A stretch of 47,515 nucleotides of DNA from Sphingobacterium sp. T2 (GTDB lineage: Bacteria; Bacteroidota; Bacteroidia; Sphingobacteriales; Sphingobacteriaceae), in NCBI RefSeq assembly GCF_000814685.1, contig NZ_JXAC01000050.1, forward strand, positions 1 to 47,515, given 5' to 3'. The translations under genes and the position numbers were made by a program. Of this stretch, positions 1 to 47,515 are shown piece after piece (position 1 is the stretch's first letter; each line of letters opens with the position of its first letter). The notes beneath the pieces were generated by a model, which was not told the origin of the DNA, ran no database searches, and saw only the letters and a list, made by a program, of their open reading frames with translations.

Positions 1-424
1 TCAGCTATAACCTGTCTGAATCCCCCAATTTCGAACAGGTAGCCCACATGATAAAAGATGCGTTCAAAAAGATCAACGACGACACTGAGCTGATCCTGCA
101 TTCCGATCAGGGATGGCAATACCAGATGAAAGCATATCAGCAGATGCTGAAAAAGAAAGGCATCAGGCAAAGTATGTCCAGAAAGGGCAACTGCCTAGAT
201 AATGCCATTATTGAGAACTTCTTCGGTATTATAAAATCTGAACTATTCTATCTTAAAAAGTACCATGACATCGATGAACTTAAACGGGATATAAAGAACT
301 ACATTGAATACTATAACAACGATCGAATAAAACTCAATCTAAAAGGAATGAGCCCGATAAAATATCGAGCTCATCACATAGACAATTAATTTTTAACTTT
401 GTCCAACTTTTAGGGTGCACTTCA
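1..424 (+). mobile_element. Right end of an IS3-family (IS150-like) insertion sequence
   Basis: The window opens inside a transposase gene that ends at 389. It is followed by a terminal sequence which, read inward from about 424, begins TGAAGTGCACCC and continues into AAAAGTTGGACAAAG. That TG-start, GTGCACCC, AAAAGTTGGAC pattern is what IS150-group elements of the IS3 family carry at their ends. The left end, the first reading frame (orfA) and any target duplication lie outside the window, so the exact boundary (about 419-424) is inferred. Confidence 0.7.
3..389 (+). CDS. IS3-family transposase OrfB, C-terminal part (truncated by window start)
   Basis: The frame is open from base 3. It encodes the C-terminal part of an rve/DDE integrase core. 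The second catalytic Asp lies in 'LHSDQGWQYQ' and the catalytic Glu in 'LDNAIIENFFGIIKSE', with the family-typical 'MSRKGNCLDN' between them. The tail 'YIEYYNNDRIKLNLKGMSPIKYR' (read in two parts around YNNDRIK) is the usual IS3 OrfB ending. The product would cut and join DNA ends during transposition, as an OrfAB fusion made by frameshifting in this family. Only about 128 residues are visible, so activity cannot be judged. Confidence 0.85.
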   Translation, partial: SYNLSESPNFEQVAHMIKDAFKKINDDTELILHSDQGWQYQMKAYQQMLKKKGIRQSMSRKGNCLDNAIIENFFGIIKSELFYLKKYHDIDELKRDIKNYIEYYNNDRIKLNLKGMSPIKYRAHHIDN

Positions 425-441
425 TAAGGAAAGCTCTTTTT

Positions 442-1014
442 TTACTTAGTGGATTTTATAGGGTATTCTTTCATGATGCCGTGAATAAGGTTTGGCAAAG
501 CGTTTATAGCTTTTTCTGGTGCATCGACTTCGGATGTTCCGCGTGCCTGCCAGATTACGGTTTTATTGTTACGGTCTATGGCTTCTAGGATGATATGTCC
601 GTAGCGCACCTTCTGTTTGCCAATGGGAACGGAAGGTCCGTAGTAGGCATAGCCTGCCCAAGGATACCATCCCCACCAAGGTCCTCCCCATCCGAAATAA
701 GTAGGATGACTATAGACTAACCTGCTTTTGTTGTTAACAATGGCTATATATCTAAAAAGTATGTCTGGATTTTCTTTGCTATATGTAAGTCCGCGAGCTT
801 CAATCTCTTTATTTGCCGCAGACATGATGTTGGCTTTTGCAATGTCGTTGTTATAGTAATCTTTAGACAATGAATCGACAGGAGGAAGCCAGCCGTAAGT
901 TTTAAACTTACTGAAGTCTATCTCATACACACGTGTAGTATGAAAACGGTTGGTCGTACATGACGATAATATCCATATCGCCAGACCTATGAATATATAT
1001 CCAAGATTTTTCAT
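442..1014 (-). CDS. DUF4136 family lipoprotein
   Basis: This is a 190-residue protein with an N-terminal signal peptide ending in a lipobox (LSSC, Cys at about 19), so it is probably anchored in the outer or inner membrane. The segment 'YEIDFSKFKTYGWLPP' matches the start of DUF4136 domains, whose function is unknown. A Trp/Gly/Tyr-rich stretch at about residues 105-130 (YFGWGGPWWGWYPW) is also typical of the family. It lies 59 bp downstream of nadE on the same strand and may share its transcript. No frameshift is visible. I would not go beyond the family-level name. Confidence 0.75.
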   Translation of the reverse strand: MKNLGYIFIGLAIWILSSCTTNRFHTTRVYEIDFSKFKTYGWLPPVDSLSKDYYNNDIAKANIMSAANKEIEARGLTYSKENPDILFRYIAIVNNKSRLVYSHPTYFGWGGPWWGWYPWAGYAYYGPSVPIGKQKVRYGHIILEAIDRNNKTVIWQARGTSEVDAPEKAINALPNLIHGIMKEYPIKSTK

Positions 1015-1073
1015 GACCAGGCTATTCTTGTTGTATAGCTTTGGACAGTCATAAATCCCTTTGGTTTAATGCA

Positions 1074-2714
1074 CTAAAAAATATTTTTAGCGACCAAAGG
1101 CATTGCCCTTCCGGCGCCAAACGCTTTAGGACTCACTCGTAGAATAGGAGGGGCCTGGAAACGCTTGAATTCGGCTCCGGCTAGCATCTTGGAAATGCGC
1201 TGTACTAGTGTTTCTTCAAAACCTAAATTTACGACCTCACTGCCCGATTTTTCTTTCTCTTATAAGCTGATACAAGATAGCATCTAAGATTTCGTATGGA
1301 GGTAAGGAGTCAGAGTCTTTCTGGTCAGGACGCAGCTCTGCAGAAGGTGCTTTGGTTATTGTGTTAAGCGGTATAATTTCTTCATTGCGATTAATGTAGT
1401 GGGCGAGCTCGTAGGCTTGGGTCTTATAAATATCGCCTATAACACTTAATGCTCCAGCCATATCGCCGTACAGTGTGCCATATCCCACCGCGGCTTCACT
1501 CTTGTTGGAGGTGTTAAGCAGGATGTATCCAAACTTATTGGATACGGCCATAAGCAGCGTTCCACGTGTACGTGCCTGTATGTTTTCTTCCGTAGTGTCC
1601 GGCTTTAGGCCAGCAAAAGCTTCTGAGAGGGTATTTTCAAAAGCTTGGGCAATATCTTTAATTGGTAAGATCAGATGCTTACAGCCTGTGTTTTCTACCA
1701 AAGCTAAGGCATCACTGATGGAGTGATCCGAGGAATAGATGGAAGGCATGAGTACGGCAAGTACATTCTCTCTGCCTAAGGCTTCGACGGCTAAGGCCGC
1801 CACTACGGCAGAGTCCAGTCCTCCTGAAAGTCCTAACACTGCTTTTTGGAATCCTGACTTGCTGAAGAAGTCTCTCAAGCCTAGAATTAGGGCATCATGA
1901 ATCAGTGCTATTTCCGATTTTTCTTCCGTCACGGGTGGCTGTTCTGCTTTTAGTTCTTTACCCTGAAGTTCCACAAACTGCATATCTTCTTCGAAAGCTT
2001 TCAGCTCAGCAAGGACCTGTCCTTTGGAGTCGAGAGCCAAAGAGCGTCCGTCGAAGATGAGGTCTGTATGTGCTCCCACCTGGTTTACATACAAGAGGGG
2101 GGTCTGTGCCTTTTCAATATTGGAACGCAAGACTTCCAGACGTTTGTGGTAATGAACGTAAGAAAATGGCGATGCAGCGAGGTTAATGATGATATCCGGA
2201 TTCTGCTTGCTGAGTTCCAGCATCAGATCTCCCTTGTACGAGTTGTCGAAATCGTTGTCCCAGAGGTCTTCACAAATGGTTAAAGCAATCTTGGTGTCCT
2301 TCAGCGTGATACATTCGTACACGTCGTTGGGCTCAAAATAGCGGTATTCGTCGAAGACGTCATAGTCAGGCAAGAGGGATTTGTGTACTGTGCAGGCTAT
2401 TTCTCCTTTCGAAAGGACGACAGCAGCATTTACTAGGCTTTGCCCTCGCCTTTAGGGTTTTTTAGTGGTACCCCGATGATACAGTCAATATCTGTACAGT
2501 GAGTGGCAATGTTTTCAAGAGATTTTCTACATCTTTCAATGAAAACAGCATTGCGAAGTAGGTCTTTGGCCGGATATCCTCCGACGGCCAGCTCGGCAAA
2601 GAGAATCAGATCTGCCTGCTGTTCTTTAGCTCGTTGGATGGCTTGAATAATTTTCTCTTCATTCGATTCAAAATTGCCGATATGATAGTTCAGTTGCGCT
2701 AATGCTATTTTCAT
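1074..2714 (-). CDS. nadE: Glutamine-dependent NAD+ synthetase (two frameshifts)
   Basis: NadE makes NAD+ from deamido-NAD+, ATP and glutamine, the last step of NAD biosynthesis. The N-terminal nitrilase-type glutaminase domain (about 1-270) begins with 'MKIALAQLNYHIG' and carries Glu in 'ILFAELAVGGYPAKDL' and the Cys nucleophile in 'ICEDLWDND'. The C-terminal synthetase domain has the ATP-pyrophosphatase P-loop 'GLSGGLDSAVVAALA'. The frame breaks near 2437, where one C appears to be missing, and near 1244, where one A appears to be extra. Repairing both gives 546 residues ending 'AMPLVAKNIF', the normal family length. The gene lies 23 bp behind the beta-barrel gene. Because this enzyme is normally essential, the breaks are more likely sequence errors than real lesions. 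Confidence 0.9.
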
Positions 2715-2737
2715 TGTAGATGTATAAGAATATTATG

Positions 2738-3401
2738 TTAGAAGAATAAAGCCAAGTTAAGAGCTACGTATGATGTTTTTGGTTTTCCAGAATTGTTGAT
2801 GGCACGTGTAAAGCCGTTGTTGAACGACAAGCCGGTCATGAAATTCATGTTGTCAGACAATTTCCATTCTTTTCCCCCACCGAGTTGCAAGCCTAGACGG
2901 AAAAGGTCATCTTTAGGGATGCTTGTCTTTTTGGTCTCTCCTTCAAGCCTTTGTCTTCCTGATACTTTAAATCCCGCAGTAAAACCGAATTGTCCGTAGA
3001 ATCTGCCTGTTTCATTTTCTTCTGATTTCAATTTGATAGTCAACGGGATATCAACATATTGAAGACGTTGCAAATCGTATTTTACATCTGCATATTCTGC
3101 CTTCGAGGAAATAGTATTAATCAAAAGACCTGTAGAGAAATAATTAATTTTTTGCAAAGCCTAAATCCGCGATTAGACCGTACGAGAATCCCACCTTAGC
3201 ACCAGCATTGTTTTCGTCATCCGCAAATCTGAACCAGCCGATGTTAGGGTTTACAGAAAGTGCCAAACGAATATTCTTCTCGTCGTCGAAGCCTTTTGCT
3301 CTCGACTTAGTATAATAATCCTGAGCTTTTGCTGTGAATGCCATACATAATAAGGCGATGGCTCCTAGGGTCTTAACAGCAGTTTTGGTAAATTTTGACA
3401 T
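2738..3401 (-). CDS. Outer-membrane beta-barrel (PorT-like) protein, one frameshift
   Basis: The repaired protein is about 220 residues with a signal peptide (cleavage after 'FTAKA', about residue 26). Its alternating hydrophobic strands and terminal aromatic 'LNLALFF' are typical of small Bacteroidota porin-family or OMP_b-brl_2 barrels. The frame breaks at the A-run near 3147-3152, most simply by one extra A. Removing it joins 'LIADLGFAK' to 'INYFSTGLLINTISS'. Start at 3401 is supported by the signal sequence. The gene is divergent from gldB, and the gldB promoter overlaps its start region. The barrel fold is inferred and the specific function is unknown. Confidence 0.7.
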
Positions 3402-3426
3402 ACTTTTAATTTTAATGTTAAATTTG
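3394..3426 (+). promoter_or_regulatory. Bacteroidota-type promoter for gldB
   Basis: TTTG at 3394-3397 is followed after 21 bp by TAAATTTG at 3419-3426. This fits the Bacteroidota sigma-factor consensus TTG, 17-23 bp, TAnnTTTG. Transcription would start near 3433, about 17 bp before the gldB start at 3450. The -33 part lies at the start codon region of the divergent barrel gene. Confidence 0.5.
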
Positions 3427-3449
3427 AGGTTTTAAAAATCGTGTTTTAC

Positions 3450-4488
3450 ATGAGAATTGTATCACTACAAAAGTATTTCTTTTTTTTAATACTTGCCATA
3501 ACTTCCTGTCGCGAATCCTCTACAATTCAGAGACCTGATGTGTCGGACATCGCCGTTGAGGTAAAAATAGAACGTTTTGATCAAGAATTGGGAAATTTAC
3601 AGCCAGGGGACATTCTAAACAAAAATAGGAAATGGCAGCAGCAGTACGACGAGTTTTATACAGACTTCATGGTACAGATGCTCAAGATTGGCAGCCCCAA
3701 AGATTCTGTCAATGTGCAGAAACAGTTGCAATATATTCTGCAGCAGAAAGAGTTTAACGACCTGAGTGCTGCTGTACAAAAGAAATATCCTTCTATGAGC
3801 CAGTATGAAAAGGAAATATCTCAGGCCTTACGCTATATCAAGTATTATTTCCCCGAGTATAAGATTCCGCGTTTTATCACGTATTTCAGTGGTTTTGAAT
3901 ATCAAACACCGATTGGTGAAGACTATGTCGGAATAGGATTGGATATGTTTTTGGGTGCCGATTCATGAGTTTTATCCGGCACTTATACATTCCATACCTT
4001 TATATATTTCCCGTCGTTTTGCTCCTGAATATATTACGCCAAGGGTGATAGAAGTCATACTGCGGGAGGACCTTTGTCCTATGGGAGAAGAGGTACAAAA
4101 CACATTGCAACACATGATATATAATGGGAAAATTCTATATGCGATGGATGTCTTGTTAGAGGATGTCAGCGATGAGATTAAAATAGGATATACATCGGAT
4201 CAGATGGCTTGGGTCCGCAAATACCAGTCCGATATCTGGTCGTGGTTTATTCAGGAAAATCTGCTTTATAGCACAGATTGGAATCGAATACAGAAATATT
4301 TTTCGGAAGCGCCTTTTACGCCGGAGCTGGGAGAGAGGAACGAATCCGCCCCTAAGTTGGGGTCCTATATGGGTTGGATGATTGTCCGCCGCTATATGGA
4401 AAAACATCCGCAAGAGACCTTGAAAACGCTGTTTGCCAAAACTGATGCACAGCAGATCATGGAAGCCTCCAAGTTTAAGGGCAAATAA
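3450..4488 (+). CDS. gldB: GldB-like gliding-motility lipoprotein (one frameshift)
   Basis: The protein starts with a lipoprotein signal (MRIVSLQKYFFFLILAITSC, Cys at 20) and then matches GldB, a lipoprotein first found as essential for gliding and chitin use in Flavobacterium. GldB homologues are widespread in non-gliding Bacteroidota, so the name is by family and does not show motility. ATG 3450 is preferred over the upstream GTG at 3441 because it gives the cleaner lipoprotein signal. The frame breaks near 3964. Removing one T there changes 'GADS-stop' into 'GADSEFYPALI' and gives 345 residues. A bidirectional terminator follows the stop. Confidence 0.8.
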
Positions 4489-4517
4489 AAAAGCAAACCT
4501 GAAAGGTTTGCTTTTTT
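4487..4517. terminator. Bidirectional rho-independent terminator between gldB and FKBP gene
   Basis: A 14-bp perfect stem (AAAAAAGCAAACCT / AGGTTTGCTTTTTT) with a GAA loop has A- and T-tracts on its two sides. It sits between two convergent genes and can serve both. Confidence 0.85.
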
Positions 4518-4551
4518 ATTATTGGTTTCTACATTCGGATAAGTCAGTTCT

Positions 4552-5206
4552 TTATTGGATGTCCAATACCTCAAATTCATATACCAAAGGTGAATTTGCC
4601 GGTACTTTGCCAGAAAGACCTGTGCTTCCATACGCATAAATCGATGGCACCACTAGCTTGATTTTGCTTCCCTTTTTCAAACCTTTCTCGGTAAGCCCCA
4701 CGTAAGGGATGAACGAACCGTTAAGGGAGTAACGCGCAGGGAAGAAAGCTACAAGCCAAGCATAAGTGAAAATGTTATTGTTGTCATTGGATGTCAATGA
4801 ATATGTGGATCCTTCTGTATCCGAAAAGACAGGAGTATCACTGGTCAGTAGTTTTACCGAGTATTTTAACTTCCAAGTTGGATACACTACGTTTGTCTGA
4901 GTAGCGTTCAATTTATATTCGTATGAGTCGTCTGTAGGTTGGGATAATATTTCATACCAGATACCTCTTTTTACTTTGTTTGTTTAAAACTTCGAAAGGA
5001 TATTTTGTGGTATCTTCAACAGCATTAATCAAATTAGCTTGAACGTACGCTTCGATTTTAGGTTTTTCAACACTTAAAATAGAATCCGCATACTGATCGT
5101 TTCTCAATCTTATTTCATTGATGTCCGGGCCATCGGTGTCGTTGCAGGATGTAAATGCTGCAGTGGATAAGGATACGACAAAAAGAAAGCGAATTAGTTT
5201 TTTCAT
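4552..5206 (-). CDS. FKBP-type peptidyl-prolyl isomerase, lipoprotein (one frameshift)
   Basis: The N-terminus is a lipoprotein signal (lipobox ending 'AFTSC', Cys at 21). The C-terminal half has FKBP features: 'GSFIPYVGLTEKGLKKGSKIKLVVPSIYAYG' (positions about 160-190) and the closing strand 'SPLVYEFEVLDIQ'. It would assist folding of exported proteins at the membrane. The frame breaks in the A/T run near 4968-4972, most simply by one extra base. Repair joins 'EVLNKQSK' to 'RGIWYEILSQPTDD' and gives 217 residues. Some substrate-pocket aromatics of classical FKBPs are not obvious, so isomerase activity is inferred only. Confidence 0.75.
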
Positions 5207-5292
5207 AAATGGTATTTGGTGTTAATTAATGATGAAAAATATAGTTTTAAGTTTATAACGTTAAGATTTATACTTTTGCTACAGGGTGGCTG

Positions 5293-5781
5293 TCATTTTT
5301 TATTTTGTTGGACAAATGTTTTCTCCATGGCTGTCAACAGCTCGTCCAACTGTAAAACATTTAACAGTCCCTTTTGTTTGAAAACTTGTTGGTAACCGGG
5401 AGATAACAGAATCCAAGTGGGATAAGCCGCCTTGTCATTGTCGTTTAAGTGCTGCGTCAGTTCGTGGCTACCTACATTCACTCCTGATGGTCGGTAGAAA
5501 TATTCTTTGCCTTGATAGATGACCCTTTCTCTGCTTTCACCGTTGAATTCCACGAAGTAAAAATGGGGGGATAGCTGATGAAACCTTTTATGTTTGCGGA
5601 GGATGTCTTTCTGGGATGCACAAATGGAACACCAGTCTGTAGAAAGCAAAATAAGCACCGGTTTTGGGGCATGGAGCATAAGGCTGTCCAGTTGATTAAT
5701 ATGTACTGAAAAAGCCTGTGCATGACTGTATTGCCATGCACAGAGGCTTATAATGAAAGCTATTAAGGTTGTTCTGCTCAT
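5293..5781 (-). CDS. Periplasmic thioredoxin-fold protein
   Basis: This is a 162-residue protein with a signal peptide (about 1-22, ending 'SHAQA') and a thioredoxin-like segment 'PVLILLSTDWCSICASQKDIL'. It has a CxxC pair at residues 51 and 54 (C-S-I-C), preceded by Trp as in thioredoxins. 'AAYPTWILLSPG' at about residues 118-129 supplies the cis-Pro region. It likely acts as a periplasmic thiol reductase, or as a metal-site chaperone. The gene starts 5 bp after the TonB receptor stop, so the two are almost certainly co-transcribed. The receptor's plug domain also carries a C-S-I-C pair, which may make it a substrate. Confidence 0.75.
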   Translation of the reverse strand: MSRTTLIAFIISLCAWQYSHAQAFSVHINQLDSLMLHAPKPVLILLSTDWCSICASQKDILRKHKRFHQLSPHFYFVEFNGESRERVIYQGKEYFYRPSGVNVGSHELTQHLNDNDKAAYPTWILLSPGYQQVFKQKGLLNVLQLDELLTAMEKTFVQQNKK

Positions 5782-5786
5782 AATTT

Positions 5787-8011
5787 TTAGAGTAGATTGT
5801 ATCGTAAACCTAAAAATCCACGAGCTCCTTGATTAGGACCGTATACGTAGCTAGTGTCGAAAGGCAAGAGATTAGGATCGTCAATCTTTTCGAAAGGATC
5901 ATGTGAACGGGAAATGATCTCGATACCTCCTTTTGTCGGTGTCCAGTTGAGGAAGTTCTTTACCCCACCGAAAATTTCCCATCCGTTATTGAATTGCTTA
6001 GTCACCTGAATGTTTTGGATGCTCCATGCTTTCGATTTGTCAGGACGAGGATCGTTTTCTCCTAGTGTCGGCAGTTTCATTGGTCCTATCAGGTTTCCCG
6101 TGTAGTCGAACGAGATTTTATGGCGTCTTAGGTTGTATCCTATAGTCCAGGTGCCCATCACTTTTTCTGTCAGCATCTGCTGCTGTCTGATTCCTTCTTC
6201 TACGCTATACACATCCATCAGTGTGGACCCTATCATTGCTTTAAGGCCACTGCTATGTGCCCAGTCAATATTTAGGGATACTCCTTTGGAGACAGCATGT
6301 CCTTCCAAGTTGCCATATATGATTTGATTTACATTGGTTTCGTAGTCCGGAATAATTTTGTTATCGAAATAGGTGTAAAAGGCGCTGGCATCCACAGAGA
6401 ATACCGAACCGCCCGGCATGTAGAATTTTTTGATATAGTTTATATTTCCATTCCAAGAAGTTTCAGGTTTCAGGTTGTCGACAAACACCACCTGGCGGGC
6501 ACCTGTAAGGGCTGCATGGTCTTCGGTGAAGATATTAGCCACACGGTAGCCGTTTCCTACGCCTATGCGTAGTACCTGAGTTCTGTCCTCCGAATTCCAT
6601 TTATAGTTGATACGTGGAGAGAGGATACTTCCATGGATGGAGTTATAGTCATATCGTGCTCCCAATAGCAACTTGTGTTGAGGATGTATTGTGATCTCAT
6701 CCTGAACAAAAAATCCCGGCAAATGTGTCTTGGAAGCTTCTGTGGTGGCTACGGTATTATCGTCATAATAGGTATAACGATAGGCTGCTCCCATCAATAG
6801 GTCATGCTTGCCGAATTCTTTACGCCAGGTCAGCTGTCCATAGGCAATTTTCTGATTGGCAATGTAGAAAGTGTTGCCGTAGGCACTGTTTTGGTCATGG
6901 CCGTTTAAGCTGAAGGTGAAAGTAAAATTTTCCGTAGTAGGCAAATCATAAGCCCCCATCAGTTCCCATCGTTTGGTATAGATACTTTCACCATACACTT
7001 CATCTCCACCGCGGAATTTGCGGGACCAGTTCATCTCACCTCCCCATCGGTCTTCATAAACATACCGAGCAGCGACGCTGAACAGTTTGTTATCTGCACG
7101 ATCGATATTCCATTTGTTGAAGATGGATATTCTATTTTGGAGGGTTACGTCCGTAAAGTTATCTCCATTTTTATCTTCAGGGTTCCCGTATTTGAAGTAG
7201 TTGGCCCCCAGAAGAGATTGCGCTTTGCCGAGTTTAAATTTTCCTCCCACGTCAAGGTTGTATTCCTGCCATGAGGTACCGAAGCTTTCTACATTAAATC
7301 TTGGTGCCGAGGTTGGTGTTTTAGTGATGATATTGATAAGTCCTCCCACCGCTTCACTACCATATAGGGTAGAGGCGGGCCCTTTTACCACTTCTACACG
7401 TTCCACCAATGCCTGAGGGATTCCGTTCAGACCGTATACGGTAGATAGTCCCGAAACAATAGGCATGCCATCAATCATGACCATGGTGTAGGGCCCCTCT
7501 AGTCCATTGATGTGGATGTCACCGGTGTTGCAGATGCTGCAGTTTATCTGTGGGCGTATTCCATTAATATTTTGTAGGGATTCGAAAATTGTAGGAGCAG
7601 GGTTAGTTTGAAAGAACTTAGCGGTAAATACCTCCACGGGTATGGGGCTGTCCAGCTTAGAAACTTGCTTAAGGGAGCCAGACACCACGACCTCTTCGAG
7701 TTTATAGTCGTCTTTTTCTAAGATTATCTCTATCTCGTTCTTAAAGTCGGAGCTGATGGTTTTTTGTGTCAAGGCGTAGCCTAATGCTCTTACGGTAATT
7801 TTGGTTTTGCCTGCCGGAATTTGTAGGGTAAATTTTCCGTTAGCGTCTGTAGAGGTGGCAGTTTTTGTGCCATCTACGGTTACAGTACCTTTTCGATAGG
7901 CGTGTTATCTGTGGTTTTTACGATACCTTGTAAGATCTGTTGTGCCTGAGCAAAGAAAGTAAATCCTACGAAAGCGAGCATTAATATAATGTACTTGCAA
8001 TATTGTTTCAT
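5787..8011 (-). CDS. TonB-dependent receptor with Cys-pair plug (one frameshift)
   Basis: The full gene begins at ATG 8011 with a signal peptide ending 'FAQAQ'. A carboxypeptidase regulatory-like domain (about 24-100) follows, then the TonB plug (about 105-225) and a 22-strand-type barrel to the C-terminus. The frame breaks near 7890-7893, where one A is missing in an A-run. Repair gives 741 residues. The plug contains 'INCSICNTGDIHINGLEG' (Cys at about 158 and 161) and 'VERVEVVKGPASTLYGSEAVGG'. The CxxC followed by GDIHINGL is unusual for siderophore receptors. Together with the His-rich protein upstream and the thioredoxin-fold protein downstream, it suggests a metal ion or metal-complex substrate, which is inference. 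Confidence 0.85.
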
Positions 8012-8056
8012 ATTGGTTTATAGCTTGTTTTACGATTAATATGGGTTATAGCATAA

Positions 8057-8068
8057 GCTGTATACAGC
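8057..8068. promoter_or_regulatory. Perfect 12-bp palindrome upstream of the TonB receptor gene
   Basis: GCTGTATACAGC is a perfect dyad 46 bp upstream of the receptor start. Position and symmetry suit a dimeric repressor such as a metal sensor, but no regulator is identified and the motif is not one I can name. Confidence 0.3.
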
Positions 8069-8127
8069 ATTACAGTCAAGTTTCGGTCCTGGTCCTTGAC
8101 TACGCATACAGGTACAGCACTGCCTAA

Positions 8128-8170
8128 AAGATTAGACAATAATCTTGCAAGGCATGATTATCATACCTTG
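8128..8170. promoter_or_regulatory. Two adjacent inverted repeats between the His-rich gene and the TonB receptor gene
   Basis: AAGATTA-gacaa-TAATCTT (8128-8146) is a perfect 7-bp stem. Beside it lies a 23-bp imperfect palindrome (8148-8170) whose core ATGATtATCAT is perfectly symmetric. They could be operators (the core loosely resembles Fur/Zur-type AT-rich dyads) or an intercistronic hairpin that reduces readthrough. The sequence alone does not decide. Confidence 0.3.
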
Positions 8171-8186
8171 AAAATTTTTATGTCAA

Positions 8187-8543
8187 TCAAACAAGCGTCG
8201 GTGGGCCTCGTAGGTACGAATGGAAAATCGTTACAGCAGGGATAAAGCAGCTGTAAACGACATTTTTCTCAATAGGGAATTCAGGAAAGAAAGGAACTTC
8301 AAAGACCTGAATGTCTGTTTGTATGAAAGTTCCCTGATAGAGGACGTCCAAGAAGCGTATTTCGGCGTCGCTCTTGTGTTTGTGTTTCTTGGTAAAATCA
8401 TAAGGGTGGACGTGAATGACGATTTCACCCTTAGATGTTACCTCCTTGTGCATAAAGACTATTCCGCTAATCACAATCACACTCATCCACGCTGCTAACA
8501 GCGAGGCTATGAGTCGGCGATATGTCGAAATAGTGTGTACCAT
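8187..8543 (-). CDS. Small His-rich single-pass membrane protein, probable metal-handling partner of the TonB receptor
   Basis: This protein is 118 residues from ATG 8543, 14 bp after the panD stop. A TTG at 8555 is in frame but less likely. A transmembrane segment spans about residues 10-31. Just outside it lies 'IHVHPYDFTKKHKHKSDAE' with four His (44, 46, 54, 56) in two HxH pairs, and the C-terminus ends 'YLRGPPTLV'. Small membrane proteins with a metal-binding-looking motif and a terminal R-x-PP are known near metal-related TonB receptors and P-type ATPases in Bacteroidota. I place it in that class by resemblance only. Role in metal capture or sensing is inferred. Confidence 0.6.
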   Translation of the reverse strand: MVHTISTYRRLIASLLAAWMSVIVISGIVFMHKEVTSKGEIVIHVHPYDFTKKHKHKSDAEIRFLDVLYQGTFIQTDIQVFEVPFFPEFPIEKNVVYSCFIPAVTIFHSYLRGPPTLV

Positions 8544-8557
8544 CTGATGATACAAAT

Positions 8558-8908
8558 TTATTTAATCAGTCTATTATTTTCATCCGGGAAAACTACTTTC
8601 GGTTTATAGGATTTCGCTTCTTCCTTGTCCATGAGAGCGTAAGAGATAATAATGACGATATCTCCTACCTGCACCAGACGGGCTGCAGCACCGTTGAGAC
8701 AGATTGTGCCGGAACCTCTTTCGCCCGGGATGACGTAAGTTTCTAATCTTGCGCCATTATTGTTGTTTACAATTTGTACCTTTTCGTTAGCAATTATATC
8801 TGCTTCGTCCATCAAATCCTCGTCGATGGTAATACTCCCCACATAATTCAACTCGGCTTGTGTAACACGAGCACGGTGAATTTTGGACTTCATTACTTCA
8901 ATCATCAT
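8558..8908 (-). CDS. panD: Aspartate 1-decarboxylase
   Basis: PanD converts L-aspartate to beta-alanine for pantothenate and CoA synthesis. It is made as a proenzyme that cleaves itself between Gly24 and Ser25 to form a pyruvoyl cofactor. The sequence has '[16 protein letters not shown]' with Gly-Ser exactly at 24-25, and '[31 protein letters not shown]' at about 61-91. At 116 residues it is full length and intact. It lies 34 bp downstream of panC on the same strand, so the two beta-alanine/pantothenate genes form one unit. Confidence 0.95.
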
Positions 8909-8942
8909 AATACAAAGTTACGCTTTTTTAAAATAACGCGTT

Positions 8943-9794
8943 TTAGTCGTTTAACAGCATATTGTCAATTAATCTTACACCTTCAATCCAGGCTACTATA
9001 TGTGCTACATACTGTTTTCCTGGCTCTATGCTGTCCGCTCTTTCGAGTGTTCGAGTCTCACTTATGGCAAAATATTCCAGATCTACGTCTCTTTCTGCAG
9101 CAATCATATTTTCTGCCAGCTGCTGAATTTTGTCCAGCGCTATATTTTCTTGGAAAGCTTGCTTTACGGCTGACAGCGTCCTGTAAAGGATGAGGGCTTT
9201 CTTTTTACCTTGTTCAGAAAGGCGCGTGTTTCGGGAGCTGAGTGCCAGTCCTTCCTCGCTACGTATAATGGGACAGATGACCAATTGTATGTTGAGGTTT
9301 TTAATCTCTATGAGACGCTGAATTACCATTACCTGCTGGAAATCTTTCTGTCCGAAGCACGCTATATCCGGGTTTACGAGCGTGAAGAGCTTGTAGACAA
9401 TCTGCGTGACACCCTGAAAATGTCCAGGTCTTTGAGCTCCTTCCCATATTTGGTCAAGACGTCCTAGGTCAATATGCCATTGTTCCTCCGGGTCGGGATA
9501 CATCTCTTCGACAGTGGGCAGAAAAAGGACGTCACATCCTTGCTTTTGTAACAAATCTATATCTTGTTCTATAGGTCTGGGATACTTTTCCAGATCTTTC
9601 GGATCGTTGAATTGCGTAGGGTTTACAAAGATGCTGCAAACAACAATATCTGCGCGTTGCTGGGCTTGTTGGATGAGGGACAGATGTCCTTCGTGCAAAG
9701 CGCCCATAGTAGGCACTAACGCTATTTTTTTGTGCTCCGCACGTGGCTTTTCAAGGTAGTTGCGAAGCTCTTTTTGGGTTTTGAAAATTTCCAT
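8943..9794 (-). CDS. panC: Pantothenate synthetase
   Basis: PanC joins pantoate to beta-alanine using ATP via a pantoyl-adenylate. The 283-residue protein is intact. It shows the nucleotidyltransferase signature 'VPTMGALHEGHLSLI' (residues about 27-41, HxGH), 'VNPTQF' and 'PDIACFGQKDFQQVMVIQRL', and the KMSKS-like region 'EGLALSSRNTRLS'. It is first gene of a minus-strand run panC-panD and is divergent from the GT5-domain gene, with 144 bp between their start codons. Confidence 0.96.
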   Translation of the reverse strand: MEIFKTQKELRNYLEKPRAEHKKIALVPTMGALHEGHLSLIQQAQQRADIVVCSIFVNPTQFNDPKDLEKYPRPIEQDIDLLQKQGCDVLFLPTVEEMYPDPEEQWHIDLGRLDQIWEGAQRPGHFQGVTQIVYKLFTLVNPDIACFGQKDFQQVMVIQRLIEIKNLNIQLVICPIIRSEEGLALSSRNTRLSEQGKKKALILYRTLSAVKQAFQENIALDKIQQLAENMIAAERDVDLEYFAISETRTLERADSIEPGKQYVAHIVAWIEGVRLIDNMLLND

Positions 9795-9866
9795 ATCTAT
9801 ATGGGTAAAATAGGGGTCAAAATTGCATAATAAATTTGTAATTAGAAAGGTATAAATCCCAAAGAA

Positions 9867-9897
9867 TTGTAAAAATTGTTTATTATTCGTATCTTTG
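9867..9897 (+). promoter_or_regulatory. Bacteroidota-type promoter for the GT5-domain gene
   Basis: TTG at 9867-9869 and TATCTTTG at 9890-9897 are separated by 20 bp, a full match to TTG-N(17-23)-TAnnTTTG. Transcription would start near 9904, about 35 bp before ATG 9939. Confidence 0.6.
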
Positions 9898-9938
9898 TGG
9901 ACCGATTTTACTGTTCATATAAAAAAACACAATTGGAG

Positions 9939-10766
9939 ATGGCAAAAACGAAAATATTGTTTATTACCCACGAAATGTCGCCTTTCCTTGAAATAAGTAA
10001 AATTTCTGAAATCACACGCCAGTTACCTCAAGCGATGCAAGAAAAAGGATTTGAAATCCGTATTCTTATGCCTCGTTTCGGTAATATCAATGAGCGCAGA
10101 AATCGTCTTCACGAGGTAATAAGGTTGTCGGGAATGAATATTGTGGTGGATAATAACGATAATCCATTGATTATTAAAGTAGCCTCATTGCCAGCAGCAC
10201 GCATGCAGGTGTATTTCTTGGATAATGAGGAGTACTTCCAAAGAAAGAAAGTATTCAGAGATGAAAACGGATCATTCTTTGAAGATAATAACGAGCGTTC
10301 TTTATTTTTCTGTAAAGGAGCGTTAGAAACAGTTAAGAAGTTAGGCTGGTCGCCGGATGTGGTACATTGCCATGGATGGTTTTCTGCTATGGTACCTATG
10401 TACTTGAAGAGGGTTTTCCATGACGACCCTACCTTCAAAGATGTGAAAGTGATATATTCTTTGTTCAACGAAGATGCTGACTTTGGTCAAGATACGTTGA
10501 CTTCTAAATATGCCGAGATGGCTGCTCAGGAAGATGTAAGTGCGGATGATGCTGCGGTGTACGGCTCAGGAAGTTATGTAGATATTTACAAGGGAGCTTT
10601 AAGCTATACGGATGTTGTGGTGAAAGCTGATGACAACCTTAATGCGGAAGTGTTGAAGTTCGTGGATGACAATAATATTCGTGTCGTTACTCCTGAGTCT
10701 TCTGATGATTATGAGAGCTATGCTGCACTTTACGAAGAGTTCTCTTCGGTAGAGGTGGAAGCATAA
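9939..10766 (+). CDS. Stand-alone glycogen/starch synthase N-terminal (GT5) domain protein
   Basis: ATG 9939 is chosen because the upstream in-frame extension from 9876 overlaps the promoter. The 275 residues begin 'MAKTKILFITHEMSPFLEISKISEITRQLP', the start of a GT5 starch-synthase catalytic domain, and continue through 'PDVVHCHGWFSAMVPMYLKR' (about residues 141-160). Two things are odd. The usual KxGG substrate-binding motif is replaced by K-I-S-E, and the C-terminal GT-B half (about 200 residues) is absent. Similar short proteins are annotated 'glycogen/starch synthase' in Bacteroidota, as I recall often beside panC. Catalysis as glycogen synthase is doubtful and the true function is unknown. 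Confidence 0.75.
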   Translation: MAKTKILFITHEMSPFLEISKISEITRQLPQAMQEKGFEIRILMPRFGNINERRNRLHEVIRLSGMNIVVDNNDNPLIIKVASLPAARMQVYFLDNEEYFQRKKVFRDENGSFFEDNNERSLFFCKGALETVKKLGWSPDVVHCHGWFSAMVPMYLKRVFHDDPTFKDVKVIYSLFNEDADFGQDTLTSKYAEMAAQEDVSADDAAVYGSGSYVDIYKGALSYTDVVVKADDNLNAEVLKFVDDNNIRVVTPESSDDYESYAALYEEFSSVEVEA

Positions 10767-10786
10767 ATTAACATACAACATACATT

Positions 10787-10817
10787 AAAAGGCTTTCCTG
10801 TCAAGGAAAGCCTTTTT
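10787..10817. terminator. Bidirectional terminator between GT5-domain gene and DUF493 gene
   Basis: AAAAGGCTTTCC / GGAAAGCCTTTT forms a 12-bp stem with a 6-base loop, followed by TTTTTG on the plus strand and preceded by A's that serve the minus strand. Confidence 0.85.
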
Positions 10818-10820
10818 GTT

Positions 10821-11143
10821 TTATAGCATAATTACCTTCTCAATGAGGGAGACTTTCTTATAATAGTCTATTACTTCGTCTGCTGTGGTGACGTACGTTT
10901 TTACGGTCAGTGAGTTGTATTTTCCTGTTTTAGAGTCTTTGGAAGAAATCTGTGTGCTAGGATGAGCAAATATTTGTGCTATGTCCTCTGCTTTTGTTTT
11001 CTCCCGCCGGTACGATAAATTTAAACGTATAGATGGAAGGAAACTGTTCTATATCCATCAGCTTTCTTCTGAAGCCTTCGTAAAAATCAGCGCCAATTGT
11101 TATCGTTGATATCGTTGACGCTGATGTTGTTGAACTTAGTCAT
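10821..11143 (-). CDS. DUF493 (YbeD-like) protein, two frameshifts
   Basis: No long open frame covers this stretch, but the three minus-strand frames join into one protein. 'MTKFNNISVND' is followed by 'GADFYEGFRRKLMDIEQFPSIYTFKFIVPAGE' and then 'TKAEDIAQIFAHPSTQISSKDSKTGKYNSLTVKTYV' (each read as separate pieces). The middle and last parts match DUF493/YbeD, a small ACT-like-fold family whose E. coli member has been linked to lipoyl protein regulation. Breaks lie near 11094-11096 and 10997-11000. Both are repaired by removing one base, giving 106 residues, the usual size. It is 68 bp downstream of the GH92 gene on the same strand. Confidence 0.75.
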
Positions 11144-11211
11144 TAAAAATCCTTTCTTATAAATATTTTCTTTGATAGGCAATTTATGTGCCGATGAAAT
11201 ATTGTCAGCTT

Positions 11212-13470
11212 TTAGGGACGAAATGTCTTGTCGGCGGCAAACTTTTTATTGGGTTTTGCCGACATCTCAAATTCCAGTTCTCCTCCCTGCATGATCAGTT
11301 GGTGTGTTATATAGCTATAAGGATAGTTTTTGCCGTTGAGTTTTACTTTGTTGATGTATATGTTTTTTGGTCCGTTATTTTTTGTTTTTATGCTAAATGT
11401 TTTTCCGTTAGGGAGATTGAAGGTGGCTTGCTGCATAAGCGGGCTACCAAAGACATATTTACCATCCATAGGATTAGCAGGATAAATTCCAACGGCTGAG
11501 AATACATACCATGCACTCATCTGTCCCACATCGTCATTGCCACAGAGTCCTGCAGGGTCGTTTGTGAAATATTTGGTCATGGTTTTATGCACTAGCTCAG
11601 CACCTTTCCATGGTGCTCCTGCATAGGCGTAAAGGTATGGTACGTGGTGGTTAGGCTCATTACCTTGAGCATACTGGCCTATCATCCCCGAGATGTCGGG
11701 AGAGGCGTTGTCGAGTTGTTCGGGTAGGTTAATAAACTCGTCGAGCTTTTCGACAAATTTTCTATCTCCTCCCATTAGGTCAATCAATCCTTGTACGTCC
11801 TGTGGCACCAGCCAAGTATATTGCCAAGCATTGCCTTCGCAGTAATCATTGTTTCTATGTTCGGCGTAAAAAGGGTCGAAAGGTCTTCTGAATGTTCCAT
11901 TGGCATGTCTTCCGACGAAATGACCTACTTCAGCGTCGTAATAATGCTTGTATAGTTTGTATCGTTTTTCGAAGTATGCGGCGTCCTCCTGTTTGTTTAG
12001 GAATTTGGCGGCTTGGTAAGCTCCGAAATCGGCGATAGCATATTCCAATGCCCACGCTACAGATTCATTCGACATATTTTCAATAGGAATATACGTAAGT
12101 TTAGTCACGAAATCCAGGCCGTGCTCATACCCCATGGCGGTCGTTTTTATGGCTTCGTAGGCCAGTTCAAGGTCTTGTTTATCTATTAAGCCCTTAAGCA
12201 TGGCGTCCGCTACTACTGGGATAGCTGGTAGTCCTACCATAGTGTTCGTTTCATTGGCCCACAGATGCCATACTGGCAGTTTGCCCTGTTGTTGATAGAT
12301 ATTCAACATAGACTTTACGAAGTCTTTGCTCTTTTGCTCTTCCAAGATTGTCATGAGGGGATGCAACGCACGATAGGTGTCCCAAAGTGAAAACACCGTA
12401 TACTGTTGATGTGTTTTGTCGTTGTACACCTGTTTGTCCGTGCCCATATAGTCTCCGTTGACATCACTGAAAAGGGTAGGAGCGAAATAGCTGTGATATA
12501 AGGCTGTATAGAAGATAGTTTTAGTGTTATCGTCTGCCTGAAAGTCTATTTTTTTGAGCACATCATTCCATTTTTTCTGGGCCTTCTGTGTTGCTTTGGC
12601 GAAATCCCAATCCGGAATTTCAGCTTCTATGTTTTGCAAAGCATTCGTAGTACTTACAGGCGAAAGACCTACCTTCAGCTCCACAGGTTTAGCAGGGTTG
12701 AGGGTAACAATGGCTTTGATACTTTTACCTTGGGCTACGCGGTAACCTTTTACTGCTGTAGAGTCGTTGTAGAAATCGATATTGTCGAATTTAGTGTTCG
12801 ATTTGATAGCGAAATAGACTTTCTGGTCGTTTGCCCATCCTTTAGAGAAGCGGTAGCCGATGATGGTATGATCATCTACCCATTTGAGGTAGGTGTCTGT
12901 GGGGGTATCCCAGTTCATACGAAAGCCTAAGTCTATAAGCAAGTGGGGGTTGTCTTTCTTGTTGAAAGTGTATTTGTGGTAGCCTACCCTTTCTGAAGCC
13001 GTTAATTCGGCAAGGATGTCGTAATCTTCCAGAAGCACTTTGTAGTATCCGGCTTCCACCTTTTCATTGGCTTTGCTGATTTTCGAACCATATCCCTTAT
13101 CCATTTGGTTGAAAGGAGCTGGATGAAGGTGTGGAGAGCCATTAGCCGGTAAGATCAAGATGTCATTCAGGTCACCGATACCTGTTCCGCTGAGATGTGT
13201 ATGGGTAAAGCCTAATATTTCTTCGCTGATGTAGTTGTATCCGCTACACCAATCCCAACCGTTAAAGCGGTCCCAGGTCTGGGCAATCTGGCTAGGTCCC
13301 AGCTGTACCAATCCGTTAGGGACGTTAGCGCCGACGAAGACATGGCCATGGTCTGCCGAACCTATATAAGGATTGACATATTGAATATAACTGGGTTCCT
13401 GAGCTTTAGCAGCAGAAGAAGCGATAATACTGAAAGCGATAGTTATCGTAGTCCTGAATATCCATTTCAT
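11212..13470 (-). CDS. GH92 family alpha-mannosidase
   Basis: GH92 enzymes are calcium-dependent exo-acting alpha-mannosidases that trim host or fungal glycans. The 752-residue protein is intact, with a signal peptide ending 'SSAAKA' (about residue 23). Family landmarks include 'VNPYIGSADHGHVFVGANVPNGLVQLGPS' near the N-terminus, 'GFTHTHLSGTG', 'HLWANETNTMVG', 'NEPNHHVPYLYAYAG' and 'GLCGNDDVGQMSAWYVFSAVG', the Asp-Asp region that holds the general base. Its linkage specificity cannot be read from sequence. A LacI-type regulator is transcribed divergently 246 bp away and is the obvious candidate controller. There is no SusC/SusD pair in the window. Confidence 0.93.
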   Translation of the reverse strand: MKWIFRTTITIAFSIIASSAAKAQEPSYIQYVNPYIGSADHGHVFVGANVPNGLVQLGPSQIAQTWDRFNGWDWCSGYNYISEEILGFTHTHLSGTGIGDLNDILILPANGSPHLHPAPFNQMDKGYGSKISKANEKVEAGYYKVLLEDYDILAELTASERVGYHKYTFNKKDNPHLLIDLGFRMNWDTPTDTYLKWVDDHTIIGYRFSKGWANDQKVYFAIKSNTKFDNIDFYNDSTAVKGYRVAQGKSIKAIVTLNPAKPVELKVGLSPVSTTNALQNIEAEIPDWDFAKATQKAQKKWNDVLKKIDFQADDNTKTIFYTALYHSYFAPTLFSDVNGDYMGTDKQVYNDKTHQQYTVFSLWDTYRALHPLMTILEEQKSKDFVKSMLNIYQQQGKLPVWHLWANETNTMVGLPAIPVVADAMLKGLIDKQDLELAYEAIKTTAMGYEHGLDFVTKLTYIPIENMSNESVAWALEYAIADFGAYQAAKFLNKQEDAAYFEKRYKLYKHYYDAEVGHFVGRHANGTFRRPFDPFYAEHRNNDYCEGNAWQYTWLVPQDVQGLIDLMGGDRKFVEKLDEFINLPEQLDNASPDISGMIGQYAQGNEPNHHVPYLYAYAGAPWKGAELVHKTMTKYFTNDPAGLCGNDDVGQMSAWYVFSAVGIYPANPMDGKYVFGSPLMQQATFNLPNGKTFSIKTKNNGPKNIYINKVKLNGKNYPYSYITHQLIMQGGELEFEMSAKPNKKFAADKTFRP

Positions 13471-13716
13471 GGTGAACTATAATTTAATGTTTATAATTTT
13501 CTGTTAAATTAAAACCTTTTAGCAAAATACCCTAATTTTATATTGCAAAATTTTCCTTTTTTGTTGTTATAGGGCTGTTTTAAAGAGAAATTTGTCTTTT
13601 TTTGTGGTTATTGGCTTTATTTATTAAATTTTATCTACTTTTATTAGAAATTAAAAAGATATATTGAATTTGTCCTAAATCATATTCAATAGGTTCCTTC
13701 AAAAGCATTTGCGTAT
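13471..13716. other. AT-rich divergent intergenic region between GH92 and LacI genes
   Basis: This 246-bp stretch is very AT-rich and holds the promoters for both divergent genes. The best minus-strand candidate has ATTTTG at 13546-13551 and TATTTTG at 13523-13529, one T short of TAnnTTTG. I do not see a clear LacI-type palindromic operator. Confidence 0.4.
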
Positions 13717-14703
13717 ATGAAAAAACGGCTTTCAATTAGTGATATAGCTAATGATTTGGGTATTTCGGTGACGACGGTATCTTTTATTTTGAATGGAAAG
13801 GCAAGAGAGAAAAGGATAAGCGAATCCTTGACTAAACGGGTGCAGGAGTATGTCAAAAAGGTAGGATACAAACCTAATCAGCTGGCTAAGAGCTTACGTA
13901 CTGGCAAGACTAAAAGCATTGTTTTGCTGGTAGAAGATATTTCCAATCCTTTTTTTGCGAATATTGCCGACCATATCGAGCAGCAGGCTTACGAGCATGG
14001 TTATCACATTATATATTGTAGTGTGAAGAATGATGAGCAACGGGCTAAAGAGTTGATTAATCTATTTTATGACAGGCAGATTGACGGCTTTATCATAGCA
14101 CCTACAGAAGGTCTTAGCGATGTGATAAACGTGTTGTTGAAGCGGGGTGTGCCTGTGGTGCTGTTTGACCGTCCTTTGGTAGATGTGGATGCCCATACAG
14201 TAATTACGGAAAACGAAAAAGGAGCTTTTGATGGAACGATGTTTCTCCTACAGGAGAAGAAAGCCAAGCGTATAGGTTTCGTCACTATTACGAGCAGCCA
14301 GTCGCAGATGAAGGGAAGGCTTGAGGGATATATGAAAGCCGTGGATAGCGTAGGGATGGACTTGCTCGTAAAGAAAATCAATCCTTCGCAGAAAGATGAG
14401 GAGGTGGTAGATCAGTTGCGGGATTTTATTCAGGATAACAAGTTGGATGCTATATTTTTTGCCACCAACTATTTAGCAATAAATGGGCTACGCGCTATAA
14501 AAAAATACAAATTAGATATAGAGAAGCTGGTTTCCTTTGATGAGAATGCCGCTTTCGAGTTGGTAGTACCACCAGTGTCGGCTATTTCACAGAATATTCC
14601 GGAAATAGCCAAACAGGTAGTTCGTATTTTACTGAGTCAAATCAACGGTAAGCTGGAAAGCGTGGAGAAGGTAGTCGTTCCTTGCAAGTTGATAGCCCGT
14701 TAG
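13717..14703 (+). CDS. LacI family transcriptional regulator
   Basis: The 328-residue protein has an N-terminal helix-turn-helix (residues about 5-25, 'SISDIANDLGISVTTVSFIL') and the hinge-region 'VGYKPNQLAKSLRTGKT' (about 49-65). A periplasmic-binding-like sensor domain follows ('VLLVEDISNPFFANIADHIE', 'DGFIIAPTEG', 'VVLFDRP'). It would bind a sugar or sugar-derived ligand and repress or activate neighbouring genes. Divergent orientation suggests it controls the GH92 mannosidase. Intact, with no sign of recent transfer. Confidence 0.92.
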   Translation: MKKRLSISDIANDLGISVTTVSFILNGKAREKRISESLTKRVQEYVKKVGYKPNQLAKSLRTGKTKSIVLLVEDISNPFFANIADHIEQQAYEHGYHIIYCSVKNDEQRAKELINLFYDRQIDGFIIAPTEGLSDVINVLLKRGVPVVLFDRPLVDVDAHTVITENEKGAFDGTMFLLQEKKAKRIGFVTITSSQSQMKGRLEGYMKAVDSVGMDLLVKKINPSQKDEEVVDQLRDFIQDNKLDAIFFATNYLAINGLRAIKKYKLDIEKLVSFDENAAFELVVPPVSAISQNIPEIAKQVVRILLSQINGKLESVEKVVVPCKLIAR

Positions 14704-14704
14704 G

Positions 14705-15178
14705 CTATTTTTCTGCAGGAACAAACTTCATGGAGATAGAGTTGACGCAATGTCTCACGTTTTTCGGGGTGAATCCTTCACCTTCGAATACATGGCCTAG
14801 GTGTGCACCGCATTTGTTACAAAGGATTTCTATTCTACGTCCATCAGCATCCATCTCTCTGCGGATGGCTCCCGGAATTTCGTCATCAAAGCTAGGCCAT
14901 CCACAATGGGACTCAAATTTGTCTTCCGAACGATAGAGAGGAGCATCACATCTTTTACAGATATAGGTTCCCTTTTCTTTATTGTTTAACAATTCACCCG
15001 TAAAAGGCATTTCTGTGCCTTTATGAATAATAACATACTCTTCTTCTGGCGTAAGTTTATTATATTTATTGCTGTCCATAGTCGTTAAGGTTTTATGTCT
15101 ATTGTTGTATTGACAACTTATTAATGATATGACAATTATTATACCTATAATATAGTGATATTTTTTTGTGCGCATCAT
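14705..15178 (-). CDS. msrB: Peptide-methionine (R)-S-oxide reductase, lipoprotein form
   Basis: MsrB reduces methionine-R-sulfoxide in oxidised proteins. The 157-residue protein carries the two zinc CxxC pairs (CKRC at about 74-77 and CNKC at about 120-123), '[10 protein letters not shown]' and the catalytic '[11 protein letters not shown]' with Cys144. A hydrophobic N-terminus ends in ISC (about residue 22), a lipobox, so it probably works outside the cytoplasm. It ends one base after the LacI stop on the opposite strand, so the two genes converge without an evident terminator between them. Confidence 0.93.
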
Positions 15179-15482
15179 ACAAAGTTAACATATATAAAGC
15201 AATAAAGTTTGATCCGGATAGAGAAGTATTTTATTTGAGTTAAATTGGCTTAAATGGCTAATTGAATAATATTTATAGAATAAAACAGGAGGGGTGGAGT
15301 CGAAATTGTTGACGCGTTAATTTTGCTTATTTAGAATGATTTTAAATTGATAATTTGAGTCATTAAATTGTCAGGGATTGCTTATAAAGTTATACTTTTG
15401 TGCATTGTTTGGTGGGTGAAGACCATTCAGGCAGTGCAAAGTAATTTTTATATTCATAAATAAATAGTATAAAGTGCTAAAT
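15179..15482. other. Upstream region of the act-cox operon
   Basis: These 304 bp are AT-rich and have no credible coding frame. They hold the msrB upstream region at the left and the act operon promoter at 15368-15400. An untranslated leader of about 75 bases precedes actA. I see no riboswitch-like structure. Confidence 0.5.
15368..15400 (+). promoter_or_regulatory. Bacteroidota-type promoter of the act-cox operon
   Basis: TTG at 15368-15370 and TACTTTTG at 15393-15400 are 22 bp apart, inside the 17-23 bp range. Transcription near 15407 would leave a leader of about 75 nt before ATG 15483. It is the only good match ahead of a 17-kb run of plus-strand genes. Confidence 0.5.
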
Positions 15483-16763
15483 ATGAGAAATATCTCATCC
15501 GTTTTGGGAAGATTTGCGAAGTCAATATCAGTTAGCTTGGTATTGTTATTTGCTGTTACGATGTCGTCGAATGCGCAGGATGCTAAGGAAGGAGCAGCGT
15601 TGTTTAAGGCGAACTGTACCGCTTGTCACAAGGTGGACAGAAAATTGACAGGTCCTGCTTTGGCGGGGATGACTGAGCGTCACTCTGAAGAATGGTTGAT
15701 TAAATGGATCAGAAACTCACAAGCGTTGATCGCTTCAGGAGATCCTGTAGCTAACCAGATTTTTGAAGAGTACAACAAGGTTGCGATGCCTGCGTTCTCG
15801 CAATTTAGTGATGACCAAATCAAAAGTATCATTGCTTATGTAAAGGAAGAGGAAGCAAAAGCAAATGATCCTAACAAGGGAGGTGCTGCTGGTGCAGCTG
15901 CAGCTAGTTCGGATGTAAACAACTTGATGATCGTAGGTATTGCTGCGATTTTGTTGTTGGCTATCGGTGTGATTGTGATCTTAAGTCGTGTTATCAAGAC
16001 TTTAGAGAAAGTTATTGCCAACAATGCTGCTGCTATTGAAGCTGCTAAAGCACGCAACGAGGCTTACGAAGAATCTCGTAAAGTAAAATTTGCTCAAAAA
16101 TTCCTAAAAAACAAAAAGCTTGTCGGCTTCACTGCTTTGATGGTTGTGGCTTTACTAGCTGTGTTGGGCTGGAAAACAATGTGGAACGTAGGTGTTCATA
16201 CGGGTTACAAGCCTGTGCAACCTATTAAGTTCTCTCACCAAATCCATGCTGGTGTAAACCAAATCGAGTGTCAATACTGTCACGGCGGAGCTTACAAGTC
16301 TAAGAATGCCTCTATTCCATCGGCTAATATCTGTATGAACTGTCACAACACCATTACTGCGGCAGATCACTATGATGGAGAAATTTCACCAGAAATCTTG
16401 AAACTATACCGCGCCGTGGATTGGGATCCTGATACACGTACTTACGGTAACAATCCTCGTCCTATCGAGTGGGTTAGAATCCATAATCTTCCAGATTTTG
16501 CGTATTTTAATCACTCTCAGCACGTTAGTGTAGCTGGTGTGGCTTGTCAAACTTGTCACGGTCCTATAGAAACAATGGAGGAAGTTTATCAATACTCTCC
16601 ATTAACAATGAAATGGTGTGTGGATTGTCACAGAAATACAGAAGTTAATGCTGACAATAAATACTACGATCAGTTGATCGAAGCACACGAGAAGTTGAAA
16701 AAGGAAGAGAAGATGACTGCCGCAATGATTGGTGGATTAGAGTGTGGTAAGTGTCACTATTAA
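15483..16763 (+). CDS. actA: Alternative complex III subunit ActA, hexaheme cytochrome c
   Basis: ActA carries the hemes that pass electrons from quinol to the terminal oxidase in alternative complex III. ATG 15483 is preferred over GTG 15474 because it starts the signal peptide directly. Cleavage is after about residue 31. There are six CxxCH motifs: one at residue 45 in an N-terminal class I cytochrome c domain, and five at about 263, 284, 355, 379 and 421. Between them lie transmembrane segments near 135-155 and 200-220. The pentaheme part is the standard ActA, so the sixth heme is a fused monoheme domain. First gene of the operon, 39 bp before actB, and intact. Confidence 0.92.
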   Translation: MRNISSVLGRFAKSISVSLVLLFAVTMSSNAQDAKEGAALFKANCTACHKVDRKLTGPALAGMTERHSEEWLIKWIRNSQALIASGDPVANQIFEEYNKVAMPAFSQFSDDQIKSIIAYVKEEEAKANDPNKGGAAGAAAASSDVNNLMIVGIAAILLLAIGVIVILSRVIKTLEKVIANNAAAIEAAKARNEAYEESRKVKFAQKFLKNKKLVGFTALMVVALLAVLGWKTMWNVGVHTGYKPVQPIKFSHQIHAGVNQIECQYCHGGAYKSKNASIPSANICMNCHNTITAADHYDGEISPEILKLYRAVDWDPDTRTYGNNPRPIEWVRIHNLPDFAYFNHSQHVSVAGVACQTCHGPIETMEEVYQYSPLTMKWCVDCHRNTEVNADNKYYDQLIEAHEKLKKEEKMTAAMIGGLECGKCHY

Positions 16764-16802
16764 TAATTTAATTAGGGAAACGCAATCTTATATACAGCTT
16801 AA

Positions 16803-19800
16803 ATGGATAGCAATAAAAAATATTGGAAAGGTTTAGAAGAGTTAAATCAAACTCCTGCTTTCGTAGAAAAAAGCAAGGGTGAATTTGCTGAGCCTATTCC
16901 TGTAGAAGATGTATTAAACGAAGCAGGCTTAAGTACAAGAACACCTCGTCGTGATTTCTTGAAGGCTTTAGGTTTTGGTTTGGGAGCTGTTACGTTGGCG
17001 GCTTGTAACCGTACTCCGGTGCACAAGGCTGTTCCTTACGTTATCAAGCCAGAAGAGGTAACTCCTGGTATTCCAAACTATTACGCTTCATCATTCAGAG
17101 GACAAAGTATTTTAGTAAAAACGCGTGAGGGTCGTCCTATCTTCATCGAGCCTAACCCTAACGCTGTCGGATTGAACCAAGGTACTGATGCTACAACTAC
17201 TGCGTCGGTATTGGATCTTTACGACATGTCTAAACTACAGAATCCTCAGTTGGACGGAAAAGATGTAGAATGGTCGAAATTGGATAGCACCGTAGTCGCA
17301 GCGTTAAATAAAGCTGCACAGGCGGGCAAACAGATTGCTATCGTTTCTACGACAATCAATTCGCCATCTACGTTGGCTTCAATCGCTAAGTTGACCGCCA
17401 AATATCCTACTACCACTTTGGTACAAGTAGATCCTGTATCGTATAGCGGTATCATTGAGGCTAACAAAAATTCATTTGGCAAAGCTGTAATTCCGTCATA
17501 CAATTTTGGTAAAGCACAAGTGGTGGTTTCTGTTGCTGCTGACTTCTTAGGCACATGGTTGGCAGGAGAGGAACACACACAAGACTATATCAAAAATCGT
17601 GACTACAAATCATTGAAGAATGGTAAGATGTCACGTCATATCCAGTTCGAGTCGGGCTTATCTATGACAGGTTCGAATGCGGATGTGCGTATCGCTATCA
17701 AGCCATCCGAGGAGGGTGCCGTGTTGATTTCGTTATACAACGAGATTACAGGTCAATCTTTAGCAGGTGGTACTACAAATAAAAAAGCACAGACAGCGAT
17801 CAAGTTGGTGGCTAAAGAGTTGGTAAATGCTAAAGGTGCTGCTGTTGTAGTGGCAGGTGCTAACGATGTGAACATCCAATCATTGGTAAATGCTATCAAC
17901 ACTCAGTTAGGCGCTTACGGTACTATCATCGATTTAGACAACTACTCTAAGCAATATCAAGGTTCGGACGCTGCATTCCAACAATTCTTGGCTGCTGCTA
18001 AAGCAGGACAAGTAGGGGTAGCAATGTTCTTGAATAGCAACCCAGTGTACAATTACTTCAATGCTGAAGAGGTTAAGGAAGCTCTATCAAAAGTCGACTT
18101 TACCTTGTCTTTCTCTGACCGTAAAGACGAAACAGCTTCATTGACTAAAGCTATTGCTCCTGTTCCTACATTCTTGGAATCATGGGGTGATGAGTCAGCC
18201 AAAGAAGGTTTATACACTATCGTTCAGCCTACTATAAATCCAATTTTCAATACACGTCAAGCAGAGCAAAGTTTCTTAGTATGGTCTGGTGACAATACCA
18301 GCATCTATGACTTTGTAAGACAAAATTGGGAAGCTAACATTTTAGCCGGAACAGGCAAATCGTGGAAGGAGATTTTACAGGCAGGTTACTTATACAAAGG
18401 TTCTGCTTCCGGATCCGCTTACTCGGCAAATGTAGATGTGGCTGCTGTTGCTGCCGCTATTGTTGCTGATGCGAAGAAGATTGCCGGTGATGTAGAATTG
18501 AAATTATACGAATCTCCGGTAATGCGCGATGGTCGCTATGCGAACAACGCATATCTGCAAGAGTTGCCTGATCCAGTATCGAAAGTTACTTGGGACAACT
18601 TCGCTGCTATCAACCCTAAATTTGCTGAGCAGTTAGGTTTGAAAGAAAATGGTAAAGTGAAGGTAGAAGCTAACGGTAAATCTATCGAATTACCGGTATT
18701 GTTTCAGCCAGGTCAAGCTATCGGTACCGTATCTATCGCTGTAGGTTACGGACGTACAGCCGTAGGTAAAGCTGGTGACAATGTAGGTAAAAACGCCTAT
18801 CCTTTGGCTTCTCTAATCAACGGTACAGTTCAGTTTGTTGCTAAAGCTACTGTTTCTAAGGCTTCTGGCACTTACGAATTGGCACAAACACAAACACACC
18901 ACACAATCGAAGGTCGTAACATCATCCGTGAAACTACTTTCGCTAAATATCTGAAAGATCCTAACTCAGAAGCAGGTCGTTTCACAGATACACACAAAAC
19001 ATATGACTTGTGGAACAAGTATGAAGCGCCAGGTCACAAATGGGTAATGGCTATAGACTTGAACGCTTGTACAGGTTGTGGTGCATGTATTGTAGCATGT
19101 AATGTAGAGAACAACATTCCTGTGGTAGGTCGTGACGAGGTACGTCGCCGTCGTGAAATGCATTGGTTACGTATCGACCGTTACTATACTATCTCTGACG
19201 AGGAATCAAATAAATACACTAAAGAAAAAGAAATCAACAAAGCTGATGCTTTAGATTTCGAAAATGTGTCAGTAGTTTACCAACCGATGTTGTGTCAGCA
19301 CTGTGACCATGCACCTTGTGAAACAGTATGTCCTGTGTTAGCGACAGTTCACTCTTCAGAAGGTCTTAACCACATGGCTTACAACAGATGTTTCGGTACA
19401 CGTTACTGTGCTAACAACTGTCCATACAAAGTACGTCGTTTCAACTGGTTCAACTACTGGAATGATTCACGCTTTGATAACTATTTGAATAACGAGTTTA
19501 CACAATTAGTATTGAACCCAGATGTGACAACACGTTCGCGTGGGGTTATGGAAAAATGTTCAATGTGTATTCAACGTATTCAAGCTGGTAAGTTGAAAGC
19601 CAAAATGGAGAACCGCAAGTTGGTAGACGGAGATGTTAAGATGGCTTGTCAGGCTGCATGTTCGGCAAACGCTATCATCTTCGGTGATGCTAACGATCCT
19701 AATTCGGAAGTATCGAAAGCATTACGCAACGAGCGTGTTTACTATGTGTTAGAAGAGATCAATGTTCAACCGAATATCGGTTACATGACTAAAGTTAGAA

Positions 19801-19817
19801 ACACATTTGAAGCATAA
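16803..19817 (+). CDS. actB: Alternative complex III subunit ActB, molybdopterin-oxidoreductase-like iron-sulfur protein
   Basis: ActB is the large periplasmic subunit. The N-terminal half resembles molybdopterin oxidoreductases but binds no Mo cofactor in this family. The C-terminal part carries the Fe-S clusters. The N-terminus has twin arginines (49-50, 'TPRRDFLKALG') and a lipobox-like LAAC (Cys68), consistent with the lipid-anchored ActB known from Flavobacterium. Cys clusters begin near residue 754 (CTGCGACIVAC) and continue with CQHCDHAPC, CFGTRYCANNC and CSMC...CQAAC, fitting four clusters. 1004 residues, intact. Confidence 0.94.
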   Translation: MDSNKKYWKGLEELNQTPAFVEKSKGEFAEPIPVEDVLNEAGLSTRTPRRDFLKALGFGLGAVTLAACNRTPVHKAVPYVIKPEEVTPGIPNYYASSFRGQSILVKTREGRPIFIEPNPNAVGLNQGTDATTTASVLDLYDMSKLQNPQLDGKDVEWSKLDSTVVAALNKAAQAGKQIAIVSTTINSPSTLASIAKLTAKYPTTTLVQVDPVSYSGIIEANKNSFGKAVIPSYNFGKAQVVVSVAADFLGTWLAGEEHTQDYIKNRDYKSLKNGKMSRHIQFESGLSMTGSNADVRIAIKPSEEGAVLISLYNEITGQSLAGGTTNKKAQTAIKLVAKELVNAKGAAVVVAGANDVNIQSLVNAINTQLGAYGTIIDLDNYSKQYQGSDAAFQQFLAAAKAGQVGVAMFLNSNPVYNYFNAEEVKEALSKVDFTLSFSDRKDETASLTKAIAPVPTFLESWGDESAKEGLYTIVQPTINPIFNTRQAEQSFLVWSGDNTSIYDFVRQNWEANILAGTGKSWKEILQAGYLYKGSASGSAYSANVDVAAVAAAIVADAKKIAGDVELKLYESPVMRDGRYANNAYLQELPDPVSKVTWDNFAAINPKFAEQLGLKENGKVKVEANGKSIELPVLFQPGQAIGTVSIAVGYGRTAVGKAGDNVGKNAYPLASLINGTVQFVAKATVSKASGTYELAQTQTHHTIEGRNIIRETTFAKYLKDPNSEAGRFTDTHKTYDLWNKYEAPGHKWVMAIDLNACTGCGACIVACNVENNIPVVGRDEVRRRREMHWLRIDRYYTISDEESNKYTKEKEINKADALDFENVSVVYQPMLCQHCDHAPCETVCPVLATVHSSEGLNHMAYNRCFGTRYCANNCPYKVRRFNWFNYWNDSRFDNYLNNEFTQLVLNPDVTTRSRGVMEKCSMCIQRIQAGKLKAKMENRKLVDGDVKMACQAACSANAIIFGDANDPNSEVSKALRNERVYYVLEEINVQPNIGYMTKVRNTFEA

Positions 19818-19846
19818 TTTTATTCTTTATTTGAAATAAAACAACT

Positions 19847-21328
19847 ATGTCATCGCATAACGAATCAATATTAAGAGAACCATTGGTGACCGGTAAGGAC
19901 ATCACGTATGCACAAATTACGGATGATATCTTGCTACCGGTTGAGAATAAGCCCAACAAAGCTTGGTGGATAGGTTTTATCGTAGCCGCATGTGGAGCTA
20001 TGTTATGGGTTATAAGCGTTGGATACACGTTCTGGACAGGTATCGGTGCTTGGGGACTAAACAAAACAGTAGGTTGGGCGTGGGATATTACCGACTTCGT
20101 ATGGTGGGTAGGTATCGGTCACGCGGGTACGCTGATTTCTGCCGTGCTCTTGTTGTTCCGTCAAAACTGGCGTAACTCGATCAACCGTTCAGCGGAAGCG
20201 ATGACGATTTTCGCCGTTATCTGTGCCGCAACATACGTAGTAGCGCACATGGGTCGTCCATGGTTAGCGTACTGGATTTTCCCTTTGCCAAACCAATTTG
20301 GTTCATTGTGGGTTAACTTCAACTCACCATTGGTATGGGACGCCTTTGCGATCTCAACATATTTCACAGTATCGTTAGTATTCTGGTATTGTGGTTTGTT
20401 GCCAGATATCGCTTCTGTGCGTGACCGTGCTACAGGATTAAGAAGAAGAATCTATTCTATATTATCTTTCGGGTGGAATGGTTCGGTGAAGACATGGCAA
20501 CGTTTTGAAATCGTATCCTTGATCTTGGCCGGTATTTCTACACCGTTGGTACTTTCGGTACACACTATCGTATCCTTCGACTTTGCTACTTCCGTAATTC
20601 CGGGATGGCATACGACGATCTTCCCTCCATATTTCGTGGCGGGTGCGATCTTCTCGGGATTTGCGATGGTACAAACCTTATTGTTGATCCTTCGTAAAGT
20701 ATTAAACTTCGAGCACTACATTACGATGTTCCACATCGAGTCGATGAACAAGATCATCATGGTGACAGGTTCTATCGTAGGTATTGCTTATTTAACTGAG
20801 TTGTTTATCGCTTGGTATTCAGGTTCAGAATACGAAATGTATGCCTTTGCAAACCGTGTTGCGGGTCCTTATGCTTGGGCGTACTGGTCGATGATGACTT
20901 GTAACGTAATCTCTCCGCAGTTGTTCTGGTTCAAGAAGATTCGTACAAGTATTCCTATCTCATGGGTATTGTCTATCGTGGTAAACATCGGTATGTGGTT
21001 TGAGCGTTTCGTGATTATCGTTACCTCACTACACCGTGACTATTTGCCATCATCGTGGGCAATGTTCTACCCTACATGGACTGACGTAGGTATCTTCGTA
21101 GGATCTATCGGCTTATTCTTCGTATTGTTCTTATTGTTCTTACGTTTCTTGCCAGGTATTGCGATTGCAGAGGTTAAATTGTTGTTGAAGAGCGCAAGTT
21201 TACAACATAAAACTAAGCTGGTTCAAGAAGGTGCATTCCCTGAAGAACAAGTGGAATTCTTTAGAGAATCATTGGATAAATACGATTCGGTTACACAAGA
21301 GGATATTAACGCTTTACGTAAAAAATAA
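19847..21328 (+). CDS. actC: Alternative complex III subunit ActC (NrfD-like)
   Basis: This is a polytopic membrane protein of 493 residues with about ten transmembrane segments, of the NrfD/PsrC family. It is one of the two large membrane subunits of alternative complex III and forms the menaquinol-oxidising site with ActB. Typical stretches are 'WWVGIGHAGTLISAVLLLFRQ' (about 83-103) and 'LSVHTIVSFDFATSVIPGWHTTIFPPYF' (about 239-266), the conserved NrfD helix pair. It starts 29 bp after actB and ends 5 bp before actD. Intact. Confidence 0.94.
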   Translation: MSSHNESILREPLVTGKDITYAQITDDILLPVENKPNKAWWIGFIVAACGAMLWVISVGYTFWTGIGAWGLNKTVGWAWDITDFVWWVGIGHAGTLISAVLLLFRQNWRNSINRSAEAMTIFAVICAATYVVAHMGRPWLAYWIFPLPNQFGSLWVNFNSPLVWDAFAISTYFTVSLVFWYCGLLPDIASVRDRATGLRRRIYSILSFGWNGSVKTWQRFEIVSLILAGISTPLVLSVHTIVSFDFATSVIPGWHTTIFPPYFVAGAIFSGFAMVQTLLLILRKVLNFEHYITMFHIESMNKIIMVTGSIVGIAYLTELFIAWYSGSEYEMYAFANRVAGPYAWAYWSMMTCNVISPQLFWFKKIRTSIPISWVLSIVVNIGMWFERFVIIVTSLHRDYLPSSWAMFYPTWTDVGIFVGSIGLFFVLFLLFLRFLPGIAIAEVKLLLKSASLQHKTKLVQEGAFPEEQVEFFRESLDKYDSVTQEDINALRKK

Positions 21329-21333
21329 CAGCA

Positions 21334-21870
21334 ATGAGCAATACAAAATATATAATTGGTAGTTTTGCCGATCCTGATGATTTGATGCACGGGATTGAAA
21401 AATTGCAAGCAAACAACATAAGCATATATGATTGTTATACGCCTATGCCTATCCACGGGATAGAAGCTAAGTTGGGCGTAAGACCATCACGCTTGCCGAT
21501 AGCAGCTTTCTGCTTTGGTGCCTTAGGTGCGACATTAGGTTTTAGCTTACTCTACTATACAATGGCTTATGATTGGCCTATGAATATCGGTGGTAAGCCA
21601 TCATTGCCATTACCAAACTTTGTACCTGTGACATTCGAGTGTACTATTTTATTATGTGCATTGGGTATGGTTGCAACTTTCTTTTTCCGCAACCACCTGT
21701 TCCCGGGCCGTGCACCTCGAGTGATGGATTTGAGAGCTACAGACGATCGTTTTATTTTAGCAGTTGACGCTCGTGAAAATACAGATCATGCTTTGGTTGA
21801 CAGATTATTAAAAGAAGCTGGAGCAGTAGAAGTTAAGTACAATGAAAGAAAATATGTTAGTTATGAATAA
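21334..21870 (+). CDS. actD: Alternative complex III subunit ActD (DUF3341)
   Basis: This 178-residue DUF3341 protein has a small cytoplasmic-type N-terminal domain ('IGSFADPDDLMHGIEKLQANN'). Two transmembrane segments follow (about 56-78 and 103-124, the second followed by 'FFRNHLFPG'), with a soluble C-terminal part. In known alternative complex III structures ActD is an accessory membrane subunit. The gene overlaps the next start, ATG 21863, by 8 bases, suggesting coupled translation. Intact. Confidence 0.92.
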   Translation: MSNTKYIIGSFADPDDLMHGIEKLQANNISIYDCYTPMPIHGIEAKLGVRPSRLPIAAFCFGALGATLGFSLLYYTMAYDWPMNIGGKPSLPLPNFVPVTFECTILLCALGMVATFFFRNHLFPGRAPRVMDLRATDDRFILAVDARENTDHALVDRLLKEAGAVEVKYNERKYVSYE

Positions 21871-22504
21871 GAAGAATTTTCTTGGCGCTGTATGTATGGC
21901 TGTAGCTTTCGCAGCAGTAACTACTGCTTGTGGGGATGGTACTACGCGTAGTACTGGTTGGGAATTTTCGCGCAACATGTACGATCCTATAGCATACAAT
22001 CCTGATCAGCCAAACAATAATTTTAAAAATAAACAAACAGCTCAAACTCCTCCAGCAGGTACCTTGCCACAGGGATTTGAAAAGTTTGGTGAAGAATACG
22101 CTAATACACCTGAGGACTATGAAAGAGCGGGACGTGAGTTGACAAACCCACTTCCTGTGAATGAGAAAAACCTGGCAGAGGGTGAGCACCTATATTTGGT
22201 GAACTGTGCTGTATGTCATGGTAAAGAAGGTAAGGGTGATGGTTCGATTACAAAGGATCGTACGGTGACCGATTCAAGAGGTACTCGTCAATTGGAGAAC
22301 TTCCCGAATCCTCCAGCGTACACCAGATCTAGTGGAGCCAACTCGTCAAGAGGTGGATTAATGGCAGATTTGACTGCCGGAAAGATTTATCATACTATTT
22401 ACTACGGTTTGAATGCAATGGGATCGCACGCATCTCAATTGAATCCTGAAGAGCGTTGGAAAGTAGTTATGTATGATTCAAGAATTACAAAAGAAATAAT
22501 CTAA
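21863..22504 (+). CDS. actE: Alternative complex III subunit ActE, monoheme cytochrome c lipoprotein
   Basis: Of three in-frame ATGs (21842, 21854, 21863) the last is preferred. It overlaps the actD stop by only 8 bases and gives a compact lipoprotein signal with Cys after 'VTTA' (about residue 23). The single heme site is 'CAVCHGKEGKGDG' (about residue 114), with a downstream Met-containing stretch 'YGLNAMGSHASQL' as likely axial ligand region. ActE takes electrons from ActA towards the oxidase. It lies 14 bp upstream of actF. Confidence 0.92.
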   Translation: MNKKNFLGAVCMAVAFAAVTTACGDGTTRSTGWEFSRNMYDPIAYNPDQPNNNFKNKQTAQTPPAGTLPQGFEKFGEEYANTPEDYERAGRELTNPLPVNEKNLAEGEHLYLVNCAVCHGKEGKGDGSITKDRTVTDSRGTRQLENFPNPPAYTRSSGANSSRGGLMADLTAGKIYHTIYYGLNAMGSHASQLNPEERWKVVMYDSRITKEII

Positions 22505-22518
22505 CATCAATTTAATAA

Positions 22519-23745
22519 ATGGGAACTCACAATCATCATCACGATTATAATTTCAGCGAGCAATATACATTTGCTGGTACAGCGAAGGTTGTTAGCTTAG
22601 TTGCTGTTGTATTAGGTGTTGCTACCATTGCATATGGTCTTTCTACCGGTGATACAACGCGCACTTTCGCAAACCTACTATTGATGGGATATTATTTTGC
22701 TTGTGTATGTGCTGCTGGTGCCTTCTTTATAGCGCTTCAGATGGTTACTCAATCTGGATGGTCAGTAGGTATGCTGCGCATTCCTCAAGCTATGGCAAGT
22801 GTTTTACCTATCGCCGCAATAGTATTGTTTGTTATTGCTGCTGCTGGATTAAACACACATACGTTGTATCATCACTGGGCAGATCCAGAGCTATTGGATA
22901 CTAACAGCCCTAAGTATGATCCAATCATTGCTGGTAAGTCGGCTTTCTTGAATGTTCCTGCATTCTTGATCCGTCAGATCTTATTCATGGGATCTTACAG
23001 CATCTTTGCATTCATCATCGCTAAATTATCTTACAAAGAAGATTTAGAAGGTGGTCTTAACTCCTATAAGAGAAGCTTCAAATTATCAGCTATCTTCTTA
23101 GTAATCTTTGGTTTCACTACGCCTATATGGTCTTTCGATACTATCATGTCATTGGAGGCACACTGGTTCTCTACAATGTTCGGATGGTACAATTTTGCGG
23201 CTATGTGGGTAAGCGGTATCGCTGCTATCGTAGTAATCCTTGTTTTATTGAAGAAAGCAGGCTACATGGCATGGGTTAACGAGAACCACTTGCATGATTT
23301 GGGTAAACTTATGTTCGGTTTCTCAATTTTCTGGACATATGTATGGTTTGCTCAGTTCATGTTGATTTGGTACTCAAACATTCCGGAAGAGACTGTTTAC
23401 TTCTACAAACGTTGGGAGCCTGAGTACAAACCTTGGTTCTGGCTAAGCATTGTTATCAACTTCTTGGCGCCATTGCTAATCTTAGTTGATAGAGACGCTA
23501 AACGTAAACAAAACATCATGTTGTTCGTAGCGATCTTATTGTTGTGCGGACATTGGTTAGATTATTATATTATGGTTATGCCTGGTACTGTTGAGGCTGA
23601 CAGACACTTCGGATTGATTGAAATAGGTACTGCTATTGGTTTCGCCGGTCTGTTTACTTTCTTGGTAATGAACAAGATCAGTAAGCATGCCTTGGTTCCT
23701 AAGCATCATCCATTCCTTGATGAAAGCTTAAACCATCAGATATAA
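22519..23745 (+). CDS. actF: Alternative complex III subunit ActF (NrfD-like)
   Basis: ActF is the second large membrane subunit, 408 residues with about ten transmembrane helices, related to ActC. It begins with a short His-rich N-terminus (MGTHNHHHDYNF). It contains family-typical segments such as 'WSFDTIMSLEAHWFSTMFGWYNFA' (about 195-218) and 'YVWFAQFMLIWYSNIPEET' (about 274-292). With ActC it forms the membrane platform of alternative complex III. The next gene, coxB, begins 46 bp later. Intact. Confidence 0.94.
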   Translation: MGTHNHHHDYNFSEQYTFAGTAKVVSLVAVVLGVATIAYGLSTGDTTRTFANLLLMGYYFACVCAAGAFFIALQMVTQSGWSVGMLRIPQAMASVLPIAAIVLFVIAAAGLNTHTLYHHWADPELLDTNSPKYDPIIAGKSAFLNVPAFLIRQILFMGSYSIFAFIIAKLSYKEDLEGGLNSYKRSFKLSAIFLVIFGFTTPIWSFDTIMSLEAHWFSTMFGWYNFAAMWVSGIAAIVVILVLLKKAGYMAWVNENHLHDLGKLMFGFSIFWTYVWFAQFMLIWYSNIPEETVYFYKRWEPEYKPWFWLSIVINFLAPLLILVDRDAKRKQNIMLFVAILLLCGHWLDYYIMVMPGTVEADRHFGLIEIGTAIGFAGLFTFLVMNKISKHALVPKHHPFLDESLNHQI

Positions 23746-23791
23746 TTATAATATAGATTGAAGCATTTACGTTCAAACGTTTATATAAGAA

Positions 23792-25111
23792 ATGAATTTA
23801 AAAAGTAATATCGGGTTAAAATCCATAGCGGGTTTACTACTATTAATCAGCATGTTTTTTGCATCGCCGGTATCGGCAGTGCAAAGTGATTCTACAGTAG
23901 TTGACACAACAGCAGTAGCTGCTGCTCCTGCTACGACGGTAGATAGCGCTGCTGCAACGACAGATTCAGCTGCTACGTCTGCGGTGGAAGCATCATCAAG
24001 TGATGCTAGCGCTGCCGCTACTACTACAACAACTACAGAAGAGGTGAAGAAAATTGACCCTCAGGTTTACAAAAACTTCTTCTACTATGTGTTGTTATTC
24101 TTGGTAGTATGTACAATTATTGCCATAATCGGTAAGATTCATTCGATTTATGTGCTGACAAGAAAAATGAACGGTAAACACAACGAGTATGCTAACAACA
24201 ACTTGCAAGCTGGTTTGTTTATCGCGTTCCTAGTTGTTTTCTTAGGCGGTGTTTACTATACATACGATGTTTGGGGTAGCTGGGCTTGGAGAGATGCTGT
24301 TACGGAGCATGGTAAGGATATCGACCGTATGTTTATCATCACATTGGCGATTACCACGACAGTATTGGTGTTGACACACATCGTTCTATTGTCTTTCACT
24401 TACATTTATAGAGCTCGTGCTAAACGTAAAGCTTACTACTACCCACATAATGATGCTATCGAAAGATTGTGGACTATCGTTCCGGCAATCGTTTTGACTG
24501 TGTTAGTGTTGTTCGGTTTCTTTACTTGGAGATCTATCACCAACATTCCTGAGGAATTGCAGAAAGAAGCTATCCAAATTGAAGTATTAGCTGAGCAATT
24601 CAAATGGAACATCCGATACCCAGGTGTTGACGGTCAGATTGGTAAGCGCAACTATAAGTTGACTACACCATCAAACCCTTACGGTATCGACTTCAATGAT
24701 AAAGCGGCGTGGGACGATTTACAGACTGATGATATCGTTATCCCTGTAAATAAATCAGTTCGTTTCCATGTTCTTTCAAAAGACATTATCCACTCATTCT
24801 ATATTCCAGATTTCCGTGTGCAGATCAACGCGGTACCAGGTATGACCAACTATTTCCAATTTACGCCAACTGTAACTACAGAAGAGATGCGTGATAAGTT
24901 GAACGATCCGAATTACGACTTTATCATGTTGTGTAACAAAATCTGTGGTTCTGGTCACTACAATATGGGTAAAAAGGTAATTGTTGTTACCGAAGCTGAA
25001 TATAAGGAGTGGTTAGCAAAACAAGGGAAATACTTCACTGAAGATTTGCAGAAAGAATTTGCTGCTAATAACGTTGAATTGGAAGGTGCTAAAACAGCTT
25101 CAGTAAATTAA
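23792..25111 (+). CDS. coxB: Cytochrome c oxidase subunit II (CuA), extended N-terminus
   Basis: Subunit II receives electrons at its CuA centre and passes them to subunit I. The CuA ligands are visible as 'HSFYIPDFRV' and 'CNKICGSGHYNM' (first Cys at about 381). Lys stands where many oxidases have Glu, as is usual in Bacteroidota. At 439 residues it is longer than typical. After the signal peptide there is a Thr/Ala/Ser-rich low-complexity segment (about 32-88). Two transmembrane helices (about 99-120 and 140-160) follow, ahead of the standard pair (about 178-205 and 230-250). Intact. Confidence 0.93.
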   Translation: MNLKSNIGLKSIAGLLLLISMFFASPVSAVQSDSTVVDTTAVAAAPATTVDSAAATTDSAATSAVEASSSDASAAATTTTTTEEVKKIDPQVYKNFFYYVLLFLVVCTIIAIIGKIHSIYVLTRKMNGKHNEYANNNLQAGLFIAFLVVFLGGVYYTYDVWGSWAWRDAVTEHGKDIDRMFIITLAITTTVLVLTHIVLLSFTYIYRARAKRKAYYYPHNDAIERLWTIVPAIVLTVLVLFGFFTWRSITNIPEELQKEAIQIEVLAEQFKWNIRYPGVDGQIGKRNYKLTTPSNPYGIDFNDKAAWDDLQTDDIVIPVNKSVRFHVLSKDIIHSFYIPDFRVQINAVPGMTNYFQFTPTVTTEEMRDKLNDPNYDFIMLCNKICGSGHYNMGKKVIVVTEAEYKEWLAKQGKYFTEDLQKEFAANNVELEGAKTASVN

Positions 25112-25137
25112 TTATAGAGGATTTTTTATAAAGTAAT

Positions 25138-27011
25138 ATGTCAAGTACAGTTATATCACACGACGCAGCTCATCACGATGGACATGGACATCACCATGAG
25201 ACGTTCCTAACTAAATATGTATTTAGTCAGGACCACAAGATGATTGCGAAGCAATTCTTGATCACTGGTATCATTATGGCGCTTTTCGCCATGGCTTTAT
25301 CACTTTTGTTCCGTATCCAATTGGCGTGGCCAGACAAAGAATTCCCTATTTTAGAGGTGTTCTTAGGAAAATGGGCAGAAGGTGGTCGTATCAAACCTGA
25401 TTTCTTTTTGTCATTAGTTACTATTCACGGTACTATGATGGTATTCTTCGTATTGACTGCGGGGCTATCAGGTACTTTCAGTAACTTGTTGATTCCATAT
25501 CAAATAGGTGCCCGTGATATGGCGTCTCCTTTGATGAACATGTTGTCCTACTGGTTCTTCTTGGTGGCGTGTGTTATCATGGTAGCGTCTTTCTTTGTAG
25601 AAAGTGGTCCTGCTTCAGCGGGATGGACTATCTATCCTCCTTTGTCCGCCGTTCCTACTGCAATTGCAGGTTCGGGATTGGGTATGACCTTATGGTTGGC
25701 TAGTATGGTATTGTTTATCGCTTCTCAGGTATTGGGTGGTGTAAACTATATCTCTACTATATTGAACATGCGTACCAAAGGTATGGACCTTTGGAAAATG
25801 CCTTTGACTATCTGGGCGTTCTTCCTTACGGCTATCGTAGGTTTGTTATCGTTCCCAGTATTGGTGTCGGCAGCGGTATTGTTAATTTTCGACCGTTCTG
25901 TTGGTACGTCGTTCTACTTGTCAGACTTAGTTGTTCAAGGACAGATCTTACCTAATGAAGGTGGTTCTCCTATCTTGTTCCAGCACTTATTCTGGTTCTT
26001 AGGTCACCCTGAGGTATATATCGTAGTAATGCCTGCGTTAGGTTTGACGTCAGAAGTTATTTCTACAAACGCTCGTAAGCCTATCTTCGGTTACCATGCC
26101 ATGGTTTACTCTTTAGTAGGTATTACAGTGTTGTCATTCATCGTATGGGGTCACCACATGTTCGTAACAGGTATGAACCATTCTTGGGTGGTGTATTTAT
26201 GATCACTACCTTGATTATCGCTGTTCCTTCTGCGGTGAAATCGTTCAATTATATGGCTACATTGTGGAGAGGTAACATTCGTTTCACTCCGGCGATGATG
26301 TTTGCCATCGGTATGGTGTCGTTTTTCATCTCAGGAGGTTTGACAGGTCTATTCTTAGGTAACGCTACGTTGGATATCAACCTTCACGATACATACTTTG
26401 TAGTAGCTCACTTCCACTTAGTGATGGGTTCAGCTTCTATCTTCGGTATGTTGTGTGGGGTTTATCACTGGTATCCTAAGATGTTTGGTAGAATGATGAA
26501 CGAGAAGTTAGGATATTTCCACTTCTGGTTGACATTCATCGGTGCTTACCTGGTGTTCTTCCCAATGCACTTTATGGGTGTGGATGGTGTTCCTCGTCGT
26601 TACTATGCTTTTACAGAGTTTGCCTTCATGGAAAAATGGGTATCAGTAAACGTATTGGTAACATGGGCGGCTATCATTGCGGGTCTAGGACAGATAGCTT
26701 TCTTGATTAACTTCTTCGGTTCTATCTGGAAAGGTAAGAAAGCTACTCAAAACCCTTGGAATTCGAACACATTGGAATGGACTACTCCTGTAGAGCATAT
26801 CCACGGTAACTGGCCTGGAGAAATTCCTACAGTATATCGTTGGCCTTATGACTACAGTAAACCAGGTCACCACGAAGATTTCATTCCTCAGACTGTTCCT
26901 TTCTCTGAGACTATGAGTTCGAATATGTATCACGACTTCGAAGGAGATGAAGAAGCGATCCGTATTCAGGAGCAGTGGAACAAAGAAAATAATAGAGTAG
27001 TAGAAGGTTAG
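25138..27011 (+). CDS. coxA: Cytochrome c oxidase subunit I (one frameshift)
   Basis: Subunit I holds heme a and the heme a3-CuB oxygen-reducing centre. Visible landmarks are 'LVTIHGTMMVFF' (heme a His region) and 'LGHPEVYIVVMPALG' (His290 and the cross-linked Tyr294 region). 'WGHHMFVTGM' holds the CuB His pair and 'HDTYFVVAHFHLVMG' the a3 and a ligands. The frame breaks near 26179, where one C is missing. Restoring it changes 'MNHSW' into 'MNPFLGGVFMITTLIIAVP' and gives 624 residues. The N-terminus is His-rich. As the sole oxidase subunit I in the window and part of a clean operon, it is most likely functional in the real genome. Confidence 0.94.
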
Positions 27012-27067
27012 GTCTTGGGCCTATCCTTCTATTACAAAATATTTTGAATTGACATAAAGAGAGAGTA

Positions 27068-28111
27068 ATGTATCCAGCAGGTGAAAAAAGATTTATAAAT
27101 GCTAATAGATTCACTATTATCGTCTTATTTCTTGTCATCATTGCTGGAGGTGTGGTGAGAAGTACTGGCTCAGGAATGGGATGCCCCGACTGGCCGAAAT
27201 GTTTCAACCGCATTGTGCCGCCTACCGACATAAGCCAGCTGCCCGAAGGTTATGAGCAGCATTATGTGGAAGGAAGGATAAAGAAGAACGAACGTTTTGC
27301 CAAGCTGATAGAACGTTTGGGCTTCGCGGAAATGGCAGATAAGATTCGACATGATGAATCCATCAAGCAGCATGAGGACTTTAATGTTGCGAAAACATGG
27401 ACAGAATATATCAACCGTTTGGTTGGTGTCGTTTCAGGTTTTGCTTTACTTTTCACAGCCTTTTATTCCTTCATTTATGTCAAGTCAAAACCATCTATTG
27501 TAGTTTGGAGCGTTCTTAATGTATTGTTTGTAGTTCTTCAAGCTTGGTTGGGATCTATTGTTGTATCTACCAACTTGATGCCTTGGATTATTACAGTACA
27601 TATGTTGTTAGCATTGTTAATAGTAGGAGTGAGTATTTATACATTCTATCTTGCTACGACAATGCGCAATAAAAAGATTTTGGTCAATTATCCTTCTACC
27701 GGACTGAAGGTTCTGGCTATCATATCCTTGATTATTACGATTGTTCAAGTGGTATATGGCACCGAAGTGCGGGAGATTATTGACCAGCTGAATGTGAAAG
27801 GACTTCCTCGCGAGCAATGGATAGAATCGATAGGTGTCAATTATGACATCCACAGAATGCTTGCGTATGTTACTCTTTTGATTACTGTGTTATTTTTCTT
27901 CTTGGTGAAAAATAGATTCAGTAAATCGTCACTACAGAGTAAATATGCATGGGTAATATTGATATTGGTAGGAATACAAATGTTGTCTGGAATAATATTA
28001 GTTAGATTTGCAGTTCCAGCTTTTGTTCAGACAACACATCTAGTAATTGCAAGTTTGTTTTTCGGAGCTCAGTATTATTTGATGCTGTTGATGACGAAGC
28101 TGAAAAGGTAG
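27068..28111 (+). CDS. ctaA: Heme A synthase
   Basis: CtaA (COX15) oxidises the C8 methyl of heme O to make heme A for the oxidase. The 347-residue protein has eight predicted transmembrane helices. It starts with the family hallmark 'GGVVRSTGSGMGCPDWPKCF' (about 28-47), followed by a periplasmic loop and conserved His residues in 'WTEYINRLVG', 'TVHMLLALL', 'NYDIHRMLAYV' and 'QTTHLVIASL'. It lies directly upstream of ctaB, the enzyme for the preceding step. Intact. Confidence 0.93.
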   Translation: MYPAGEKRFINANRFTIIVLFLVIIAGGVVRSTGSGMGCPDWPKCFNRIVPPTDISQLPEGYEQHYVEGRIKKNERFAKLIERLGFAEMADKIRHDESIKQHEDFNVAKTWTEYINRLVGVVSGFALLFTAFYSFIYVKSKPSIVVWSVLNVLFVVLQAWLGSIVVSTNLMPWIITVHMLLALLIVGVSIYTFYLATTMRNKKILVNYPSTGLKVLAIISLIITIVQVVYGTEVREIIDQLNVKGLPREQWIESIGVNYDIHRMLAYVTLLITVLFFFLVKNRFSKSSLQSKYAWVILILVGIQMLSGIILVRFAVPAFVQTTHLVIASLFFGAQYYLMLLMTKLKR

Positions 28112-28154
28112 ATAATGGTAATTGTCGCCGGAGGATAAGGAGTAAGGAAGTCAA

Positions 28155-29063
28155 ATGAAAACTTTTATTTCAGATTTTAACAAGCTTGTCAAATTACGAT
28201 TGACGTTAACTGTTGTTTTTTCTGCTTCCATATCGTTTTTGATGGGAGCGAAGCAGCAGGGTGAAATAATGTGGATCAACTGGTTGATGCTGACGATAGG
28301 CGGTTTCTTGGTGACGGGAGCGGCAAACGGCTTCAACGAGATTATAGAGAAAGACATAGATAAGCTGATGAAGCGCACTATGGACCGTCCTTTGCCGGCG
28401 GAGCGTATGACTACAGGTCAGGCGCTAGTACTAAGTGTTCTTATGGGCATTTTAGGTACTATGGTGTTGGTGAAGCTTAACTTTGTGGCGGGCTTGCTTT
28501 CTGTGTTCTCTATCTTTTTGTATGCTTTTGCCTATACACCGTTGAAACCAAAGTCGCGGATTGCCGTATTGGTGGGTGCTATTCCGGGAGCTTTGCCTCC
28601 GCTGATAGGATATTTTGCAGCTTTTGAATCTTTAGGATTCGGATTAGCCTATACGGAAGTCAATGAATATGCTATCGTCGTGACGCCGTTCATATTGTTC
28701 TTGATCCAGTTTTTCTGGCAATATCCTCATTATTGGGCTATTGCTTGGGTTGCGGATGAGGACTACAAGCGGGCGGGCATCAGGCTGTTACCATCACTGG
28801 AGAAGGATAAAGTTTCTGCTTGGTTTATCTTTATCTCTTCGTTGCTGATGATTCCGGTAGGTTTTCTGCCTATGTATTTCGGCTTCGGAGGATGGGTATT
28901 TACAGCAGTAGCGTTACTAGGGGGGCTGGCCTTCACTTGGTATGGTTACAAGCATCTGGTGGAACGCACCGACATGTCGGCGAAGAAAGTGATGTATATA
29001 TCGTTTCTTTATCTGCCTTTGATTCAATTAATATTATTATTTGATTTTATTCCTTTCAAATAA
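28155..29063 (+). CDS. ctaB: Heme O synthase (protoheme IX farnesyltransferase)
   Basis: CtaB attaches a farnesyl group to heme b to make heme O. The 302-residue membrane protein is a UbiA-type prenyltransferase. It has the first Asp-rich motif in 'NGFNEIIEKDIDKLMKRTMDRPLP' (about 60-83) and the second in 'WVADEDYKRAGIRLLP' (about 199-214). 'FAYTPLKPKSRIAVLVGAIPGALPPLIGY' is also family-typical. It ends 5 bp before the next cox gene. Intact. Confidence 0.94.
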   Translation: MKTFISDFNKLVKLRLTLTVVFSASISFLMGAKQQGEIMWINWLMLTIGGFLVTGAANGFNEIIEKDIDKLMKRTMDRPLPAERMTTGQALVLSVLMGILGTMVLVKLNFVAGLLSVFSIFLYAFAYTPLKPKSRIAVLVGAIPGALPPLIGYFAAFESLGFGLAYTEVNEYAIVVTPFILFLIQFFWQYPHYWAIAWVADEDYKRAGIRLLPSLEKDKVSAWFIFISSLLMIPVGFLPMYFGFGGWVFTAVALLGGLAFTWYGYKHLVERTDMSAKKVMYISFLYLPLIQLILLFDFIPFK

Positions 29064-29068
29064 CGTAA

Positions 29069-29655
29069 ATGGAAGTGAACGACATAAAATTGGAAGAACT
29101 ACGTAAACAGCGTAAGGCCAAGAAATTCAACCTTTGGTTGGGTATGATTGGTATGTTTATGATGTTTGCAGCTCTTTCAAGTGGATTTATTGTGTATACG
29201 GCGAGTGGGGTAGACAAAGGAATTAAAACTATTTTGCCTCAGACATTTGTTTACAGTACAATAGTTATTATCCTTAGTAGCGTTACTTTGCATATGGCTT
29301 TTAAGGCTGCGAAGGTTAACAATTTGGCTAAGCAAAAACTATTGTTGTTAGCAACGATTGTTTTAGGCATTGTGTTCTTTGTATTGCAAGTACAGGCTTG
29401 GGGGATATTGACAAGTCAGGGGGTGTATTTTATCAATAATAATGCATCATCAGTCTTTTATCTATATTTTTACGGGCTTGCACTTAGCGCACATTATTGC
29501 AGGAATATTGGTGCTGTTGCGTGCCTATGTAGGTGCGGCGAAGCCTATTCCACAAGACAATAATGTGTTTAGAATGGATCTAGCGACAATTTTTTGGCAT
29601 TTTCTTAGATCTTTTATGGATTTATATATATGTTTTCTTACTTTTGAATCAATAA
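29069..29655 (+). CDS. Cytochrome c oxidase subunit III-like protein, first copy (two frameshifts)
   Basis: The repaired 194-residue protein has about five transmembrane helices. It contains subunit III signatures: 'FNLWLGMIGMFMMFAALSSGFIV' (about 21-43), 'FIYIFTGLHLAHIIAGILVLL' and the closing 'DLATIFWHFLDLLWIYIYVFLLL'. The frame breaks near 29453 (an extra G) and near 29607 (an extra A). Both repairs restore the canonical 'TGLHLAH' and 'WHFLDLLWI' motifs. It is shorter than, and different from, the subunit III gene 9 bp downstream. Bacteroidota operons often carry two such genes. Subunit III supports proton uptake and stability of the oxidase. Confidence 0.85.
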
Positions 29656-29664
29656 TAGTAAACA

Positions 29665-30405
29665 ATGAGTACAACAACTGTATCGCACTTGGATAAGGTT
29701 AAAGACGGGCCATGGTCAGGTGGTAAGTCGCCTTGGAATTTAGAGTATGGAAAGATCATGATGTGGTTTTTCCTAATTTCAGATGCTTTTACATTTTCAG
29801 CATTCTTAATTTATTATGGTGCTCAAAAATTTGCGCAACCTACATGGATTGATGCGGACAAAATTTTCCAATCTGTTCCGGGGATTGCTGATTCAGGGCA
29901 ACCATTGGTGTTCGTAGGTATTATGACATTCATTTTGATTATGTCATCGGTAACTATGGTGTTGGCTGTAGAAGCGGGACACAGAAATTCTAAACAAGAG
30001 GTCGTGAAATGGATGTTGTGGACCATCTTAGGCGGTTTATGTTTCATAGGCTGTCAGGCTATTGAGTGGTCACACTTGCACCACCAAGGATTCTGGTTCG
30101 GAAGAAACCCTGCTACAGGTTTGACTGATCCGGATGCTATTGCAGCTGCCTTGCAACCATACTTCACTAAAGAGATTTCGTACACAGCAGCATTGCAATT
30201 CTCTAACTTATTCTTCACTATTACTGGTTTCCACGGCTTCCACGTATCCATAGGGATATTGTTGAACATCATCGTGCTTTTCATGACTTTAAACAACACT
30301 TTCGAAAGAAGAGGTACTTACCTAATGATTGAGAAAGTAGGTTTATACTGGCACTTCGTGGATTTAGTGTGGGTATTCGTATTTACATTCTTCTACTTAA
30401 TCTAA
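29665..30405 (+). CDS. coxC: Cytochrome c oxidase subunit III
   Basis: The 246-residue protein is intact. It shows 'GKIMMWFFLISDAFTFSAFLIYYG' (about 29-52), 'AIEWSHLHHQGFWFG' (about 131-146), 'FFTITGFHGFHVSIGILLNII' and 'GLYWHFVDLVWVFVFTFFYL' at the C-terminus. These are standard subunit III helices and conserved His/Glu positions. ATG 29665 lies 9 bp after the stop of the first subunit III-like gene. It would pack against subunit I in the caa3-type oxidase. Confidence 0.93.
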   Translation: MSTTTVSHLDKVKDGPWSGGKSPWNLEYGKIMMWFFLISDAFTFSAFLIYYGAQKFAQPTWIDADKIFQSVPGIADSGQPLVFVGIMTFILIMSSVTMVLAVEAGHRNSKQEVVKWMLWTILGGLCFIGCQAIEWSHLHHQGFWFGRNPATGLTDPDAIAAALQPYFTKEISYTAALQFSNLFFTITGFHGFHVSIGILLNIIVLFMTLNNTFERRGTYLMIEKVGLYWHFVDLVWVFVFTFFYLI

Positions 30406-30436
30406 TTTGTGGACTTATAATTTTTATAAATAGAAA

Positions 30437-30814
30437 ATGGCACATCACGATCATATAGCAGCACATGATGCTCACGAGCACGGTGAAGGCATGGACAAAA
30501 AACGCATTTGGAGTGTATTCTTTGTGTTGTTAGCATTGACAGCATTGGAATTCTTAATTGCGTTGGGATTTGTTCATCACTGGGGTATCTTACAAAAAGG
30601 TGCTTTGGTTAATACTATCTATATTGCATTGACGTTGTTGAAAGCTTACTACATTGTAGCATTCTTCATGCACTTGAAATTCGAGAAATCTAGTTTCATC
30701 GTCATCTGTAGTATAGTCTTTATTTTCATTGTTTACTTCATCGCTTTATTGTTGATTGAAGGCGGTTATTTGTTGCATCATTTCAATGAACATCCGCTTT
30801 ATCCTAACAAGTAA
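30437..30814 (+). CDS. coxD: Cytochrome c oxidase subunit IV (prokaryotic type)
   Basis: This small membrane protein of 125 residues has a His-rich cytoplasmic-type N-terminus (MAHHDHIAAHDAHEHGEG) and three transmembrane helices (about 24-45, 55-78, 87-110). 'LLKAYYIVAFFMHLKFEK' (about 67-84) is characteristic of the COX4_pro/CyoD-like family. The usual role is stabilising the oxidase. It is 2 bp upstream of the SCO-like gene. Intact. Confidence 0.9.
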   Translation: MAHHDHIAAHDAHEHGEGMDKKRIWSVFFVLLALTALEFLIALGFVHHWGILQKGALVNTIYIALTLLKAYYIVAFFMHLKFEKSSFIVICSIVFIFIVYFIALLLIEGGYLLHHFNEHPLYPNK

Positions 30815-30816
30815 TA

Positions 30817-31530
30817 ATGACTAAAATCTCAAACAAGAGAAATATATCAAAGCTTATAATCCTGGCAATGGTTTTACTGGTGCCAGGATTTTTGTATATA
30901 GCCATTAATAAAATCGCTTCGAATCAATATCTGAAGCTGCCTATATATGGTGAGAAAACCTTGTCTGGTAAGATGAACCGTAAGATGGGACGTGAAATTC
31001 CTGACACGGTATATCATCAGATCAGGCCGGTAGCGTTATACGACAGCGAAGGGAAAGCTTCAAAATTTTTGCAGGAAGATACGGTGATTACCGTGGTACA
31101 TCTATTTGTTGCTAAGGACGACGGTTTATCCAAAACCTTGTTGACCAGCGTGCAGCCTGTGGTGGAGCGCTTCAGAAATATTCATAAAGTGAAATTTTAT
31201 TCTATCTCATTGAATCCTGAAGAATCCCGAGAGGATCTTGCATATATCCAAAAATCATATGCGCGTCAATATCCAGATACCTGGTTTATTGTAAGGCCGG
31301 ATTCTGCTATCTTTGACTATGTGCAGGATAACTTTTTGATCGATGCGCATCAAAATGCTGATGGAAGCTATATTTTTAGCAACAATTATATTTTGATAGA
31401 CACACAACGACGTATTAGAGGTTTTTACGACATCAACCAATACAAGGAGATGGAACGCTTGGAGGATGAGATTAAGGTTCAGTTGGTTGAAGAGGCGCGA
31501 AACAGACCTCTTAAAATAGAACAAAAATAA
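30817..31530 (+). CDS. SCO-like protein lacking the CxxxC copper site
   Basis: The 237-residue protein has one N-terminal transmembrane anchor (about 12-32) and a thioredoxin-like domain arranged like SCO1/SenC, which inserts copper into CuA. Matching parts are 'KVKFYSISLNPEESRED' and 'YIFSNNYILIDTQRRIRGFYD', the strand before the C-terminus. The copper-binding CxxxC that should follow the first strand is replaced by 'VTVVHLFVAKDDGLSKTLL', without any Cys. The protein has no Cys at all in that region. It sits in the normal SCO position of the operon. Either it has become a structural factor or it works beside another SCO protein elsewhere. Confidence 0.75.
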   Translation: MTKISNKRNISKLIILAMVLLVPGFLYIAINKIASNQYLKLPIYGEKTLSGKMNRKMGREIPDTVYHQIRPVALYDSEGKASKFLQEDTVITVVHLFVAKDDGLSKTLLTSVQPVVERFRNIHKVKFYSISLNPEESREDLAYIQKSYARQYPDTWFIVRPDSAIFDYVQDNFLIDAHQNADGSYIFSNNYILIDTQRRIRGFYDINQYKEMERLEDEIKVQLVEEARNRPLKIEQK

Positions 31531-31532
31531 TC

Positions 31533-32075
31533 ATGGGAATGACAGAAGCAGAAAAAAAGTATAAGAACATTATCTGGATATTATCGATATTGATTCCTTT
31601 GGCTGTGGCAGCCCTATTTGTCATCAACCTTAGAAAGATGGGGTATGATGTGCAGCCTTTATCATTCTTGCCTCCTATCTATGCTTCCATCAATGGACTG
31701 ACGGCGGTATTGCTTGTGTGGGCGGTATCGGCGGTAAAGAAGGGTAATACATCGTTGCATGAGACCTTGATCAAGGTGTGTATGGCATGTTCTAGTTTAT
31801 TCTTATTGATGTACGTGGCATACCATATGACTTCGGATTCTACACCTTACGGAGGCGAAGGTTTCATCCGTTATGTATACTACTTCATATTGTTCACGCA
31901 TATTGTGCTATCTATAGCCATTATTCCTTTCGTGTTGTTCACTTTCGTGAGAGGAATAGCTGGGGCTTATGAAAGACATAAGAAGCTGGCGAGGATAACC
32001 TATCCTATGTGGTTGTATGTAGCTGTGACAGGCGTGATCGTCTATCTTATGATTTCTCCTTATTATAATCATTAA
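31533..32075 (+). CDS. DUF420 family membrane protein
   Basis: This 180-residue protein has about five transmembrane helices. It matches DUF420 (YozB/CtaM-like), a family encoded beside heme-copper oxidases and linked in Gram-positive bacteria to oxidase maturation. Conserved His residues appear in 'HETLIKVCMACSSLFLLMYVAYH' (about 77-98) and 'ILFTHIVLSI' (about 124-133), with a further 'ERHKKLARITYPMWLYV' (about 153-169). It starts 2 bp after the SCO-like gene. A role in oxidase assembly is inferred from family and position. Confidence 0.85.
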   Translation: MGMTEAEKKYKNIIWILSILIPLAVAALFVINLRKMGYDVQPLSFLPPIYASINGLTAVLLVWAVSAVKKGNTSLHETLIKVCMACSSLFLLMYVAYHMTSDSTPYGGEGFIRYVYYFILFTHIVLSIAIIPFVLFTFVRGIAGAYERHKKLARITYPMWLYVAVTGVIVYLMISPYYNH

Positions 32076-32079
32076 GCGT

Positions 32080-32538
32080 ATGAGCAGAGTGTGGATATAT
32101 CAGGCTGACAGATTTCTTGAAGAATCTGAAGTTAAGGAAATAGAAAAGCTGTCGGCAGAATTTGTTGCTTCTTGGACGGCGCATGGTACGCCTCTGGCAG
32201 GAAAGATCACTGTCGTTGACAAACTTTTCCTTGTGGTGGAGGTGGATGAGGCCGTAGCTTTGGTGACAGGATGTTCTATAGATAAGTCAGTGCATTTTAT
32301 AAAAGGACTGGGAGAGAAGTTCGGAGTGGACTTCTTCGACAGACTATGGGTGGCGTATATCGATGAAGAGGGTAAGACAGCTCTAGTGCGAAGAGAAGAA
32401 TTCGAGGAAATGGTAAATAGCGGTAAAGTGCAGGAAGACACCTTGGTATATAACCATCTGATCCAAAACTCTGAGGAGCTGGCTTCCAAGTGGAAAATCC
32501 CTTTTTCACAAAGCTGGCATTATAGGGTGTTTAAATAA
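32080..32538 (+). CDS. Conserved Bacteroidota protein of unknown function
   Basis: The protein is 152 residues, soluble, with no signal peptide or membrane segment. It starts 'MSRVWIYQADRFLEESEV' and has a central 'VTGCSIDKSVHFIKGLGEKFGVDFFDRLWVAY' (about 62-93). Proteins of this shape are often labelled 'ABC transporter ATPase' in Bacteroidota databases, but I see no Walker A, Walker B or signature motif, so that name looks wrong. It is the last gene of the act-cox operon, 4 bp after DUF420, and is followed by a strong terminator. A single Cys in the conserved 'GCSIDKS' is the only candidate functional residue I can point to. Confidence 0.7.
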   Translation: MSRVWIYQADRFLEESEVKEIEKLSAEFVASWTAHGTPLAGKITVVDKLFLVVEVDEAVALVTGCSIDKSVHFIKGLGEKFGVDFFDRLWVAYIDEEGKTALVRREEFEEMVNSGKVQEDTLVYNHLIQNSEELASKWKIPFSQSWHYRVFK

Positions 32539-32612
32539 AATCGAAAGTGTAAGAACTATCAAATCTCCTTGAGACTATAAAACGAGAGAGGATGAATTGA
32601 GAGAAGGGAAGG

Positions 32613-32640
32613 AAAAAGCGGTGATTTTCACCGCTTTTTT
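32613..32640. terminator. Bidirectional terminator closing the act-cox operon and pckA
   Basis: AAAAAGCGGTGA / TCACCGCTTTTTT gives a 12-bp stem with a 3-4 base loop and T-tracts in both directions. It sits between two convergent transcripts. Confidence 0.88.
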
Positions 32641-32641
32641 A

Positions 32642-34261
32642 TTATAGTGTAGTTTTTGGTGCTGCAGAAAGGATTTCTTCGTTGGCGTGCTGTTCGTACT
32701 GTTTGAAGTTGTTGACAAAGAGTTTTGCCAGCTCTATGGCCTGCTTATCATATTCTTCTTTGTCGTCCCAAGTGTTGCGAGGGTTCAGCACTTCGGCAGG
32801 CACACCGGGACAAGACTGCGGTTTCAGTACGCCAAAGACCTCGTGGGCCACATATTCCACGTTGTCCAAATCACCACGCATGGCTGCATTAATCATTGCC
32901 CTTGTATATTTGAGGTTCATGCGCTTACCCACACCATACTTACCGCCGGTCCATCCCGTATTTACCAACCACACGTTTACGTCCGGATGCTTTTCGAGCT
33001 TTTCCCCCAATAGTTCGGCATACTGCGTAGGGTGAAGCGGCAAGAATACGCGACCAAAACAAGCTGAGAAGGTTGTCTGAGGCTCCGTAACACCTACTTC
33101 TGTTCCCGCCACCTTGGCAGTATATCCTGAGATGAAGTGGTACATAGCCTGTGCTTTGGTAAGCTTGGCGATAGGAGGAAGGATGCCAAAGGCATCGCAG
33201 GTCAGGAAGAAAATGTTTTTAGGATTTCCTCCCAAGGATGGCACCTTAGCGTTGGGGATATAGTCTATGGGATATGCTACACGAGTTATTTTCGGTGATG
33301 GAGGTATTGGAAAAGTCAACCACGTTGCTGTTTTCGAAGAATACCACGTTTTCTAGCAGGGCTCCGGGACGTATAGCCCCATAGATTTCGGGTTCTTTTT
33401 CGGCGCTGAGGTCTACGACTTTGGCGTAACAACCTCCTTCGAAATTAAATACCGACCTTCTGCCCATCCGTGTTCATCATCTCCGATAAGGCTTCTGTTG
33501 GCATCGGCCGACAAGGTGGTCTTTCCTGTACCACTCAATCCGAAGAAAAGTGAAACGTCGCCATCTTTACCTTCGTTGGCCGAGCAGTGCATCGGCAGAA
33601 TGTTGTATTGATGAGGCAGGATGAAGTTCAGTACCGAGAAGATACCTTTTTTCATCTCACCGGTATAGGCGGAGCCCCCGATGAGGATGACTTTCTCCGT
33701 GAAATTTAATATGGTGAAGTTCCCTGATCTTGTTCCATCCACAGCAGGGTCGGCAAGGAATTCAGGAACTTGAAGTATAATCCATTCTTTTTCAAAAGAA
33801 GAGAGTTCTTCTTCCGATGGAGAGATGAAAAGATTATTGCAGAAAAGGTTAGCCCATGGGGTGGTGTTGATTACTGTAACATTGATTCTGTAATTTTTGT
33901 CTGCTCCGGCAAAGCAATGTCTCACCCAGATGTCTTTCCCTTGCAAGAAAGCTTTCATCTTAGTATATAGGTTATGAAACACCTCCTCCGATATGGGAAG
34001 GTTGACGTCTCCCCAGTCTATGGTATGTGCCGTAATACTGTCTTTAACGATAAACTTGTCTTTAGGCGAACGGCCAGTGAACTTTCCTGTAGTGACGCAT
34101 AGGGCCCCTAGGTCGTTCAGCTTTCCCTGACCCAAATCCAATGTCTGTTGGGTTAACGTTTGATTATCAAGATTGAAGTAAACTTTTCGGGCGATAATGC
34201 CCATTTCTGTTAAGTCGATTAAATCGCTCTTTGAGCCAGCATCTAATCTCTCCATGATCAT
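32642..34261 (-). CDS. pckA: Phosphoenolpyruvate carboxykinase (ATP), two frameshifts
   Basis: PckA converts oxaloacetate and ATP to PEP and CO2, the entry to gluconeogenesis. Visible motifs are '[14 protein letters not shown]' (about 58-71), the P-loop '[14 protein letters not shown]', 'GDDEHGW' (kinase-2, metal-binding Asp) and 'FEGGCYAK'. '[16 protein letters not shown]' near the C-terminal third is also present. The frame breaks near 33455 (one base missing) and near 33286-33288 (one base extra). Repair gives 539 residues, the family length. ATG 34261 and ATG 34255 are both possible starts. It ends at the shared terminator. Confidence 0.93.
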
Positions 34262-34377
34262 AAAGTGTTTAATTTTAAGGCTAAGGTATAGAGTTATGCC
34301 AGCTGTAACTTAACTTCTTTTATTTTTATGATTTTTTTTGCGATGTCTGGATTTCGTTGGATTTTTCTTCTGTAATC

Positions 34378-34440
34378 AAAACGATTATTAAAAATCGTTT
34401 TTTAATTCAAAGCCAGAATTAATAATAATTTAATTCCGGC
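34378..34440. other. Two hairpins in the region between doxX and pckA
   Basis: AAAACGATT / AATCGTTTT (34378-34401) is a 9-bp stem. GCCaGAATTAA / TTAATTCcGGC (34412-34440) is an 11-bp stem with one mismatch. Either could end the minus-strand LD-carboxypeptidase-doxX transcript or shape the pckA leader. Neither has a convincing U-tract on the minus strand, so no call is made between these. Confidence 0.3.
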
Positions 34441-34484
34441 TCCAAAATCTTTTAATCCAAATTCATAAAAAAGACAAAATATGT

Positions 34485-34892
34485 TTATTTTTTGTCAATA
34501 GCATAAGACCCTGCTCCCGTGATAACCAACGCTATGAGAACGAGCATGAGTTCCAAGGGGTGGGAAGCGGCTGCTAGCGAATCTCCTTTGCTAAGATGGC
34601 TGATGAATGCGATGAGCATGGTAAATGCCAACACGGCTGCCGAAGGTCTCAAAAATAAACCTAAAATGACAAAAAGTGCTCCCACGGTTTCGGCCATGGT
34701 GGCGGCAAAACCCCAAAAGGGGGTAAAAAAATGTATACCTATATTGCTCATTGCTGCCCCAATTTTTTCCCAGACTTCGGGCCCTTTCATAAGTTTGGGT
34801 ATCCCGTGAAAGGCTAGCATGCTGCCTCCCACGGTCACACGTATAAGCAATAAGCCTATGTCGATTTGTTTTCTGCGTGATGAACGGCTCAT
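34485..34892 (-). CDS. DoxX family membrane protein
   Basis: This 135-residue protein has four transmembrane helices. It has the DoxX-typical start 'IGLLLIRVTVGGSMLAFHGIPKLMKGPEVWEKIG' (about 12-45) and 'FFTPFWGFAATMAETVGALFVILGLFLRPSAAVLAFTMLIAF' (about 55-96). DoxX proteins are integral membrane proteins of poorly defined redox or stress roles. The start overlaps the LD-carboxypeptidase stop by 4 bases (ATGA), so the two are translationally coupled. Intact. Confidence 0.88.
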   Translation of the reverse strand: MSRSSRRKQIDIGLLLIRVTVGGSMLAFHGIPKLMKGPEVWEKIGAAMSNIGIHFFTPFWGFAATMAETVGALFVILGLFLRPSAAVLAFTMLIAFISHLSKGDSLAAASHPLELMLVLIALVITGAGSYAIDKK

Positions 34893-35797
34893 GATTTATA
34901 TTGTATGTTTACGTTTGACTCATCGACTGTCAGGACAATTTCTTTGCCAAAGGTCAGAGCTCTATTGTCTTCGATATGTCCTGCCGGACAGCCGAAAGCT
35001 ACGGGATAATCGTATTCTTTGACCTTGTCGAAGATAATCTCCTGGAAGCTTTGCCCAAAGGGAGGGTCGTAGTCTTTCAGTTCGGTGAAGCCTCCGACGA
35101 TAAGCCCTTTAAGTTTTTGCAGGCGGCCGGCTCTTTTCAAGGTCCACAGCATACGGTCTATGTTGTAGAGCGATTCTCCGACATCTTCGATAAAGAGAAT
35201 CTTGCCTTCATAATCTACTTCGGATGGTGAGCCTATGATGCTGTGTAGCAATGCCAGATTTCCTCCGGTGAGGATAGCTTCCGCCGTTCCCTGGCGATGA
35301 GGAAACTCAGAAAAAGTATAGCTGATGTGGTTCGGCAGGCCGAAAAGAGCATTTTTCAGACTTTCCAGCGATTCTTTGGTGGCATCGAGGAAAGTTTTCA
35401 CCATCTGGCCATGAATTACGGGAACGCCGAACTGCTGCTGTATATGGCTCAATATCACGGTCACATCGCTGAAGCCCACCATCCACTTCGGATTTTTACG
35501 GAAGGCGGAGAAGTCTATGCTATCGATGATACGTATACATCCATAGCCACCACGCCCTGCAATGACGGCCTTAATTTCGGGATTGTCGAGAGCTTCCTGC
35601 AGGTCTTTGGTACGAAGTTCATCTTCCCCGGCAAACTGGTAATGCTGTGCCAATACCGAATCATAAATGACCGGTTGTAGTCCCCAACTTTTCAATATGT
35701 CGTAAGCCGGCGTAAGGTCCGCCTCAATATAACTGGCGGGACATAGTACGGCAACTTTATCTCCTTCTTTTAGATATGGAGGAATGTTCATATTCAA
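34889..35797 (-). CDS. LD-carboxypeptidase (peptidase S66 family)
   Basis: S66 enzymes remove the terminal D-Ala from muropeptide tetrapeptides during peptidoglycan recycling; MccF relatives cleave microcin C-type compounds. The 302-residue protein shows the catalytic Ser in 'MVGFSDVTVIL' (Ser110), Glu in 'KILFIEDVGE' and His in 'CPAGHIEDNRAL', the S66 triad. The N-terminal 'DKVAVLCPAS' is also family-typical. No signal peptide, so it acts in the cytoplasm. It is coupled to doxX by a 4-base overlap. Intact. Confidence 0.92.
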   Translation of the reverse strand: MNMNIPPYLKEGDKVAVLCPASYIEADLTPAYDILKSWGLQPVIYDSVLAQHYQFAGEDELRTKDLQEALDNPEIKAVIAGRGGYGCIRIIDSIDFSAFRKNPKWMVGFSDVTVILSHIQQQFGVPVIHGQMVKTFLDATKESLESLKNALFGLPNHISYTFSEFPHRQGTAEAILTGGNLALLHSIIGSPSEVDYEGKILFIEDVGESLYNIDRMLWTLKRAGRLQKLKGLIVGGFTELKDYDPPFGQSFQEIIFDKVKEYDYPVAFGCPAGHIEDNRALTFGKEIVLTVDESNVNIQYKS

Positions 35798-35889
35798 TTT
35801 GTTAGTGCTTTTTAATACGAAATTGTTTCTTTCGCAATTTACACATTATTATTTTGAGTCAGGCGTATTAATATAAACTCAAATTGAAT

Positions 35890-35897
35890 TATCTTTG
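35890..35897 (+). promoter_or_regulatory. Promoter -7 element for metG
   Basis: TATCTTTG matches TAnnTTTG exactly, 42 bp before the metG start. No TTG lies at the right distance upstream (TTA at 35868-35870 is 19 bp away), so this is a half-supported promoter. Confidence 0.4.
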
Positions 35898-35939
35898 TAC
35901 TCTGAATTTTGAGAGTTTCACCATTAAAAATACAATATA

Positions 35940-38009
35940 TTGAGCAGTCTGACTAAAAAACGTTATACGATCACTTCAGCACTTCCGTATGCAAATGGAC
36001 CGTTGCATATAGGACATTTGGCTGGAGCATACATTCCGGGAGATATTTTCGTTCGATTTTTGCGTCTTAATAACAAAGACGTAGTGTATGTGTGCGGTTC
36101 GGATGAGCATGGCGCTGCCATCACCATCCGTGCTAAGAAAGAGGGAATCACGCCGAAGGAAGTTATAGACAAATACAACAAGCAGATTAAAGAATCTTTC
36201 GAAAATTTCGGCATCTCTTTCGACATTTATCACCGTACGTCGGAGGCTATACATCATGAACTGTCGCAAGAGTTTTTCTTGAACCTCTACAACAAAGGAG
36301 AATTTATCGAGAAATATTCCGAGCAGTATTATGACGAAAAGTTCGATCAGTTCCTAGCAGACAGATACATCACGGGAACGTGTCCACACTGTCAGAGCGA
36401 AGGAGCTTACGGTGACCAATGTGAGAAATGTGGTACTTCACTGAATCCTACCGACCTTATCAATCCAAAATCTACTTTAAGTGGTGACACGCCTATCTTG
36501 AAAGAAACGAAGCACTGGTACCTGCCATTGGACAAGTATCAGCCTTGGCTGGAGAAATGGTTGATAGAGGGTAAGAAGGATGTGTTGAAGTCCAACGTGT
36601 TCGGCCAATGTTCGTCATGGCTTAAGTCGGGATTACAGCCTCGTTCGATGACACGCGATCTGGACTGGGGTGTTGATGTACCATTGGAGGAGGCTAAAGG
36701 CAAGAAGCTGTATGTCTGGTTGGACGCTCCTATAGGATATATTTCAGCGACCAAGCAGTGGGCTTTGGACAACGGCAAAAATTGGGAGGATTACTGGAAG
36801 ACGCACGACAATCCGGAAGACGATTCTACGTTGATTCACTTCATCGGTAAAGACAATATCGTATTCCACTGCATTATTTTTCCAGCAATCTTGCATGCCC
36901 ATGGAGGTTACATCTTGCCGGAAAATGTTCCAGCAAACGAATTCCTCAACCTCGAAGGTGACAAACTTTCAACCTCACGTAACCATGCGGTGTGGTTGCA
37001 CGAATATCTGGAAGAGTTCCCGGGCAAGCAAGATGAACTACGCTATGTGTTGACGTCAATCTTGCCTGAGACATCGGATAGTGAATTCACATGGAAAGAT
37101 TTCCAGGCACGCGTCAATAATGAGCTTGTCGCTATCTTGGGTAACTTCGTAAACCGTGTGATGGTTCTTTCTCACAAATATTTTGGAGGCAAGGTGTTGT
37201 TGGGTTCGGCGTTTAATGATACCGATAAAGCTGTATTTGACGAATTAAGCAAATATCCGGAGCTTATTGCCCAGTCCATTGGCAACTATCGTTTCCGTGA
37301 AGCTTTAGCACATTTCATGAATGCTGCCCGCCTAGGCAACAAATACTTGGCTGATGAAGAGCCATGGAAGGTCATTAAGACAGACGAAGAGCGCGTGAAA
37401 ACTGTCCTCAATGTAGCGGTGCAGATTGTAGCCAACCTAGCTATTATGGGACAGCCGTTCTTGCCTAAGACGACTGAGAAGCTGTTTCAAATGCTTAACA
37501 TAAACCCTCAAAGCTGGGATAAGGCCGGTAAGGCGGACATCCTTCCGGTGGATGCTCAGCTAGGAGAAGTACAGATGCTATTTGAAAAGATTACCGATGA
37601 ACAGGTGGAAGCTCAGTTGGCAAAATTGGCGGCAGCAAAAGCAGCAAACGCTAAGGCTGCAGCTCCCGTGACGCCGGCAAAAGCCAATATCTCGTTCGAT
37701 GACTTCATGAAATTAGATATTCGCGTAGGAACAATCCTAGAAGCGGAAAAGGTCGCCAAAACCAAAAAGCTATTGAAGCTTAAAATAGATACCGGTATCG
37801 ACCGGCGTACGGTAGTTTCCGGTATTGCAGAATATTTCAAGCCGGAAGAAATTATTGGTAGACAGGTTTCTATTCTTGTTAACTTAGAACCAAGAGAAAT
37901 CAAGGGAATACAATCACAGGGTATGATTCTGATGGCAGAAGATGCAGACGGAAGATTGGACTTCGTCAGTCCGCACACGGCTATCAAACCGGGAAGTACC
38001 GTGCGATAA
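35940..38009 (+). CDS. metG: Methionyl-tRNA synthetase
   Basis: MetG charges tRNA-Met. The 689-residue protein has HIGH at residues 23-26 ('PLHIGHLAG'), a Cys4 zinc knuckle at about 148-164 (CPHC...CEKC) and the KMSKS-equivalent 'DKLSTSRN' at about 342. A C-terminal tRNA-binding (EMAPII-like) domain covers about 580-689 ('[17 protein letters not shown]'). The only start in place is TTG 35940. If one T in 'ATTGAGC' is an extra base, the start becomes a normal ATG at the same codon, which would fit the indel pattern seen elsewhere. The rest is intact. A terminator follows at 38026. Confidence 0.96.
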
Positions 38010-38025
38010 GTTTAGAAGGCTGAAG

Positions 38026-38060
38026 AAAAATAGGGCTAAGAATTTCTTAGCCCTATTTTT
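38026..38060. terminator. Bidirectional terminator between metG and brnQ
   Basis: AAAAATAGGGCTAAGAA / TTCTTAGCCCTATTTTT is a 17-bp perfect inverted repeat with T-tracts on both sides. It overlaps the brnQ stop region by one or two bases. Confidence 0.88.
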
Positions 38061-39346
38061 ATTGCTTTTTCAGTTTATCGAAAGCTAATCCTATCAGAAA
38101 ACCAAGGATAGATGGAACTACCCAAGCTAGATCTAAGTCGGATAGTGGTAATTGGCTGAAGAAAGGAACCTGCTCTTGATTCAGCAGGTTTAGCATGATT
38201 CCTACGTTGAAAGCAGCAACCACTGTTGTCGCTATCAAAGCTCCCACATAAGGAGCTTTACTTTTAATGAAGTTTCCGAAAATAAGAATGTAGAGCACCA
38301 AGGTAATGGCGATAGGATATACAAACGCTAATGGAGGGTAGGCAAACTGAATGATTTTATCCACTCCGGAAATAGACAGCACACCGGAAAATATAGTACA
38401 TAGGGTTACCAACAGTTTATAGCTTAACTTGTTGTTTGTAAGCTTTGAGAAGAAGGTGCCTACAGCCGTAGTGAGAGCGATAGACGTAGTAAGACATGCT
38501 AACGCAATACATAAACCTATGGCTATCATTCCCAAATCGCCTAAGGTGCTGCGCGCTATATGTATCAATAATGCTGATCGGCCTATTTCTTTGTCTTCAA
38601 TACCGGAGGTGGCTCCTAGGTAGACGAGCCCTCCATATATGCACACGAGACAAAGAGAAGATATGGCTCCGGCAGATGTTACTACTTGAACTTTTCTGAT
38701 GAATTTCTTTATATCCTTTGGCCTGTGCTGCCGCGATGATGATGCCAGCAAATACCAGAGAGGCTAACATATCTACTGTCTGATATCCTTCGGTAAAACC
38801 GAACTTGAAAGACTGTGTAGGGGTCAATCCGGAAGAAGCAAAAGGCCCGATAGGATGCAACAGACCTACCACAATCAGGATAAACAAAAGCACCAAAAGA
38901 AGAGGTGTAAGAATATTTCCTATGATATCCACCACCTTAGAGGGTGAAATACTCAAGATCCATGTGAGACTAAAGAAAATAATAGAGGATATAATAGGAT
39001 TGAAGTTGGGAAAGTTAGGTAATATTCCTACTTCGAATGTGGTAGCTCCCGTACGTGGGATAGCTATTAAAGGTCCTATGCAGAGCATAATGATTGTTCC
39101 GAGAATGGGAGCAAGATATGGATTCACCCGATTTCCTAAGTCGTAGATGGTATCTCCAGATTTAACGATGGATAGGATTCCCAAAAAAGGAAGGAGAATA
39201 CCTGTCAGCCCGAAGGCTAAGATGGTTATGAGGGTGTGTTCGCCGACCTGAAGTCCTATAAAAGGTGGCAAGAGTAGGTTGCCTGCTCCAAAAAACATGG
39301 CAAACAGTGCAAAACCTATCGTCAGGATGTCTTTTCTTTTCTTCAT
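38059..39346 (-). CDS. brnQ: Branched-chain amino acid transporter BrnQ (one frameshift)
   Basis: BrnQ is a Na+- or H+-coupled uptake carrier for leucine, isoleucine and valine (LIVCS family) in the inner membrane. The repaired 428-residue protein has about twelve helices and the family start 'LTIGFALFAMFFGAGNLLLPPFIG' (about 8-31). 'IGPLIAIPRTGATTFEVGI' (about 90-108) is also diagnostic. The frame breaks near 38715, where removing one base joins 'AAAQAK' to 'DIKKFIRKVQVVTSAG'. The gene starts 7 bp after folP ends on the same strand. Confidence 0.9.
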
Positions 39347-39353
39347 ACTGTGA

Positions 39354-40193
39354 TTAGAATAATAATTGAGTTAGTTGTTTTGCCTCTTTAACATCGTGTA
39401 CACGCAAGATCTGTACCCCACGTTCCAACAGTAAAGTATTGAGTGCTGTCGTACCGTTTAGGGCTTCCTGCGGACTGATGTTCAGTTTCTTGTATATCAT
39501 CGACTTACGGGAAATGCCTCCCAGGATAGGTAAACCGTGATAATGAAGTTCGTCCACACGGAATAGCAGCTCGTAGTTTTGTTCTATAGTTTTCGCGAAC
39601 CCATATCCGGGATCTACGATAATATCTCTTACCCCTAATTCCCGAAGCTTGGAAATTTTGCTACCTAGGTCTACGGCAACATCATTTACCACGTCGTCGT
39701 AATCGGTCAGCTGCTGCATGGTTTCCGGTGTACCACGCATATGCATTAGCACATAAGGCACTTGAAGCTTAGCCACGGTATTGAACATGTCGTCATCCAA
39801 CAGTCCTCCCGAAATGTCGTTGACGATATGAGCTCCGGCGAGAATAGCAGCCTTTGCGACATCCGCACGAAAGGTATCTATTGAAAGCGGAACCTCAGGA
39901 AATTGTCTACTTAGCGCTTCGATGACAGGCAGAGCTCTGTCCATCTCTTCCTGAGAAGAAATCAGTGGTGCTCCCGGTCTGGATGAATAGGCTCCTATAT
40001 CGATGATATCTACTTCATGGGCTATCATCTGTTCGGCATGGATAAGAGCCTTTTCTAGAGATTGATGTTTACCACCATCAAAAAAAGAGTCGGGTGTAAC
40101 GTTCAGTATCCCCATAATCTTGGGTTTCTCGAAAGTCATGAGCCGACCTCTTAGGTTAATAGATTGACAAGGATGAGTCGTTAGCTTATTCAT
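39354..40193 (-). CDS. folP: Dihydropteroate synthase
   Basis: FolP joins p-aminobenzoate to dihydropterin pyrophosphate in folate synthesis and is the target of sulfonamides. The intact 279-residue protein shows 'IMGILNVTPDSFFDGGKH' (about 27-44), 'DIIDIGAYSSRPGA' (signature with Asp and Ser/Arg), 'LSIDTFRADVA', 'HIVNDISGG', 'DPGYGFAKT' and 'GISRKSMI'. These cover the substrate-binding loops. It leads the folP-brnQ pair on the minus strand, behind the terminator of the DUF4920 gene. Confidence 0.96.
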   Translation of the reverse strand: MNKLTTHPCQSINLRGRLMTFEKPKIMGILNVTPDSFFDGGKHQSLEKALIHAEQMIAHEVDIIDIGAYSSRPGAPLISSQEEMDRALPVIEALSRQFPEVPLSIDTFRADVAKAAILAGAHIVNDISGGLLDDDMFNTVAKLQVPYVLMHMRGTPETMQQLTDYDDVVNDVAVDLGSKISKLRELGVRDIIVDPGYGFAKTIEQNYELLFRVDELHYHGLPILGGISRKSMIYKKLNISPQEALNGTTALNTLLLERGVQILRVHDVKEAKQLTQLLF

Positions 40194-40213
40194 TATACTG
40201 TAAAAATAAAAAA

Positions 40214-40242
40214 AAAGGCTGTAATAAACTACTACAGCCTTT
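40214..40242 (-). terminator. Terminator downstream of the DUF4920 gene
   Basis: On the minus strand a stem AAAGGCTGTA / TACAGCCTTT is followed by a run of about ten U's (the A-tract at 40201-40216), a strong rho-independent terminator 20 bp after the DUF4920 stop. Confidence 0.85.
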
Positions 40243-40262
40243 CTTTGATTCGATGTTAATAT

Positions 40263-40743
40263 TTATTTAACGACTAACACACCGTCCGCAACAATGTTGA
40301 TATCTGTTTTTGGAGAGGTGATTTTTGCTATTTCTTCAGCGCTTTTGCCTGCATCTTCTGCATTGTGTTTCAGCTGCTTCACGGAGAGCTCTTTGACTTT
40401 GGCTTTCCCTTCAATCACAACCTTTTTACCTACAATGTCGGTAGGGACGAAGTAGCCGTAGTCTTTGAAACGAACCATGATAGGCTCTTCTTGTCCTTCT
40501 CTTTTTAATGTGAGAAAACAACCTTTTTTCTTTGCAAACTCCTACAACTTCGCCTTCAATCTTTCCTGTGTATTCTTTTTTCTCTTTCAAGGACTGCTCC
40601 AACTTTTTCACAGAGATAGCATTTTTGGCAGTAATAGTCTTACCGTAGTTAACCCCTGGTTTTGCCGGTTGAATGCTTTGTTGTGCAAAGACAGTAACGG
40701 TCATTGCTAAGACGAAAGCGAACAAACTAACTAACTTTTTCAT
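40263..40743 (-). CDS. DUF4920 domain protein, exported (one frameshift)
   Basis: The protein starts at ATG 40743 with a signal peptide ending 'TVFAQQ' (about residue 21). After repair it is 159 residues and matches DUF4920: 'GEVVGVCKEKGCFLTLK' (about 64-80, with the Cys pair C...GC), 'MVRFKDYGYFVPTDIVGKKVVIEGKAKV' and 'HNAEDAGKSAEEIAKITSPK'. The frame breaks in the A-run at 40522-40529, most simply one extra A. DUF4920 is periplasmic and of unknown function, and the conserved Cys pair could bind a metal or be redox-active. It lies 10 bp downstream of the Sua5-type gene. Confidence 0.8.
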
Positions 40744-40753
40744 ATCAAATTGA

Positions 40754-41335
40754 TTATTTACGTATAAATTCAAACTTTCCCGAAGGGTCCAGCTTCATGA
40801 TAATGGAAGGTTTTCCCTTCGTAGTATCTTGTTGGCCATATTGCACGATGTAGTCTACTCCTTGTTTTATTTCTTCGGCGATTTCATCGAAGGCAGCAGC
40901 AGAAGGCTGGCCACTGATGTTTGCTGAGGTGGACACGATAGGCTTTCTGAAGCGTTGTAATAGCTGCTGGCAGAAAGGATGATTTACTATGCGTATGCCG
41001 ACACTTCCGTCTTCTGCTATCACATTGGATGCCAGATTTTTGGCGTTGGAGTAGATGATGGTCATCGGGCGGTCAGCCACTTCAATAAGCTGGTATGCCA
41101 CTTCCGGCACGTCGTTGACGTAGCCGGCAAGCTGATTGTCGTTATGGAGAAGGACAATCATACTTTTGCTTTTGTCACGGCCTTTCAGTGCGAAAACTTT
41201 CTCCACAGCCTCAGGATTTGTCGCATCGCAACCTATACCCCATATAGTGTCGGTGGGATACAATATTATTCCTCCATTTTTCAGTGTTTCTAAGGCCTTA
41301 TTTAAGTCCTCTTTATCTACTAAGGTGCGAGCCAT
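40754..41335 (-). CDS. Threonylcarbamoyl-AMP synthase (TsaC/Sua5/YwlC family)
   Basis: This enzyme makes threonylcarbamoyl-AMP from threonine, bicarbonate and ATP, the first step of t6A modification of tRNAs that read ANN codons. The 193-residue protein is the short TsaC-type form with one YrdC domain. It has 'GGIILYPTDTIWGIGCDA' (about 21-38), 'KGRDKSKSMIVLL' with the basic binding residues, 'RPMTIIYS' and 'VSTSANISGQPSA'. It is 13 bp after dapD on the same strand. Intact. Confidence 0.92.
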   Translation of the reverse strand: MARTLVDKEDLNKALETLKNGGIILYPTDTIWGIGCDATNPEAVEKVFALKGRDKSKSMIVLLHNDNQLAGYVNDVPEVAYQLIEVADRPMTIIYSNAKNLASNVIAEDGSVGIRIVNHPFCQQLLQRFRKPIVSTSANISGQPSAAAFDEIAEEIKQGVDYIVQYGQQDTTKGKPSIIMKLDPSGKFEFIRK

Positions 41336-41348
41336 GGTTGTGCTAATG

Positions 41349-42171
41349 TTATACTGCTACATTATGTTCACGTAAAGCATCGTTCAAAGACGTTTTCTTG
41401 TCTGTAGATTCTTTACGCTTGCCGATGATAAGAGCACAAGGCACTTGATATTCTCCGGCAGGGAATTTTTTGGTGTATGAGCCCGGAATTACCACCGAAC
41501 GGGCAGGCACATAGCCTTTGTACTCTACCGGCTCATCACCTGTCACGTCAATAATTTTGGTGGACGCGGTAAGTACTACGTTAGCTCCCAACACGGCTTC
41601 TTTTTCCACACGTACCCCTTCTACCACGATGGCACGAGAACCTACAAAAACATTGTCCTCAATAATTACCGGAGAAGCTTGTACTGGCTCCAACACACCA
41701 CCTATGCCTACACCTCCAGAAAGATGGACGTTTTTACCGATCTGGGCACAAGAACCTACCGTAGCCCAAGTATCTACCATAGTACCTTCATCTACGTAGG
41801 CACCGATATTCACATAGGAAGGCATCATGATAACCCCTTTGCCAAGGAAGGCCCCATAACGTGCCGACGCTCCCGGTACTACGCGTACGCCTAACTCTTT
41901 ATATGTTGGTTTTTAACTTCATCTTGTCGTGATAGACGAAAGGTGTGTTTTCGATAACCTTCATATCACGTATTGGGAAATATAAAATTACGGCCTTTTT
42001 GATCCAGTCGTTGACATGCCATAGCGATCCCATAGGTTCCGCTACACGCAACTCGCCGTTGTCCAACTTCATGATCACGGCTTGGATAGCCTCGAAATAT
42101 TCTTTATTACCTAATAATTGTCTGTCCTCCCAAGCTTCTTCTACTAGTTTTTGAAGTTTTAGAATTTCCAT
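41349..42171 (-). CDS. dapD: Tetrahydrodipicolinate N-succinyltransferase (one frameshift)
   Basis: DapD makes N-succinyl-2-amino-6-ketopimelate in lysine and diaminopimelate synthesis. The repaired 273-residue protein has the N-terminal helical domain ending '[10 protein letters not shown]' and then a left-handed beta-helix. Its hexapeptide repeats run from '[52 protein letters not shown]' (about 92-143) onward. The break is near 41902, where removing one base joins 'KTN' to 'YKELGVRVV'. Length and motifs are those of normal DapD. Confidence 0.93.
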
Positions 42172-42278
42172 TTTTTTGATTTAGTATTCGTTATTATTAA
42201 CTACAAATATGATTATTTTTCTTTAAAACCTTGGTGTGTAGAAAGTAATATTTTAAGAGAATAATGGTATTTTTGGAT

Positions 42279-42698
42279 ATGGCAAACGAGTCTGAAAAAT
42301 TACGTATCGATAAATATTTGTGGGCTATCCGCATCTTCAAGACGCGCAGCTTAGCGACGGAAGCCTGTAAGGCCGGACGTGTCAAGCTGAGCGGACAGAA
42401 TGTGAAGGCCTCGTATGTCGTGAAGGTGGGGGATACTTTCACCATACAGAAAGGAATAGAGAAGAAGGTGGTGAAAGTCACCGGGCTGCTGGAGAGGAGG
42501 GTAGACGCCAAGACGGCCGTACAATATTATGAAGATCTGACGCCGGTAGAGGAAACTTACGGCTTTAAATCCATGTTTCATGCCCCTATATTGAAGAGGG
42601 ATCGCGGTACGGGACGTCCTACCAAACGCGACCGCCGCGAGATCGATGAGCTGCAGAGCAGTGACTGGTGGGATATAGATGATGAAGATGACGATTAA
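42279..42698 (+). CDS. S4-domain RNA-binding protein (Hsp15-like)
   Basis: ATG 42279 (MANESEKLRIDKYLW) is preferred over ATG 42264 because homologues begin just before the S4 motif. The S4 domain covers about residues 6-65 ('LRIDKYLWAIRIFKTRSLATEACKAGRVKLSGQNVKASYVVKVGD'). It is followed by a basic linker (KRDRGTGRPTKRDRR) and an acidic tail (DIDDEDDD). Hsp15-type proteins bind free 50S subunits carrying nascent chains and help rescue stalled ribosomes. The acidic tail is a common Bacteroidota feature. 139 residues, intact, with a terminator 13 bp after the stop. Confidence 0.88.
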   Translation: MANESEKLRIDKYLWAIRIFKTRSLATEACKAGRVKLSGQNVKASYVVKVGDTFTIQKGIEKKVVKVTGLLERRVDAKTAVQYYEDLTPVEETYGFKSMFHAPILKRDRGTGRPTKRDRREIDELQSSDWWDIDDEDDD

Positions 42699-42710
42699 TC
42701 ATTAATAAAT

Positions 42711-42739
42711 AAAAAAGGCAGGAATATCCTGCCTTTTTT
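42711..42739. terminator. Bidirectional terminator between S4 gene and gltA
   Basis: AAAAAAGGCAGGA / TCCTGCCTTTTTT forms a 13-bp stem with a 3-base loop between two convergent genes. Confidence 0.88.
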
Positions 42740-42758
42740 ATGAAAATGAAAGTAATGA

Positions 42759-44049
42759 TTATCTGTTTTCGATGTCTACATATTCACGGTCTACTTCACC
42801 AATATATACTTGTCTTGGACGACCGATAGGCTCTTTGTTGTCGCGCATTTCTTTCCATTGGGCAATCCATCCAGGAAGACGGCCTAAGGCAAAAAGCACA
42901 GTAAACATTTCTGAGCTGAAGCCCAATGCACGGTAGATAATGCCAGAGTAGAAATCTACGTTTGGATATAGTTTTCTTTGGATGAAGTACTCGTCCGAAA
43001 GGGCGGCTTCTTCCAGTTTCTTTGCAATATCCAATACAGGATCTTTAACACCTAATTTAGCCAACACATCGTCACACGCTTTTTTGATGATTCTAGCACG
43101 TGGGTCGAAGTTTTTGTAAACACGGTGTCCGAAGCCCATAAGGCGGAACGGATCGTTTTTATCTTTTGCTTTGGCAATGTATTTCTGAACGTCGCCACCA
43201 TCGTTTTTGATAGCTTCCAACATCTCGATAACGGCTTGGTTGGCACCTCCGTGTAGAGGACCCCACAAGGCGTTGATACCTGCAGAAATAGAAGCATATA
43301 GGTTGGCATTTGAAGAACCTACGATACGTACGGTAGAAGTAGAACAGTTTTGTTCGTGGTCAGCGTGTAAAATCAACAACACACGCATAGCGTCCAACAC
43401 CACTTCGTCGAAGATCTTATCACAGTTTACTTCGCCGAAGATCATATTCATGAAATTGTCGATATATCCGAAATCTTTCTTAGGATATACTACTGGATGA
43501 CCTAACGATTTCTTGTGAATCCAAGAAACGATGGTAGGCATTTTTCCTAAAAGGTTTACGATAGTACGGTACTCTTCGTCTTCGTTTTGATTAGGATTTA
43601 AAGATTCTGGATAGAACGCTGATAAAGCACCTACCAAACACGAAAGCTGACCCATAGGGTGAGATTTTGATGGGAATCCCGCGAAGAAATTTTTCATGTC
43701 TTCGTGAACCATCATTTGGGATTTGATATCCGACCTTGAATTTTTCCAACACTTCTTTAGTTGGCAATTCTCCGTATATCAAAAGGTAAGCTACTTCCAA
43801 GAAGGTAGATTTTTCGGCTAAGTCTTCGATCTTATAGCCGCGATTAATTTTAAAAGTACCTTTTTCACCATCCAAAAAAGTAATGGCACTTTTGGTAGCA
43901 CCTGTGTTTTTGAATCCTGGGTCTAAAGTTATATATCCTGTTTGTTGTCTTAATTGTGAAATATCAATAGCTTTCTCGTTCTCTGTTCCTGTGATAACAG
44001 GCAGCTCTAAAGTCTTGCCATTTAAAGTAATAGATGCTGTTTCCGACAT
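42759..44049 (-). CDS. gltA: Citrate synthase (one frameshift)
   Basis: GltA condenses acetyl-CoA and oxaloacetate in the first step of the TCA cycle. The repaired 429-residue protein starts at ATG 44049 and has 'GKTLELPVITGTENEKAIDI' near the N-terminus. 'GPLHGGANQAVIEML' and 'FGHRVYKNFDPRA' carry the two catalytic His, and 'YPNVDFYSGIIYRALG' the catalytic Asp. The frame breaks near 43733, where removing one base joins 'LEKFK' to 'SDIKSQMMVHEDMK'. This matches the type II (hexameric-type) bacterial enzyme in length and motifs. Confidence 0.95.
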
Positions 44050-44070
44050 AATCAATTTTCTTGTATTATA

Positions 44071-44078
44071 CAAAAGTA
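44071..44078 (-). promoter_or_regulatory. Promoter -7 element for gltA
   Basis: Read on the minus strand, TACTTTTG matches TAnnTTTG exactly, 21 bases upstream of the gltA start. The -33 position holds only TTT (21 bp spacer), so support comes mainly from the -7 element. Confidence 0.45.
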
Positions 44079-44202
44079 TAAAATTCAATAAGAAATTCTA
44101 AACTTATAGGGACTTAAAATGCCATTTATCGGTCATATTAATAGTAAGACACAATACTGTTTAACTCCCTGATTATCTATTTCTGCCTAAAATTTGGTTA
44201 GA

Positions 44203-44400
44203 ATGATAACTTTCCGAAATGGGTTACCCTTTGCTTATCGCGTAGACAATATAAGAAAAATTAAAAACATATACACAGTTAATTCCCTAGGGGGGCTTAA
44301 TGACCCCGAAACGGTCTTTTTTTATGATTTAACTGTGGATAGCCCCGAAAAACCAAATGTAAAATCGTTCCATTTTCTACCATCCAGATACCATTATTAA
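44203..44400 (+). CDS. Possible small protein of unknown function
   Basis: The 65-residue frame starts at ATG 44203 (an upstream GTG/ATG-like start at 44194 is also in frame). The composition is protein-like ('DPETVFFYDLTVDSPEKP') with no signal peptide or membrane helix. No ribosome-binding or promoter support and no family recognised. A plus-strand terminator-like hairpin lies downstream at 44628-44663 and would fit a plus-strand transcript here. Could easily be chance. Confidence 0.2.
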   Translation: MITFRNGLPFAYRVDNIRKIKNIYTVNSLGGLNDPETVFFYDLTVDSPEKPNVKSFHFLPSRYHY

Positions 44401-44416
44401 AGAATTATTTCATCAT

Positions 44417-44557
44417 TTAGACCGACGTGGCTCTTGTCGAGCTTTTCGTTTCATAGGAGCTCTTAGCTTCATTAGCGACAATTTCAGAAAGACTTTGTCT
44501 AAAATCTTTCACTTTTGACATTAGGTTATTGAAGAAGATGCCAATTCTTTGGTTCAT
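44417..44557 (-). CDS. Possible 46-residue peptide
   Basis: The minus-strand frame from ATG 44557 to TAA 44417 encodes a 46-residue peptide, Lys- and Ser-rich and probably helical ('SKVKDFRQSLSEIVANEAK'). No signal peptide, no family, no clear promoter. Listed because its composition is coherent and nothing else explains this stretch. Chance is a real alternative. Confidence 0.2.
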   Translation of the reverse strand: MNQRIGIFFNNLMSKVKDFRQSLSEIVANEAKSSYETKSSTRATSV

Positions 44558-44627
44558 ACTTGTTTATATTAAAAGGTTAGGTTATTTGTACTACAGGGAT
44601 GTCATCCTTATGGTATGACAACCCACG

Positions 44628-44663
44628 CAAAGGAGATTGATTTGTCAATCTCCTTTGTTTTTA
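44628..44663 (+). terminator. Terminator-like hairpin, plus strand
   Basis: CAAAGGAGATTGA / TCAATCTCCTTTG is a perfect 13-bp stem with loop TTTG, followed by TTTTTAT on the plus strand. The minus side lacks a U-tract. It implies a plus-strand transcript ending here, although no confident plus-strand gene precedes it. The right arm overlaps the stop end of the minus-strand frame at 44645. Confidence 0.65.
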
Positions 44664-44953
44664 TAAGGATTTTGCAATGTCAATATTTTGTCCTTATGTC
44701 TGAATTCAATAATATCTAAATAACGTCTAATATTGAACGCCCCTTTGGCTTTATTAATTAAGTATTGGTCACCGGGATAATCTTCAATCATTAGTGAAAT
44801 TATAATGTTATTTGCTCGGTTTGTCCCCTCTTTGATTGCATCAGAAATTGTGTTCTTACTCAGCACATATACACCTTCTTCTTTCCATAACATTTTATTA
44901 ATGGGTAAGTTGGAACGTTTCATCAACACATGAGGCACGTCTTGATTTACCAA
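44645..44953 (-). CDS. Hypothetical protein, start uncertain
   Basis: The frame is open from a TTG at 44953. The first ATG in frame is 'MKRSNLPINKML' about 10 codons later (near 44923). The 90-100 residue product is soluble-looking, with 'GVYVLSKNTISDAIKEGTNRANNIIISLMIED' in the middle. No family is recognised. A stop lies a few codons upstream of the TTG, so the protein may be a remnant or may be cut by another indel. Moderate protein-like composition is the only support. Confidence 0.35.
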   Translation of the reverse strand: MVNQDVPHVLMKRSNLPINKMLWKEEGVYVLSKNTISDAIKEGTNRANNIIISLMIEDYPGDQYLINKAKGAFNIRRYLDIIEFRHKDKILTLQNPYKNKGD

Positions 44954-45015
44954 GCCAACAAAATAAATGTGTTAATGTGCTGAAAACCAGCTATTGTGAA
45001 AAAGTGTTAAAATTT

Positions 45016-45049
45016 TACGAAAAAATTGTACATCTACGAAAAGTTCGTA
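45016..45049 (+). promoter_or_regulatory. Tandem BlaI-type operator dyads upstream of blaI
   Basis: TACGAAaagTTCGTA (45035-45049) is a perfect 6-3-6 palindrome. TACGAAaaaATTGTA (45016-45030) is an imperfect copy centred 19 bp upstream. BlaI/MecI-family operators are short dyads with TAC...GTA ends near their own promoters. These two dyads cover the promoter at 45026-45055, which suits autorepression released by the M56 protease. Confidence 0.55.
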
Positions 45050-45055
45050 ATTTAG
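45026..45055 (+). promoter_or_regulatory. Promoter of the blaI-M56 operon
   Basis: TTG at 45026-45028 and TAATTTAG at 45048-45055 (one mismatch to TAnnTTTG) are 19 bp apart. Transcription would begin about 20 bp before ATG 45083. The operator dyads overlap both elements. Confidence 0.5.
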
Positions 45056-45082
45056 CCTTTGAAATAAAATATTACGTGTGTT

Positions 45083-45448
45083 ATGGAGAAATTGACTATT
45101 CAGGAAGAAGAAGCTATGCGATCGATTTGGGAGCTGAACGGTGGATTTGTGAAGGAAATTTTGGAAAACATGAAGCCGGAGGAGAGGGTTCCTTATACGA
45201 CACTGGCTTCTACCATAAAGAATCTAGAGCGTAAGGGGTATGTGAAAGCCGTAAAATATGCCAATGCGAAAAGATACGAGCCTTTGATTTCCCTTGAAGA
45301 CTATAGAGCTAAGTTTGTGACCTCTTTTGTGGGCGATTATTTCAAGAATTCCTACAAGGAGATGGTTTCTTTCTTTGTGAAAGAGGAAAAGCTTAGCCCG
45401 CAAGAATTGGAAGAAATATTGGAGATGATAAAGAACAATAAATCCTAA
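45083..45448 (+). CDS. BlaI/MecI/CopY family transcriptional repressor
   Basis: This 121-residue winged-helix repressor has a DNA-binding domain at about 4-70 ('LTIQEEEAMRSIWELNGGFVKEIL', 'VPYTTLASTIKNLERKGYVKAVKYANAKRYEPLIS'). A C-terminal helical dimerisation segment follows (about 75-118). In the family, a partner M56 protease leads to cleavage or inactivation of the repressor. The partner lies 4 bp downstream. The 'STIKNLERKGYV' recognition helix is family-typical. No beta-lactamase gene is present, so the regulon is probably not beta-lactam resistance. Intact. Confidence 0.92.
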   Translation: MEKLTIQEEEAMRSIWELNGGFVKEILENMKPEERVPYTTLASTIKNLERKGYVKAVKYANAKRYEPLISLEDYRAKFVTSFVGDYFKNSYKEMVSFFVKEEKLSPQELEEILEMIKNNKS

Positions 45449-45452
45449 AATT

Positions 45453-47097
45453 ATGGAAAGTCTACTAACCTATATTATACAAGTCAACCTGCTGTTGGCC
45501 TTGTTGTACCTAGGATACTATTTCTTATTGAGAGGACTTACATTCTACCAGATGAACCGGCTGTATCTACTGCTGGGCAGTATGTACGCTTTTGTATATC
45601 CTTTTTGGGATGTAAAAAGCTGGTTCATGCGCTATGAGGTTATTCCGGCGCAACAGCTTCCTGATATTTTGTCGTTACTGGCGTCGTTGTCTAGTGAGGA
45701 GGTCAAAGAGGCGGCTTTCACCTTGACGGACAGCATAATTGCAGTGATGGAAATTGTCGCGGCAGTTTTCTTTTTTCGTTCTTCTTATCCAGCTGTTGAG
45801 CTTAAGACGCATCCATCGCAATTCGGAGCTTCCACATGGAATTCTTACAGCTTCCGTAATGTGCTGTTTCCGGTAGTTCCTTTTTCGTTCTTCGACAAGA
45901 TATACGTACATAGGCCTCAGCATAAAGAGAAGGAATTATATGACATTTTTGCACATGAAAGCGTACATGTAAGGGGGATTCATACACTAGACATTCTTAC
46001 TTTTGAGATCATCCTCATATTGTGTTGGTACAATCCCTTTGTATGGCTTATACGTAAGGCTGTGCGTCAGAATTTGGAATTTTTGACGGACCAGCAAGTG
46101 TTGAACAAAGGTGTAGACAAACAGAAATATCAATATTCGTTGTTGCATGTGACACAAAATGGCTTGTCTGTGGATGTGAGCACGCGCTTCAACTTTAAGA
46201 TCCTAAAAAAACGTATTATGATGATGAATAAAAAACGTTCTTCGAAAGTGCATTTAGGAAAGTATGCCTTTCTGCTTCCTATTCTGTTGATGGCGGGTGC
46301 TTCATTTTCCGTAGAGAAGGCAGATCAAGTTATTACAGATATCGTACGTTTTACGGGAGAAATACCTTTGGTAGCTGTAGAAGTTCCCGAAGACACCATA
46401 ATCATAAAGTCAAAAGGCACCGTTAAACAGATTATTACGCCAGACACAGGCATTCTTGTAGATTTTAAGACACTGAGCGTACCTGAACCACCGGTAATAA
46501 AGATTGACGGGAGGGATTCCCTTATTTCGGCGCTCACCATAATGAGAAATGACAATATTAAAGCGTTGACAAAAAGCTTTGATGCCAAAAGGTTGGTTGA
46601 TAGTGTCAAAGGGGCCGTATCTTTTGTTATCGGGGACTCTGCTTTTCACAAGAAAATCTACCTTGGAGCTACAGCTTTTCCTTCTTATGATGCGGAAGCG
46701 GTAAAGAAACTGACAGATAGCATTAGCAAATCCATGGCCTTTACTTTCTGGGGCAATGGAGAAAAATTCTTCATCAACGATAAGCAAATAAACCTCCAAG
46801 AGCTGAAGAGCCTCAGAGACCAGAGTTTGAAGATAGCTATGGGGGCGCTAGCGAATGCCGATTCGGCTATAGCTGTGACAGGTTTCCGACTCAGAGGAAA
46901 TAAAAACCCGCGTGGCAACGATCTGCTCTATGTGGTAGATGAGAATGTCATGAAGGATAATTTTGAGTTGTCGGATCTTGCTCCCGAAGAAATCTCCTCT
47001 ATCACTATTCATAAAAGGGGATAAAGCAAAAAAATATTTGGGCAATAGCAACAAGAAGGCGGTCATTAAGATTAAGACCAAAAAGGCTAACTCCTAA
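45453..47097 (+). CDS. M56 (BlaR1-type) sensor protease with plug-like C-terminus (three indels)
   Basis: The membrane-bound M56 metalloprotease domain has 'YDIFAHESVHVRGIHTLD' with HExxH at 168-172, and 'WYNPFVWLIRKAVRQNLEFLTDQQVL'. Indels at about 45771-45776 (extra T) and 45826-45828 (missing G) cancel out. Between them the true frame reads 'FVLLIQLLSLRRIHRNSE', normal for the family, instead of the displayed residues 108-126. A third indel (extra A) near 47013-47016 hides the real end. Repair gives 547 residues, with 'LLYVVDENVMKDNFELSDLAPEEISSI' running on into 'GDKAKKYLGNSNKKAVIKIKTKK', like a SusC-type plug segment. There is no penicillin-binding domain, so the signal is unknown. Confidence 0.88.
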
Positions 47098-47133
47098 TCT
47101 TTATTTGCACTTTTCCATCACTAAAAATAAATC

Positions 47134-47165
47134 AAAAAGCACTCGAAATTTCGAGTGCTTTTTTT
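47134..47165. terminator. Bidirectional terminator between the M56 gene and the carbonic anhydrase gene
   Basis: AAAAAGCACTCGAAATTTCGAGTGCTTTTT is a perfect palindrome (described in two arms of 15) with T-tracts on both sides, between convergent genes. Confidence 0.88.
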
Positions 47166-47515
47166 CTATTTGTAGGCGAAAACTTCACCCAAGTCGCTAT
47201 TGTTGGTGAAGGTATTACCTGTATCTATCAACTCTCCTGTGGCAATGTTAATGACCATACCATGGACGGCAAGATCGTCTCTTTCTTTCCATGCATTCTG
47301 GACGATGGAAGTAGTACATAGGTTGAACACCTGCTCTTTGACGTTCAGCTCTACCAGACGGTCTGCTTTTTTCTCCATATCTGCTATAGCGTCAATCTCT
47401 TTGGCGTGGATGCGGTACACATCTTTAATGTGGCATAGCCAGTTGTCGATGATGCCAAACTGTCGGCGGCTGAGGGCTGCTGCCACCCCTCCACAACCGT
47501 AATGTCCACGCTGAC
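47166..47515 (-). CDS. Beta-class carbonic anhydrase, C-terminal part (cut by window end)
   Basis: The enzyme interconverts CO2 and bicarbonate. The visible part begins at the window edge with 'GHYGCGGVAAALS', which holds the His and Cys zinc ligands (HxxC) of beta-carbonic anhydrases. It continues through 'DNWLCHIKDVYRIHAKEID' to 'VHGMVINIATGELIDTG' near the C-terminus. About 116 residues are present, and the N-terminal CxDxR half lies beyond 47515. The frame is open to the window end, so the gene start is not visible. No frameshift is seen here. Confidence 0.9.
   Translation of the reverse strand, partial: QRGHYGCGGVAAALSRRQFGIIDNWLCHIKDVYRIHAKEIDAIADMEKKADRLVELNVKEQVFNLCTTSIVQNAWKERDDLAVHGMVINIATGELIDTGNTFTNNSDLGEVFAYK

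Follow-up and report, generated by a model that had tools for sequence, protein, structure and literature searches.

The window, i.e. the whole 47,515-nt stretch of Sphingobacterium sp. T2 DNA that was analysed, carries three adjacent minus-strand genes with thiol or imidazole features, together with the following landmarks.

5293..5781, minus strand: exported thioredoxin-like protein (162 aa, ORF), active site WCSIC, N terminus signal-like by eye
5787..8011, minus strand: TonB-dependent receptor (661 aa open from 7772), Pfam Plug and barrel
7530..7541, minus strand: plug C-S-I-C (C78 and C81 of the 661-aa ORF; Cys codons 7539-7541 and 7530-7532)
8149..8169, no strand assigned: near-perfect 21-bp palindrome AAGGYATGATNATCATRCCTT, between the His-rich protein gene and the receptor
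8187..8543, minus strand: His-rich single-helix membrane protein (118 aa), with HVH (H44/H46), HKH (H54/H56) and a C-terminal LRGPP
8558..8908, minus strand: panD, aspartate decarboxylase-like (ORF, named by eye), 14 bp upstream of the His-rich protein gene

An earlier note on this DNA had picked out the thiol and imidazole features of the trio, and all of them are present as described: HVH and HKH follow the single hydrophobic segment of the 118-aa protein, the receptor plug reads N-C-S-I-C-N-T-G-D-I-H-I-N-G-L, with C-S-I-C before GDIHINGL, and the thioredoxin-like protein has a C-S-I-C of its own. In the ORF list the thioredoxin-like gene starts 5 bp past the receptor stop. The likely start of the receptor is the ATG at 8011, with the reading frame broken near 7880, which puts the N terminus in a different frame from the remainder; further genes of the window also appear split, which, with this break, suggests an assembly error. 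The panD gene serves as syntenic anchor of the His-receptor-thioredoxin slot, panC and panD homologues being present 5' of the His gene in six of the seven loci compared with the window (the exception is L015). An Rfam search of the window and the seven loci (eight sources) gave no matches, including to yybP-ykoY or any other RNA switch.

The receptor is a TonB-dependent transporter, as judged by its Pfam domains (Plug, 76.4 bits, cut-off 23.9; TonB_dep_Rec_b-barrel, 91.3 bits, cut-off 27) and by the pTM (0.79) of its AlphaFold2 model, the pLDDT of which is 76. The solved folds nearest to the model are Cir/FepA, then ChuA, BtuB and others; the plug loop has pLDDT <50, too low for the model to support any claim on a metal site. 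Of 27 NCBIfam models matched, 25 were shown, those for siderophore, heme and B12 receptors and for ZnuD among them, and none of the 25 scores over its cut-off (e.g. TIGR01783, 83 of 223.5; TIGR01785, 71 of 317; TIGR01779, 75 of 600; the ZnuD model NF038289, 25 of 950 bits), and hence the siderophore or heme substrate that the earlier note had named as a possible refutation is not indicated by these models. ZnuD and Cir/CfrA/FepA share the plug and barrel fold with the window receptor and are near to it by sequence or fold, but their models score far under cut-off, and CirA from an E. coli plasmid lacks CxxC[NGS][TFY]. These comparisons bear on the alternative that a metal complex (metallophore, peptide or protein-bound), rather than the free ion, is taken up, the thioredoxin-like and His-rich proteins stripping the metal in the periplasm. 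Chelates are the usual cargo of TonB transporters, and the best sequence and fold matches of the receptor are Cir, FepA-type, heme and B12 receptors, as this alternative would have it; the distance of the siderophore, heme and B12 models from cut-off, however, and the fact that by eye no chelate-biosynthesis cluster was seen in the 25 commonest neighbour families, make it unlikely.

The gene-neighbourhood analysis that the note had proposed was run on 80 relatives and on 29 loci of another draw, and found conserved synteny. The 80 relatives are the top 80 hits out of the 256 that a single search gave; they are of common ancestry and include near copies (L017/L018, L019/L021), their receptors being 57-82% identical to that of the window; the 29 loci are the best matches of a Bacteroidota genome survey from which the window was excluded, many from one genus and with flanks of only about 1.2-1.5 kb. 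A receptor closely related to that of the window (E 1e-150 or better) occurs in 57 of 395 sampled Bacteroidota genomes (26 of 170 genera), once per genome. The plug CxxC is present in every locus of both sets (80/80 and 29/29), in the relatives as C[NSG][VI]C, and both cysteines are invariant across 53 aligned receptor rows, 48 of which have exactly two cysteines, i.e. the CxxC pair, and five of which have three.

By its WCxxC and a family-profile fold match, the partner protein can be assigned to the thioredoxin-like superfamily: the family profile matches DsbD C-terminal domains and thioredoxin-like PDB proteins (best E 4e-8), and the window protein itself scores 25.3 bits for Thioredoxin_7 in a single-sequence Pfam search, just under the cut-off of 27. 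WCxxC is present in 41/41 of the relatives' proteins and WCxYC in 38 of these; since the relatives' receptors have C[NSG][VI]C, the occurrence of C-S-I-C in both proteins of the window looks like coincidence. The family lies directly 3' of the receptor in 41/80 relatives by clustering (42/80 by profile, the extra one being a truncated ORF in L039), with a gap of -4 to +49 bp in 38 of the 41, across several orders, and in 17/29 loci of the other draw. In the 39 loci where it does not adjoin the receptor, including L056, where the contig ends 265 bp past the receptor, the CxxC is still kept.

The His-rich protein is 5' of the receptor in 19/80 relatives (not found in 61/80) and in 1/29 loci of the other draw, and directly 5' of a TonB receptor in all 11 further regions examined. 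H31, H43, H45 and H55 (in a numbering that starts at residue 2) and LRGPP are invariant in 20 aligned rows including the window. The window protein has no match in Pfam or NCBIfam, five homologues have only sub-threshold Pfam matches, and the fold model (pLDDT 56) is uninformative. The earlier note had taken receptor homologues consistently found without the other two genes as evidence against its proposal; the outcome is mixed in that both partners are frequent, not obligatory. In two other Sphingobacterium genomes (L157/L158) a CQNC receptor, 25% identical to that of the window, fills the panCD–His–[receptor]–thioredoxin slot, with the same downstream genes and perhaps its own thioredoxin.

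The absence of partners from many relatives is what would be expected of a chance neighbourhood of a receptor, an unrelated thioredoxin and an unrelated small protein. Such an explanation is highly improbable, given the narrow receptor-thioredoxin spacing across orders, the 11/11 further regions in which the His gene directly precedes a TonB receptor, and the exchange of one CxxC receptor for another within the same panD-His slot. The window trio is real and conserved.

A DtxR/MntR-type regulator is encoded in 43/80 loci, in 37 of which it is divergent from the receptor within 600 bp, and in 10/29 loci of the other draw, within their flanks of about 1.2-1.5 kb; the two regulators tested have Fe_dep_repress, Fe_dep_repr_C and FeoA domains. 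A palindromic box profile, trained on the 37 regulator-receptor divergent regions and applied at a threshold of 10 bits, finds a box before the cassette in 65/80 loci (28/43 of those not used in training) and in 24/29 loci of the other draw, compared with 5/568 other upstream windows; a first null of 16/628 had counted the receptor's own site from divergent neighbours, and 5/568 is the cleaner value. The boxless cassettes include 13 Sphingobacterium loci and L039, which at 9.4 bits falls under the threshold. The same His-receptor-thioredoxin trio has the box 5' of its His gene in L015 and five Parapedobacter loci, so that the whole trio is a single box-headed unit there. Elsewhere, the box also stands before DtxR-NRAMP, SBP/ABC-like and DtxR/ZIP genes, and L015, which carries a DtxR gene, has it between DtxR and ZIP. 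A strict whole-genome pattern, narrower than the profile, misses some receptor boxes; with it, no site was found in G009, and the only site in G001 is away from metal genes.

Among solved proteins, the regulators come closest to 5zr4 ('metal-dependent transcriptional regulator'), SloR and ScaR, with IdeR, DtxR and B. subtilis-type MntR further down, and the one regulator tested scores 127.9 with the Thermus-type MntR model vs 82.3 with that for DtxR, all under cut-off. A Cys at the relevant position of the VHxxAExxEH motif marks the Fe-responsive DtxR/IdeR; Glu takes the place of Cys in 43 of 44 regulators, and the other is outside the pattern. Where MntR has Asp, the relatives' regulators have Asn. 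NRAMP genes are present in 6/80 loci, and the NRAMP tested scores 578 bits with the MntH model, over its cut-off of 430, and also passes TIGR01197 (Mn2+/Fe2+); for the ZIP tested, the best model is 'zinc transporter ZupT', under cut-off.

Little is known of how Mn(II)/Fe(II), free or weakly chelated, crosses the outer membrane of Gram-negative bacteria. The earlier note had proposed an uptake unit for Cu or Zn in which the plug Cys pair is partnered by a thioredoxin; the unit itself gains from the synteny, the common box and a described module (PMC13217887), while the choice of metal is not supported, as the regulator, the box and the co-regulated importers of the relatives are of Mn(II)/Fe(II) type, such that Mn(II)/Fe(II) is a more probable cargo than Cu/Zn. 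We consider it likely, with a probability of about 0.6, that the trio is the outer-membrane part of divalent-metal import, most likely of Mn(II) and possibly also of Fe(II), under scarcity. The receptor, with its invariant plug Cys pair, would carry the metal across the outer membrane, and the periplasmic thioredoxin would act on this pair, either keeping the thiols free or toggling them between dithiol and disulfide, so enabling the plug to bind or release metal; the Cys pair may thus be a metal site or a thioredoxin substrate. The His-rich protein may provide a metal site, in the periplasm or at the inner-membrane surface, from which the ion would pass to an inner-membrane importer, i.e. NRAMP, a MntABC-type ABC system or a ZIP in the relatives. 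Cysteine is an unusual ligand for Mn(II). Adjacent to the receptor in L022 is a ZigA-like zinc GTPase (546 of 600 bits), a small piece of contrary evidence to manganese. Copper was considered as cargo and rejected, since none of the 25 models shown for the receptor is a copper model; copper-ATPase-like genes or fragments, identified by eye and likewise speaking a little against manganese, lie 2-6 kb off in only six loci (five Algoriphagus, one Flammeovirgaceae MAG). The explanations considered here overlap with the preferred one and with one another, and their odds do not sum to 1.

The nearest alternative is that Fe(II) is the main cargo, the regulator being an iron-responsive DtxR-type protein, the cassette, NRAMP, ABC and ZIP proteins importing Fe(II), and the thioredoxin keeping the plug thiols, and thus the iron, reduced. 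Fe(II) is among the ions that such ABC and ZIP importers can transport, the NRAMP passes TIGR01197 besides MntH, and the Stenotrophomonas maltophilia operon considered below is strongly induced only if both Mn and Fe are limiting (PMC13217887). However, the regulator is closer to the Mn-responsive SloR/ScaR and to the MntR model than to IdeR/DtxR, almost all regulators have the Glu, and no feo or siderophore genes were seen by eye in the 17 box loci inspected; a mainly ferrous cargo is therefore rather improbable, and Mn(II) is preferred.

That the trio matched no described system, as the earlier note had stated, has been overtaken by a 2026 report, the only case found described of a CxxC-plug receptor/thioredoxin route, which (PMC13217887) concerns orf2357-orf2358 of S. 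maltophilia Sm18, an MntR-box operon encoding a CQNC TonB receptor and a periplasmic thioredoxin-fold protein. According to that report, the operon is derepressed once mntR is deleted and induced under joint limitation for Mn and Fe, Mn lowers its expression even without MntR, so that further control exists, and the thioredoxin-fold protein may, in its authors' view, reduce the plug cysteines. The module is reported from Lysobacterales, Sphingomonadales and Opitutales, and the term 'bacteroid' is absent from the main text (PMC13217887). No description of the cassette in Bacteroidota was found in the open-licence PMC literature, and the accessible parts of PMC11960050 and PMC6776340 do not describe it.

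The window trio shares with the S. maltophilia module a mid-plug CxxC and an exported thioredoxin-fold protein directly downstream (the WCSIC protein), and its relatives share a DtxR/MntR-family regulator, a palindromic box and a nearby NRAMP. By contrast, the window plug has CSIC rather than CQNC, and 80/80 close relatives have another CxxC; the window has the His-rich membrane protein in addition; ABC or ZIP importers replace or accompany NRAMP in the relatives; and the window genome is without MntR box, mntR or mntH, which the relatives in part possess (DtxR 43/80, NRAMP 6/80). By description, MnoT of Burkholderia, a TonB-dependent manganese transporter working with a T6SS-secreted Mn-binding protein, is likewise a TonB receptor for Mn(II) under limitation, but no thioredoxin partner is mentioned for it in the accessible text of PMC13217887. 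We regard the window trio as a Bacteroidota variant of the recently described CxxC receptor/thioredoxin module, with an inferred metal and redox role. For many Bacteroidota it is now possible to name a strongly conserved receptor, which may have a thiol switch, and with it the thioredoxin, the operator and the inner-membrane partners.

The Bacteroidota CQNC receptors, including L157/L158, form a clade (100/100) separate from that of the window receptor, the one-clade arrangement having an AU p of 0.010 in a test that followed inspection of the first tree, with long branches present. In tblastn searches against plasmids, the window receptor gave only matches of <60% identity among the 40 listed of 774 records, and the L157 CQNC receptor gave 18 records, all from Bacteroidota and all <60% identical; the proteobacterial CQNC module was not reached with either. 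It may be, though we regard this as doubtful, that the C[NSG][VI]C and CQNC clades, interchangeable in the His-thioredoxin slot, both have redox-gated plugs, in which a thioredoxin-reduced CxxC switch lets Mn(II)/Fe(II) in. If so, redox-gated plugs would offer first-row divalent metals a general way across the outer membrane in Bacteroidota and parts of Pseudomonadota.

The genome of the window strain itself differs in its regulation. It has no match to the DtxR family (PF02742), NRAMP (PF01566) or ZnuA/TroA, and no box was found at the trio, the best score in the window being 1.7 bits and that near the trio 1.0 bit, so the link to manganese comes solely from the relatives; genome-wide, the pattern has 14 sites vs 29 per strand in a reversed control. 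The 21-bp palindrome at 8149..8169 was rejected as an operator, as the genome has no second copy of it even if 2 mismatches are allowed, and it is not present in the sister upstream regions shown. Since receptors differ naturally within Sphingobacterium and this genome has neither operator nor regulator, function and regulation can be tested directly.

This setting could suit a Zn(II) cargo in the window's lineage, where, DtxR and box being gone and ZIP being the sole remaining tested importer family (two ZIPs are present), the receptor would now feed zinc. Zn binds well to HxH and Cys pairs, and the ZigA-like GTPase adjoins the receptor in L022. Such a change of cargo is nevertheless unlikely, in that the window receptor is 57-67% identical to those of box-controlled relatives, with the invariant residues kept, the ZnuD model is far under cut-off, homologous ZIPs adjoin box-controlled cassettes, and in L015 the box itself lies between DtxR and ZIP. 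For the preferred Mn(II)/Fe(II) reading, the importer receiving the ion in the window's own genome is probably the ZIP on contig C82, which is 80% identical to ZIPs downstream of receptor-thioredoxin pairs in L025, L029 and L041.

The His-rich membrane protein, the TonB-dependent receptor and the exported thioredoxin-like protein (Trx) follow panC and panD (both named by eye) in a 3.04-Mb genome assembled into 326 contigs; the closest relatives of the receptor are from Sphingobacterium. The features are as follows.

8943-9794, minus strand: panC, upstream of panD
8558-8908, minus strand: panD, between panC and the His gene
8187-8543, minus strand: His-rich membrane protein, 118 aa, beginning 14 bp past panD
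7772 (start of open frame) to 5787, minus strand: TonB-dependent receptor, likely ATG at 8011
5293-5781, minus strand: exported Trx, beginning 5 bp past the receptor

The ATG at 8011, the likely receptor start, opens a signal-peptide-like stretch that runs into an early stop, with a frame break near 7880. Split-looking frames recur in the ORF lists of the window (1237-2714, 4552-5206, 7770-8011, 32642-34261 and 42759-44088), involving FKBP-like, NAD-synthase-like, PEPCK-like and citrate-synthase-like genes (names by eye) as well as the receptor. Such breaks in housekeeping-type genes point to an error-rich assembly and, because these other genes are split likewise, the receptor break is read as a sequencing or assembly error, decay being unproven. 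A near-perfect 21-bp palindrome between the His gene and the receptor (8149-8169) is the sole copy in the genome; none was seen in the sister regions inspected.

A receptor scan of the genome collection gave 256 relatives, the best 80 of which were kept; these share 57-82% identity with the window receptor and range from Sphingobacterium to Flavobacteriales, Cytophagales and Chitinophaga relatives. All 80 have the plug CxxC, in the form N-C-[SN]-[VI]-C, and C-G-V-C occurs in 11 of 29 further loci (second draw). Both plug cysteines are invariant in a 53-row receptor alignment, and in 48 rows they are the sole cysteines. Among the best 80 of 256, a Trx-family gene lies directly 3' of the receptor in 41 (spacing -4 to +49 bp in 38, the other 3 overlapping owing to the chosen start), and the His family lies 5' in 19; in the second draw Trx adjoins the receptor in 17/29 loci and His in 1/29. 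Across 395 genomes of the phylum, the receptor (E 1e-150 or better) occurs in 57, as a single copy each, compared with 12 for the His family and 138 for the wider Trx family. Two pairs of loci, L017/L018 and L019/L021, have gene clusters with near-identical coordinates and Trx scores, shared by Chryseobacterium sp. JM1 and Sphingobacterium psychroaquaticum, and by a MAG and Vaginella massiliensis, suggesting recent transfer or contamination.

Of the best 80 of 256 loci, 43 encode a DtxR-family regulator (190-250 aa), divergent from the receptor and within 600 bp of it in 37; both regulators tested have Fe_dep_repress, Fe_dep_repr_C and FeoA domains. Expectation-maximisation on the 37 regulator-receptor intergenic regions yielded a palindrome, TTTGTTAGATTAATCTAACAAA (22.5 bits), a candidate operator. 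This box, at 10 bits or more, precedes the cassette in 65 of these 80 loci, compared with 5 of 568 upstream windows of other genes; it precedes 28 of the 43 cassettes outside the training set, and 24/29 in the second draw, where flanks are short and a regulator was seen in 10/29. Over 1.06 Mb, the 80 loci hold 79 sites of at least 10 bits (6 in shuffled sequence), 68 of them near the receptor start. The remaining 11 are found ahead of DtxR-NRAMP or NRAMP genes (5), in the interval between DtxR and ZIP (1), ahead of the L015 His gene (1) and ahead of lipoprotein-like ORFs in ABC-importer loci (2), while two appear chance-like. A strict pattern, which is narrower than the profile and fails to detect certain receptor boxes recovered by it, gave 20 sites in 12 whole genomes versus 6 for a reversed-pattern control; the 18 in fetched loci fall at receptor cassettes (5), DtxR-NRAMP (3), ABC/SBP-like (2) and DtxR-SBP-like genes (2, in one locus), with no metal gene seen at 6. 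Where the box precedes the His gene, as in five Parapedobacter loci and in L015, the window-type trio is one box-headed unit. A 427-aa ORF with an ABC metal permease-like beginning clusters with DtxR regulators (L017, 1773-3056), and in other genomes frames of 428-463 aa likewise match PF02742, a pattern that hints at permease-DtxR fusions.

Importers in the best 80 of 256 loci comprise NRAMP (6/80), ABC ATPases (10/80) and ZIPs (10/80), one of each type being tested against models. The NRAMP exceeds the MntH cut-off (578 versus 430 bits); the best models for the ABC ATPase and the ZIP are manganese MntA (241.7 of 400 bits) and ZupT (140 of 252 bits). The regulators' top solved relatives are 5zr4, SloR and ScaR, with IdeR, DtxR and MntR chains behind, and the MntR model outscores the DtxR model, all scores being under cut-off. 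These matches favour Mn(II), or Mn/Fe(II), as the probable metal. Against this, a ZigA-like zinc GTPase (546 of 600 bits) adjoins the receptor in L022, which nevertheless has a 27-bit box; six loci have copper-ATPase-like genes or fragments (by eye) at a distance of 2-6 kb from the receptor; and the best model of the tested ZIP bears a zinc name. In L066 (8467-10326) the cassette adjoins an NRAMP that carries a universal stress protein domain fused at its C-terminus.

In the window's own genome the DtxR metal-binding domain, NRAMP and the ZnuA/TroA family are without match, the box was not found at the trio, and there is no genome-wide box excess (14 sites per strand versus 29 in the reversed-pattern control). 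Among 36 genomes of the genus, with the window's counted in the 36, only 10 carry the regulator domain, and the 13 loci that combine a His gene with no box are without exception Sphingobacterium. Presumably the window's lineage lost both operator and regulator; its receptor still shares 57-67% identity with box-headed relatives. The genome carries two ZIPs, one of which, on contig C82, is 80% identical to those following receptor-Trx in L025, L029 and L041.

The most likely route is that the receptor would take up Mn(II) (or Fe(II)) in a TonB-driven manner, that Trx would service the plug Cys pair and that the HxH protein would relay metal towards ZIP. Context gives good support to the first step. 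The second is suggested by analogy, with a published parallel in PMC13217887, whose authors propose a thioredoxin-fold protein as a possible reductant of the CQNC motif and leave its function open; the third may be envisaged solely from what the protein is made of and where its gene lies. The pair of cysteines is kept in the 39 loci of the best 80 of 256 where no neighbouring Trx was found, implying either another periplasmic reductant or a role of the pair itself.

A His-family search of 395 genomes gave 13 places, of which 11 regions besides the window's were examined (G078 left out). In all 11 the next gene 3' of the His gene, in the same orientation, has the size of a TonB receptor; the plugs are CQNC (8), CNVC (1) or lack such a motif (2). 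Two Sphingobacterium loci, L157 and L158, have the order panC-panD-His-[CQNC receptor]-Trx; identities to the window are 84-86% for panD and 48-52% for His, but only 25% for the receptor and 25-30% for Trx; in L013 the values are 84, 51, 78 and 45%. The receptor, perhaps with its Trx, therefore appears from these identities to have been exchanged within the Sphingobacterium slot. The window-type and CQNC receptors each form a 100/100 clade, and their grouping as one clade is disfavoured (AU p 0.010) in a tree with long branches. The strongest argument for joint function, one from association, is that plug Cys pair, Trx and His peptide occur together with both of these separate clades of receptors.

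The window unit is a variant of the module in PMC13217887, going by that paper's main text, from which 'Bacteroid-' is absent, the taxa listed being Lysobacterales, Sphingomonadales and Opitutales. By comparison with the module as described there, the window receptor belongs to a different clade, the unit has an additional His-rich partner, window-type units have other inner-membrane partners, and such control is absent in the window's genome.

The His family also partners other receptor types: in L159 (4740-5198) a 14-bit box lies directly ahead of a His-family gene, followed by a heme/ZnuD-like receptor without CxxC. In gut Bacteroides and Parabacteroides records (L172, 5536-8322; L173, 5326-8085) a His-rich small protein precedes a CQNC-type receptor. 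In Parabacteroides distasonis (L168, 4221-7511) a small Cys-rich exported protein, a TonB receptor and a heavy-metal-associated domain protein lie in succession, a comparable pairing of small protein and receptor that may serve copper.
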